Shown here: positions 1 to 64,000 of the stretch, piece by piece
Position numbering within the stretch: position 1 is the stretch's first letter
Layout of the letters: every line of letters starts with the position of its first letter
Assembly: GCF_910592395.1 (NCBI RefSeq)
Contig: NC_088311.1
Location: 15,502,501 to 15,566,500, forward strand
DNA length: 64,000 nucleotides
Origin: Lineus longissimus
Taxonomy: Eukaryota; Nemertea; Pilidiophora; Heteronemertea; Lineidae
Direction of reading: 5' to 3'
Position numbers and translations under genes: made by a program
The notes under the pieces: model-generated
The model's database searches: none
What the model saw: only the letters and a program-made list of their open reading frames with translations
Told to the model about the DNA's origin: nothing

Positions 1-519
1 GTTGTTCGTTTGACAAGTTTGGGGAGCACGCGGTCGCCCGCCAGAAGAGTTGTACATTTTGTATGTTATGTAGCCTAATGGACTTGGTGAAGATTTGTCA
101 GACTGGACGCTGACATGGTTGAGGATTTGTTGATAAAAATTTTGATTCTTGTTTTAACTGATTGACTGGTGCGTGTTCGATTTCGGTGATTCTTTCTCAG
201 TGGACTCTAGGACTGATGGCTCATTCAGCCTGGACAGTGTTTGACTAGTTGGATTCCCGTTAACCACTTCTGTTTTGGGAGGAATTTATCTGATCCGAAA
301 AGAATCCTTCTCCCTGTCTCCCTGTGTAAGCATATTTTTTAGAGTATTCCAACCATTTACGAAAAACTCATTTCCACAAATTATATTATGGCCAATAATT
401 TCAAGCATGTAGCCCACCCCCAAAATAGGTTATCAATGAAGCTGAAACGGCCAGGGGCCATGGTGCATGCCTGTCAGAATATTGGCAACCGCTAAGAGGC
501 ACTACCTTTGTGCCATGTA
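1..519. other. No feature recognised
   Basis: I see no long open frame, terminal repeat or RNA gene here. It is the left flank of the inverted-repeat element that starts near 520. Confidence 0.5.
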
Positions 520-1322
520 CAGTCGTGTTTAAAAGTAAAAAGACACCAAATACACAGGAATATCTCCCAAACCACAAGCACTACTCAATTCATGTTTTTA
601 CCAGTTATCGATAAATACGTTGGTCATCGAACAATGCTACTTGGACAAGTTTTGGAAACAAAGAAAATCGGTAAAAAATAAAAATTTAAAGATGATTTTT
701 CCTTTTTGTAAAATCACCCAATTTCAATTTTTAATGTTGATTCATATTCGTTGATATTTATTTAGCAACTTCTCCCTATTTTTTTAATCTGAAATACACA
801 ATTTAAGCCAGTTTCCATTGCTTTTTCTGTATAATTTTGTGTCTTAATATCTCTGAATTCTTCAGCCCTAAAATTACTTCTTAAATGGCCCCTCTCCTTT
901 TGAATGAGACATCACTCTCTTGTGGGTTATTAGTAGTGGCTTAGTCATAGTCCAAGACCAAATGGGACCGTGTAAATAGTATGGTTTATCAATCTATTGG
1001 GAAAATTTAGGAAGAAAATGCAAAAAACTAAAGAAAATTGTTAATATTTCTTGATTTCTGTAATGGAATGATATTAACAATGTTTTGGGATTGTGATGCT
1101 GCAAGAAATTTTGCAATTGGATGATTTTTTCAAAAATTAGAAAAACTTCATTTTTGGGTATAATTTTTTTCCATTTCCTCTTTTTCGAAAAATTTATTTA
1201 ACAGACATTGTTCTATGACCAACATATTTATCGATAACTGGTAAAAACATGAAGTGCGTAGCCTTTGCGGTTTGGGAGATCTTCTTGTGTATTTGGTGTA
1301 TTTTTACTTTTAAACAATGCTG
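520..1322. mobile_element. Non-autonomous DNA transposon with long terminal inverted repeats
   Basis: About 120 bp at the left (520-645) recurs inverted at the right (about 1195-1322), including the stretch around ACCAGTTATCGATAAATA. Both ends begin with CAG-like sequence next to TA, which fits a Tc1/mariner-type two-base target duplication. The roughly 550 bp interior is AT-rich and has no significant reading frame, so it must be mobilised in trans if it is active. The class assignment is inference from the ends. Confidence 0.6.
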
Positions 1323-1340
1323 TGCTTCTAAGTAGGCCTA

Positions 1341-2300
1341 CAGTAGTGCCCAAAGGTTTACATATACACCAATCAACGACACAACCTTGTCTCTGTCTCT
1401 ACATTTACATACTGCTGGAGTGAAAGCCTATTTTTTACGGGAAGCCTGTGATCACATCTCTTCGTCAACTAAAAAACAGACTTTGATTAAATTAATTTCA
1501 TTTTTCGATAACATTATTTGAGAACAATGCATATTTTAGAGTGTCACAAGTTTACATACAACTACTTTACCTACAAGTTGTTTGGCCTTAAAGTAGCTAA
1601 ATATGTTGCGCAATAGCTTTTATCTTATCTCTACTACCTGTTGACCATTGTAATTACGACATAGCTCAGGGAGTGCCACTGTGGCTGTGTGGCAGTGTGC
1701 AAGGGACTGGATATCTGTTCTGGTCATTTGCCTGCCTTCAGCCACCATGGGGAAGTCAAAGGTCTGGAGTACTCTCAAGATAAGGAGACAGTCGATTATC
1801 CTCTTGCTTGAGTCTGGTAATTCACTAGCATGATGGGTAAAGGTATCGATTTACCTTTCCACCACAATAGAAACAAGGCCCTCCCATTACAGTGTTGGAG
1901 GTACAATCGGATAAAAATAATAAATGCGGGCATTACCCCCTCAAAATGAACTAATCTTTTGTATCTTTTTTTGTGTCGTCATTTCCTCTCTAGGTATTTT
2001 TCTTATACAAACCGATACCTTTAGCCACCGTGACTAGGAGCCATTTCGAAGCAGCTTGATGCGCCACGGGCGTCTGTTAAGACAATTGTGGGGAATTACA
2101 CTCAGGGACCTTTAGGAACAACAGCAACTTTACCAAAATCAGGAAGAAAGCACAAGCTGACATCCAAAGCTGATCGCACATTAGCTAGAAAGATGCACAT
2201 TAACCCCACGACCGCCAAGGAAAACCTATGTCACGAATTGGAGGCTTCAGGGACAAAGGTGTCACTGTCCACTGTTCAGAGGGTTGTGCATGAGCAGACT
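1341..2300 (+). pseudogene. Tc1-like transposase remnant (N-terminal DNA-binding part)
   Basis: The left end (TA then CAGTAGTGCCCAAAGG at 1341) has the form of a Tc1-type terminus. From 1747 a start codon opens a peptide beginning MGKSKVWSTLKIRR, and after a small insertion the homology resumes at about 2046 with ISKQLDAPRASVKTIV. It continues to SLSTVQRV near 2287. This is the paired helix-turn-helix region of Tc1 transposases. The DDE catalytic domain and the right terminus are missing because unrelated repeat sequence begins near 2300. Frame changes and the insertion mean it cannot be functional. The family assignment is confident; the exact truncation point is approximate. Confidence 0.75.
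1840..2021. mobile_element. 182-bp MITE inserted in the Tc1 remnant
   Basis: The ends AAGGTATCGATTT and AAACCGATACCTT are inverted repeats with one mismatch, flanked on both sides by TA (1838-1839, 2022-2023). Transposase-like coding sequence lies on both sides, so this insertion is younger than the Tc1 copy. TA target use suggests mobilisation by a Tc1/mariner enzyme. Confidence 0.65.
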
Positions 2301-2379
2301 AAACTACTTTTTTCTCGCATTTTTCTCGCGCATTACGTGAAAACCGGTATTTTTACCCCTCAGCCCAAATGGGCGGGCG

Positions 2380-2960
2380 GGCGGGCGTCTGCTACTTGGT
2401 TTCCGTCGATTTCTAGGAGAACGGCTTTGACAATCAATTCAATTTTTGGTATGTACATTGGGGGTGACTAGAGGAAGGTTCCTTTGAAAACGGGCTTGTT
2501 CCGATTATTAATATGGTCACCAGGGCGGCGTGCTTGAAATCGGTTTCCGTCAATTTCAAGGAGAACCGTTCGTCCGATTAAATTCATTTTAGGTATGTAC
2601 GTTGAGGGTGACTAGAGCGAGGTTCCTTTCGAAAACGGGCTCGTTCCGATTATCAATATGGCCACTAGGGCGGCGTGCTTGAAATCGGTTTCCGTCATTT
2701 CGAGGAGAACCGTTCGTCCGATCAAATTCATTTTTGGTATGTACGTTTGGGCTGACTAGAGGAAGGTTCCTTTCGAAAACCGGCTCGTTTTGATTCTCAA
2801 TATGGTCACCAGGGCAACGTGCTCGACATCGGTTTCCGTCAATTTCGAGGAGAACGGCTTGGAGGATGGAATCAATTTTTCGTGGGTGTAGGCCTAATGC
2901 AGTTTTGTAAGGGGAAGGTTCCTTTCGAAAATCAGCGCGATTCGAATTTCGATATGGCCG
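2380..2960. repeat. Tandem repeat, about 145-bp unit, four diverged copies
   Basis: The phrase GGTTTCCGTCRATTTC followed by AGGAGAACSG recurs near 2399, 2541, 2688 and 2833, a spacing of 143-147 bp. Each unit then carries a GGTATGTACGTT-like stretch and GGTTCCTTTCGAAAACSGGC. The copies differ by point changes. A diverged related sequence may lie near 61.5 kb. No coding function is visible. Confidence 0.75.
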
Positions 2961-4017
2961 CCACGCTCACATCCTCAAAATAGGTTTCCACAATTTTAAT
3001 TTCCATATGCAAACTAGCCACTCCACTAAGCCAACTTCACCATTATCTCACCTTCAACCTTAAGAGGCTGAGGGGTTATGCTCGCTTTGCGATGCTCTTT
3101 TTTTGATTTACCTACTAGAAAATTTTTCAAAAATCGCGGTTTTTTAGTGATTTGAGGGTCTGGTGTGAAATGTTTAGTTTGGGGTGGCCTCAACTGCTCG
3201 GAGCCAATCCTGCGCTAATTACTGACTTGTATTAACTAAATGAATGAGATGAGTTCGTGTAGAAAGAGGAAGGCACGGCCTTTCCAGTGGTGTACAGCAC
3301 CAATTGGTCATTCGTTAAAAAGTGCCTTAAAAACGCAATGGGTGTCATTTGCAATTGAGAGAACATCCTGCCGTCACTCACTTACGGGAAATCTGTTGAG
3401 CGTTACCTAAAAGGATACCTTGACCCTCAGCAGTCATGTCTACCACTGGCGCAAATCAACGACCATGCACCAGTCACATCAGAGCAAAATCTACCTGCAA
3501 TTTGCAATTGGTATATGGACCGCCATACTGAAAGGAGGGACACTTAGCATGGACTGTGGAAACCCTATTGGCCGTTTTGTGTGATCTCGCTAAATGGATC
3601 ATTCATGTGTGATCCCTTTAACTGGGCTATGACGGCACTTGTAAATAAACACAATGTTTTAATCCTTTTTACAGTCGTCTTTCTTTGTTGGAAGCGTGAG
3701 GTCTGGTGTAATGCATAATACCATATAGGACTAAACATGATGTTCTCACTAAGAATTACGTCATTGGAGCGTTTTCTTCAGAAAATTGTAAAGCAATCAG
3801 TCATAACTTATCGGGTTTCAGTTCCAACCTATCTCTTCTCATTCTGCATTCAAAAAATCAATTTTGACCGATTAGAATACAGTTAATTAGCTTTTAATTA
3901 GAGGTCATAATTTGAGTTGTGAACAATCATGCAGACTTTACGATGCGACATATCCGTTTCAGAGTTGGACTCTCACATCGTGTTGATGACCGCGAATATA
4001 CATGAGTTTCACGATGC
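2961..4017. other. No gene recognised; weak dispersed repeats
   Basis: The stretch at 3125-3220 resembles 61540-61620 (around GTGGCCTCAA), and the words near 3345-3375 recur near 59710-59735. These look like old dispersed repeats. No splice-supported coding sequence was found. Confidence 0.45.
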
Positions 4018-4179
4018 AATCACTATGGTAGGTGATAAAGCTTGGAACCAGTGAAACCTTGAAACCAGTGATAAACCTTGGAATCAGTCCTAAAAATGCA
4101 TTAAAACATGAAATAATGTCATTTGAACCTAAGGTGGTTACGAATCAATATTTGGAGCTTATTTTTACATGATCTGATC

Positions 4180-6607
4180 GGTAGTTGATAAAGTATGGAA
4201 TTAGTGAAACCTTGGAAACACTGATAAACCTTGGAATATTCAATGTAAACCATGGAACCACTGTGCAAATAGCGCGGGAAATCGGGTGCGTTCCTTCCAC
4301 GATTTATACCCTCCCAACTGACAGTCTGAGACAAGACCACTAATGAATATTCATAGGTTGGAGGGTCCAGGCCTATCTATTAGACGAGTGCATGTTTTTT
4401 ACTCTCAAGTACATATTTGGAGAGGTATTGAAAAAATATTTGTTGTGGCAAGTCTACAGATATAAAGAAATTATTTGATGAAAAAATTAATTTCGAATTT
4501 TGCTAATTGGGTAATAGGGGGCGTGTTTTGAGTTTTTTCTGCCAGTTGGCTGAAAAGAGTGGAAATATCAAAGTCTGTCTAATTTGTCGATTAAAAAAAA
4601 ATTTCCGTGGTCAATCACCATTTTATTTTTCACCATTTACTTGCCCGACTGTCCGGAATAACATAATCTAAATTTCAGATTCACAACACCACGCGTTCTT
4701 TGATGCGTCGCGGTCAAACATTGACAATTTAACTGCTAAAAGGCTTAAAAAATCAATTGTGGTCTTGTCTCTATTTACACTACATTTTGGGTCAATATAG
4801 TGAAAAATTTGAATGTGCTCAAATCACTCTAATTCATTTAGAATATTGTATTGCTGATGATTTAAGGTCAAAACAAGCTAAAATAATGAGAAAAAAACTT
4901 AATTTGACCCAAATAAGAGTCAACCTAACCCCGGTCTAAGTTCGGTTTCATTTTTACAAGTCTTGTTGTGTTGCCATTCATTTTGTAATTTCTTTGAAAC
5001 TACTTAGGCCTTGATTCTGAAAGTTGTGCCCTAAGCAGCAAAGATATTCCTAAATCACGTCCTAAAGTTTCAGCTCCATAGCTTGCTTATTCTGGCCAGG
5101 GCAGGTCTTTGAATTTGGTGCTGTTGGGTGCAAAATCATGACTTTTTGTCGATTTTGTCCTCTTTCGTCGCTTTGGCACAGTTGTACCACTCTTTGAAAT
5201 GTCTCTCATTTCTCCAAAAATGTCCAGATATGACTTTCCTTTGTTGGAGAGTTGTGGGATGTCATGTACATTAGTTTGAAAAAAATCTCAAAATGTTAAC
5301 CCCTGAAATGTACCTTCATTGAGACAAGACCACTAATGAATATTCATAGGTTGGAGGGTCCAGGCCTATCTATTAGACGAGTGCATGTTTTTTACTCTCA
5401 AGTACATATTTGGAGAGGTATTGAAAAAATATTTGTTGTGGCAAGTCTACAGATATAAAGAAATTATTTGATGAAAAAATTAATTTCGAATTTTGCTAAT
5501 TGGGTAATAGGGGGCGTGTTTTGAGTTTTTTCTGCCAGTTGGCTGAAAAGAGTGGAAATATCAAAGTCTGTCTAATTTGTCGATTAAAAAAAAATTTCCG
5601 TGGTCAATCACCATTTTATTTTTCACCATTTACTTGCCCGACTGTCCGGAATAACATAATCTAAATTTCAGATTCACAACACCACGCGTTCTTTGATGCG
5701 TCGCGGTCAAACATTGACAATTTAACTGCTAAAAGGCTTAAAAAATCAATTGTGGTCTTGTCTCGTCTCGTCCCAGCTGACTTTATTGATAGCAATTTGC
5801 CAGTTCGTTCAGAAGCCAACATTTTTAATGTGGAGGATGACGTCATCAATTGGCAATGCGCTGTGGTCGTTAAAATATTTTATTTCTCTTCAATGGAAGC
5901 AAAAATTAGTTTTTATGATTGTTTTGTATTCCATAGACGATAAAGTATTATGCTCGGTACTAGATGCACGAGATCATAGGACAAACACACGTGAATAAAA
6001 AAACCCGCTTCGAACTGGTGACGTCACAAAGATCTCTGCATCCCTCGATGCGTACTGGAAGATGTAAGAAATCGCTCACGGCGAAGGAAATTTTCATCCG
6101 CAAACTTCGGTAATAAACATACATGACTAGGCTTCTTTTATTCATCGTTTGTTATAAAATATCAGTCAATCATAGACAATTAGGCCTAGACATAGTCGTC
6201 AACCTTATCCATGCATAATGCATGACAGGCCCCCAACTTCCCAAGCAACTCGTCTGATCGAAAAGGCCCCGTGTGGTGGTGGCGTATTTATAAGCGGAGC
6301 GCTATTGGTCCATATTATGGGTGTGTGGTGGGCGTGTCTTCCCATATTTGGGAGATCAGTACTGTACACTGGAGGCGAGGTACAACTGGGTTGTTTTAAA
6401 ATATAGACTATTGAATCGGATATGCGACAGATTTCTAAATTACCATAAAATTCCGATCTGATCATGTAAGAATAAGCTCCAAATGTTGATTCGTAACCAC
6501 GTTAGGTTCGAATGGCATTATTTCATGTTTTTATGCATTTTTAGGACTGATTCCAAGGTTTATCACTGGTTCCAAGGTTTCACTGATTCCAAGCTTTATC
6601 AACTACC
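4180..6607 (+). mobile_element. Non-autonomous transposon copy C, nested inside copy B
   Basis: It starts GGTAGTTGATAAAG at 4180 and ends CTTTATCAACTACC at 6607. It is bracketed by the identical 10-mer TGATCTGATC (4170-4179 and 6608-6617). It is the same family as B and A, in the orientation of A and opposite to its host copy B. Its body is interrupted by the 1.4 kb direct-repeat unit at 4328-5764. The unoccupied version of that interruption can be read in copy A near 57605. Confidence 0.85.
4328..5764. mobile_element. 1437-bp unit with two identical 444-bp terminal direct repeats
   Basis: Positions 4328-4771 and 5321-5764 are 444 bp each and I found no difference by eye. Each repeat begins GAGACAAGACCAC and ends with its inverse GTGGTCTTGTCTC. 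The whole unit is flanked by GTCT (4324-4327 and 5765-5768). The 549-bp interior (4772-5320) has no convincing frame, tRNA-primer site or polypurine tract. Two readings are possible: a TRIM-like element with unusual LTR ends, or two MITE copies that moved as a composite. Near-identity of the repeats implies a recent origin under either reading. Confidence 0.75.
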
Positions 6608-7468
6608 TGATCTGATCGGAATTTGACGGTAGTTTAGAAATCAGTCGCATTCCGACTCAATAATCTATATTTTAGAACAACCCAGTCATACCTCGCCTCC
6701 AGTGTACATTAGCCTACTGATCTCCCAAATATAGGCATGCATGTCACGACACGCCCACCACACACCCATAATACGGACCAATCAGCGCTCCGCTTAGTCT
6801 ACTACGCCACCACACGAGGCCTTTTTGAATTACGGAGCGGTGTGATCATACAGGGTGATATGGAGAAGATTGACTACATCATGCAGTACCGGCTGGCACT
6901 TATCCGTAGAAACGGAGATGAAGGTTTATTACCGAAGGTTTTAGCCGGGTTTGGAGATGAAAAATGTGAATAAATTCCTAATTCGCTGTGAGCGATTTCG
7001 TACATATTCATGTACACATCGAGGGATGTAGAGATATTTTCGTGATGTAACCAGTTCTAAGCGGACACATTTTTTAGTGATTCCCGTGTGCATGTTTGTC
7101 ATATCTCCTGAGCTTTATCACAAAAGCTTACTTTTGCTTTCATCGAAGAGCAATAATTAGATATTTGCAAATGGCGGCCCGTCATGAATATAAGTTTATT
7201 TTTTAACGACAACAACACATTTCCAATGCATTCAATGATGACGTCATCCTCCACAAAAAGGTTGATTCTGGAACTACCGGCAAATTGCTATCAATAAAGT
7301 CAGCTGGGACGAGATTGGCAGTTGGGAGGGTATAAATCGTGGAAGGAACGCGCCCGATTTCACGCGGTACTTGCACAGTGATTCCACGGTTTAGTACTGA
7401 CTATTCCAAGGTTTATCACTGGTTACATGGTTTCACTAATTCCAAGCTTTATCAACTACCAATCGCTA

Positions 7469-7610
7469 TAGATCCATGCACTTGATTGGGAACAACGTTT
7501 AAGAAGACGTCGCGTCTCGTCACGTTACAGTAATGTAAAATGCATGGTGACGTGACGACGGCCAACACTACGTCATGTAAACGTTGTTACCAATCAAGTG
7601 CATGAATCTA
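7469..7610. mobile_element. 142-bp MITE with 30+ bp inverted repeats
   Basis: The ends TAGATCCATGCACTTGATTG and CAATCAAGTGCATGAATCTA are near-perfect inverted repeats extending to AACAACGTTT and AAACGTTGTT. TA lies on both outer sides. It abuts the right end of copy B so closely that the 9-bp duplication of B overlaps the MITE's TA. The interior holds several CGTCACG-type words. Confidence 0.7.
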
Positions 7611-7849
7611 TAGGAACGTTGTCAAGCTACTCTTGGCATGCGCACTGGCTGGTTGGAAGAATGCGTTTTAATATTCTCTTCGGATTGTCTAAACTTCACT
7701 TGATCTTGCGCATTGATAGCACTGCCGGAATTCTTTGCTCCACACACTTTTCAGCCAGTTTCATCAAGCCGATCTTGCCGACTTTGGATCCCAAAACTAC
7801 TGGAAGTGACTTGCAAAAATATGTTTTTCCAACCAGGAGCGTTTTGACA

Positions 7850-9572
7850 CGGCTTACTGGACTTTGCGCAACGAAACGAAACGAGCGAAATGGGGGAGCG
7901 ACCATTATGTTTTACCGCGGTACGTCAAGTTCGATACATGATGTCAGTCACCAGTATGGATGTGTTTTCCATTATCAATACGTGTTTTTAAAAATCAAAA
8001 TCATGAATTTCCTTTCCATTAGAAGAAAACGATGACGACGTTTCAGTTTAGGAGCCTAAGTTTTGTTGTCCCAATGGCCAAATTAACCCCTCGTTGGCTG
8101 AAAAGTTGATTCACCGGTCACAAATGGTCGAAAATGACCCCCAAAACTTCAGACCCCCAACCTGGTAAATATCACGGTCAGCCCACAACAAAATTTCTAT
8201 GGTTTGAAGATCTAACCCCGGGCTGTATTATCTGCCGGAAATTGATTTTCATCGGCACGTCTGGGAAAAATATATGGGGCGCTAAACTTGACCAATTCAA
8301 CTTTTTAATGCATTAGCAATTTGATAATAAATGTAGTGTGTCCCGTAACCGCTTGAGGTCTGGACTTAAAACTTTGTTTACAAATTCACACCAAATTTCG
8401 TTTCAAAATTATTCTTTGTTTGGCACCAGGGGGCGTAATGCAAAAAAACATGAAACAGACGATACAGCCAATCGTTTTGTTGATACGAATCGTTTCCTGT
8501 ATGGCCATTGTCTGAATATGATGTGAACCTGTTTACCGTTCAATGCTGCTCCCTGTGACGCTGTACCCGCAAATGTTCAATGAAAAAAATGCTGATAATG
8601 ACTTACACGGCTTGTTCGCATCATAACTGTCTTTGCGTTTGGCCTAATTTTACAACGATTACTCCCCATGTAACCACGATCTAGGATGGACAGGCTGTGT
8701 ATTATGAATAGGAAAAGTCACCTAGGGACCGTTGCGTAGAATACTTTTTTGGCGAAATATTGCGCAAAGTCCAGTAAGCCTTTTGACACCACAATGCGTA
8801 GCGCTGTGTCGTACGCGACGTTACGTCATGAAGGTTATTTATTGAAGCACTCTACTTTCGCGAGATCCATACCACGAGAGAAGGCTTACTGGAGTTTGCG
8901 CAACGAAACGAAACGAGCGAAATGGGGGAGCGACCATTATGTTTTACCCCGGTACGTCAAGTTCGATACATGGTGTCAGTCACCAGTGAGTGATGACCCA
9001 CATCCACCCAGGCAGCTGAGACACATGTCTTGTTGGACATGCCTACCGATTTTTACTAAATAAAAGCATAACTTCACTTCACACTTTTCGGGGTTGAAAA
9101 TGTACTCACGTAAATCACCAAAATTACATGCCAAATTCGCACATGACCTGTTATTTCTCAAAGCTTGGAAGCTCAAATGTCTGAATGTAATGTATGCGCG
9201 TAATGTATACTCTCAGCAAGCGAATAGTTTTGATCGTCGGTTTTTGATACGAATCATTTCCTGTATGGCCGTTACAAGCCGTTGTCTGAATATGATGTGA
9301 ACCTGTTTACCGTTCAATGCTGCTCCCTGTGACGCTGTACCCGCAAATGTTCTATGAACAAAATGCTGATAATGACTTACACGGCTTGTTCGCATCGTAA
9401 ACATAGTGGTACCCGGGTTAACTGTCTTTGCGTTTGGCCTAATTTTACAACGATTACTCCCCATGTAACCACGATCTAGGATGGACAGGCTGTGTATTAT
9501 GAATAGGAAAAGTCACCTAGGGACCGTTGCGTAGAATACTTTTTTGGCGAAATATTGCGCAAAGTCCAGTAT
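7850..9572. repeat. Local segmental duplications with a shared GCGCAAAGTCC motif
   Basis: 8481-8776 recurs at 9245-9572 in the same orientation, the second copy having about 22 extra bases around GTGGTACCCGGG. Separately, 7851-7967 recurs at about 8883-8990 (GCGAAATGGGGGAGCGACC). The words GGCTTACTGGACTTTGCGCA and their inverse TGCGCAAAGTCCAGTAAGCC sit at segment edges, suggesting inverted ends of an unclassified element that has duplicated locally. Open frames across it are interrupted and resemble no family I know. Confidence 0.6.
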
Positions 9573-9574
9573 AA

Positions 9575-10019
9575 AGCCCGAGAGAAACGATGGGTAGGAT
9601 CTCTAGTACATTTTTACGGCTGTTACGGTGAAAGATGTGTTCCAGACACATGGCATAACTCCAACACGGCCTTTTATTTGGTATCAGCCCGTTCAGCCCG
9701 TTCAAAGGCTGAACATTACCATGATGAAAAATAAACACGTTCTTTTACTCAATTTTGGAGTTTAAGTTGAATACTGCAACGCAATCTTAGAAAACGCAGC
9801 GATCTATTTATTTGCGTGGACGTATGGGCCACACCTGTATTGTGCGGCCCGCCATGGAAACCTCAATAGAAACAGTATGGCGGCACTCCAAAATCGCGAA
9901 GAAAAAAAATCGGAAAAAGAACTGTTTTTCACCTGAACAACAGCGATCCTACCTACTTGAGATTGTTAGATGGAAAAGACAATTTTGTGGAGAACAACAT
10001 GTCAGCAAATTTTGGTAAT
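9575..10019. other. No gene recognised
   Basis: Short frames only. The stretch at 9890-10019 has some coding character but no identifiable domain. Confidence 0.4.
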
Positions 10020-10028
10020 GCCAGTGAC

Positions 10029-10421
10029 GCTGAAGGGGTTATTGTCGTCCTGGGTACACATAAAGTGTACCCAGGTTCAATGTCGTACAGTGAAATTGTA
10101 CCCAGGGTCCACTTTCTATTCACAAACTGTAACCAGGTTCCGATTTAGAGACCTGTCTAGCGAAGATGACGAGGATGAGAATGAAACGTTTTCATGTCCA
10201 GCTGGAGAGTTGGTTGACTTCCTCTTCAATCATCCGAAGTTGAAATGTGTACAGCTTGTTAAAAACGTGACTTTACCGAGAACAAACTCGTGCCCAGGTC
10301 TCTAAATCGGAAGCTGGTTACAGTTTGTGACTAGAAAGTGGACCCAGGGTACAATTTCACTGTACGACATTGAACCTGGGTACACTTTATGTGTACCCAG
10401 GACGACCATAACCCCTTCAGC
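10029..10421. mobile_element. 393-bp fold-back element with 9-bp target duplication
   Basis: About 130 bp at each end (10029-10157 and about 10294-10421) are inverted repeats starting GCTGAAGGGGTTAT. Both sides carry GCCAGTGAC (10020-10028, 10422-10430). The arms contain inverted copies of GGGTACAC/GTGTACCC words. The short centre (10158-10293) is not inverted and encodes an open acidic stretch, SSEDDEDENETFSC, that looks like captured coding sequence. It could fold into a long hairpin if transcribed. Long arms plus a 9-bp duplication resemble Mutator-like fold-backs; that class is inferred. Confidence 0.8.
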
Positions 10422-10561
10422 GCCAGTGACTAAATACCCAAACAATGGCCTCACAATCGAAAACAAATTCGAAAACACCGGGTCGCCAACGATCAAGTCA
10501 CGTGATGGAAAGTAGTTCATGCGCGCTGGGTTTGTATAAATTTCAAAATAGGTTTGTATAA

Positions 10562-10855
10562 ATTCCAAAATGAAACGATGAAACGCAAAAGCACAACTAT
10601 CCCATTGAAATTCTTACTTGTAATTTAATGACTCCGACGGCATGCCAACATTTCGTCTCATCTTGAAATAGGGTGCAATTTCCATGTTTCTCCGAACCAT
10701 GACATCCCAAAAGGACTCTATATGGAACACGGTTTTAATTTTTTTCGGTTTAATCTTCAGGGAGAAGTTGTTTCAATTGAAAGTATCTAATCAGCATATT
10801 TGTAAATAGCCAGTATATATTGTTCTTTTGAAGCGGCAAATAACGGCTAAATTAT
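10562..10855 (+). repeat. Dispersed repeat, copy 1
   Basis: This stretch aligns by eye with 13548-13800. Shared words include ACATCCCAAAAGGACTCTAT and AGTATCTAATCAGCA. The two differ by many small indels, so the duplication is old. No coding potential is visible in either copy. Confidence 0.65.
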
Positions 10856-10859
10856 AATC

Positions 10860-11620
10860 AATATGAAATACAAATGTTTCTCTCTGTTGGTTATTCCTTC
10901 CACCATCCACCGAACACTCCACGTGTCCATGCCCCAAAACTCCGTGCGGAGCACGGGTAGTTGCTAGTCTATATATTGATAGTCTCTTCCCTTAACCGCT
11001 TGATGGAATCTCCTAATTTTTCGTATCTGCATGTAGATTTTACCCGTGAAGCCATTAAGCTACGTCTCCAAACCACGTTTTCAGCGCAAAATGTGGTTTT
11101 CGTGTGTTTTACGTATGAACATCGTTTTTTTTTCGTATGAACAGTTGGCCAGGTTAAGCCCGGCACCTGCGTTATAAATGCAAGATCCCCCAACAGTCCT
11201 AGGAATTCTGGTGGCCTAATAGTACACACACTGGCCTAGCACGCCAGCGACTCGAGTTTAGAACCCGCGCCGGTCAATTTTCTACCGCGGTTCTTATCAT
11301 TTTTAAGTGAATATATTAGTGCATGGCACTCTCTGTAATAAGCAGAAACTTGCAAAATATGGCTCTTCTGATCGCGGAGATTTTTTTTGCTTCATACGTA
11401 CTGTTACATTAATTTGGAGAATGGAATTCGACCACGGTTAAAGTGCATAAGTGTCCGTTAAACCAGATAAATTTTAATTTTAGGTCGAAGTAAACGACAA
11501 TGCCAGGGCGAAATGACACGCGCGCGCCGCCTGTTGTTAGTTTAATTAACAATTGTTATATAGATTCCCAGCCTCGACCACCACCAATATATACGCCAAG
11601 TGGTTACTACAAATCCGAAA
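10860..11620. other. No gene recognised
   Basis: Only short frames are present. No terminal repeats or RNA-gene boxes were seen apart from the SINE that starts at the right edge. Confidence 0.4.
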
Positions 11621-11627
11621 CGGACAA

Positions 11628-11893
11628 CTTAAAGCTGAACTGCATGCACAAAACCAGAGCGCCCCATGCGGCAATAGTAAGAAATTCAAACGATCGAAAG
11701 GTCCTTCTGAATAAGGCCTGAAACATGATAGACCTCCAATGCTCTGTTGCGCTTGATTTCACAAACCAGCAAGCCACATGACGATGCGGACAGTCTCGGA
11801 GAATTATGGAAGAGAACAAAATCAAATCTTCTCCAGGGATTCGAACCCGGAAACTCGGGCTCAGAATACGAACGCTCTAACCGTCTGAGCTGG
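11628..11893 (-). mobile_element. tRNA-derived SINE, copy 1
   Basis: Read on the minus strand, the head has an A-box-like AGCTCAGACGGTTAGAGCG and a B-box GGTTCGAATCC about 35 bp later. A body of about 200 bp follows, passing GGCTTGCTGGTTTGTGAAAT and ending near GCATGCAGTTCAGCTTTAA. The same body occurs on the plus strand at 12280-12484. A poly-G run lies just outside the head at about 11887-11912. The head is a degraded tRNA-like promoter rather than a tRNA gene. Confidence 0.7.
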
Positions 11894-12206
11894 GGGGAGG
11901 GGGGGGGGGGGGCTTTCTTGTGAACTACTGCCTGCAATATATGCTATATGAATGGCGATTATGCTTTATTTTTGAGAGATGAACCAGAAATTTTCTCAAG
12001 TACATGTCATAGAAGAAAATACCAAGACCAATGTGAACCTTGCTAAGAGAAAACGTAGACTCCGCATACATAATCATGCAAAGCAAAGAAAAAATGACTT
12101 TCTTCCTGCAGTTGCCCACTGGAAGCCGCTCAAAGATGTTGAACAAAGATTACACACAAATGTTTGCACATTCTATAAAGGCGTATAAATCAACAGGCAT
12201 TTCAAG

Positions 12207-12484
12207 CAGCCCAGTGGCCTTGAGGATAAGAGTGTTGGCAAATAAAACCAGAGGTCTCGAGTTCGAGTCCAGATGAGAGGACCTGTTTATTGTTTTCCTT
12301 CCACAATTCTCTGCGAAGGTCCGCATCGTCCCACGGCTTGCTGGTTTGTGAAATCAAGCGCATCGAACGCATTGGAGGTCTATCATATTTCAGGCCGTAT
12401 TCAGAAGGGCCTTTCGGTCGTTCGAATTTCTTACTATTGCCGCATGGGGTGCTCTGGTTTTGTGCATGCAGTTCAGCTTTAAAT
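12207..12484 (+). mobile_element. tRNA-derived SINE, copy 2, with a different head
   Basis: The head has AGCAGCCCAGTGGCCTTGAG (A-box region) and GAGTTCGAGTCC (B-box). The body matches copy 1 from CACAATTCTC through GCATGCAGTTCAGCTTTAAA. The two heads differ much more than the two bodies, so the same tail appears fused to different tRNA-like promoters. The copies lie in opposite orientation about 310 bp apart. Confidence 0.7.
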
Positions 12485-12654
12485 GCATATACAATATAGT
12501 GGCAACTACATAGTCCCACCATGATCACAGATTCTATGCAAATCCCATCGGAATGTCACATCATACTAGAAAATGCCACGATTGTCAATGCTGTCACTAC
12601 AGATTTGTCGGGGGGATTAGATCGGACATGGGCCTACCCCAAATCAATCGCCAA

Positions 12655-13480
12655 CACACGACCTGATTATGGGCGGTTATTACCGCAAATAAAGACAAAC
12701 CAAAGCAAAGACACTTGTGTAGCATATCAAGGACACGTAGATTGATACTCCTATGTGTGCCACATCAAAGACATCTGGAATGCATGTTTTGTTTTTGTTT
12801 GATACAGCAGAGATAAAACTAGACCGCAACCTCTCTGGGATGGACAGTTGTTTTCATGAGCCATACACAGCACAGATAAGACATGACCGCAATACCTCTC
12901 TGGACCATACACCACGTCAAAGATAACGATGCAAAGTCAACAGGCGGCGCCACTGTAGATTGCTGGCGGCCGGATGCTGTTAGATCAATAAAGTTTATCT
13001 TCAACGACAAAACAACGCACTTATTTTTATTGTTGTAAGCAACGTGTTTTACATGAAAATTGAAATGACACTGATGAATTTGTTTATAGATTGTAAAAGC
13101 GAATAGGGCATAAGGCTATTTTGGAATCTGATAGTGATGATATAACTGGGAAAGAAAGGGGATCTCAAAATACAACAGTCTACCACGAATAGATGCAATA
13201 GTGACATAACAACACGTGCATTTTTCCGCTAGTCGCTTATATCAACAAAAACCTGAAGTTGTCGATGTCGGTTTTTGCTTTTCTCAAGACGGTGGCGCCG
13301 TCTGTTGACTTCGCATCGTTATCTTTGACGTGGTGTATGGTCCAGAGAGGTATTGCATGCATTCCAGATGTCTTTGATGTGGCACACATAGGAGTATCAA
13401 TCTACGTGTTCTTGATATGCTACACAAGTGTCTTTGCTTTCGTTTGTCTTTATTTGCGGTAATAACCGCCCATACCTGAT
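12655..13480. mobile_element. Inverted-repeat element with about 200-bp arms
   Basis: The left arm (12655-12955, with a roughly 100-bp insertion near 12785-12885) matches the right arm 13288-13480 inverted. Shared words include GACGTGGTGTATGGTCCAGA and GCGGTAATAACCGCCCAT, the latter itself a small palindrome at the outer ends. The centre (12960-13287) has no clear frame. I could not fix a target duplication. Confidence 0.6.
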
Positions 13481-13547
13481 CCATGCTCATAAGCAATTTG
13501 CAGGTCTCCTCCAAAACATATTTGAGTGCATACAGGCCAATTTCTGA

Positions 13548-13800
13548 TAATGAAACGTAACAGGACAACTATCCCATTGGATTTCTGACATGTAATTTAA
13601 TGACTCGGACGGCAACCGTTCGTCTCATCTTGAAATTGGGTGCAATTGTTATGCTCCTCCGAACCTTGACATCCCAAAAGGACTCTATATGGAACACGCT
13701 GTTAAACTTTCGGTTAAATTTTCAGGGAGAAGTTTTTCAGGACAAGTATCTAATCAGCACAATGGTAGCCAGCTTTCTTGTTCTTTTGGAGGGGCAAATA
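13548..13800 (+). repeat. Dispersed repeat, copy 2
   Basis: Partner of 10562-10855 in the same orientation. It lies immediately right of the inverted-repeat element, so the element may have inserted at the repeat's edge. Confidence 0.6.
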
Positions 13801-13859
13801 AAGAAATCGGTCAATTTGCCACATCTCTGGACTGGGTGCTTCAATTTTAATGAAACTTG

Positions 13860-14700
13860 ATTTGATCCGGAGCTTTTTAAATCCAGTCTTTGAGGACTTG
13901 TATATGTCACGCAATCATAAAAACAGGAATATTGGCCTTTAAAAGAATTCAGGCCTAGTCCAAACAGGGTCTATAGTTTTTATAAAACAAAGCCCACTCG
14001 CACTAAGGCCTAAATCCGTATTATTTTTCAGTGTTATCCAAGGGTCAGCAGGGCAAATCTTGATAACAGCTCCAGGGTGGTCGAAAGGCCAAAACCGGCA
14101 AGTGCAAACAAATGTAATGTCTGGGTACGGAATACCTTGTACCACGTAGTGTGTTGTAGCATATACCGCGATGCTCTATGCAAACCCATTGTAAAAGGAA
14201 TGGACGTCCTAGGAATGCAGGACCCCATACAATAGCTGTGTATTGTCAACGAATGTGGTTAATGGTTTGGTTAGGGTTAGCTACATAATCTTCAACAGAG
14301 GAACTCGGCGACTCTATTCTCTTTAACAAATGGACCGGTGTAACATCTGTGGTTGTTCCCCATGTTTCAGTGTTTCCAAACAATAGGCACCTAGAGAGAC
14401 CATGACTTTTCAATAGGGGGGATACACAGAAAAACTCGTCAATCTATTTTTGAGCGTTCCCAAACAATGAGGGGAAACACTCAAAAACAGAAACACTCAA
14501 AAACATTACACCGGACTTAGATTCCGGGGACTTGCATTTCTTTTACACCGGCCTTACCTTATCGTAGCATATAGCTTGTAGTTCAATTAATCATGTTAAC
14601 CCAGCCCTGTAAACCCATTTGGGTGTTCTATCCATTGCTTCTACAACATCTTAAATGTATAATGGTCTCCATTGCCTCATAGGTTTTCATAGGTTACTAC
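13860..14700. other. No gene recognised
   Basis: No supported exon or repeat end was seen. This interval would hold the downstream exons of the minus-strand secreted-protein units if they continue, but none is obvious. Confidence 0.35.
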
Positions 14701-14706
14701 ACTTAC

Positions 14707-14934
14707 ATCGTGATAATTTCTGCCAATCTGGTTTGCGAAGAGAGGTTTGAAAAACAGGTCATTGGCAAGGCCTATGAATTTTTCAACAATTGGTTTCGCT
14801 GCTGACATAATCATGGAAGCTGTGACTGGATCGATGGCCCTCTTCTGTGCAACCCCGACCGCGGCAGACTTGGAGCTGGCAAACAAGCCGAAGGCGAGAA
14901 GAAAACACAGAGCTGAAAAGAGCGAATTAAACAT
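14707..14934 (-). CDS. Small secreted protein exon, unit 1
   Basis: From ATG at 14934 the peptide starts MFNSLFSALCFLLAFGLFAS, a typical signal peptide, then about 50 residues ending QIGRNYHD. GTAAGT follows directly at 14706, so the exon probably ends at 14707 in phase 0. An acceptor-like CTTTTCAG lies just after the ATG (14920-14913), so translation may instead enter from an upstream exon at 14912. The unit is a paralogue of the exon at 14968-15278: both end in NQIGRNYHD followed by GTAAGT and share the LF-F-K-LF core. The region before the motif is amphipathic (KPIVEKFIGLANDLFFKPLF). I do not recognise the family; later exons were not found. Confidence 0.55.
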
Positions 14935-14967
14935 TTTCGACTACTAAAAACTTTATACGCTACTTAC

Positions 14968-15278
14968 ATCATGGTAGTTTCTTCCGATTTGGTTTTCGAA
15001 CAACTTGCCAAAGAATCCTTTGAATATGTTGACGGCAAAATCTTTGACGGTGCCAATAAGTTGGTTGGCAACTTGGTTGCCTTTACCAGTACCACCACTG
15101 GAGCCGGTGCCCCCGAGGATGCCACCCATAAGATCTCCAGCGCCTCCTCCCGTGTTAGTCCCTCCGTTATTTGAACCAGAGCCTCCAAGGGACCCCAGAA
15201 CAGACAGGATGGTGTTGGGGTCGATGCTCAAGGAAGAGCTGAGACTGGAGGAACACATGGCCACGAAAATATACAGTG
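14968..15278 (-). CDS. Small secreted protein exon, unit 2 (Gly-rich)
   Basis: An acceptor TAATTTCAG precedes 15278. The exon then encodes a hydrophobic start LYIFVAM, a serine cluster, a Gly/Ser/Asn-rich linker of about 40 residues, and a tail GFFGKLFENQIGRNYHD followed by GTAAGT at 14967. The layout matches unit 1 except for the added Gly-rich linker. The frame also stays open upstream to about 15417, so an unspliced start is possible. The 55-bp gap between the units looks like a mini-intron, but its phases do not match, so tandem duplicate genes are more likely than consecutive exons. Function unknown; secretion is inferred. Confidence 0.55.
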
Positions 15279-15489
15279 CTGAAATTATGCAGGGGTCAGT
15301 CGTCAGGCAAAGACTAACAAATGGCCAAATTGCGTAGGAAGAAGACCATAATAAGAGTGAAATTAAACTTGAGGCAACGAGCAATGAGCTGACTGGCAAA
15401 CTAGTTTCTCCACCCACGGAGAAAGAAGACGGGTTATCATAGGAAGGGTCATCCTTATGTTAGTTGTCATACACTGCTGCTGGGTGCTA

Positions 15490-15624
15490 TAGAGGTTCTT
15501 CACGTGACGTTTTGACGGCCACCTGCCTATGCATTTCCTTTACGTCGTGATCACGTGTGACGGCCAATATGGTAGTGCAAAACAATTGGTAACGTCATCA
15601 TGTGACGTCAGTGAAAAACCTCTA
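15490..15624. mobile_element. 135-bp MITE
   Basis: The ends TAGAGGTTCTTCACGTGACG and its imperfect inverse CACTGACG-type arm are flanked by TA on both sides (15488-15489, 15625-15626). Its size, TA target and CGTCACG-rich arms resemble the MITE at 7469-7610, so they may use the same transposase. Confidence 0.65.
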
Positions 15625-15629
15625 TATGT

Positions 15630-16115
15630 CTCCCGGGGTTCGATATGTTTCCTCTCCGATAAAATTCAAAATTCATGCTTTTTAAAGTGTGCAACAGGAA
15701 AATGACAAAAGTAATTTTGGCCCCATGGTTTCAGACAGAAAGTCTAACATAAGCTTTGGTTTGGGTCAGGGTCGGAGTTAGGACCGGTTTTGTTTGGATA
15801 CAGAATAAGAGAGTTGGTTAGGGTTTAAAAAACGATCGCCATTTGTCAGTTTTGTTTGCAACCAACGAAATATGCTCAATGCTGAAAATGTCTCATCGTG
15901 GACATTGGACCTGGGCAACATAGATACACTCTCAAGCATACGCACCCTTTAAGACGGATGGCTTTTAGGTTTGTCGTAAAGGAGCGGAATGGCACCTTAT
16001 CAAAGGAGCCGTATTGTTGTCACTGATCCGGCAGAAAAAACCACGAAAACCCACAAAATCAACCCAAAAATCCATTCTGAATTGCCGATAGTGCACCAAA
16101 GATTTTGTGAAACAA
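15630..16115. other. No gene recognised
   Basis: No exon, repeat end or RNA boxes recognised. Confidence 0.4.
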
Positions 16116-16124
16116 CACAGTCCC

Positions 16125-16707
16125 GCCGAATCGGTAGATGTCGTCCTGGGTATACCTAAACATTACCCAGGACCAACCTGGGTAATCCTAAATGTTAACC
16201 AGGATCGTCCTGGGTAACTCTTAGGACACTACCCAGTTTGAAATTCGCGCATTTTTTCAACCTGCGGGCGAGGTTGAAATTAGTATGTTTTCAGTGCAGC
16301 AAGACACGAAATCATGTGCTCTGGCGACATTCAGGACATTGATCTGTTTTCCCCCATTTTTAATTCACCATTTACGACTTCAATCAATTTCTTTTAAATT
16401 GTTCTGCCTTTAGATACGAAATTGGCCTCTCTAAACGATGAAATTGATGCTAAATACGCTTTTAAACCATCAACAGAAACTTTGACAGCCATTTCGATAA
16501 ATGTCATAAATTCGTGCACTGCAAAAAGCTAAAGTACCGTTTTCAAGAACCTCGCCCGCAGGTTGAAAAAAAATGTGCGAATTTCAAACTGGGTAATCTT
16601 TAGTGTCCTAAAAGTTACCCTGGACGATCCTGGGTAACTTTTAGGATTACCCAGGTTGGTCCTGGGTAATGTTTAGGTATGCCGAGGACGTCATATACCG
16701 ATTCGGC
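16125..16707. mobile_element. 583-bp fold-back element with 9-bp target duplication
   Basis: Arms of about 150 bp (16125-16274, 16549-16707) start GCCGAATCGGTA and carry inverted clusters of CCTGGGTAA and TTACCCAGG. Both flanks read CACAGTCCC (16116-16124, 16708-16716). The central roughly 270 bp is unique and has no domain I can name. Its architecture and duplication length match the 10029-10421 element, and the words CGTCCTGGGTA are shared, so both may use the same enzyme. Confidence 0.8.
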
Positions 16708-16719
16708 CACAGTCCCCTC

Positions 16720-17385
16720 AGCTCTTCACAGCTGCGCTGTGTTTCTCTTGAGAAAAATTTCCGAAAGTTGCATGAAACAAATATCGCATGGACTGAGAGT
16801 GCAATACAGAGGTTAAATAAAAATATCTGTATTGCACGAGATTGCTCGAGATCATTTCTCGTACAATCCAATAGGAAAACTGCTCGAGTGTGTGATCCGA
16901 GTCACCAGTTTGCAAGAGTTGATTCTCCAGCGTTAGAAAGCTCAAGACCGTTTTATATTTATCATATACATGCACCACACAAATTCATAGAAATACCAAG
17001 AAAATTTTAGGGTAAAAGACAATATTTATAATTTTTTGGCCAATAATCGCTCTTGATATGAATGCGTCATGGAAGAGGTACATTGTGAAGGGGCTATCTT
17101 CTGATTCGCACTAAGTGCAACCGGATAAGATTATTGCATAGCTGATTACACCCCATCTCGTGCGATAATTCTTTCGAACTTTCTTGCTATTTTTTTAAAA
17201 CGTTAGTTTTCATGAGATTTTAAGTCGCGGATAGTTCATTTTGAAGCATGATCTTGGACAAGTTTAAACTTATTTTCTGTGGCAAATTTTGATTTTTTTC
17301 ATAGCATGTCTGACGAATCAATGCATTTACGGTATATGATAAAGACTCTGGCTGTTAAAAAATTCCGCTTGTACGTTATTTTTAC
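16720..17385. other. No gene recognised
   Basis: A minor inverted pair around ATTGCACGAG and CTCGTACAAT is present near 16830-16870. No supported exon was found. Confidence 0.35.
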
Positions 17386-17390
17386 TTAAG

Positions 17391-18642
17391 GAATTGAACC
17401 CGAGGCGGAGGACCTTGGTTGAGTTACCAAGACACTAGGCTCGGGTTTGGACTGTATTTTAGCTCCACCCGAGAATACCTCAAACTTAAAAAGATAGGCC
17501 ACGAAAATAACTTGAATATGTGCGAATTTGGCAAATTCCATCCATCGCCGGCCCGGAGCGCCGGTAGCGCCGTTACGGCAACGTTACAGGAAATGAGACA
17601 TGCACATTTTGTACAGCGCGCATAGGAAGTCCGCATCGGCTCGCTCAAGTGATGCTGAAATCCGCGCAAATGGGCTATTTGGAGCGTTTTTCTCCGCAAA
17701 TATGTGTAGTGCTCATTAAAAAACTTAGGGTGGTTGATGCTTCCTTGGCTGATTTGTGTTTGAAGCAGTGTTTTGAGAGCCTCAAACTTCTGAAGTGAGC
17801 TGTGTGCATGGTTTCCACATTTTAGTGCAACCCGAGGGAACTTTGGTAGAGCAGCTTGGTTGCGTGTCCAAAACACTCCACTCTCAGAACGAGGCTTATG
17901 CATTTTCCATTTAAAAGTTGACTTTACGGTACCGAGGTATTTTAGAATTAAGGAATTGAACCCGAGGCGGAGGACCTTGGTTGAGTTACCAAGACACTCT
18001 CGGGTGGAGCTAAAATACAGTCCAAACCCGAGCCGACAGGCGAGAGTTTGGACGAAATTTTAGCTCCACCCGAGAGTGTCTTGGTAACTCAACCAAGGTC
18101 CGAAGCCGAGGGTTCAATTTCTATTCTAAAATACCTCAAACTTAAAAAGATAGGCCACGAAAATAACTTGAATATGTGCGAATTTGGCAAATTCCATCCA
18201 TCGCCGGCCCGGCCGGAGCGCCGGTAGCGCCATTGTTTACATTATATTACGGCAACGTTACAGGAAATGAGACATGTACATTTTGTACAGCGCGCATAGG
18301 AAGTCCGCATCGGCTCGCTCAAGTGATGCTAAAATCCGCGCAAATGGGCTATTTGGAGCGTTTTTCTCGGCAAATATGTGTAGTGCTCATTAAAAAACTT
18401 AGGGTGGTTGATGCTTCCTTGACTGATTTGTGTTTGAAGCAGTGTTTTGAGCGCCTCAAACTTCTGAAGTGAGCCGAAATTCCATTGACGTGACGTGTGC
18501 ATGGTTTCCACATTTTAGTGCAACCCGAGGGAACTTTGGTAGAGCATCTTGGTTGCGTGTCAAAAACACTCCGCTCTCAGAACGAGGCTTATGCATTTTC
18601 CATTTAAAAGTTGACTTTACGGTACCAAGGTATTTTAGAATT
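17391..18642. repeat. Tandem duplication of a 550-690 bp unit
   Basis: 17391-17946 recurs at 17950-18642. Shared words include GAATTTGGCAAATTCCATCC and TGGTTGATGCTTCCTTG. The second copy has an extra roughly 130 bp near 17990-18125 that partly inverts its own start (ACCAAGGTCC and GGACCTTGGT). A minus-strand open frame (17424-17903) follows the unit and recurs in part in copy 2, but it has no recognisable domain and ends inside repeat sequence. I read it as non-coding repeat. Confidence 0.65.
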
Positions 18643-18699
18643 GTTGTCCTTCGTTACGTTAGAATTAAGCCAGACGATGTCATGAGGTAGAGCAAGCGA

Positions 18700-19790
18700 T
18701 ACGTCCTCCTTGACGGTCACGCACCTGGCTTCAACCAATTATAACTCGCAGTTGTACGAAAATAGTATAATTTGAGAATAATGCGTGGTTTCACCATATC
18801 GTCCAGTTGAACGGTAATTTCCATTTTAAAATACAGTTATTCTTAAATATTTCGAATTAGGTGTATTCAAAATGAAGAAAATTATGAAGTTTTTGTCCAA
18901 TTGGCTCACTTATGTGATTTTTGGGCTCAAATAAACCCGTCGTAGTGAAAAAGCTGATTCACTTTATTTCAGGTGCGTGTTCTATTAGTGCGTTGTGGAA
19001 TCACCCATGTTCTCGAAATACGGGCATTTTACATAATTTTTCTAACCAGATACGTCATGGAAATGCTTTTTTCTGTGTCTATTGTTGTTCCTTTGTTGAG
19101 GTGAAGGTCACTTTGATGCTTTTTCTGGTCACCGGTGCCTCTGAGGAGTGATTTCATGCGGGCAGAGGGATGTCCGAGCAGAGCTCGAATACTTTTTTTC
19201 GTCAGATCAACCTTATCCTTGTTCCTATCCTGAAATTCGATGCTTTTAATCTGATTTCTTCAGTTATATTTTTTTCATTCTTGGCCATGTTGTATGATGA
19301 TTTTATGGCATAATATGGTAAGTTTAACCCCTTGGGTTCACATTTTTTTTAAATCCTCCTCGAAGCGTTCACGAGGCCGGAATTGAGAATAAAGATTGTA
19401 GGTTTTCAGGAAAATGCCTATTTTTTAATTTCTTTATATTACAAATTGTTCAAAATAAGATAAAATCACATCCCGTTGCTTGAAATTAAATTATTTCTGC
19501 AAAAAAGATTCATTCGTACGTTGTAACCACAGCCTAAAACCGCTTTCTACTAGGTCACGCACCTATATTAAACCAATCGGCTCGAGGTTGTAAACGAAAA
19601 TAGTTGAATTAGAGAGCAGTGCTTGGTTTACCATACCAGTTGAATGGTAATTTCCTTCAAAAATTAAGTTCTTCTTGAATTGTATATTAGGTGTGTTTAA
19701 AACATTATGAAGTTTCAGTCCAATTGGCTTGCTAACGTGGTGTTGGGGCTCAAATTAACCCATCGTGGTGAAAAAGCTGATTTGCGGGTT
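18700..19790. repeat. Pair of diverged 260-bp direct repeats
   Basis: 18700-18960 and 19550-19790 share order and words such as GAATGGTAATTTCC-like and GTGAAAAAGCTGATT. A shorter relative occurs near 8055-8115. They are old dispersed repeats. A C10 run follows at about 19799. Confidence 0.5.
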
Positions 19791-19799
19791 AAATCGCCC

Positions 19800-21370
19800 C
19801 CCCCCCCCTTACATTTCAATATTAACAATCAATCACAGCAATGTTGTTACATTTTGTGCAAAAAATATGTAAAATAGCATCACTTACCGAACTTCATGTT
19901 GTGAGATGTCCTACTTCAGTGTACTCAGATCAAAATACGGTATCTTCTATGATGTCTGACGTTATATATCACCTATTTCCGGTAGAACAAATTATGACAA
20001 CATTACTATCCTTATCTCACTTTCCCACAATTTCCGCGCTTCCTTTCTAAAGCCACCTTTATTTGTCAAAACAGCTCAGTATCTAATCACTTAATTAACA
20101 CACAACTAACAGTGTCAGCTGGAGTGTCGATCTTGTTAAACTACATGTATACCGTGAACACTAGCAGGATGCTTTTTCCGACTTATTAACGGTTTCTCTA
20201 ACTATTTCCTGATTTATCCGACATTTCTCCGACATTGTCCGACTTTCTCCGACTTTGTCCAAAAGGTCGGATATCCAGAAAACCTGTAAAGAATGATAGG
20301 GCTTCCCAAAATAGGTCATTAAAGACTAAAGGCCTTAGTTGAATGGGATTAATGAGATGTGCTGCAAACAGAGTGACCCTAGGTGTGAATATTTTTAATT
20401 TATCTCCTCTCCTTGGACCCTTTGCATGTCACACTTGGTTGCATCTGGGTTGGCCCACTCCATGTTCAAGCAGGGGAGACTTTTACATCAGTTGGCCTAA
20501 CCTGATAAAGCATAAGAAAGAAAAATCTTCTGAATTCAAGGAATATTTGATGAACTGAACTGTACAATTTACAGTATTTACCTACATACATGTATGTTGA
20601 ATACCATTGGTAAGACAGTTCATTTTACGTTAAACTTCTAGAATACTGTACACCATACTCAAATCTATTTGCAAGATATGAATCCGAAAATATGTTGCAT
20701 AGATTTGACCAAGTGCGGCAGAAAAGGTAATTTTAACATATCCTTACATTGCAATTCAGAAAGTACAATCGTGGTGGTGTATAGAGGATGACTTGCATAT
20801 TGCAGTGGCTGCCAAAGGGGATGGTCACTTAGCAAGTTGTTTTACATACATTTTACCAAGTCATTTTTCATCTGGTTAGTATTCATTTACGAGCCAAAAA
20901 TATATTATAGCTCTAGTATAGCATGGACATTTGAAAATATTATTTTTTTTCATTTAAACGCTTTTATCATGGCGATTATGTGTGATTTGTAAAGTGCTGA
21001 AATCCTAAGTAAGAACCTGATTTCATTCCAAACAAAGACCCAAGTGTATGGTACAAGGTTTATATAATACTGACTTGGATCATAAAAGTCATTGCATTTG
21101 GGCATCTTAAGCATAAATTCAACCAAAAAGTGGATTTTCTTACTTTTTCTTGGTGCAATTGGGGGTGAACACCCAATAGAAAAGCTATTTTAAACCACAA
21201 TAAGTAGATCATTTCATGAGGGCTTAATCGCTCTGTTGGTCATAGTCAAATGCATGTCATTTACCTTGTGTGGTGTGGTGAGCAGTGATTATGTAATACT
21301 AACCAACTTGTTTTGCTGGAGAAGGTGCATTAAGTTACGCACCATGACGATAGTCTACTTGCAGGATCAG
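19800..21370. other. No gene recognised
   Basis: Several short frames exist but none has splice or domain support. Near 20220-20270 a CTCCGAC/GTCCGAC word is repeated in a short, low-complexity way. Confidence 0.35.
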
Positions 21371-21384
21371 ACATGGCCACTTAG

Positions 21385-22512
21385 AAATGCAGCTATTGCC
21401 TGCATGTGTTTGACCGACACCTGCATCTTCTCATGCACAAGTGTCCATTCCAGCCCAATGAAATGTACAGGAAAATAGCCCTGAGGAAGCCACTCAACTC
21501 TAAGGAGGTCAAATTGGCACTCTCTGACAATTCTGTTTGGCAACGATGTGTCCTCTGTAAAGGCCAGTTTATACTCGCTCGCCAATCCACAGTTTCGCTT
21601 TGGTAGGCGAGTAGACCGCACACTCCGCTGACTTCAGCGGACCAATCATCCGACTAAAAACGTAATGCGCGCGCTTTCGTCCAGGCAGTGACGGATCCGG
21701 CTAGGGTGTTGTGGACGCGTTTTTGTTACGCTTCAATTCATACTATACGTGTAAAAGTTTCCATTTCATCTTTTTGCCTCAAGGGTCAGCGCTTCGACCA
21801 CCTTCAACAGACTTTTTCACCTTCGTGTGCTGATCTCTCAGGTATTTCCACCTCTCTTTCATGTCTTTCCAGTGTCTGTCTTCAGAATGGTGACCAATGG
21901 ATATCCAGCTCCCCTCTCATCTGCCATGATCCCTGTACTCGGACAGAGAGCTATTTTAGAGGTTTTGGTATTTCCGAACCTCTACGATCAAACGTTCATC
22001 TTCAGTAGTAGAACAAGGTTGTTTCTTTCTCGAAGACATGGTGATATATGGAGACTTCGACAACCTGAATGGAGGCGTAATGCGGAAAAAGTTAAATTTG
22101 GGTTATGTCAAACGGATTACAAACGTTTACGTATTGCGCACACGTTGTCCAGGTGAAAAGCGCAATGGAGCGGCGACCAAAATTTCCGTTCCGCATGTGG
22201 GTCGGCGAGCGAGTATAAACTGGCCTTAAGGCTGGCAATTTGGCCATTCCGGATGTTTGGCTTTTCCTTTTCACTGGAGCAATCAAGCTAAACTCTACTG
22301 CACATCAGACAATTTATGATATTGGCCATATAAACCCATACGACGAAATAGACGAACTACTCAATGACCATGGGAGTTTCTATTATCCCCGATATTTCGC
22401 TGTGCTTGACGAAAAAGCTGGAGTTGAGTTTCATCTTTCACCTCCTTGGACCAACCCGATAGGTCTGTATTGTTGCACCATAGACGATGGCATGGTTACA
22501 GTAATGACATTG
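21385..22512 (+). pseudogene. Coding exon of unknown gene, split by a MITE
   Basis: An open stretch from about 21390 to 21560 (around HLHLLMHKCPFQPNEM to WQRCVLC) and 22227-22512 (AGNLAIPDVWLFLF to GMVTVMTL) become one continuous frame when the MITE at 21561-22226 and one TAA are discounted. The exon ends at 22512 with donor GTAAGT, phase 0. Acceptor candidates lie near 21363 and 21390. I do not recognise the protein. The insertion brings stops, so this copy is probably broken unless the MITE is spliced out. It could be a host gene or an old transposon gene. Confidence 0.5.
21561..22226. mobile_element. 666-bp Harbinger-like MITE
   Basis: The ends AGGCCAGTTTATACTCGC and GCGAGTATAAACTGGCCT are inverted repeats extending through the next bases. 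TAA flanks both sides (21558-21560, 22227-22229), a three-base TWA duplication typical of PIF/Harbinger. The interior carries no complete transposase. Confidence 0.75.
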
Positions 22513-23258
22513 GTAAGTAGACTGTCCATCATCTAGTAATGGGCCGTTTCGAGCGTGATGGATGACGCCATGGTTGCAGTATACTTGGCGATGTACAGGG
22601 CAAAAATGAAATGCCCCTTTTGCACTCTAGTACACTGCGGCTGTGACCTCGCCAGGCTCGGAAAGATCTTTGGCGTAAGATATAATTGTTAGGCCTACCC
22701 ATCAGAGTAAAACCAGGCGCATGTCGTCCTCAACTTGGCAGGTTGAGACGGACTGGTTCATCATTTCACTGTTGTCTGCTTTTGGTGAAATCTGTGATCT
22801 CCTGCTATCATTTACGCTCATCTTCTGTGCAACATGGGACTTGTTTTGCTGTGACAGGTCACAATTTAGGATTTCCCGCCTAGCTTTTAGCTCAGTTGCA
22901 AGATAGCCTATAGTATTCGCTCAAGTCATTATTAGCTTTGTGATTGGTGTCTGCATGTCTGTCCACCCATCTGTCTCTGTGGGGGATGCAGCCCCTGGGT
23001 CTTAACTTTAAATGGTTGTGATCACCACCCTCTACCCCCAATTTTCTTTCTGGGTACTGAAAGGCAAGTCATATCCCCAAGTCGCTGGTCTCTCTTTGGG
23101 TCATCCCTGCGGGTTGGGGTAAACCCATGAGACCCTTGGGCCAAGCACTTGAATCTTGATTGTGAGGACAATCACGACATTAGATTATTGATAAGAGACA
23201 AATGGATCATCTACATATTAATCAAGGTTTATACTGTCTCACATTTTCTACCTTTCAG
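22513..23258. other. Probable intron between 22512 and 23259
   Basis: It begins GTAAGT and ends CTACCTTTCAG. Both neighbouring exons are in phase 0 across it. No element ends were recognised inside. Confidence 0.45.
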
Positions 23259-23318
23259 GATGATGAACAGGGGGCAAATATTGTGAAAGAGTCCACCAAA
23301 GAGCACTATTTATATTAG
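23259..23318 (+). CDS. Terminal exon of the unknown gene
   Basis: After a pyrimidine-rich acceptor (CTACCTTTCAG) the frame continues from the previous exon as DDEQGANIVKESTKEHYLY and stops at TAG 23316-23318. It is short but supported by phase agreement and a good acceptor. Confidence 0.45.
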   Translation, partial: DDEQGANIVKESTKEHYLY

Positions 23319-23639
23319 GCCGCCGGCCCTTCTGAAACATCGGTGAACTATGATGCTGCCTATGATCAATCCGAAACATCAATCTGAAACGTCCGTCAAC
23401 CAGAATGAACAAGACTCAGGGAGCTTCACGTACCAAGTTACTGATGCAAACTACGACACAGATTTTCAACTTCATGAATGACCAAAGGCTATCAATAAAG
23501 TGAGCAATTGCTTCATAGAACCATGGAAGTTGAGTAAAGTCCAGTTGGCGAATGCCACTAGTTTGAATGTTGAACAATTCTGGGAACTTGTGTGGCACCA
23601 AAGGGGCTCTGTAACACGGTCTCTAGGATTAGATATTTC

Positions 23640-24430
23640 CGCTCGCGTCATGCTCTATCGTTTTTAAAATGAGGAGTTATCCTGATTTTATTGATATCTG
23701 TGCCATTTTTCAAATAGAAAAAGTTACAGCTCAGAGTATCTTCTGGAAACAACTAACGCATTTCGTGATAAATATCTGTCAGATTCTGATCAGGTTATGG
23801 ACACCAGCAACAAGTGAGGATATGGACGAGTTATACAGAGAAATAAAACGACACGAGTCTCCTTTCCATCGTGAGCTTCTGTCTAAATTCATGGGATCCT
23901 GCTGGCAAGGATCGACAGGCGGTAGGGATTTCTATTGAGCCAAAAAAGATACGGACATTGAATTCAATGGATTACGAATGCCAGAAGAATTTGTTTTATC
24001 CCGAAGTGGCCATTGCCTCACAGCCACCACACTTGTTGATACATCTGGATACATAGTTAGAACTATGCCATTAGGGCTGCAACAACCCCTAGGTGTGGTG
24101 ATAGCCAACTCAGTGGGCTACAGTTGAGCATTGAAGAGGATCAGGTTTCCTGTTGAATCAAAGCACTTCTTCGAGGGACGGATTCTTACGTTGTCGTTCT
24201 TGCTGCAGATAAGGGGTATGTTTTTGTACCGACACATGTGAACTTGTTGGAGAACCCTGAAAATGTTAAGCAGTGGTCTCAGCAGAATGACTGTTTTATA
24301 GTTAGGCCCTCAGCTAAGGTTGACGACATTGTTCAAGTGCGAGATGGAAAGTTTGAGATGGTGAGCTCCCCTAGATACCCTGTCCGCAGACAGCCGGGCT
24401 ATAGTTGGCCAATTACGTGCCTCGGTTGAA
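23640..24430 (+). pseudogene. Degraded coding sequence, unidentified
   Basis: Open stretches occur at 23720-23937 (ending TGGRDFY), in another frame at 23871-24056, and at 24238-24429. They change frame at about 23900 and 23960, where peptide-like sequence continues. This looks like a decayed gene, possibly of a transposon. No catalytic motif was recognised. Confidence 0.3.
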
Positions 24431-24639
24431 CAGTTTCATGGGGTGATTCACCAGGAGTACATATTACATCTCAGTATACTAGGGGTAACGAATATGCTGC
24501 GATACACTGATCATTATATTCGAAATATAAACCATCTCAGTATAACCCAGTATATTCTAATCATAACACATATCACCGCCAGAATACTGATCTCAGTATA
24601 ACAAACTCAACTCAGTATTCCAACCCATTTCGTGCACCG

Positions 24640-25625
24640 ATCTTGAAGATAAGCATCAGCGCTCGCTCTGGGCGATGGTGTATTGGGCGAACAACCTATC
24701 TTGAAGACAAGCATCAGTGCTAGCTCTGGGCGATGGTGTATTGGGGGAACAACCCATCTTGAAGACAAGCATCCGTGCTAGCTCTGGGCGATGGTGAATT
24801 GGGGAAACAACCCATCTTGAAGACAAGCATCCGTGCTAGCTCTGGGCGATGGTGAATTGGGGAAACAACCCATCTTGAAGACAAGCATCCGTGCTAGCTC
24901 TGGGCGATGGTGAATTGGGGAAACAACCCATCTTGAAGACAAGCATCAGTGCTAGCTCTGGGCGATGGTGTATTGGGGGAACAACCCATCTTGAAGACAA
25001 GCATCCGTGCTAGCTCTGGGCGATGGTGAATTGGGGAAACAACCCATCTTGAAGACATGCATCCGTGCTAGCTCTGAGCGATGGTGAATTGGGGGAACAA
25101 CCCACCTTGAAGACAAGCAACAGTATTAGCTCTGGGCGATGGTGTATTGGGGGAACAACCCATCTTGAAGACAAGCATCATTGCTAGCTCTGGGCGATGG
25201 TGTATTGAGGGAACAACCCATCTTGAAGACAAGCATCAGTGCTAGTTCTGGGCGATGGTGTATTGGGGGAACAACCCATCTTGAAGACAAGCAACAGTAC
25301 CAGCTTTGGGTGATGGTGTATTGATGGAACAACCCATCTTGAAGACAAGCATCAGTACTAGCTCTGGGTGATGGTGTATTGAGGGAACAACCCATCTTGA
25401 AGACAAGCATCAGTGCTAGTTCTGGGCGATGGTGTATTCGGGGAACAACCCATCTTGAAGACAAGCAACAGTACTAGCTCTGGGTGATGGTGTATTGATG
25501 GAACAACCCATCTTGAAGACAAGCATCAGTACTAGCTCTGGGTGATGGTGTATTGAGGGAACAACCCATCTTGAAGATAAGCATCAGTGCTAGTTCTGGG
25601 CGACGGTGAATTGGGGGAAGAATCA
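24640..25625. repeat. 58-bp satellite, about 17 units
   Basis: The unit contains CATCTTGAAGACAAGCATC, GCTAGCTCTGGGCGATGG and TGTATTGGGGGAACAA. Units differ by a few substitutions and can be grouped into subtypes (ATTGGGGGAAC, ATTGATGGAAC, ATTGAGGGAAC) whose order suggests higher-order amplification of two- or three-unit blocks. Because 58 is not a multiple of three, a stop-free minus-strand frame (25126-25464) cycles through a 58-residue peptide period. I treat that frame as incidental. An AT-rich CTCAGTATA-rich stretch precedes the array (24470-24630). Confidence 0.9.
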
Positions 25626-25639
25626 ATTAAAACATATTG

Positions 25640-26430
25640 TGTTCGTATTTACATGTATTCATTACCGTCAATTCTTAGAGTATATAGATATATTCACCAA
25701 CATGATGGTATTACATCATACATGTATTTGAGGCAGCAACAAAAGCAAACACAAAGAAAGCCTGCTCAAAAACGATGTACACAGGAACGTTTTGTAGCTT
25801 ATGCACTTTCACCAATATCTGGGAAAAGTTCAGGACGATTACTGTACATTCAAAAACCAACCAACAATTGGTATTCTGTGGATGGTACAGATCTTTTAAA
25901 GTAACAGTCCGTGGGGATAGTTAACGAATAAATTCTTATACACGTTTAGGTCTAATTCATGGCAGGACTCTGTGATTTTCAACCGACCCAATAAACCTGG
26001 AATCACTCGATACGATGGCACCATGAATCCTCATTACACCAACACATTGTAACGTTATCAACTACCAATCACTTTCCATCATTCTTTATAGAAAGAATCC
26101 GCTATTTTCATTGCCAATTTCTTCGTCCTATTAGCTGTTTATCCTACTCAACTTCCGGCGGATCTTTTGAAATGCACAAGCAATCGTCTAAAGGAATAGA
26201 GTACTTGAAGCAACAAAGCTTCGAACAATCAGAAGTAATCGAAACGATTTGAAAATGTGGAAATATTGAGCTATTTCCCAAGGCCAGGTCAGGATTGACA
26301 TTCTACCTCGAAGAAAGCAACAATTTTTCAGGTCAGAGATTTCCCTTTTACTCCTGGTTTGATCATTTAACATCATAAGGCTCCAATGAAGTCTTCTCAA
26401 CAATCTATTCCCCGACTGAAGTAACTGGCT
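25640..26430. other. No gene recognised
   Basis: A 105-residue frame starts inside the satellite's last unit and runs to 25904 but lacks domain or splice support. Confidence 0.35.
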
Positions 26431-26435
26431 GCAGA

Positions 26436-26551
26436 CTAACCTTCGTCATCATTGTCATCATCATCGTTGTCATCACCTTCATCATTTTCCATCCCTTCGT
26501 CCACATCAGTGGCTCCCTCTTCATCTAATGAAACATCTGAACCTTCCAGAC
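26436..26551 (-). CDS. Acidic C-terminal exon of unknown gene
   Basis: On the minus strand an acceptor TTGTTATCGTTCAG precedes 26551. The exon reads LEGSDVSLDEEGATDVDEG and then a run of Asp/Glu/Asn residues, ending at TAG 26438-26436. It starts with two bases completing a phase-1 codon. The strongly acidic tail suggests a nuclear or chromatin-type protein, but this is weak. No upstream exon with matching phase was found. Confidence 0.4.
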
Positions 26552-27285
26552 CTGAACGATAACAAAGACAAAGATAGGATTATAAGTTACCAAATATCAT
26601 AAGACAAGTCACTGGGATTACGTCTCGTCAGCTCACCCTGAACAAAACTTTAAATGTGCATTTTTGCATCACTGACCAGCTGACGTGGACAAATTACCAC
26701 CTCATAATTCAATCATATTACCAGTATGCTGTACACTTCAGTTCTGTTAAAGTGACCTTTAGTTATGACTGCCCAAACTGCATATGGACAATATTCTAAG
26801 GAAATCAGATTATACGCCCAGTATATCGCATTATAACATTATTCTATGTCATTATATGACCAGGATACGTTAATAATACTGGCGTATCACAGGATTCATT
26901 CAGAAATGCTTACAAATATTGGGAAGATATCCTGGCCTGCAGTACTATGGGAATTATTTACGTGTCCTTAAGTATAATTATATAATTAATAACTTTTTTT
27001 TAAATATTTCAGCATATCGCCTGGTTTCGTCGTGATATCCAATTATATGACACAGTCTATTCGGGAAGTGTATTCCTTTGATAGTGGGGATAAATGTCAA
27101 TATATGTCAGTATTTTTGTGAGTAGAGCGGCAGTCCTTTTCTACCTCATTCATCCCGCGTTCTGGCAGCTAAAGGCGTGTGTTAATCCGCAAATAACATC
27201 ACCTAAACCAAATTATTGCTCATCAATTTATTTTGTATTCAACTCAGTATATATACAGTACAAACAAATGATATTTTACGAATAA

Positions 27286-27408
27286 AACAAAGCCTTGCGC
27301 CCCATCCGGTCCGTCTCATCCTCCTCTTCGGACATGTTTCTATCGTTTCCCACAGGTTCTCTCAGGTCGTGCCGAGATTGCTGTGCTTCCTCCTCGCTTG
27401 AAAGGCTG
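27286..27408 (-). CDS. Possible acidic exon
   Basis: After TTTCAG at about 27408 the minus strand reads LSSEEEAQQSRHDLREPVGN and on through SEEEDETDRMGR, stopping at 27286. It resembles the exon at 26436-26551 in composition, but the phases do not connect directly. Confidence 0.25.
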
Positions 27409-27843
27409 AAATTTTAACAACGGAATGATTATTAAATCGGTTTTTGGTGTTCTTTGTACATTTAATTGTCAATTTGCCTACTGTGGGTAAATATGCTATC
27501 ATATAATGCCCTCTCAAGACTCCGGGCTTGAGCTTGTGCAACGTGTTTGATGTTCCTCATACCTCTTTTTTTCGACCAATACAATAGACAACTAGCGAAT
27601 CAATGACTTTTTATTGCTTGTATTCCCTAAACAAAGAGAGAAATCAACAAAATTTGCCCCCCTCACACACGCACACACGCACAGTTACAGTCCTAATTCA
27701 AAGTTAATTTATTGTCCCGCTACACTGAAAGCTGTAGACCTCTGAAGTAATCGACCGAACCCATGGACCCCTGGTTACTCTAAGCATGGACGTTATCCTC
27801 GAGATAAGCCGAATGCTCCTCCCCTCGCACACGTTAGATATAA

Positions 27844-28245
27844 TCAAGCTCGGTCATAAGTGCTGGACAGTGCAGAAAGGCGCAAGGTTTGAGAGCCTTG
27901 TGTGTTGCTAGACTTAAATCTTCGAAAAGATACCAGGAGCCCATCGGATTCGACCGTCAGGTCGAACAAGTGAAGGCAGTTGGCTAGACGGGATTTAGTC
28001 GAAGGGAGCATCTCCCCCACCCTAAGAAAGGCACTGAAACCAAGTACTAGGGCAGTCTGAAACATGACCGAGTTATAGTGTGAAGACGTAACAAGTGGGG
28101 CCGCAACCAATAATTTGGAAAGGATTTCCCTGGTAACGGGCAAGCGGACATCCGGGTGCGCACGCAAATGTTTGGCGGTGCAAAGTAATTTAGCCACAAC
28201 GAATGATTTGGTCGGGTCAGCCATGTCATTAAAGAGGTTGAATAG
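27844..28245 (-). pseudogene. Tyrosine recombinase, C-terminal catalytic fragment (truncated)
   Basis: The minus strand encodes MADPTKSFVVAKLL through the box-I arginine motif FSAFLRVGEML, then strands leading to the middle of the catalytic domain, ending at 27844. The later HxxR and tyrosine motifs expected about 80-100 residues on are absent, so the enzyme is truncated. It belongs with the N-terminal fragment at 28943-29287, from which a ~0.7 kb insertion separates it. In DIRS/Ngaro retroelements this enzyme integrates the circular cDNA. Confidence 0.75.
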
Positions 28246-28985
28246 CGCCTCCAGAAGCAAGCAACAGCGCCACCCGTAGCAGAAATAAGAACTGCTTAGT
28301 GACGTCATGGTTTCCATATACGGCATCTCATTTCCATATTTTTACAACCTTATTTACTACGAGTTATAGATATGCCAGTAGCACGTGGATCATGCCGGGC
28401 GGCGCTGTCCAGTGTTTCCACTATGGGTTACATAATCGGCTACAAAGAGGCCAGTGTTCTCGTAAATGAAGTTAGCAATGATAGCGAAAGAATGTTAGTG
28501 TATGTTACGCAGTCAATAGCGATAGTAGTGAGTTGGAGAGAGGAGAAAATGGAAAATGGAGAGAATAGTAGTATGGATTTCGAGTCCCAAGAAGAAACTT
28601 TGCAAAGTTTTCATCAAACTGATAATCATATTCCTTCCTTCTCTGTCTCCAACAATTAAAAGTTGCTGCAGTCACCCTGATGCGTTTATCCGCGAGCGAA
28701 TCGACGAGACGAGGCATTTTTCAAGCATCCGAATGGTACCTTACAGATCCGCAAGGGGCGCGTTACCGAAAATGTTGCAAAAATCAATAACGTGATCGTA
28801 AATATTGTCATATTTTTCAAGATGAGAGTATGTAAATGATACGCAAACGGTAAACCAATGAAAGGCCAGTATCTATTGAACCTTACAAATGATTTGGGGG
28901 CCTTGAAACTCCTTATATTTATCAATGAAACCTTATTCTCGCCTAAGGTTTTGACCGGGCCGTGCAAAACTCCCCTTTTTTTCCC
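28246..28985. mobile_element. Insertion of about 0.7 kb splitting the recombinase ORF
   Basis: The recombinase homology stops after ISYLHKLKG (about 28985) and resumes at MADPTK (about 28235). The intervening sequence has no terminal inverted repeats that I can define, and its edges are accurate only to about 10 bp. It contains a plus-strand frame of 95 codons (28372-28659) with no recognisable domain. Confidence 0.55.
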
Positions 28986-29287
28986 GGGCAGTTCCCTTTA
29001 AGCTTATGTAAATAGGATATAGCCGACATGCTGGACGCAATAGACGAAGGGGAATACCCACGGCCGTGCAAAAAGGCAATGAAAAGAGTTAAAATGGGCA
29101 CCGAAATAGGAAGACATAGTTTCGTTTTGATGCAGTCATTGAAAAATTGAGCGAAAATGTCCCAGGTCCTACGATAAGCCACCATAGTGGACGATGCAAC
29201 CATGTTACTGCGTAATTCACTCAACGCAGATTCCATCCATCCGGGTAAAGCTCTGGAGGAATCGGTGTGGGCGTTGGGTCCGCCCAA
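28950..29287 (-). pseudogene. Tyrosine recombinase, N-terminal core-binding domain
   Basis: The peptide AYRRTWDIFAQFF through SPSSIASSMSAISYLHKLKG is the helical SAM-like domain of YR-retroelement recombinases. Its reading frame overlaps the end of the RT-RNase H ORF by about 67 bp in a different frame, so expression would need frameshifting or reinitiation. That overlap is common in DIRS/Ngaro-type elements. The catalytic half is displaced by an insertion. Confidence 0.75.
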
Positions 29288-31077
29288 GGCGCCCGTTTGC
29301 AGAACGCATGTATCTGTAAACGAGAAAGCATGTCAGCGAATACATTCTTTTTCCCAGGAATATGCTTTGCTCTCACAACGATATTATGCACGAGGCAGGC
29401 TTTTACCAGGGACCGTACCAGGGACATTATCTGCGGTTCTTTAGATCTTTGTTTGTTTATGACGGACACTATGGCTTGGTTATCAGTGAAGAATACTATG
29501 TTCTGGTTGGCCCAATTTTTGCCCCATATCAAAACGGCTAACACGATAGGGAACAGCTCCAAGGTGGCGATGTTAAACTGTCTCCATGCCACGGGCCAGA
29601 TCCCGTAAAACCAATGAGTTTTATATAGAGCGCCAAATCCGATGCTGTCCGAGGAATCCGTGAAGAGCTGTAGTTGATTATTTGAGAACCAGTTGTCGCC
29701 ATGAAAAAATGATCTTCCGTTAAATTGGTCAAGAAAAGCACGCCAAACGAGGAGGTCCTCTTTAGCCTGCTTGGTAATACGAATATGATGATATGGGTTA
29801 GCGTAACCTATCGTAAGATCAATGAGCCGCCTGGAAAATGCACGGCCCGGCAGAACAACGGAACAGGCAAAATTGAGGCACCCAAGCAGTGACTGAAACT
29901 CAAACAGCATGGCTTTGTTTTTGGATAAAAAATAATCAAGTTTTAGCTTAAACTTTGAAATCTTATCCACGGGCAATCGGGCCTCCATTTTTTCTGCATC
30001 AAGAGTAATGCCAAGGAATGGAAGAGCAATTGCTGGTCCGAAGGTTTTTTCCGTGGCCAGCGGAATGCCTACCTCTTCACAAAAGGCCTCAAATTTTTCC
30101 AAGTCCCTCTTAGAGGCGTCCTTGGAGAGCGAAATAAAAAGAAAATCGTCCAGCACATGGACCACGGAAGAAAAACCCAGCTTATTCAGGCAAATCCATT
30201 CTATGGCAGTGCTAAACCTTTCGAAATGGGAGCAGGAAATGCTGGCCCCCATCGGTAACACCCGATCCATATAGTATTTTCCCCGCCACTCGAAGCCAAG
30301 CAAGGGGTAATCTTCGGGAGCAATGGGAATGATACGGAAAGCCGACTTAACGTCACATTTCGCCAGGTAAACCTGTTTGTCCTGCTGTTTGATGAAGGAA
30401 ATTGCATCATAGATGGAAGAATATTTAACACTAGTAAGATCTTTGGGGATGCCCTTATTAATGGAATCGCCTTGGCGAGGGTACGACAGGTTGTGGATCA
30501 TACGAAAGTCCCCAGGTTCTTTCTTAGGGACAACACCAATGGGGGATGCCCTAAAATCGGGCGTAGGTGGAGAATCAAACGGGCCGAGAATTCTACCTTC
30601 TTGTAGCTCAGATGCAATTTTCTTATCGATGACCTCTGGATGCTTACTAGCCGACGGCGAGTTCGGGCAGAAACTACTAGCGCGAACTCCCTGATATTCT
30701 AAACGGAAGCCGTCCGTGAAACCATCCAGCAGAAATGTGGTTAATTCATGGTCGTAACCTTCTAAATATTCCGCTAGGACTTGAGGCTTAATTGGCGTCG
30801 GCAGCCGGCTTTGCATTGGATAGGTTGTTTTAGCGTCTAGCGGGGTTAGGTATGGTGACAATGGATTTTGGTCGAGGGTTAGACATGGCTGATGGGGAGG
30901 ATGATTGGGAAGAACTAAGGGCTGGTTTACCGTTGCCGCGGTTCTGGCTGACGCACTGAACTGCCCCGTGCGGGCCTCCACATTCGAAGCATTTATGGGG
31001 AAACTTGCAGCCAGAACACGGTCTCCCACCATTGTATCTCCAGCAGGTTCCCGCTGGAAACTTTCGGTAAGAGGCAC
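29221..31077 (-). CDS. Reverse transcriptase-RNase H of a YR retroelement
   Basis: A 618-codon uninterrupted frame. Roughly residues 155-370 are the RT: SPIGVVPKKEPGDFRMIHNL, KCDVKSAFR, the active-site VLDDFLF and FLGITLD. Residues about 470-595 are RNase H: QLFTDSSDSIGFGAL, LELFPIVLA, FFTDNQAIVSVIN and KHIPGKKNVFADMLSR. No DAM-type methylase domain lies between RNase H and the recombinase, which favours Ngaro over classical DIRS1. The product would copy element RNA into cDNA in virus-like particles. It overlaps the end of gag by about 250 bp. Intactness suggests relatively recent activity, although gag and the recombinase are broken. Confidence 0.88.
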   Translation of the reverse strand: MPLTESFQREPAGDTMVGDRVLAASFPINASNVEARTGQFSASARTAATVNQPLVLPNHPPHQPCLTLDQNPLSPYLTPLDAKTTYPMQSRLPTPIKPQVLAEYLEGYDHELTTFLLDGFTDGFRLEYQGVRASSFCPNSPSASKHPEVIDKKIASELQEGRILGPFDSPPTPDFRASPIGVVPKKEPGDFRMIHNLSYPRQGDSINKGIPKDLTSVKYSSIYDAISFIKQQDKQVYLAKCDVKSAFRIIPIAPEDYPLLGFEWRGKYYMDRVLPMGASISCSHFERFSTAIEWICLNKLGFSSVVHVLDDFLFISLSKDASKRDLEKFEAFCEEVGIPLATEKTFGPAIALPFLGITLDAEKMEARLPVDKISKFKLKLDYFLSKNKAMLFEFQSLLGCLNFACSVVLPGRAFSRRLIDLTIGYANPYHHIRITKQAKEDLLVWRAFLDQFNGRSFFHGDNWFSNNQLQLFTDSSDSIGFGALYKTHWFYGIWPVAWRQFNIATLELFPIVLAVLIWGKNWANQNIVFFTDNQAIVSVINKQRSKEPQIMSLVRSLVKACLVHNIVVRAKHIPGKKNVFADMLSRLQIHAFCKRAPWADPTPTPIPPELYPDGWNLR

Positions 31078-31656
31078 CAGGATTTGTTGCTCTCACCCAA
31101 AGTTCCCATAGGGGTTCATCCCAGCCGTGAGGGTTAACCGCCATATTGCGGCGGAATCCCTCGTCATAGAACATCCAGTCACCCCCTCTGACCATTAAAT
31201 CTTTAACGGTGGCCTCATATCTGAGGAGCTGCTTGGATGAGGTTGGAAATTTGTCCAAATATATTGAATGGAATATAGCGAAAGCCGACTGCCATTGCGT
31301 AAAAGAAGTGATCTTAACCTTAGGGGTCCCAAATGAAAAGGTAAGGGACTCGCTCCCATCGGTGCCTGCCCCATTTATCTTAAAAGATTGCTTCTTGTGT
31401 GAAGCTGGGTTCAAAAGCTTGGCGATGTCGAAGTACTCGTTGGCCCAAATCTTTTCCTTGTGTTCCAACTTGACATGGGCATCTAAGGCCAAGGCAACCG
31501 AAGAAAACGAGGCACCCACCGGGACCTTCGAACCATCAGCAATGACCTGATTCTTACTAGAGAGTTGATCCGGGACAATCGTGTCAGTGACCTTGTCGCC
31601 ACGTGCCGAGTCGAGGTCCTCGACGGCAATGACCTCGGGAGGAAGAGGTGCCCCGG
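30830..31656 (-). pseudogene. Gag-like protein, C-terminal part
   Basis: It encodes about 275 residues from GAPLPPEVIAVEDL to NPARR. It includes a capsid-like helical region (FTQWQSAFAIFHSIYLD) and a Cys/His cluster CWRYNGGRPCSGC...HKCFECGG...C typical of YR-retroelement Gag zinc knuckles. The first in-frame ATG (31672) lies inside the Ginger-like terminus, so it is not the native start. Continuing across the transposon using one CCGG, this frame joins the fragment at 35861-36249 without a frame change. Confidence 0.8.
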
Positions 31657-31691
31657 TGTAAAAGAAATGCAAGTCCGCCCGGAACCGGTTT

Positions 31692-31728
31692 CCAAGGAAT
31701 GGGGGCCCTACGGGCCCCCATTCCTTGG
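31692..31728. repeat. Perfect 17-bp-arm palindrome in the Ginger-like left end
   Basis: CCAAGGAATGGGGGCCC, then TAC, then its exact inverse. Imperfect pairing extends about ten bases outward. It lies 35 bp inside the terminus and could form a cruciform or serve as a dimeric protein site. It is GC-rich, unlike its surroundings. Confidence 0.85.
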
Positions 31729-31959
31729 GAACGGTTGTCCTAACCGGACTTCCCTTCCTGGGCTACGATTCCTATATATATGAAAGGAAGGTAGGACTTT
31801 GATTACTGGGGGACTTAGATTTCTTTTACAAGTGACAAAAATTGAGGTCCCCGTAACCAATGTCCGTACCCACTTAAATTACATACGCATGTACTACGGT
31901 ATATAATAGAACATGCGTTCAAATACTAGTATTTAAAGTTTTGGGATGACTGCCAGCCA

Positions 31960-32040
31960 ATCCCCCATCGTGTAGTGGTCATGGTCCCTGCCTAGTAAGC
32001 AGAAACCGCTGGTTCGAGTCCCGCTCGGTCTATTCTTTTT
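31960..32040 (+). other. tRNA-like sequence with T-run
   Basis: CCATCGTGTAGTGGTCATGG resembles an A-box, and GCTGGTTCGAGTCCCGC a B-box/T-arm. An anticodon-like stem CTGC/GCAG encloses CTAGTAA (AGT), and a T7 tract follows at about 32035. The acceptor stem does not pair and the T-stem has a mismatch, so this is a tRNA pseudogene or SINE head, not a functional tRNA. It may still carry Pol III promoter activity. Confidence 0.45.
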
Positions 32041-32178
32041 TTGTTTATTTCTCTTCATTACATCTTGCATAATCGATTACAATCATTCGAGTGACTCAAC
32101 ATTCAATCATGATCATCAGTGTAGCCTAGGCCTATAAAACGCAAGTGGAAACTTGTATTGGCCTTCATTCCTGCCGAG

Positions 32179-35100
32179 ATGTCAACCGAAAGAACACCTC
32201 ATGACTCGCACATTATTTTTCGCTATTTACGGGACCATGCCTATCCAGCTCGTTGCAGTCTTTCGAGGAAGCGGTCCATCCGCCGAGCAGCAAAGAACAA
32301 TTTTAAGGTAAGTTTGGACTTGGATTCCTAGGAAAGCAGATCTGAGGACTAAGATTCCAAGGAAAGCTGGTCTGGGGGACTTGGATTCCGAGGAAAGCAG
32401 GTCTTGGGGACTTGGATTCCGAGGAAAGCTGATCTGGGGGACTTGGATTCCTAGGAAAGCAGGTCTTGGGACTTGGATTCCTAGAAAAGAAGGTCCGGGG
32501 GAGTTAGATTCCTAGGAAAATAGGTCCGGATGACTGGAGGAAGCTTATTTTTGAGAAGGCTATTGATGCGCTGCGTAGGATTTTGGTTATGATGTTTCAA
32601 ATTCAATCAATATATAGACCCCATGCCATAGCAATTTCCTCTCCAGCGCGAAATCTAATGGTACACCTTTTCGACAAATATGTGCAACAAATTCGGTGTT
32701 GCTGATCTAGATTTCAATACATTTTAATGCGTGTACGCACGACTACAGTGTTCATCCCAAACAGGCAATTTTGTTGCAAGCAAAAAAATTTCAAATTTCT
32801 AAAAAAAAACTAGACTGGGAAGCAACAACCATGAATGCTTTCACTGTTAACACCAGCATACGTCTTTTTACAGCTTGAACGCGGTGAACTCATGTATCGG
32901 CGACTGAAAAAGAAGATAAACGACGTCCCAGGCACTTACGATGATGCTGACCAAGATGGGGAATTACACGAAAGTCCTTGGCGCAAGGTCCTTATGACGC
33001 CAAAACAGATCGATGACGCGCTTGCGAATCTCCATTCGTCGGCCTTGGGTAAGCGATGGATGGTTAATTTATGCGTAGTGTTTACTGATGTGCTTACTGT
33101 TCTAAGGATACACTTGAACACTTATATCAAATAAGCGAATTTTAATTTGAAGGCAACTTTGGTGAAATGATCGTGGTACCGAAAATCTTTCCTCTTTTCA
33201 ACTACCATTCCAACATTTCAGGTGGGCATTTAGGAAGGGATAAAACCTTGGACAAAGTTGAAAAGCGCTATTGGTGGCAAAACCTTGTAGCCGACGTTAA
33301 TGCCTTTCTGAAGAAATGCCCAAGATGCCAGCTGGTAAACCGCAAAATGAATAAGGTCGCCCCGCCTCTTCACCCGATCCCTGTCGCTAAAGCGCAATGC
33401 TATAGAACGGTGAGTTTACACTCTTCATTGTTTATAACTAACTGCAGTATGCTCATATAAATAGCGATAGTATCTTGCATTTGAATACAATGTAATATCT
33501 CGTAATGCAGTGGTGTCCTACTGGGCAAGACGCTACAATTGATTATCTGCGTTCTAACTCTACTTTCGTTTTGTCCCCTTTTTGTGATTTCAGATTGGTA
33601 TCGATCTTATCGGGCCTCTAGAAGAGTCAAGGAATGGCAATAAATACATATGCACGACGACCTGTTACTTCTCCAAGTGGGCCCAGGCGAACCCACTACC
33701 GTCAAAACATGCAGAAGGTGTTTCGAAGGTGCTTTTCAAGTCATTCTTGTGGTAAGTTTTATAGACTAAATTTGAACAATGAATAGAGAATGAAATCAGA
33801 CAAATAAATAATTTTCCTTTCTCCTTGATCATGTTGATAGGACATAGGCATAAGACATTACTATAACTTGAGACATAGGCGATAGTCAAATTAGCGCTAC
33901 TTTGGCAGCTACATGTAAGTATAACCCATCATGCCTTACTCAGGGACAGGACTGTTCATCAATAGACATACGCATAAAAAAACATAATTCCGTATTCGTA
34001 TTCTTTATTTCAGTTTTGGTTTCGCAAGGGTTTTGATCTCCGATCAAGGGCGGGAATTCAACAACGAGATTGTGAAGGGCACAGTGACTGCTTTAGAAAT
34101 GTCGCACCACCGAACCACGGCTTACCACCCTCAGTCGAATGGATTAACTGGTAAGTAAAGGACTTGCGCAGGTTAACTTGTTAGCGCTATATAAATGCAG
34201 ACAATACATAACAAGGCCACATATTCTAATTCTGTTTTATAGGTAAATTAATTTCGCTTCATTTGTTGTATTTTTTTCTCCAGAACGTTTCAATCAGACA
34301 TTGGAAGCAATGCTACTAAAGATGGAGCCAGGTGATGACTGGGAGAACCAATTGCCTCAAGTCGTATTCGCGTACAACACCTCAAAGCACGCCTCAACGG
34401 GATTTTCTCCCTTTTTCCTCATGTATGGCAGGTAATTATTGGTCTTCTGTTGTCTAAAAGGAAAGGAAAATTGACCCAAACTTTTGACACCAAAAAAGTC
34501 TTAAATTCAGCTTAGATTGATAATAAGTAAGTGATTCGTTCTGACATGTACTTACCAGTTTCCAAGTACTAACTGGTTATCAATATTGTTTTAAGCGCTG
34601 CGTGTGTAGCTATAAGTGGTTACAATAACCTTGAATCACTCTTATTATGTGTCGCGCAAGTTCAATCATTATTCATTTTAGGGAACCCATTCTTCCTGAA
34701 GATGTGGATGAACCTGAGGGAAACGCCGAAGCAGACGAACCCCGACCAAGTGGGAGTGAACAACATGCAGAGGTCAATAAGAGAGTTACTAGAATGCGAG
34801 AGTCTATAGGGCAGAAAGTGCTTAAAAACATCAAGAAGGCCCAGGGGCGACAAGAAACGCATTACAACAAGAGGAGGATCTCTCAAAACGTGAGTGTTAG
34901 ACAAAACGTATTCATGTATTATTCATGAAAATGTTGCTTCATTTGACCATGCGAAGATGACGTCACTGATCTGAAGAAGGGAAATGTTGCAAAGAAGCTA
35001 TTGTCTAAGGCAAGTGGCACCTTACATGTATTGCAAACTTCTGTTCTCAAACTTCATATTTCTTTTTGTTGCAGGATATCCCCGTTGGAACTAAGGTCCT

Positions 35101-35299
35101 GAAGAAAAATTTGGTACGATCGGATCGAAAAGGGGGAAAATCTGCGTTACCTTGGCTGGGCCCGTATGTCATAAGGAGCAAGACCAAGAGCGGGGGATAC
35201 TTGTTAACGAACGAGGATGGTATCCACTTGAAATCCTCAATAAACGGGGCGAACTTAAAGATATGGCATAAGGGGCCGTCTGAGAATGAAAAGAAATAA
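32179..35299 (+). CDS. Spliced integrase-like transposase (Ginger/Gypsy-integrase type)
   Basis: Eight exons with GT-AG borders and agreeing phases: 32179-32307, 32874-33048, 33222-33409, 33594-33751, 34014-34150, 34284-34431, 34682-34889, 35075-35299. They give 455 residues with no internal stop. The HHCC zinc-binding motif is built across exons 2-3 (LHSSALG, GGHLGRDK, CPRCQ). The DDE core shows D in IGIDLIGPL, D in ISDQGREF and E in GLTERFNQ. A basic C-terminal segment ends near NGANLKIWHKG. No promoter was identified; transcription would start near 32.1 kb. Introns of 150-570 bp argue that it does not move through RNA. A domesticated GIN1-like gene is an alternative, but intact ends and a target duplication favour a transposon. 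Confidence 0.88.
32310..32525 (+). repeat. Subterminal tandem repeats of the Ginger-like element
   Basis: GGACTTGGATTCCTAGGAAA and variants recur about every 35-45 bp, six times, spanning the start of the first intron. The same words appear inverted near the right end (35635-35835). They are plausible transposase-binding sites; their position inside intron 1 also makes them part of the transcript. Confidence 0.75.
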
Positions 35300-35634
35300 A
35301 CTACGTTCCAGTCTTCATGTCACTGTCAACACATTATCAATACCACAATATGTATCAATTCTGGTTAAAAACAGAGTGATTTGAGAGCCCAATTCAAGAG
35401 CAGGGTATGATACTAGTATTTATGTCAACCCTTGTGAATACTTGCATTAAATACAGAATCTGGTTAAACAGAATGACTTGTTGATTTCTTTATGTACATA
35501 CATGTACAGTACAAGGCGAATGAAATTGTAAAAGCCATTGCCATAGAAAATCGGTAAGCTGCAACACCTCACTGCGAATGAAAATTAGGTGCAGGCACTT
35601 TGAGTAGAGTAATGTATCTTCCTTGAAAATCTAC

Positions 35635-35850
35635 ATAGGACTTGGAATACTAGTTTGTTCTAGTAATGGAAGTCCACCTAGGACGGAGATTACTAGATTT
35701 TGGACCTACATTCCTAAGGAGTCACGGTCCAAGGACATTGGTTGCTAGTAACCTAAGTCCTAGGACTCCAGCTCCTAGCCGTCCAGGACCGTAGGACTTA
35801 GATTCCCAGGAGTTAGAGTCCGGCGGACTCCAGCTGGGTAGGTCGTGGGT
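35635..35850 (-). repeat. Right subterminal repeats of the Ginger-like element
   Basis: Words such as CCTAAGTCCTAGGACTCC and GGACTTAGATTCCCAGG recur in both orientations, matching the left array. They end about 15 bp before the terminal CTTTTACA. Confidence 0.65.
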
Positions 35851-35860
35851 TACTTTTACA

Positions 35861-36249
35861 CCGGGAACACCTGGTGCCCCAGATAACGGAGTGTTAACTG
35901 CCTTTCCGGCAAAAAACCCTATCATGTTCGCCATCATGGCATTCATGTTAGACATCATGTCATTAGCCAGTTTGAACGTGTGGGCCATATCCTGTTTGTC
36001 GACCTGGGTTGCACCGTTGTCCCGATTGTTAGCATCCGTAGTCAGATCTGGTCCGGGATCACGTTATGTACCAGAATCGGGTGATTGGAGGTCAGCGGGT
36101 GATCCGAGGTTGTCCGCATCCTGTTTCCTCCGTTTCGTCGCGGGTCCGTCACCAGTTTTAGGGCGTTTCCCTGGCTTGACCCTTCCGGTACGACTCTTGT
36201 CCGACCGGCCGGAAGTCTTCTGGGTACGTTTGTGTTTAGCGTTTACCAT
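35861..36249 (-). pseudogene. Gag-like protein, N-terminal part with an in-frame stop
   Basis: It starts MVNAKHKRTQKTSGRSDKSR, a Lys/Arg-rich basic domain, runs to SPDSGT, then has one TAA (36064-36066). In the same frame it continues through MAHTFKLANDMMSNMNAMMA to GAPGVPG, where the Ginger-like element interrupts it. The basic N-terminus fits RNA binding or nuclear entry. The stop and the insertion inactivate gag. Confidence 0.75.
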
Positions 36250-36379
36250 TTTGCTGGAAGAGAAGGAAGCACAGTAAGCCGTGTTCTTAACTCGACATCT
36301 CCCAGCGGAAGACGTTCTGCCAGGGAATCGACAATAGGCCGAAACCGTGGTGAATGTGACACGTCCGGGCTGTTATAAT

Positions 36380-36560
36380 TATAGTCACCCCGGAACAGAC
36401 TCGCTTTGAGCCGAGACCATCATCGTGGCCAACCGGACCCCTATAGGGGGTCAAAGACCATCATATGGCTAAAGCAGACCTCATGGGAGCAAACGCTCCC
36501 CATGTGGCCAAGTAAAAGCAGACCCTGCAGGGCGCTGCAAATCCCCGGGAGGGCAAAATA
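36380..36560. promoter_or_regulatory. Cluster of short hairpins at the retroelement 5' side
   Basis: Small palindromes alternate with a repeated linker like TGGCCAAGTAAAAGCAGACC: CCCCTATAGGGG, GGGAGCAAACGCTCCC, CCCTGCAGGG and CCCGGG. A diverged relative lies at 53330-53440. YR retroelements carry split or inverted terminal repeats, so this is probably part of a terminal region. Confidence 0.5.
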
Positions 36561-36620
36561 ATAAAAAATTGAATTATGTCATCACTACTACACCATAATT
36601 TATGACCCTGGGCTTACGTT

Positions 36621-37081
36621 TATGGCAAGCCAGAGTGGACACAATTCGTATTTTATATCCTTATATATTGTTATTTTATGTGGATATATATTCATATTTT
36701 ATGTCCATATATATTCCGACCAATCAGAATGAATTTCTTTATATGCACAATAATTCATTTTATATACACATAAATTCCATTTTATGTCCACATAAATTCA
36801 ATTTTATGTCAACATAAAATCCGATTTTATGTCCATATAAATTATTTTATGTGGAGATATATTGGTATTTTATGTCCATATAAATTAGATAATATCTACA
36901 CATAAATTAGACCGGACGAATTTATCACCACATAAATTCCCATTTTATATGGACATAAAATCAGCCAATCAGAATGCCGCTTTATATGTGCTTATATATT
37001 CCACTTCCGTATTGAAAACGTCTACTTCCTTATTAGAATCGGTCACTTCCGTATTAAAATACTTTTGGCCAATGGGAACCA
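36621..37081. repeat. Left terminal inverted repeat of the 16.6-kb element
   Basis: 461 bp, very AT-rich. The words TTTTATGT and ACATAAA recur more than fifteen times, often as short palindromes such as TTTATGTCCACATAAA. Three ACTTCCGTATT-type repeats lie at its inner end. It retains the uninterrupted CCAATATATCTCC site (inverse, near 36855) that is occupied by the pogo-like element in the other arm. Confidence 0.9.
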
Positions 37082-37698
37082 CCGCCTTTTTGCGTGGTGT
37101 GCAGTGCAGGCCCTCCCTCTAAGGCTGCATCCTATGGTTCAACCGTTGTTGGCTGGGACTCGTAAAATCGCCCTTATTTCCCTCACCAGTTTTGACCTTT
37201 TTTGGTCAATACTCATGTCATGGCATGGATGGTTCCCTCACTGACTGGCACTGCTCACTCATTTTCTGGCCTGCATGTGGTGAGTCGAGTGCATGCCCCA
37301 ACCCAAAAACTAGAGGGAGAATTAAATGTTTAAACAGTGCTTGTACAATTTTCTGGAAAAGTCCTGGAATTTAACCCCCCAGTGCCAACCCTTTTTAAAA
37401 ATACCTACCCTACATACCTTACGACTTACCTTTTAAGACTAAAAACCGAACCGGACCCGATCGTACTGAACCTGGGACACAACCGACCGTACCAAACCGG
37501 GACACTACCGTACCGAACAGGGACACATAATGCACCGAACCGGGGCACATAGCACATCTTTTATGCATATTATCAAGTACCCAAGAATATGCAACTGATT
37601 AAAAAGCAGGTGCACTATTTATTTATTACAAAACGCCGCCGGTGTGCTGAAATTTAATTACTCTGTAGGAATGTAACACACCCCATTCATCTTTGCAG
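37082..37698. other. Presumed 5' region of the UBX/HECT-like gene
   Basis: No start codon could be tied to the first supported exon. A short minisatellite-like stretch (ACCGAACCGGGACAC variants) lies at 37465-37550. The promoter is probably here or in the inverted repeat. Confidence 0.35.
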
Positions 37699-40600
37699 AT
37701 TTCAACAGAATAGAAATGGACGTGCTGTTCCACCGACTGGCCGTCGGCATTCAGTAAAAAAGAAGGGTCGTGGTCGTCCCACTGGAAGTTATTTAATCAG
37801 ATTTGTTGTGTTGGATGACCCTAAGTCAACTAAACGCCCAGCTTCCTGGAAAGTACTCAAGGAGCTTAAGGATAACGGATTAGGTAAGTTGAAGCCTTAA
37901 AAAAGGATAGTGTTGATTGGGAGAAGATTGACATCACATGATTGATTGAAATATCCAGTCCAGCATGAGGAGGATTTATTTTTAATAAATGGTATTTATC
38001 CATTCCCTTTCCTATACATGATTAATACTACGAAGAGGTGGAAAAAAATTACCAATGGCAAACAATTGAATGCTACTTGAAGAAGTAACTTGGCAATAGT
38101 TGCTGGGGACAACCATAGAGGTATTAATACCTCCATGGGACAACTATTGCCAAGTAAGGGTCTTGTTTTCAGAGCACTTGGCAAAATAATGAGGGCACTA
38201 TGCTGGCAATACCAGCATTGTATGTAGGTGCTTTTTGTGAGCCCTGGAAACTGCAAGGCTGTTGTTAAGTTGTCTTGAGAGCTTAATTGGGAAGAGCTTT
38301 GCTAACTGCTATTATGCATGTCTGAGAGCAACTTTAAATGACTTTTTCAGGCCAGCTGCAAGATGATACAGGGTGCCCAACCTTGAAAGTTCCAGTCGAT
38401 GTTGGGGAAGATGCTGTGAAGCAATTGATCTTAGACAAATGTGCCAGGTTGCAGGGTCAGCCGTTGGACCTGATGAGTTTTAAATTTTCCAACGCCAAGG
38501 GAACCCGTTTAGAATTCCCTCCTGGGGAGAAGACCAGCAAAGTTATCCATAAATTTTGTGGTAACCCAAAGAAAATAGTTTATGTGGTACCTGGAGGGAA
38601 AATTGATAGATTGGTATGTATCCTAAATCTCAGTCACATCGTTGACAGAATGTTCTCAGTCAAGGTCACTGTCTCGTTTTTTATCATAATTACTGTCGGT
38701 TAAAGCCATACAACCTGTTCGATTTATTGGAATAAATAACACCCGGATCCTAATAAAAGTTGACTGCACTGAATTAGTACCTTTATAAAAAAAATAGCTT
38801 GAATTATTTCATAAAAAATTGACAGATAAAATATCGTGTTGTTAAATTCTAGATAGAATGTTTCCGATTGGTCCAGAACTTCTTTATCCCAAGGAAATGA
38901 GTTTGGAACTCTTAAGGGTTACGATTGCAAAGTCCTTGATATCGGTCAAAATGTGGCTATCAGAGGCATACTTGGTTCATAACCTGGCAGACGTCTCCTG
39001 TTGACTTAAAAGTGTGCTCTCACTCATGAAGAAAATGTGGCTTAAAGAAAATTATTGTCTAGAATAAGCCCTGGATGCACAAAATGACCTGGGTCTTCTT
39101 CCATTTCAGCCCACTGCTGAGCCTGGCACATCACAGGCGGGAAATGAACCTGTTAACTCACACTCGCAGGCTGGAATACCTGCTACTCCAGGAAATGTAA
39201 GTATAACTCGGTAAATGAAAACAAAATCAATTGGAGCAGTCACTTTTAGCAGATCAAGAAAAGGTAAATATGCCAATGGAATGACTTGGATTGACTCATT
39301 TGATGATTTACTTAACTGCCCAGGGGCCGTGTGCTCAAATGTGTCGTTAGGTTAACCAAATCAATACGCTATGCATTTTTTTCAGTTTTAGCGACTCCTT
39401 AACCTAACGACGGCTACGAGCACATGGCCTCAACACGTCACATCATCTAGCCTGTAATTGAAAAGGAATCTGAGTCAGTAGAATTCAAAAATACTCCATG
39501 GAAATGCTGAAATTTTTGTTGGAGCATTCGTCTGTTTATTTCCAGCGAGTCTTAAGGCCTGGGAAATCTTGGTTGGCGACTTTACTGTCATTTCGGGATA
39601 GTTTTACTTAGTGAAAATATTTTTCTCAATTCATTTTTACAGGACGCCAAAAGAAGAAAAACCGAAGAGTCCGAGAAGAGAACCATGAGGAAGAAAGAAC
39701 AGGATGACATGGTGCGTCTTTGTCATGCTATTTACCATATGTTGTTGTAATTGATCAGACAAATTCGTTGCTCCACCAGAACCCAGAGTGTTAATTACTG
39801 TCCGATGGTTATCCGCAGTTTGGCATGTTTTGGCGGCTTTGATGGTTGTGTAGGTGGTCAAAGTACAAAAGCCAAATTATAGCTTGTGACACGAGCTGTT
39901 CTTCTCACGGGTACCCCAGCTCTGGTGTGACATTTTGGCACCACCTAGTGTCAGAAAACCTCATGATCTCCCTAATAAGGGCAACTCTCTATTAAGGGCA
40001 GTTGAAGCCAGTCCCAATACTGTAGTTCTATGCCTTGCCGTATGAGAGTTAGTAAAGAGGAAAAAATGAACAACTTGCTAATGATTTAAGAACAGACTTT
40101 CCCAATCTAAATGCAACCAAACTCCAGAGATCTGCATATTTACATATCTTGGAAGAGGAGATCAAACTCCATCATCTGCCCAAGTTTCATTTGAATCCGC
40201 CAAGTATACGTAGCTCTCTGTCATCTGAAGTTGACAAATTGGAACCTGATAAAATGTCGCGAAAAGGCATTCTTCAGTTTTCAGTCAATTTTTAGTTTAG
40301 GCCCGTTGGCCATATCCTGCTTCATTACCTATCTCGGTTCTAGTGGCCATATCCCGATACATTATATCTGTTCTAATTTTAGGTAAGAGAGACAAGAAGG
40401 CAGAGATTGAATGAAATGGTGGAGGTGGAACACCCAAATGGCTTCAGCATACGATTAAAATTTCCGAACGGTGACTGCAGCACGATACGGTTCTTGGCCT
40501 CGGACAAGTTTTTGGTGAGCATACTTGTGACACATCACGTCACGACAAAGTGGGGATTAAACCTGGGGACAATGATAGAAATTGATTTCATTTCACTAAA

Positions 40601-43600
40601 GGGCAAAAAATGGTTAATCCACTTTTGGGCGTGTCGCCACTCAGGACGCACCAAACCAGGATATGACAGCAGTGAAAGTCACTATTCTGAATGGCATGGC
40701 TGAAAAATGAGAAACAAATGTTGTCATTTCAGACTTGAATGCGTAGGATTGTTGTAAGCACTTTTCAGGACACAGCTCTGAAACATAAAACAAATAGTGA
40801 ACTGAGTCATCTGTCTGGTTAACACAAGTTGAAATTAACCTGAGGCCAACTTTGGGTTAATCTGGGTGGTATTAATAGGGTGACCTAACCCTAAATCACT
40901 TTCTCAATTGAGTTCAAGACTGCGGTGAATGGAATTCTCGCATCGGTCAAACAGCATTATTAAATGTTAGGGCCACAGACAAGATGAACCATTGATGAGC
41001 CAGAATAGCAGAAAAAGGATTGTGTCATAACAGGCACTACCAAACAAACTGGCATAAGCCTAGGCTCGAATCATGCCATAAATGTCTCAGAGAACTTGAT
41101 CGATATTGCATCGCATCACTGTGTGACATCAAGCACAATCAGGCTGGTTTACTCATTCAGTAAACTGAAATATTTTAATGCCATTGCCAGCAGGGTACAA
41201 ATGGACATCAGACAACCTGGCCCCGAGAAAAAAAATAAGGCTGTTACTGGACACTTTTTCTGGGCCAACCGGCCTAGTGCATTGTGTACCCATTGTAAGT
41301 TGTTGCACGTTTTGAATAACAAGCTTCTTTCTTTCAGACATTGGTAGATGTTATTGGCTCAAATGAGAATGCCACTGCAGTTTTTGAAATCCATGTAGCT
41401 GGAACAACAACTGGCTTCAGGTCCACTGAAGATGAAGAGAAATCCTTGAATGATATGGGGATCAACTCACAAATGGTGTTGCTTATTCTGTGGACAGATG
41501 AACTACATACTGTAAGTTGACAAGAGGTTCAAGCACCACTTAGTAAGTAGGGTTGGAGTGCTCACATCTGGCACCAGTGATCCTACATTGATTAATATTA
41601 TGGCCTATATGTGATGCTTCTGAAGAGAACAGAAATTCCCTTCAACTCTATTATTCCTCGTTGGGAGAATTTGGAATCTTATTTTGTGGGATTATGACTA
41701 TGTATGAAGGCACAGCTAGTCATTGAGTTTAAGGTCTGGTCCAGTTTGTATACTTTATTAGAACTTAACTTGTTTAACTTGCCAACCTTCAATTTTCCTT
41801 CAGGATAAGGATGGTAAGCTGTCATCTTCAGAAGGAGAGTTCATTGCTGCTGGTACACCAACTGTTAAATTAGAATGTCTTCCAATGCCACATTTGAGAG
41901 CTATGGGAATTGATGGGTTTTGACTGTTACGACCAGTTCCGAGTCATGAGTAATACAGATTCAAATTCAGTATTACTGATCCTACGGACAACAGAATTGA
42001 AAGTTGCTTGCTATGAATATGATAATGAACATCACCACACAACACTGACCGCATGGACGTGATCTAGCCCCACCCATTATGTGATGGTAATCAGTGCCAT
42101 TTGGATCTAGATACAGCGTGATGTCAGCAGGCCTCATGAACTGGAGACAGTAATATATATCATGCATTAAATTCTGCATTATGGCCAGATGTGTGTACTG
42201 TGGAGCAGATTTCTATTATGGAGGCTTTTGTTTGATTTTGGTCAGTTCTTAAATTCACATGATTGCTTGTTGATTAGGTTGTTTTTTCATTCTGTTCAGG
42301 TGCTGTTTCGACAGAATACTTTTGCTGAAGACATTGAGCAATTGCCAGATTTGCAGGTGAGTAAATTCAGAAGCATTGTTAATTTTCCCTAAGAATAGTA
42401 CAGCCGTACAACATAGTGGTTTTCCGAATCTTGTTACAAGAAAAAACAGTTAATGCAGCTTTGGTATCTATACTATAATGCGCGTTGTGGCCGCTAAATA
42501 GGAGGCGATTTTTGTTTCAAAATTGGGCCTCGGAAATGCGTCGAATTCTTGCAACTTTTGGCTTCGTAGGTGTGGATCATAACTAAGAGTGTCACTGAGG
42601 GTGTCATACGTCGAACATATTGGTGGTTTTGGAATAAATAACAACTTTTCAGAGAGCACGTCGACTGGAGAGCTCCGCTCATTCTCAAAAGCATACACAA
42701 ACTTCACGCATATTCTCCCTGCCACATCAGTATTAGCTTCCAGCACGTATGTAGTGCTATACAACCTGGTCCATGGTGCAGGGTATTAGCAGGGAGATTA
42801 ATGATTAGCCTATTCTATTTTAGTTCTATTCGAGAAACACTGACCGGAGTGATAAGGCAAATTCTGCAGGGTGGCCTACCGGAACATGCAGTCAGGGTAT
42901 CAATAAACAGTTATGCCAGGATGGACAAAATATGTACAGTGGCCAGCGCTTGCTCTTTGATTTATTCTTTACTGATTGATGTTGTCAGTTTGAATTGCGT
43001 TCTGCATCTCTCCATGCGCCTGGCTTTGGTCCGACAGTGGCATTGGGTACGGGAGTGGGTAGGTGATATGCCTAATATGTGAGGCCCTTATTTGGAACAG
43101 GACCTGCTGTCACTGGTCTCAATGCATTGTGCAAAATAGCGTACTCCAATCAATCTATTGGGGGTTTCATGTAGATAGCAGCAATAAGTCCCTAAATGCA
43201 GTTCATTTCGTGTTTAACCTTTAATAAAACTTCAGTAACGTTATAGAAATTTAATGTAGTTCAATCATCGTGCCCATTTAACTAATGTATATTACATTTC
43301 AACTTTGCCCGCTCCATGGGTATATGCTAGTCCACATAATGCCGCAGTCAAGATTCAGATGGAGTCAATGTTGATGCGAGGTATCAGCAGCATCTGTTGT
43401 GGCTTTCAAATTAATTTATTCAATTTATTATTGATAGGTTAACCACATCGCAGATAATGATCCAGGACTACAAGAAAATACCAAGACTAATAATAGTGAG
43501 GATGACTTCATGCCTGCCATCCAGGTGAGTGAGTCTCAGGTTCCCTCTTCCCTCAGATTTGGCCTTCAAGCTCTCTTAAGCTGTTGACCTCCACTGTGGT

Positions 43601-45781
43601 CAGTGCAGCATTTTAGTAGCAGTGGAAATGTAGCTTTGCCCCAGACTGCGGACAGTTACAAACCAGGGCCGACCGCATAGAAACTCTCAAAGCGCTAACA
43701 GAACCTTCTTGCTGGATGTGGAATGGTGAAATCCATTAGGACTTATCAGAGATGGGTGCTGTCACTGCTATCAGTGTTTCTATGGGGTCGGCCCAGGAGT
43801 CTGAACAGTTGAAGAGCTCACAGGATGTTAGTAACTTGAACAGCTGTCTGTGACTGCAACATTCAACAAAAGCATGACGGTTGCATGGTCACACAGGCTT
43901 TGAAATTGTAATCGATTTCTTGTTATTTTACAGCCAGTGCAGAGGCGGCCTAGAAGAATGCGGCGTGGGCCAAGGAATCATCAAGATCAGGTAATTTTCA
44001 ATGTTGCACCACCATGGATATTGAAGAGAAGAACTCATGTGTAAATAACCGATAATACATGCAGTGTGTTTGTAATTGCCAAAAAATCTGTATGAAACAT
44101 CACAAGGTGAGGCAATACTGTATTGATTCATCTGATGTGAACAATACTACCTTGTTTCATGGGCACAAATCCCATAAAGCTTTTATTAACTTTTTCAGTT
44201 ACCGGCACCACAACCTCGGTTGGCAACACCACCGCCAAGGTCGCCGACACCACCACCTCGGTCGCCGACACCACCACCACCCCCTCGATCGCCGACACCA
44301 CCACCACCACCACCACCACCGAGGTCAGCATCAAGACCTCGGCGAAGATTAGAGCAACTGCCTCATCCCACATTGGACATAGCACCCAGTGTAATCAACA
44401 ATGACAATACAGATACTGAAATCTGGTAAGCATTATTATTTCATTGGATCCACTTAGGTAACTGTCACCCCCTTTCACCCATGGGTGACCAACTGAGGTA
44501 AAGATGCCTGTCCAGAGTTTCAGACTGGGTTCAAATGAGTTTGGCATGATTACGATGATTAAATATGAAGTGTGCACAAGCAAATTCTGCACTAAATTGA
44601 TATAATTAAATGAATTATTTATCACAATGAAATGAATGAATTTTGTGCAAAAAGAAGTGAAGCCACAACAAAGCCAGGAAAATGGTGGTCTGTAATATTG
44701 GAAATATTATGAATTGATTGTACCTTAAAAGACACAATGGATGAGTCGGAATCTCACAAGATTGAACTGTGATCTGCTTCTTTCTTTCTAGCATCCAAAT
44801 CAACAGAACCTCTGTTGTCGAAGATATGATACAGGCGTTCACATCAGATATTATTGGAAGTAAAGTGACCTTTCAATTTGTAAACATGGAGGGTAATACG
44901 GAAGAAGGGGATGGAAGTGGGGTTGAGAGGGATGCATACACATCCTTCTGGACATTGTTCATGGCACATTATTGTGATGGTGATGGGGAACGTATCCCCA
45001 TCTTGAGGTGTGGTTATGATAGGGACAAATGGTTAGCTGTAGCCCGTATCTTACTAAAAGGATATAAGGATCAGGGGATACTTCCTCTTTCCCTGAGCAG
45101 AGTATTCCTGATTTCATGCCTTTTTGGGAAAGAAGGAGTGACTCCTGACCTCCTTTTGAGGTCAATCTGCCAGTATCATGCACCTGAGGAATGCAAAATC
45201 CTTGAAGACGCCCTGTCGTGGAAGCTGGCTGAGGACGAGAAGGAAGAACTACTTGATATTTTATGCAGATTTGGTGTCAATAAAGTGCCAACGGCATCAA
45301 ATATCCTGCAGTTGCTTCTGGGTGTTGCAAACAAACAACTGGTTCAGAAGCCTGCTTTCATCACAGGCGTTTTCTATGACCTACTGTCCTCACATCGGAA
45401 TATTTTCCCGTCAACTGTACAACTGTTTCTGGACCAGCTTAACTCGCTAAAACCCACAACAAAAAAGGTGAGAGATGCAATCAGAGCTGCTCCGGAAACA
45501 GCTGACCAGGAAAAATGTTTCTCTTTTTTGAAACAGTTTGTTCGAGGACTGACACCTGATCTCCTGGCCAAATTCTTACGATTTGTGACAGGATCATCTG
45601 TAATGTCTTGCCAGGAGATCCTGGTTTCATTCAAACTAAGGGCTTCGCAAGACACCCTATTGCAAGGACATGTGGGCCACTTCTGGAGCTGCCGAGTACT
45701 TACTCTTCCTTTACAGAATTAAGGCAGGAGTTTCTGTTTATACTGGTGTCTAAGGAAGAGTGGGAGTTCTCGATAATATAG
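37699..45781 (+). CDS. UBX-like plus HECT ubiquitin-ligase-like protein, multi-exon
   Basis: Exons with GT-AG borders and agreeing phases: 37699-37883, 38351-38613, 39110-39196, 39643-39711, 40383-40514, 41338-41511, about 42300-42357, 43438-43524, 43934-43990, 44199-44425, 44792 to the end. The first exon is unseen. 40420-41511 forms a UBX/ubiquitin-like fold (GFSIRLKFPNGDCSTIRFLA to LILWTDE). 44199-44425 is a Pro/Arg-rich linker. 44792 onward is a HECT domain (GDGSGVERDAYTSFW, KFLRFVTGS). Exon 41804-41923 ends in a stop and may be an alternative terminal exon. Near 45645 one base appears lost: the frame ends at 45722, while the next frame encodes the HECT end with HPIARTCGPLLELP and its catalytic Cys, stopping at 45781. 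This resembles G2E3-like HECT proteins. Confidence 0.75.
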
Positions 45782-45789
45782 GCAGTTTT

Positions 45790-48345
45790 CAAAAATAGCA
45801 CAAACAGACTTAGTTACAAGGCTACGCTGTTGCGTATGCTCGTAATTGTATGGAACAATTCTTTTTGGGCTCTGGTTAGTGGAAGTATTTTTTGGCGTAT
45901 TTTGGACCACCCTGTATGTGTGCTGAACATGATACGATATTGATTTCTCAAGAATTACTTCTTTCTAACATTTTTGAGTTGCCCACACTTCCGATCAATA
46001 GGGTGAATACTTTCCACCAAAATTCTCGGTAGAAGGTTAGAGGGCACCGTTTCAGGGCCAAATGGTTTGAGGTTGAATGTACATGCAACTATGTGCTTGG
46101 GCAATTACAAATGATCAGGAAAATGCCTCAGAAGTCCTCATCTGGAGGGGGTATTGTCATGAGGAAGTTAAGTTAATTCTATCTGAAGCTAGTTTCGCTG
46201 TTGTTTGGTTGTAAAGTTGAGAGGGTACATGTCAATTCTTTTATTTTATAAAATTTATTCAACAAGCTGTAGCGACTGAAAAGGTTTCTCACCAAAGGCA
46301 AGGTCTAATTTGCAGACAATGGGAATTTGCAGACCTGGCTCTAATTTGTTTAATCCGTGATGTTTTAATGAAATTCAAATTGCTACATGTGGTTTATCTT
46401 CACGGACGTCATTAATCCACCTTGTCATTGCCAACATGGTATGGACATCGGACAATCAGGGACCACTAAAGCCTTCGCAACTTGGCGACCTTGAAAATCC
46501 ATGGTTTAACTATGTTCCATCGTTTGCTTGCTGAGAGGCAAAAGATTTGCGAGGGATTCTTGAATACCCTCTGGCCCCTGGACCCAAGGGAAAAAATTGG
46601 GGGCACTTTTCTGGGCCACCCTGTAGAAGGGCAGTGTTCAAATTGGCTGCCTAGCCAGTTTGAAAGTTACTGGGCTGTATGCACCAAAGAAGATCAAACC
46701 AAACTTTGCTAAAACCACAATTTTTCCACTGTCATTTTGTGCCCTGGTGGGCCTCAACAATGGAAAACATGTGGCTTAAAATGAGATTGAAATCATTTTT
46801 GTTGGTGCATACAGGCCATACGTAGTTTTTTTTTTCAAATATATTGATATTGAGTTAAGTCAGAGCCAAGCGCCAAATAAAAGCATTACAATATTATCTA
46901 GTCCTGTTGTAAAGTATTTTGCCAATAAAAAGTTAGTTCAAAGAAAATGTTTCATCCTTTATTGCTTTACAAATCATGGTCTCACCAGTTGGGAATGTGA
47001 AGTTGTGGATTTCTCATGGGCACCATTGGGCCCACATCGGTGTATCGTCAGCACAAAGTTACCTCCTATCAACGCCGAGACTTAACCACTGCCTGTGGGA
47101 GTGTACATTGGGCCCCATTGAAAAATACTAATACTGGATTTCACAAAAAACTAGACATGTCTTGAACTTAATTTCAGACTTGTTTTTGTGAAACCTGGCC
47201 CCTGGTATTTTGATGAAGATGCAATCTTAGAGTAGTGGTTCTTGGGTGGCAAAGCACCTGATCTGTTGGATATACTAGACTCGCTTGTTTAAGGGTACCT
47301 CATTACAGCACAGCCATATCCAAACCTTGCAGGTTTACTTCCATGTAAGTATTAAGCCCAGCCTGCACCTCTTGCCAAACTCCAGCAAACAAGTTTGCAG
47401 AAGTTAGGACATGCACCTTCTTGACAAACTAGTTTGCTAAGGTTTGAGCCTCAACCAATCAACATGTTGTAGTCAATGTGATCCTGTATATCCTGATAAA
47501 TTAAAAGTTCAGTGTGGACAGGCAACACTGAAGGGTGCTAGTGTAAACTCGTTCCCAGATATTCCAAACCTTGGAATTCAATGGGGCACCAATATTACAC
47601 ACAAATATCACTAAGTCATATAGTGAATTTTTGGCCACCAGGTCTTCTTTGGACACTTTCAAAGACATCTTGGCTGTGACAAGTAGACAGTTCAGGGCTG
47701 GGTTGTTCAATGCAAGTGAAATTATCTTCACGTTAGTTTATCTTGACAAACTGACTTTTAACTGAAGGAGATAACGCCAAGATAAATTTTAACGGCAAGT
47801 TAGTGACCAATCTTGTTTTGAATAACCGGGCCCAGGACCCCACTTTCTATGCCAGCCAGCTGTCAATACAATAGAAACACCAGTCATTTTCTGATAATAA
47901 AATGCCAAGCTTATAATTCACAAACAAATTCTTGAACAGGAGGATTTTCATTTTACATAATGCATGGGACCATAAGGGTGAGAGTAATACAATCTGACTG
48001 AAATAACTGCAATTCATCCCCCAACTGAGACTTCAGTTGACTTAGTGGTCTTAAATAGTCGAAAAGGAAATGCGACTCATAATAATTACGAAATTGACTA
48101 TAACCTGCCGCCGGTTTTCTTTGTTGGTTATTGTTGTGTAATAGTCACGGGCGATTAAAACCATTGGACAGTGGTTAACCACTATGATCAGATTTCTTTC
48201 TTCCACATTCTTTTTGGCTCAGGAGAGGTTGTGTCGGACTTTATGCATGTGATGCCATCAGCTTAGGGAATTTGCAGGTCGTGCCACACTGTGTAGTGAT
48301 AACTATGTCACCTTGATAACTATGTCACCTTGATGTTTTGCTTTT
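45790..48345. other. Spacer between the two convergent genes of the 16.6-kb element
   Basis: It holds the presumed 3' ends of both transcripts. Only short frames are present (for example 46482-46712), with no domain. I see no terminal repeats that would mark another insertion. Confidence 0.4.
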
Positions 48346-48351
48346 GGGACT

Positions 48352-50474
48352 TTATGGACTGTGAGCATTCTCAGAAAGGTAGTCCAAAACTTGAAAGTAT
48401 TTATTAAGTCCTTTGCCTTCTTCATTAAGATCTGCACATGGGTCCACTGCAGACTGCAGATCTTGCATTTGTTCAGGTGTCAGTGGTATTACTGTGTCTG
48501 GGACATTGACAATTGTCAAATATCCATCATCTTCTACAGTGTTTTCTTCACCCTCAATTTCACCATGCTCGTCACTGATGTCCATGTTTTCATTCTCCTC
48601 CTGCTCAGAAAAAATTCCCCTGATGCCAGTGTGGGTAGACTCATGCATTGCCAAGGATTTGCTGACAAATAACTGCACTGGAGACGCACTTTCTGTCCGC
48701 AATGTGTGGTGATTCCACGATGCCACAAAGTCATTTAATGATTTGTGAATACATGGCATAAAAACATAATGTAGGGCAAACAACTGTTCCTCACTGTTTG
48801 GATTCAGCACTCCAGATTCCTCAAATGCTGTGAAAAGGTCATAAAATACATTAACAGTATTATCCCATACATCTCGCCAAAGCCTCTCGATTCTCACATT
48901 GTGGACACTTTTCCCTTTTATGACTGTGCCTCGTCCAGATCCACGACAGCATTCCATGTATTCAAAGATTTTTTTATTCTCTCCTCCGCTGTCAACAGGA
49001 ATGCGTGATGGTATACCGTATTCCTTCACAGCTTCCTCAAAGCTCTGGAAAACAGTACTGGATTTGTTGTTTGTGGATGCTTTGAGGTATGTCACCAGCC
49101 TGGAAAATCCATCAATGGCACCATGAATTACAACACGCCATCTGAAAAAAAAACAGAAAGTCAGTTGGGATCATAGATTCTCCAGTTTCGAATTATACTA
49201 CGGCAATTGCCACAGACAGGATAAAAAGTAACTTGCGCCCACAAAATGCTGCGATTAAAATCTGAAAAAAAAGCCGCTGCACTCTAAATACAGTGGCATC
49301 ACCCCCAAAGTCATCACTCTGGCAAAATCATCACTCTGGCAAAATTTCTAACTAAAAGATTTAGTTTAAAATTTGGCCAGTGCGAGGATTTTGGCCAAGT
49401 TGAGACCAGCTGGTTGCCGAATTCTGCATAAACTGCCTTTTGTGAAAAGCTGACTACGTCCATTTCTTCAATTCTTCTTAGGTGAATCTTTAGGGTCTTC
49501 TGGCCCTTCAGCTGCAGGTGCTCCTTCACACTAACAAACCAAGCCATCATGACCAAGGAATTGTAGCAAGTACTAACTAACCTTATCAGTTTGTGGTTTC
49601 CATCTAAATGCCACAGTGAATTGGGCCCAGCCACATAGTACGAGCGTCTTTTTATAACCCTCCTTGCACGAAGGGCAACACCAACTGAATCAACTCGCCG
49701 CATTGAGCATCGGACCCTTTCCCTCGTGACGCTTACACCAATGTTCTTCAGCCGCACTTGAACATTACATGCACCAATCCTCCGATTTTCTTGAATAATT
49801 GAACGAACCTTTTCATCAAGTTCGCCATCTTCAATGTTACTGTACTCTGCACTTTCCAATGAGAACTCTCTGTAAAATCAATTTAGGGAACATTAGTTCA
49901 AGACAACACATCATCATAGGTACCTAGTGGTATAGTACTTACTAGGCTTGAATAAAGAATCAAGGAATCCTTTTGTCTTATTTTCTTGCATTTTTAACAC
50001 AATTTTTTCATACTTTTCTTGACTTGTGAAAAATCCTTTTTTTTCAAATCAAATATTACGTCATATTTATTGAAACTCGTGGCAGTTATTAATTACTTCA
50101 TGAAGGGTGCTCATGAATTATTGATCTCGCCGTCTCAAGAGATTCACTGCTTTTGGATCTCATGAACTAGGTCCTCGGCACCTTTTTTGTCTTTTTCAAG
50201 GACTTTGCACAAATCCACATACATACACTGAGGGTTCTGTAAAATAGATAAAACTGACTTACCGCATCCTTCTTGAGACTGTTTTGGCAGAAACTTTCAT
50301 TATATCGGCAATTTTCTTTTTGGTGAAGCGACAGGCAATCAGGAACTGCAACTGGTTTTTGGTGATGTCAAATTTAGATGCCCCTCTGCCACCAGTACAA
50401 TGACGAAGAGATCTGTAATTGACTGTTTCTCCTCGAGCCGACAAAAATAAAATAACAGATTGACAGAATATCAT
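48352..50474 (-). CDS. IS3-like DDE transposase, spliced
   Basis: Three exons on the minus strand: about 50474-50263, 49869-49582, 49141-48352, with donors GTAAGT and GTTAGT and matching phases. Exon 1 ends in a helix-turn-helix-like segment (FTKKKIADIMKVSAKTVSRR). Exon 2 carries a second DNA-binding region and begins the catalytic core (GPNSLWHLDGNHKLI, first Asp). Exon 3 continues WRVVIHGAIDGFSRLVTYL, then VDSGGEN (second Asp) and RIERLWRDVW (Glu), with an acidic C-terminal tail. All three catalytic residues are present and no stop interrupts it, so it may be functional. An additional 5' exon could lie at 50835-51123. Confidence 0.82.
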
Positions 50475-50834
50475 TCATAATCTCCATGCAGGCTGCCAAG
50501 TTTATACACAGAGAATTGTCCTCAAGACAAATTGGAAAAACCTTGCACCCTCTGGCTCTGCACACAATTACACGGATCAGGGAATACCGACCTAATTATT
50601 GCAACAGCGGAAATTTTCAAATCTCTGAAGTTGTTATAGTAGGTAGCTATATACCTATACCTATAGGTACAAGGTAGCCTACCATTGAAACTTTTTGGAC
50701 TAGGCCTATGGCTATAGCCAGGTAGGTATACCTTAGAGAAGAGGGGTCTACCTAAAGGACGGTACGGGTAGGAGGTCGTCTAGCTAGGCCTCTAGCCCTG
50801 GCCTTGCGGCAGGTGAAATCAACTTCGTGTTAGT

Positions 50835-51123
50835 TTAGTCATTAGTGGTGACCTTATCTCTTTTTGAAGCCTCTCTTGAACTTTGAACTTCGCCCATGAT
50901 ACCATTTAGCGATGCCGAAATGTTTCGGTAAAGCTCATCGCCATTGGGACGTTGCATGAACATGGCGTGGGCACGACTCAAACCACGTTGGAGGCCGTCC
51001 AAACGTGCCAAAACTGTTACTCCTGCATCACTTTCGTCATCGCAGACTAGTGTTCGACAGCAATCATTCACTTCTCTCCTAAAGTTATCAATAAATTCTT
51101 CGAAATCATTACCACGAGCCATA
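50835..51123 (-). CDS. Possible first exon of the transposase gene
   Basis: An open frame from ATG at about 51123 reads MARGNDFEEFIDNFRREVND onward for about 95 codons. It lies between the right inverted repeat and the transposase exons and is on the same strand. A weak donor AAG-GTCACC occurs near the end. Joining to 50474 is not proven. Confidence 0.35.
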
Positions 51124-51439
51124 ACCAAAACCGAAAAAATGTTGAACAAGACAGCGGGCAGGCAGTGTCTGCACACGCGCGACCCACAATGCAGCTGCGC
51201 GCGCCAATGAAACGATGGTTCCCATTGGCCAAAAGTATTTTAATACGGAAGTGACCGATTCTAATACGGAAGTAGAAGTTTTCAATACGGAAGTGGAATA
51301 TATAAGCACATATAAAGCGGCATTCTGATTGGCTGATTTTATGTCCATATAAAATGGGAATTTATGTGGTGATAAATTCGTCCGGTCTAATTTATGTGTA
51401 GATATAATCTAATTTATATGGACATAAAATACCAATATA

Positions 51440-52987
51440 CAGTGACTACTTAGTTAACTGGTGCTTGGTCTAAAATTTTCTAAGTCACTAATAGAGGCCC
51501 AGAATGGGATATTGTCGATTTACGACCATGTAGGGCCTATACTAATCACATTTCAATGAAGAAAATGACAGAGTTTTGATTACATGTTCATTTCTTGATC
51601 TGGTCTTCTGTGGCCAATTTTATCAATCAATGGTTGGTATGAAAGGCAATTGCAGTTGTGTAATTTCCTAGGCCCTTTACCCTAACAATCATATTGGTCA
51701 TTCCTGTAGAAAGTTCAAATCATGAGGAACACAACGTTGTTGTTACTGCTGATGCTTTCGCTCTTTGTCATGTGTCAGTCAATGATGGATGCTGGCAATG
51801 ATGACGATGATGATGATGATGATGCCGATCAGCAGAATGGTGCTGCAGCAGTTGGTCTCCCTCGACGATGTAACAGTTACACTGTTGAAGCCAGGCTGCG
51901 ACATGCCTTGGATTGCCAAACAGCAATTGAACATGGCCGCATTCTAAATGTCAATGAGTATGCTAGGCGCTATCGACTATCCCCAACAACGCTCAGGAGA
52001 TGGATACAGAACATCGATGAAATGACGGATCAAGTGGAGGAAAATGCAGAACGCCGGCGAGTCAGAACCGACCATGATGGTTGTTGGCCGGAAGTTGAGA
52101 ATATCGTGCACCAGCATTTTCAAGAACGGAGGAATATTGCCCTGCCCGTTTCTCGGTCGGACATTGTTAATGATGCAACGATTGAATTTCAGAACTGGTG
52201 GGGCCAACTCCCACACAATGAACTTGAGGACATTGCAGCACGTCGCCCCGAAAGGTCCCAGTTTTCTGCATCAGTGGGTTGGGTTACAAATTTTATGAAA
52301 CGCAAAATTACATTACAGGATGTACTCGGCATTATAAGTAGAGCATGGAATGATGTAGCTCCTGAGTCTGCGGCTAAGTCATTTCAAGTGGCTGGCTTAA
52401 CACCTCAACCAGATGGTCATTATCGTGATGATGTTGCAGATGATTTGTTGCTTGGTGAAAACGAATTGTCAGACTCCGATAATGATGATGATAACTTAAA
52501 TTTTGACGACAACTTGGAATTGTAAAACAGTTGTAGTGCAAAGTAGTGAATAAGTAAATGTTGTTAATGGCATCGGTTATGTAAGTGTTAGTTACTTTAC
52601 CCCCCAAGTTAAACTTTTGGGCAAAAATCTCACATCCCCTCCCTGATTCAAATGCCACTTTTTTTAGGGTTTACCCTGTAAAAAGCTTGTAACGACATTC
52701 ATTTTCCATGAAAAGCACTGGCCAGTGATCGTAGTCTTGGATGGACTTTCTGCATGTCGGATTTCAAGCTATTAAAACTTTCTGAGTACTTGATGAAAGT
52801 GATCATAGTCAATAGGTATCAATGCCGACATGTGCAGTAGGCTCAAGTTGTCATTATTAGCCCATTCATGCTTCTCAAAAGGAATGTAGGCCCTGCACAA
52901 CCCATCTGGGCCTAAAATGCATATTATAATGACCTATTATGGACTTAGAAAATTTTAGACCAGCACCAGTTAACTAAGTACTCACTG
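51440..52987 (+). mobile_element. Pogo-like transposon, 1548 bp, internally deleted
   Basis: The ends CAGTGACTACTTAGTTAACT and the inverse of CAGTGAGTACTTAGTTAACT form inverted repeats of about 46 bp, with TA at 51438-51439 and 52988-52989. The empty site is preserved in the other inverted repeat of the host element. TA target and CAGT ends are typical of the pogo/Tigger group. Confidence 0.88.
51722..52525 (+). CDS. Pogo-like transposase lacking the DDE core
   Basis: 267 codons. Residues about 50-110 form a psq/CENP-B N-terminal helix-turn-helix (VNEYARRYRLSPTTLRRWI). Residues about 120-200 are a CENPB-type HTH ending FSASVGWVTNFMKR. The next residues, ITLQDVLGIISRAWNDVAPE, belong to the far C-terminus of pogo transposases, so roughly 180 residues with the catalytic DDE are missing without loss of frame. 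It keeps DNA-binding domains and an acidic tail and could act as a binding-only repressor. The first 20 residues look like a signal peptide; the true start may be the Met pair just before the Asp run. Confidence 0.82.
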   Translation: MRNTTLLLLLMLSLFVMCQSMMDAGNDDDDDDDDADQQNGAAAVGLPRRCNSYTVEARLRHALDCQTAIEHGRILNVNEYARRYRLSPTTLRRWIQNIDEMTDQVEENAERRRVRTDHDGCWPEVENIVHQHFQERRNIALPVSRSDIVNDATIEFQNWWGQLPHNELEDIAARRPERSQFSASVGWVTNFMKRKITLQDVLGIISRAWNDVAPESAAKSFQVAGLTPQPDGHYRDDVADDLLLGENELSDSDNDDDNLNFDDNLEL

Positions 52988-53329
52988 TATCTCCACATAA
53001 AATAATTTATATGGACATAAAATCGGATTTTATGTGGACATATAATTGAATTTATGTGGACATAAAATGGAATGTATGTGTATATAAAATGAATTATTGT
53101 GCATATAAAGAAATTCATTCTGATTGGTCGGAATATATATGGACATAAAATATGAATATATATCCACATAAAATAACAATATATAAGGATATAAAATACG
53201 AATTGTGTCCACTCTGGCTTGCCATATACGTTTAGTAAACTTCAGTACCCTCATTATTCATTGGCGTTGTTGTTGTTTTTGAGTTGTGTTTTTAAAGAGG
53301 AAGCCTAAAAGGAAAGCTTCTGATCGAAT

Positions 53330-53440
53330 GCCCTTTTGAGCTGGGGCCAAAAAGACCCTCTTTGTAGCCAAAGACTACCATGTAGCCAAATAAAAGACTC
53401 CTGTAGGGAGCCGAATACCAACAGCTTGTTGGAGGGGATA
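53330..53440. promoter_or_regulatory. Hairpin-rich motif downstream of the SGNH ORF
   Basis: It contains TGTAGCCAAATAAAAGACTC and CTCCTGTAGGGAG-like elements, a diverged version of the linker and hairpin pattern at 36380-36560. It is probably a terminal or intergenic region of the YR retroelement. Confidence 0.45.
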
Positions 53441-53651
53441 AAAAGGTAATGTACGTCTCATTTCAAGGGAATCAGGAATTGAAAATTAGAAATTGGTTGA
53501 AGTCACCGTGACATAGGCATAAACGGATTTAAACAAATAACCCAATCTATGGGCGAAATCCGATATAAAGGGGAAAATGAATTACGGAGAGCGTCCCATA
53601 TTAAGGGAAGCAAAGGTTTTACCTAGTTTTCCTGAAAGCAAAGAAGCATTG

Positions 53652-54269
53652 TCATACCGAATTAAACTCTGCGGACGATAAACCGACCGCAGCCCTGTAG
53701 CTCTTGAACAATTTGAAGTTGCCCAGGTCATTAAAGTGGACTCCGTCAGTGTCGTAGATCCAACGCTCTGCATTCCAGATGCCCTTATGTTTCCAAAGCG
53801 ACACGGCTGCAGAAACTGAATTGAGTTCGGCAAGGCGTTTGTTGCAAAGTTGTACCTTAACATTATATCCAGGAGGGCACCAAACTCTAGGGATCAATTG
53901 GGAAATCAGAACTCTACAATCACAGAGTTGATGCAACTCAAAAGCAAACCTAGAGAGGTCACTCGCTACCTGCTCAGCAGAGTTGGACGACTTACACAGG
54001 TCGTTTCCACCGACCTGCAGGATGATCAAATCAGGGTAATAAGCACGGATTTTGTTGAACAAAACCTGTGAATTATAGATACGCGCCAAATTCAAACCTG
54101 GCACTCCCCGAAAGACAACGTTGCACTCAGCCAGTTGTAGATAATGACCCGTCAGGCCAGGCTGAAATTGGCCGAACCGAGTACCGGAGACGGCAAATTT
54201 CTGAAGCCTTTTGATATAGCTGTGGCCGAAAATTAGGACACGAAAACGATTAACCTGGGCGAATGCCAT
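53652..54269 (-). CDS. SGNH/GDSL-type hydrolase ORF of a retroelement
   Basis: 205 codons with the SGNH blocks: block I FGHSYIKRL (Ser nucleophile), block II RGVPGLN (Gly), block III VGGNDLC (Asn) and block V DTDGVHFND (Asp and His). Its length suits a compact lipase/esterase-like fold. Such ORFs occur in some Ngaro-type retroelements, whose substrate is unknown. It lies on the same strand as gag, RT and the recombinase and is separated from gag only by the 16.6-kb insertion, so it may be an ORF of the same element or of a neighbouring copy. All catalytic positions look present. Confidence 0.8.
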   Translation of the reverse strand: MAFAQVNRFRVLIFGHSYIKRLQKFAVSGTRFGQFQPGLTGHYLQLAECNVVFRGVPGLNLARIYNSQVLFNKIRAYYPDLIILQVGGNDLCKSSNSAEQVASDLSRFAFELHQLCDCRVLISQLIPRVWCPPGYNVKVQLCNKRLAELNSVSAAVSLWKHKGIWNAERWIYDTDGVHFNDLGNFKLFKSYRAAVGLSSAEFNSV

Positions 54270-54289
54270 TGTAACTTAAACAAAGTTAA

Positions 54290-56120
54290 GCAAAGTTGTC
54301 CAAGTTGAATGGATCAAAAGTTAAAAGCACAACTACTACTAGGCCAGAGTCCTCTATTAAAACATGTGTACATTACGTGTACATTGTTGTGCATAGGTTT
54401 TGGTAAAAAAAGTACTCATTGGACCAATCAATCTGCACAAAAGTTTATATGTGTCAAGAAGAACCCTTTGCCAATAGCATAATAAAGTTTTTAAAAATTC
54501 CAATACCGATTGCCTGAGAAAAAAATATTTCCGTACACCATATCCATCAAAACGTCACTGGCGCATTGATATGGCCCTGGCAAAGTACAAGTTCTAAACT
54601 GACCAGTGAGATCACATTTTCTTAAATATATTATCAAAAAGCATATTTCTGTGATGGCCTGACTCTGTAGATTAAGAATCAACCACAGATTGAGAATTAA
54701 TTCCACTTTGGTCCATCCCAGCCATGTATTTACCACAACTTGACATTTTGATAAGCTCTATGCCACACTCGTGGATGAACTTGGAAAGCGTTTGTATCCT
54801 CGTACTCCGATCCACGACAGCAGCCGCAATTGACGGACGAAAGGAACGATCCAAGTTGTAGATCCTTGGAAGTCTTGAGATCCTCACTCCACGTATATAA
54901 TGTAGAAACCTAAACGGACAGCAGCAGCATGGAAGGGCGAAAGTAAACGGTCCAATCGAGTTGTAGAGTAAGCGAGAGGGTCTCATAAAAAGTCTAAGTT
55001 GTAGAGTTGCTTTCGCTTCAGAATCTTTAGGCGAGTGGGGAGACAATCGCGTGATGTCTCCCTAAGACAAAGAACTAATTTGCATACATCGAAGAGTGAT
55101 GAGAATATAAACGATGTCCTCAAATATTGAGGTTAGCAGTTCAGCGAGTTCAAACCGGTGTATCCCAGCATAAAGTCTATTATGATGGATGACTCCCTCA
55201 TAATATGCATTTCCATTAGGCTTGGAAAGAATTAATCACAAAAACGTCGAACCTTGTAGTAAAACGTCTACGAAGGAGAAACAGGAGCAAACGTTCTTCT
55301 GGTCTCCACACCACAGAGCTCTGTACACGAATGGCTGAGTATAGAAAACTATGCCAGAAATGAACCCATGCGCTTACATAAGTAAGTAAATGCATAGGCC
55401 TAAAATAAATCGTGTTTGTAAACAAGTCTCAGGCTAACAGCATACAGGCTGTAACAAAATAAACAATCTTGGGTTCTAAATGACCCGCAACCGAACAGTG
55501 TTATGCCCATGCACAAGGACGTCGACATTGTTGCACCATATGCTTTCAATGAGTTGTTTACTGCTCTAAGTTTGTGTTTTTGATCATAGAGTGGATGCCA
55601 TTTTTTGTAGTTTTCGAGGTGCGCCGATCGGCTTTTAGATTCTGTTGATGAGTCCTAATGCTTGCAGATTATATACGCATTTGTTCCAAATTTGATGTTT
55701 CTAACACGGGTCCATTTCTTAAGTGTCATAATCGTTTTTTCCTACCATTCATGCCCTGAATATTTTCTATGAAAAATACTCGACCAGTTGTAATTTTATT
55801 GTATGACTAACCGAAACAAATTTCAGCGAAATCTATGACCCTCACCTTATCACCTTTTGCATGGTCCATCCGTGGACGGTCTCTTAAAGCTTTTAACTGA
55901 GGTGATCCAAATCAACTACTTGGTTTTACTCATATTGGCCATTGATATGAACTGTATCATTTGCTCTGCATTTTTTTTGCAAGAACCGCAACACTTTTAA
56001 CCATCGATATGCTTATCACTTCCATTAAAATAATGATCATTATCATTGTTTTATTAGTTGATACGTGCGATAATGTAATTCGTATCTTGATATCACGACC
56101 CTAATTCATTCCATATTCTG
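54290..56120. other. No gene recognised; minor tandem repeat
   Basis: Near 54810-54860 and 54920-54975 two diverged copies share GACAGCAGC and GAGTTGTAGA-type words. A 124-codon minus-strand frame (54672-55046) crosses them without a recognisable domain. The interval may include the 5' leader of the SGNH-bearing element. Confidence 0.35.
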
Positions 56121-56127
56121 TTGCGAC

Positions 56128-56333
56128 ATGGTTGTGCACCGATATTTAGCGATCTTACTGATCTTGACCTCGGCATGCACTGGTGAGAAAGAGGAAAGGG
56201 AGATCGAGGGGCATAACCCAGATCCCGATTTCTTACCCTTCCTCAAGCCAGAATCAGTAGCTGCCCTTGGAGCACTGCCCTTTGAACGTTTGCCCAAGAA
56301 CATTCAGCGGATGATCAGGGAGGTCGGCGATAG
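56128..56333 (+). CDS. First exon of a secreted protein
   Basis: ATG at 56128 opens MVVHRYLAILLILTSACTGE, a good signal peptide, then an acidic stretch and FLPFLKPESVAALGALPFER, LPKNIQRMIREVGD. A strong donor (GATAG then GTGAGT) ends the exon at 56333 in phase 2. I could not find the next exon before the repeats start. The short helical segments resemble propeptide regions, but no family is recognised. This is the best candidate for a host gene in the right arm. Confidence 0.55.
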
Positions 56334-56805
56334 GTGAGTCAACAGCAATAGCAAATATAAGAGACAGTTTTCTTTTGATAGAGGACATCTAAAAAATCTG
56401 GTCAGACGCTTTTAGCATGTGAAAATAACTTCATATTGGTTTCTATCATAAAGGAATAAAGTTAGATAAAGATCTCACTACGAATTACCGAATTGGAGCG
56501 TTTTCTTCCGATAATTGTTCTGACAATCATCGGTCAAATCTTATCGGATCTTTGGTTTATTTGTCTCAAAAGAACGATATATCTTGATTTCCTCTAACGA
56601 ACAGCGTAGGTTTTAATTGCTCCTGTCAAGGACGTCTTGAGAAATACGCTTTTAAAGTTAGAGAAAACCAGAAAAAAAAGGTAATTTCCCAATATTTGGT
56701 CATGTACAAGTTCTACACGCGATGAAAATGTGGCAACATCGATCCATTCAATCAAATCTGAATTGTCTCCATAAAAGAGTGGAGGGGGGGGTGTATTGTT
56801 CGCGC

Positions 56806-57188
56806 CGGTCACCGATCCGAAGGTTGACCGCGCTCAACGTTGCTTAACTTCAACTCTGGGGCCAACGCGCCCACCACTGGGCCATAAAGTAATTCCCTCA
56901 TGGCCGGCGGGTTAAGCCGTGCCATATACCTGGGGGTACTATACATCATTCCCCCCTTCGGACAGAGATGGATCGTCCGCGATCCTACTAAGCGGTTCAT
57001 GCGTCTCAGTACCGAACTACAAATTCAGAGCTCGCATCGCGTGGGAAGGTCGCCAGATGTATTATACGCGCCGGTCACCACTCTGGGGCAATCACCACTC
57101 TGGGGCCAACGCGCCAACCACTGGGCCATAAAGGAATTCCCTCATGGCCGGCGGGTAAAGCCGTGCCATATACCTGGGGGTACTATAC
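56806..57188 (+). repeat. Direct duplication of about 130 bp beside a poly-G tract
   Basis: GGGCCATAAAGTAATTCCCTC and CCGGCGGGTTAAGCCGTGCC recur from about 56806-56945 to 57066-57188 with small changes. A G15-17 run follows at about 57188-57207. No coding function is visible. Confidence 0.7.
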
Positions 57189-57359
57189 AGGGGGGGGGGG
57201 GGGGGGTTACCTATTTTGACGTCTCGTTTAAAATAAAGTCATATCCCAGTTCCTGATAGCGATTTCAGCCGAATCCCGCTCAAAATGCACTTGCTGATAG
57301 TAGCTCTTGTCGAAATATGCATGTAACTTCGTATTTTTGGTCCAAAATATACATTTATC

Positions 57360-58740
57360 ATTTCTGTAGATTTATCCGCTTTGGTACGGTAGTTCCTAAA
57401 AAAATGTTTGATATCCTGTTCCCTATTATATCTGGCACTGAACGAGCACCTGCACGAGTTGGGGCAGGTAGTTGATAAAGCTTGGAATCAGTGAAACCAT
57501 GTGACCTGTGCTAAACCATGGAAGAGTCAGTCCTAAACCGTGGAATCACTGTGCAAGTACCGCGTGAAATCGGGTGCGTTCCTTCCACGATTTATACCCT
57601 TCCAACTGCCCATCTCGTCCCAGCTGACTTTATTGATAGCAATTTGCCAGTAGTTCCAGAAACAACCTTTTTGTGGAGGATGACGTCATCATGGAATGCA
57701 TTTGAAATGTATTGTTGTCGTTAAAAAATAAACTTATATTCATGACGGGCCGCAACTGCAAATATCTAATGATTTCTTTTCAATGAAAGCAAAAGAAAGG
57801 TTTTGTGATTGTTTTGTATTCTATATACTAAAATAAAACGTTTTTATTAGAAGAATCATTTTGTATATATAATGCTCTGGTTAAGCTTGGTAGATAGGAC
57901 AAACATGTACACGGGAATCACTAAAAAATGTGTCCGCTTAGAACTGGTGACATATCACGAAAATATATCTACATCCCTCGATGTGTACATGAAAATGTAC
58001 GAAATCGCTCACCGTGAAGGAATTCGTTCTCATTTTTCATCTCCAAACCCGGCTCAAACCTTCGGTAATAAATCTTCCTATACGTTTCTTGTCATGTTTA
58101 AGATGATGTACGGATCAGTGCCAGCAAGTACTGCATGATGTAGTCAATCTTCTCTGTATCACCCTGTATGATAACACTGCTCCGTAGTTTAAATAGGCCC
58201 CGTGTGGTGGCGTAGTAAGCGGAGCGCTGATTGGTCCATATTTTGGGTGTGTGGTGGGCGTGTCGTGACGTGCATGCCCATATTTGGGAGATCAGTAATG
58301 TATACTGGAGGCGAGGTATGACTGGGCTGTTCTAAAATATAGATTGTTGAATCGGATATGCGACTGATTTCTAAACTACTGTCAAATTCCGACCTGATCA
58401 TGTAAAAATAATCTCCAAATATTGATTCGTAACCACCTTAGATTCCAATGGCATTATTTCATGTTTTTATACATTTTTAGGACTGATTCCAAGGTTTATC
58501 ACTGGTTTCAAGGCTTCACTGATTCCAAGCTTTATCAACTACCGTTGGGGCATGTCATGCAGAGTTTCTGAAACCGAGAGCGCTGTTCAATAGATTGGTA
58601 TCAGGAATGAACACATTATCGTTATGATGGGCGGCGTAGGCGTTCACTGGCTTGGAGTGTGTGTCAGCCGGGTGATCAGCTGTTCCACTGTCAAGTTTTG
58701 TGTGTTTTTTCCTGTTTTGGAGAAAATCAAGATATTTCTA
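57360..58740 (+). repeat. Dispersed repeat hosting transposon copy A
   Basis: 57400-57466 plus 58544-58740 aligns with 61170-61430 (shared ATGAACACATTATCG and GGCGGCGTAGGC). The 61-kb copy reads straight through the insertion point (ACGAGTTGGGACATGCC), so it serves as an empty site. Confidence 0.75.
57467..58543 (+). mobile_element. Non-autonomous transposon copy A, 1077 bp
   Basis: It begins GGTAGTTGATAAAGCTTGG and ends with the inverse CTTTATCAACTACC, flanked by GTTGGGGCA on both sides (57458-57466, 58544-58552). It is the only uninterrupted copy of this family in the window. The subterminal zones repeat CCAAGGTTTATCAC. The sequence around 58130-58190 corresponds to the weak reading frame of copy B, but here it has indels. 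Confidence 0.85.
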
Positions 58741-58744
58741 AAAT

Positions 58745-60145
58745 AGTATAAGCTAACTAAACTACATCTTTTATACGCCGTCTCTTTAATTTACCTCGTT
58801 ATATGGTTTACTAAGCCGAGTTCGACATAGGGCCTGTAGATTTAATGGCATACCTCTGGTTTAATGGCATACATATTTGACCTACATGTGAATAAATAAC
58901 AAACAAAACGATTAGATGAAAAAATCTTTGTTTGTGCTAATTAGCGAAGAAATGTTATTCCGACTACAGCGCTCCTTGCATCCAATTGATAAACCATCGG
59001 CACTACATTATGGTTGGCTGCCGGCGAAGTCATCGGTGCAAAACCTCCAGAAACCTCACCACTTGTGGCAGTGGTTAGGGTGAGGAATTAGGCCGGACCC
59101 GTGCGTCCTGAGTGTACATAGGGCCTAGCTGGATGCAATGTCTCTGTAGAAACATGGTAACAATAACCTATAAAAAAAAAAATCTTCGCGGTTATTGGTG
59201 ATTTTTGCATGCCGATCCCCGTCGTTGTGCATTATATCAATCCTTTACCGCCGATAAACTCCCCTGATCAGCCGTCAGAAGAGCTGTTGCGTTATCGGTA
59301 GTCTACATGCATTCCCTTCGTTTCCACTAACACTAACATCACATTCACTCGTAGTTGTCGCACGAGACACGCACTGAAAGCCATCGTAATTGAAGACCAG
59401 ATGTTCATTGAGTCAACGGTTACCGGGATACTGACCTGACCCAAATGCACAGTGCATGTTGTATAGAAGAAGGGTAACCTGATCCTGAGGTTGGCATTAT
59501 CAATTCAGGCCGTCATTCAATTTAATACTTTGTGTCGAGCAATTTGATTGGCCAACCGTTTATGATGGTGCGTCCGACGGATTTCCTGGCCCTTTGTGTC
59601 GGTGGTGAAAGGAGGACACTTTAGGACTGATATTCACAGCCGATAAGTCGGCATGTGATTTTGGGGCATGGTCATTCTTTGAAAAGCCACTTTAAAACGC
59701 ATTTAAAAATGGATGTCATTTGCAATTGATAGAACATCACTTTCGGGCATGACCGAAATGGCGATTTTTTATGCGCTTAGAAATAATTTTATTTTGACTT
59801 CACCATGAAGCTTTGAACAATGTGAAAATACGCAATATTGGTGAACAGGGAGCCATTTGAAACAACATTTGGCGCATTTCCCGTAGACCCGACGTCAAAA
59901 TCGGCCGTTTTCACCACGTTTGGTATTCTATGGCAACGAAGGTGTCCTTTTAGAGAATCTTGTCCGATTTCCCGCACAAATTAATGAGATTGTCTGGATT
60001 ATCACAAAAGCAACTGTATGGGGAATTCTTGGAGGTCAGTTTACTTGAAACGTAAGTAAGAATGTACAGTCTGAGCATCTTTTGCGGCACAAGACATGAA
60101 TTGCCATGCCGAAGGCCTTATAAATCAAATTATATTTCTATGTGA
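58745..60145. other. No gene recognised
   Basis: No supported exon or complete repeat. Short dispersed-repeat words shared with about 3.3 kb occur near 59700. Confidence 0.4.
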
Positions 60146-60149
60146 TATA

Positions 60150-60899
60150 CAGGGTGGTCAAGAGAAAACACAACCAGATACTTCAACTACCAGGTGGTAA
60201 AAACCTTTGATACCAGTGGATGGGGAATCTTTCTAGAAGAAGAATTATCCCAAGATTGACTGATTCTGTTAGGTAGAGGACTGGGACTGCCAGCCTGTCT
60301 GGGTTGAACGGAGCAGGTGGTGTGATTCAAGGTACCAGAGTAGACGTTTATTGATCACTCGCTCCAAGAGTTTTCCCACGCTATTCAGGAGGCTCATTGG
60401 CCGGTAGCTGTTAGTGAGCAGTTTGTCATTTCCTTTCTTCAGAGTGGGGATGATATGTGCCATCTTCCACGGATTTGGCACAGTACCAGTCGTCCAGCTT
60501 CGATTGAAGATGAGAAGAAGTGTCTGCTTTGCCCTGAATACGAGATGTTTCAACATGTCATTGCTAATGCCATTTGGGCCTGGCGCCTTCTTCTCGTCTT
60601 GAATGTCTTAATTGCACTTTGTAGTTCAGACTAGGTCAACTCTGCTGTCATGCAGTCCTCGTCACTCTGGGTTGCTTTTTGTAATTCCCTTTGTGTCTTG
60701 TTTGATCTGTTGATATGTTGTATGCTTGAATGAAGCCTGTCTGTGCTTCACATAATAGGCTTTAAAACAAAAACTACTGAACCAAACCGGGAGGTCATGG
60801 TCTCATTCATCTCCAAGAGAGATTGCCCATCAACTGATATCAATGGTTTAACCCCTTGGTATTGGAAGAATCCGGTTTCGTTTTTTCTGGACCACCCTG
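60150..60899. mobile_element. Mariner-like non-autonomous element containing a LINE fragment
   Basis: Ends CAGGGTGGTC and GACCACCCTG, with TA outside (60148-60149, 60900-60901). Roughly 95-bp arms pair imperfectly (left 60150-60245, right 60800-60899). Between them lies an RT fragment on the minus strand, so either the LINE piece inserted here or it was captured. Confidence 0.7.
60250..60630 (-). pseudogene. Non-LTR retrotransposon RT fragment
   Basis: The minus strand encodes KKAPGPNGISNDMLKHL, TGTVPNPWKMAHIIPTLKKG and NSYRPMSLLNSVGKLLERVI, the N-terminal RT blocks of Jockey/CR1-type LINEs. The catalytic YxDD block, endonuclease and 3' end are absent, and a frame change occurs near 60595. 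It is a dead fragment. Confidence 0.8.
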
Positions 60900-60904
60900 T
60901 ATAT

Positions 60905-62100
60905 TGAATAAATGAATAGCTGGTTTCTTTTCGGATCAAAAAATGTTTGATTTATAGTATGTAACGGACGCTGAACGTGGTATTCTGCATATTTGTGGCG
61001 TTCTATATATTTCGGCTTATAGGATGCTGAGTTTAACAACATTTTACCAAATATCCAAGTACATCTGATATTTCAAGATGGTAGTTCAAGGCCCTTCCTT
61101 TGGTAGAAACTTATCTTTTGGGGTATCAGAAAACTTGTCTGAAACCGCGCTTTAATTTTCTATTGAAAAGGGGCCTCAAAATGTTCGATTTCCTGTTGTC
61201 AATTATATCTAGCACAGGACTAGCACATGTACGAGTTGGGACATGCCGTGTAAAGTTTCTGAAACCGGGAGCACTGTTCAAAAGACTGGACAGTATAATG
61301 AATGAACACATTATCGTGATGATTGGCGGCGTAGGCCGGCTGGAGCTTTGTTGGCCGGTTGATCAGTTGTTGCACTGTCAAGTTTTGTGATTTTTTCCCC
61401 AGTTTTGGACAAAAATCAAATTACTTCGAAAATAAACTGAGATACATTTTCTATCGCATTTTTTTCGAGCATTACCTATTGCTACTTCACGTGAAAACCG
61501 ATACTTTTGGATGTACATTTAAATTTTATTTTAAAATTCACGGTTATTAGTGATTTTGGGATCAGGTTTGAAATTCTCAGTTTTGAGTGGCCTCAAGTGC
61601 CTGGAACGAATCCTGCTCTAAAGGGGCCGGCTGTTCCATGTAACGTTCTGCCTCAACTGGTTCGGGAGATAGAACTAGAAAATGTGTCCCCCTTGTTCGA
61701 ATCGAGCTTCATCCGCCATGTTGATTATTTCTTACTACCTCAACCTCGGTTACAGTAACGAATGTATACACAATTGTAGTGTACTAGATGTATGAAATCG
61801 GACTTTCCTGACCTGCCGTGCAGGTTGGCTTGATATTATAATGCGATGCTCTGATTGGGCGAAACGATTACTTTCGCGACCACCTTAGGAAATGGCGCGA
61901 AATTCAACAGGGTCGAAACATGCGTAAGGAGAAGTCGTGTTGTTGGCCCCGTTTGAAAGAGGATGGCTTTCCGGCAACTCGTCGTCTATCTCACTCAGAG
62001 CTCCACTGCACTTATTCCTGTTAATGCTTCCCTTAGAGCTGATGGAAATTTGTAATATTACTTTTGTCCAGGGCTGCTAATGCTTGTGAGCAATAGCAAT
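60905..62100. other. Dispersed repeat relatives, no gene
   Basis: 61170-61430 is the empty-site relative of the repeat around copy A. 61440-61625 shares weak similarity with 2300-2400 and 3125-3220. No exon is supported. Confidence 0.45.
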
Positions 62101-64000
62101 AGCCCTGCCCTCAAAAGTACTACGTCACCCCCCCCCCCCCCCCCCCCCGATTCTGGCTGTGACGCGGCATGACATAGGCGAGTGTCCAGGGTCTATGGTG
62201 CAGCCACTTTGAATTGCTAATCAAGTAGACACCGGATATAGAGGTTGAAAAAACATGCCTGGTTTCTTTCATATTTCCATTTAAATTCCAAACTTTAAAA
62301 TAGAATAGTTCCGTAATGCATTGTTGCAACCCTGTGATATTAGTATGAAATTGTGAAGAATTTTAATTCTAAGTCAACTATCTGTGTCTGTACTCATGTC
62401 TAAACAGCCCAAGTCTGACTGAGGTTGTTTTTGCCGGGTCGCCCGGGACCCCTTCAATTTTGGTCACGTGACTTCCTCGAATCGGCCCTTAAAACGTTTG
62501 AGAGTCGCGTCCGCATTGAAAATTTGGTAAAAAATGACGTCATGAGTGGTTGAATCGAGAATACAATAAAGCCCAGAAGGCTTACTCAAAATAAAGCATT
62601 CCGCAGTATTCAAACCTTATATTTAGTGTTGAACAGTAAGCCCCACAATAGTAAAGTTTTCAAATTAGGAAACATCAAACAAACATTCGAAAACATACAT
62701 GTACGTGCCAGGCCGAGTTTGAATATTGCATATTGAGTTTTAATGAACCTGCTGGACTTTTGTACCGATCCGCGAGTCGGGATACGAATCCTCGCGTCAG
62801 AACTCGGCCATAGTGACTGAATTGCTGGGAAAGATGTAAGAGCCGTTTTGATTGGGTGGAGTAGATTTGTCCGCCTGTTCCCGCAACTAATCATACTAGG
62901 CTTAGTAACGTGTGCGAGGGAGACGACTGACTCTGGTTTTTCGAGCATGCTTTAGAGCGGGAAATTGTAAAATTGAAGGCCCTATTCTTTGTCGCAAACT
63001 TTGCCTGTGGACGCCATGGGACCTTGCAGGTGATTTAGAATAGCACGTCGTTGTACGGCGTTGCGAAAACACGGAACGGAACGGAACGGAATAATGTTAC
63101 GGAATATGGTCTGCAGACGCCCCGTAATGATCATGCCAGTTGTTGTTGTTGTCGTTACAGTAAACCCCGGGTGATGGCCCGGTGCTAAGCGCCCAAAAAA
63201 ACTGACAATTGTCGGCAAGATTGATGAAAACACAACAAAATTATAAATTTGGTCAACGTTTGTTGTGTTTCATCACACTTTTCTTGGCTATGTAGCACCA
63301 GAGCTAGAGTAGAACAATGTGGGCCTGGCAAAGTCATCTCCGGACTCCCTCTAAGTGCTCCCCGCGGAGGAATACCTTATCGATCAATACTCATTTGCAT
63401 ACACATTTGCATAGAGTGTACCAGTTCCAGGAACCGGGTAGCCGGGGTATGGATAATGAAGAGAAAAATACAAGATTACTTCCTAATGTGTTTCACTTTA
63501 TATTCAGATGGAAGGGGGATGCGAAAATACCTTTTGAGCGGGCAAAATCGGGCCAGGTTCATCATCAAGAGACCAATGCCCTTGTCCCCTATCTAGTAAA
63601 TGGCCGCACAATCAACCAATCAGAGCGACTCTGGCCTCATAAACATTGCAAATGGGCTAGTCCGATGGGGGTGTCAGGTGGTGGTGGTGTAGTGCGTCTC
63701 ATCGCTTCCTCGGGATATAGGTTCGACTCCGTTATAATGAAGTTTCCTTAGCATGCGCATTTTTTGTAAAATCGAGGTGGAAAATTATGGTACATTATTA
63801 ACACACGTTTCCCATAATGTTCCGAGTACACATTGATGTATATTCCGAATGAGAACAACCAAACTGCATTGAGTGACTCGGGAGATGCAATTTTCTTGGA
63901 AACGTTTGAAACATTATTAATGGGATGCGGACTTGGTATCAATAATTACTAGGCACCCTGGCTGCTAGCTGGGGGTGGCATTTACATCCTTTAGCTACAC
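62101..64000. other. No gene recognised; homopolymer and microsatellite
   Basis: A C-run of about 20 bases lies at 62127-62148, and a GGAAC pentamer array at 63074-63090. Weak tRNA-like A/B-box pairs occur on the minus strand near 62745-62815 and on the plus strand near 63690-63740; neither folds as a tRNA. Confidence 0.45.

Follow-up and report, generated by a model that had tools for sequence, protein, structure and literature searches.

A HECT ubiquitin-ligase-like or protein kinase gene convergent to the transposase gene in IS3EU-type elements of Lineus longissimus

A cut-and-paste transposon of the IS3EU type was characterized in the nemertean Lineus longissimus. Elements of this type very probably carry, as a regular component in this genome, an accessory gene convergent to the transposase gene, the product of which joins a modular N-terminal part to an exchangeable enzyme, either a HECT domain or a protein kinase. 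The analysis started from a window, the whole stretch of 64,000 nucleotides that was analysed (assembly GCF_910592395.1, contig NC_088311.1, positions 15,502,501 to 15,566,500), and was extended to the genome.

The window element is a DNA transposon at positions 36621-53226 with the termini TATGGCAAGCC...GGCTTGCCATA. A perfect 6-bp TACGTT duplication (left copy, 36615-36620; right copy, 53227-53232) abuts both termini directly, as the initial annotation had it. The inverted repeats proposed there as 461 bp long are real, but their length is 464 bp and the right arm is not continuous. The left repeat (36621..37084, plus strand), containing, like the right one, short palindromic subrepeats, is identical to the right repeat at 457 of 464 positions, computed with a nested element of 1548 bp set aside. 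By repeat comparison, this insertion cuts the right repeat into an inner part (51213..51439) and an outer part (52990..53226), both on the minus strand. The nested sequence (51440..52987, plus strand) was assigned as a pogo/Tigger-like insertion because it has CAGTG..CACTG termini next to TA duplications and holds an ORF (51710-52525) whose product matched a Tc5-type helix-turn-helix domain (HTH_Tnp_Tc5, E 3e-6). The length of the window element minus this insertion is about 15.06 kb. Two recognizable genes, a transposase and a UBX/HECT gene, had been proposed between the repeats; both are there, but the nested pogo-like ORF is a third.

The transposase gene consists of four minus-strand exons (51122-50903, 50431-50263, 49869-49582 and 49141-48352; span 48352..51122) encoding 488 aa in a reading frame without internal stop. 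The ORF containing the last exon matched Pfam rva_4 (PF24764) with an E value of 3.3e-68, which bears out the proposed IS3-like DDE transposase. A match to rve (E 2.5e-4) was below the rve cut-off, and D219, D276 and E311 were assigned by eye as the DDE triad. IS3EU is a superfamily of eukaryotic DNA transposons in Repbase, described in PMC10045372, and its fungal members have the termini TAYGG..CCRTA. The window element has the features of this superfamily, namely TA..TA ends (TATGG..CCATA), a 6-bp target site duplication and an IS3/IS481-related DDE transposase; in the accessible text of PMC10045372, the likeness extends to a long terminal inverted repeat. The 6-bp duplications were TACGTT at the window element, ATCATC at L061, GATTAG at L065/L068, ATAAAT at L069 and NACGTN at seven MITEs.

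The accessory gene of the window element (37700..45722, plus strand) was modelled with eleven exons joined by in-phase GT..AG junctions (37700-37883, 38351-38613, 39110-39196, 39643-39711, 40383-40514, 41338-41511, 42300-42356, 43438-43524, 43934-43990, 44199-44425 and 44792-45722). No start codon was identified in the model, and an exon-like stretch at 41804-41921 that ends in a stop was excluded. As annotated initially, this gene and the minus-strand transposase gene are both transcribed inward and are thus convergent. The encoded protein has the domain order UBX, proline-rich stretch and HECT N-lobe. The UBX domain, spliced over two exons (40383..41511, plus strand), exceeded its Pfam cut-off (PF00789, 25.7 bits vs 21, E 1.4e-5). 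Pfam HECT itself was sub-threshold (15 bits, E 0.02), and profiles built from relatives scored 167.7 bits for the N-lobe and 45.6 bits for the C-lobe (45602..45778, plus strand), so that the UBX/HECT assignment held. The reading of the element as cut-and-paste in type, with a HECT gene inside, was supported. The C-lobe lies in another frame than the N-lobe, so that its catalytic TC motif is out of frame, and it reads RTC where relatives have HTC. The ligase gene of this copy is therefore broken as assembled, while its transposase is uninterrupted; judged from its reading frames, the assembled copy cannot be expected to make an active ligase. The window protein was matched by neither the SAM-like nor the GGGTR profile, and a homologue search with its HECT region as query gave nothing at E 0.001.

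Other members of the window family were sought through its terminal repeat, for which the genome held at least 69 matches in the repeat search. Seventeen repeat loci, two of them the same copy, were inspected together with flanks of about 1.5 kb. Seven distinct copies among them, 570-1121 bp in length, were short elements that had both ends and were flanked by perfectly matching 6-bp duplications; each of these duplications fitted NACGTN, as does TACGTT at the window element. In two others the duplications differed at one position, and what was left consisted of lone or incomplete ends. Internal sequence was also present in one of the partial copies (L021). These fold-back MITEs and partial ends were the sole other members found; neither the repeat search, the 17 inspected loci nor the gene searches gave a second gene-bearing copy.

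Both genes were found together in a second bounded family, L061, which is 6.8 kb long with the termini TACGG..CCGTA and the duplication ATCATC, and which encodes an intact 701-aa HECT protein. When the best 8000 candidates by common words were scored against this protein, homologues were found in fish, sea cucumber, mussel and beetle, with the catalytic HTC kept. HTC was present in 18/18 aligned relatives from several phyla and also in L061, L062, L063 and L067, where the C-lobe is in frame with the N-lobe; in a wider alignment of 26 rows, the T and C of the motif were nearly invariant. A modelled homologue was predicted to have the bilobed HECT fold. A scan of viral contigs with the L061 HECT gave no relative. 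Of the HECT-type proteins compared with Pfam, the window gene model alone had UBX; the other aligned proteins have in its place an N-terminal domain here termed GGGTR, which matched no Pfam family. The N-terminus of the transposon HECT proteins was thus either SAM-like (by eye)/GGGTR or UBX. Three further loci (L056, L057 and L059) have C-lobes with an NTC motif, termed type B, which were unmatched by the type-A C-lobe profile; for this reason, these transposons may have acquired HECT on more than one occasion. The same type-B C-lobe was not seen in the translated stretch of L058, the orientation of which was perhaps mapped wrongly.

The pairing of HECT and transposase recurred across the genome. 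The rva_4 family gave 150 scored matches (the best 150 of 214 candidates) at 122 loci or more, and the HECT searches covered the best 61 of 65 and the best 64 of 90 candidates. The HECT queries, together with weaker, C-lobe-only Pfam HECT matches, defined 66 transposon-type loci, and the remaining Pfam matches were 20 host-type loci; this division was made by eye and repeated by score. HECT pieces no more than 10 kb apart were merged, the unmerged count (53/69) having three elements split in two. Among these best-scored candidates, 50 of the 66 transposon-type HECT loci had an rva_4 transposase no more than 15 kb away, with 50 distinct partners, and 48 of the 50 pairs were convergent; near-identical copies were counted as separate loci, so that the events are not independent. 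The corresponding count for host-type loci was 0/20. Split by Pfam score, none of 19 loci with at least 50 bits adjoined a transposase, vs 25/32 below that score; the split was run first on a shorter transposase list, and 25/31 is the merged count with all 122 loci. With an earlier, smaller transposase set, 34/75 loci had a HECT partner. All these linkage counts concern the one genome of L. longissimus, the homologues from other animals being protein records without genomic context.

Pairing of this kind could arise if unrelated transposons merely shared repeat-rich regions, and IS3EU loci are indeed clustered locally, for example on C14. Random placement, however, gave a mean of 0.8 and a maximum of 6 pairs in 3000 rounds, and a null with local shifts of 50-500 kb gave a mean of 1.8 and a maximum of 8, against the 50 observed, of which 48 were convergent (the null did not include loci of the small contig C28, and the length used for C13 was a published or a rounded one). 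Moreover, two HECT elements (window and L061) and two kinase elements (L065/L068 and L069, see below) are bounded by terminal inverted repeats and target site duplications around both genes. Chance co-location was thus rejected as having a negligible probability, and for the four bounded elements it is refuted.

The initial annotation had pointed to a HECT gene at a fixed locus without the inverted repeats as evidence against a transposon component. The lineage turned out to occupy numerous sites, most of them next to a transposase, and none of the host-type loci adjoined one; by distance, 16 of the 66 transposon-type loci had no transposase within 15 kb. Conversely, of the 122 transposase loci defined by the best-scored candidates, 50 had a HECT partner within 15 kb, 8 the kinase form, 0 both and 64 neither; the last may be truncated, may have an undetected partner or may truly lack one. 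L064, for example, has an open transposase frame of 483 aa and no recognized partner gene, and at L066, a transposase without HECT, the place expected for the partner is occupied by ORFs that by eye resemble those of LTR retrotransposons. For a transposase tree, 27 loci were chosen and 2 with under 120 aa were dropped. The 25 left formed two deep clades, with HECT elements in both. Rows without a detected HECT were intermixed with HECT rows, including the identical pair L038 and L039, so that some of the missing partners were probably lost or undetected.

A further possibility is passenger capture, in which one element would have picked up a piece of a host gene by accident and the HECT sequence would have no role. 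Host fragments are often carried by transposons, the window copy is broken and is the sole gene-bearing copy found of its family, and the codon changes among three young L061-type copies (2-3 synonymous and 4-6 nonsynonymous in the HECT) gave no sign of purifying selection, the changes being few. The sole case for selection on the HECT domain would thus be the conservation of HTC between phyla. Against a passenger, 50 of the 66 loci of the HECT lineage have a transposase as neighbour, in convergent orientation in 48 of the 50, and the lineage occurs in both deep transposase clades; the window HECT scored 167.7 bits to the transposon-HECT profile vs 15 bits to Pfam HECT; and HTC was invariant in the 18 relatives. 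Simple passenger capture was rejected on HTC conservation and transposase linkage, and we regard it as very unlikely.

The enzyme next to the transposase is not always a HECT. At L065, a transposase locus without HECT, the convergent strand was found to encode a domain homologous to the N-terminal domain of the HECT proteins (hhalign Prob 98.0, E 1.9e-13). Behind this domain come an Ig-like stretch and then a protein kinase, the latter divided between two reading frames. The L065/L068 element is bounded, with 7577 bp, the duplication GATTAG and 73-bp repeats at 94.5% identity, and no HECT profile match was found within its borders. The termini of the kinase elements (L065/L068 and L069), TACGA..TCGTA, retain TA..TA and not the rest of the IS3EU pattern. 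In the transposase tree, L065 belonged to the same clade as L061 and L067, its exact place being weakly supported (81/63). A second bounded kinase element, L069 (7916 bp, duplication ATAAAT), has an interrupted transposase and an accessory gene with a single open frame of 680 aa (Pkinase, E 7.3e-46), in which VAVK, HRD and DLG motifs were recognized by eye.

The N-terminal region of L065, used as query, found three proteins, each with a Pkinase domain and two of them from Saccostrea oysters. With an oyster protein as genome query, 15 loci with the N-terminal part and a kinase were found (best 61 of 170 candidates). Eight of them were within 15 kb of a transposase, all eight convergent and none with a HECT within 20 kb, and seven had no transposase within 15 kb. 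The counts of 8/15 and 0/8 were first obtained with 120 transposase and 51 HECT loci and were unchanged with all 122 and 66. Loci with a kinase only were not found near a transposase (0/23, with 120 of the 122 transposase loci used). That a kinase replaces HECT behind a common N-terminal domain in some IS3EU elements is new here. The proposal that HECT is a regular transposon component was therefore upheld as to recurrence, with 50 of 66 loci and a second bounded family having both genes, but is modified in that a kinase sometimes stands in its place.

Accessory genes have precedents in transposons. In the available text of PMC12730594, fungal TET+ IS3EU elements have a TET/JBP gene and, in the orientation opposite to that of the transposase, a gene for an alpha-kinase; escape from methylation-based silencing was proposed for TET. 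The Lineus elements are alike in the accessory enzyme gene on the opposite strand and in effector capture, and differ in that the enzyme is a HECT or a typical Pkinase (PF00069) behind a common N-terminal domain. HECT has 0 occurrences in the accessible text of PMC10045372 and PMC12730594. No report of HECT in IS3EU was found in a search of the open-licence PMC literature. Within the same literature, papers retrieved for IS3EU with ubiquitin were off the subject by title and start of abstract, and IS3EU was absent among the matches listed for IS3EU, kinase and HECT. From cellular HECT E3 ligases such as UBR5, HUWE1 and UBE3A, the transposon HECT differs as a separate lineage, weak in Pfam and with a SAM-like/GGGTR or UBX N-terminus. 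MULE and other plant transposons carry ULP1-type proteases. These too are transposons with an enzyme of the ubiquitin/SUMO world, but of another superfamily and with a protease that removes modifiers, whereas the Lineus ligase would attach ubiquitin.

On these grounds, animal IS3EU elements can be viewed, with somewhat more confidence than doubt, as having an exchangeable effector slot: a single accessory gene, convergent to the transposase, would join a constant targeting domain to either a HECT or a kinase. The elements would thereby have a repertoire of protein-modifying enzymes for a common target, comparable to the swapping of effectors by parasites. The accessory protein would be modular, with an N-terminal part, which is GGGTR for one clade of transposases and UBX for the window element, and an enzyme. 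The N-terminal module would bring the enzyme to a target common to the ligase and kinase forms, the enzyme would modify it by ubiquitylation or phosphorylation, and the modification would benefit transposition or escape from silencing. Catalysis, target and benefit are inferred here.

The target may lie in the transposon's own machinery, the ligase ubiquitylating the transposase or the transposase-DNA complex and UBX-recruited p97/Cdc48 removing the complex, after which the ends would be repaired. UBX domains bind p97/Cdc48, which fits the extraction of protein-DNA complexes, and such a role would be analogous to the action of ClpX on the MuA transpososome. UBX stands next to HECT in the window gene, HECT is recurrently paired with a transposase, and the subterminal repeat arrays could load many transposase molecules. 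Yet UBX is confined to the window gene model among the HECT-type proteins scanned, the others aligned having GGGTR, and replacement of HECT by a kinase fits a pure degradation role poorly, leaving turnover of the transposase-DNA complex a possible but rather doubtful second candidate. We lean towards a host protein as the target, for example a silencing or cell-cycle factor, with HECT and kinase as two ways to disable or alter it, and consider this about evenly poised between right and wrong. The exchange of the effector while the N-terminal domain is kept points in this direction, as do the TET/JBP and alpha-kinase genes of fungal IS3EU and the silencing escape proposed for TET in the available text of PMC12730594.

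If E3 ligases or kinases are indeed standard cargo of a cut-and-paste transposon, this would be an unusual case of selfish DNA with its own post-translational control of the cell. The L061 family and L069, with its accessory kinase gene, provide defined elements with open frames in which the role of the accessory gene can be studied. The results also suggest that some records of fish, molluscs, echinoderms and beetles named 'uncharacterized protein' or 'HECT domain-containing protein' are candidate transposon genes, an origin that, if true, would bear on how such genes are annotated and on how many E3 ligases are counted. For L. longissimus itself, the findings suggest that IS3EU elements may bring with them tools to manipulate the proteins of the host cell.

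Seven fold-back MITEs of 570-1121 bp belong to the family of the window transposon (loci L002, L004, L005, L007, L014, L017 and L019), and all seven are flanked by 6-bp duplications that fit the pattern NACGTN, which indicates a palindromic target preference.

Within the window, a pogo/Tigger-like nested element was identified at 51440-52987, with a TA duplication and CAGTG..CACTG ends. Its ORF (51710-52525) encodes an HTH_Tnp_Tc5 domain (Pfam), and since no transposase catalytic domain was matched by Pfam within the element, it is probably an internally deleted copy. Directly outside the window transposon, an open frame of 207 aa lies on the minus strand (53652-54275) and resembles, by eye, an SGNH-hydrolase-like ORF; an ORF of similar look was seen in L065 (8344-8985).

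P0042, an accessory protein of the kinase type, has a TDP-43_N-like domain at its N-terminus (residues 24-74; Pfam E 3e-4, below cut-off), and a stretch matching this domain is present in the worm element L068+L065 (1402-1548). The N-terminal part together with the kinase was also observed at five loci of one chromosome, G000:C13 (11188040, 11565194, 12210495, 13232241 and 13334307). No transposase was detected within 15 kb of these five loci, raising the question of whether they may represent a non-autonomous or a host-kept family.

The transposase open frame of L064 is long (483 aa), and no HECT or kinase partner was recognisable within the 10 kb at G000:C12:7910501-7920500. IS3EU transposases adjoin a second HECT C-lobe type, FPTSNTCANLLRLP...SPGFGFA, closer to canonical, at L056 (G000 C17), L057 (C1) and L059 (C12). 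This second type perhaps represents an independent capture.
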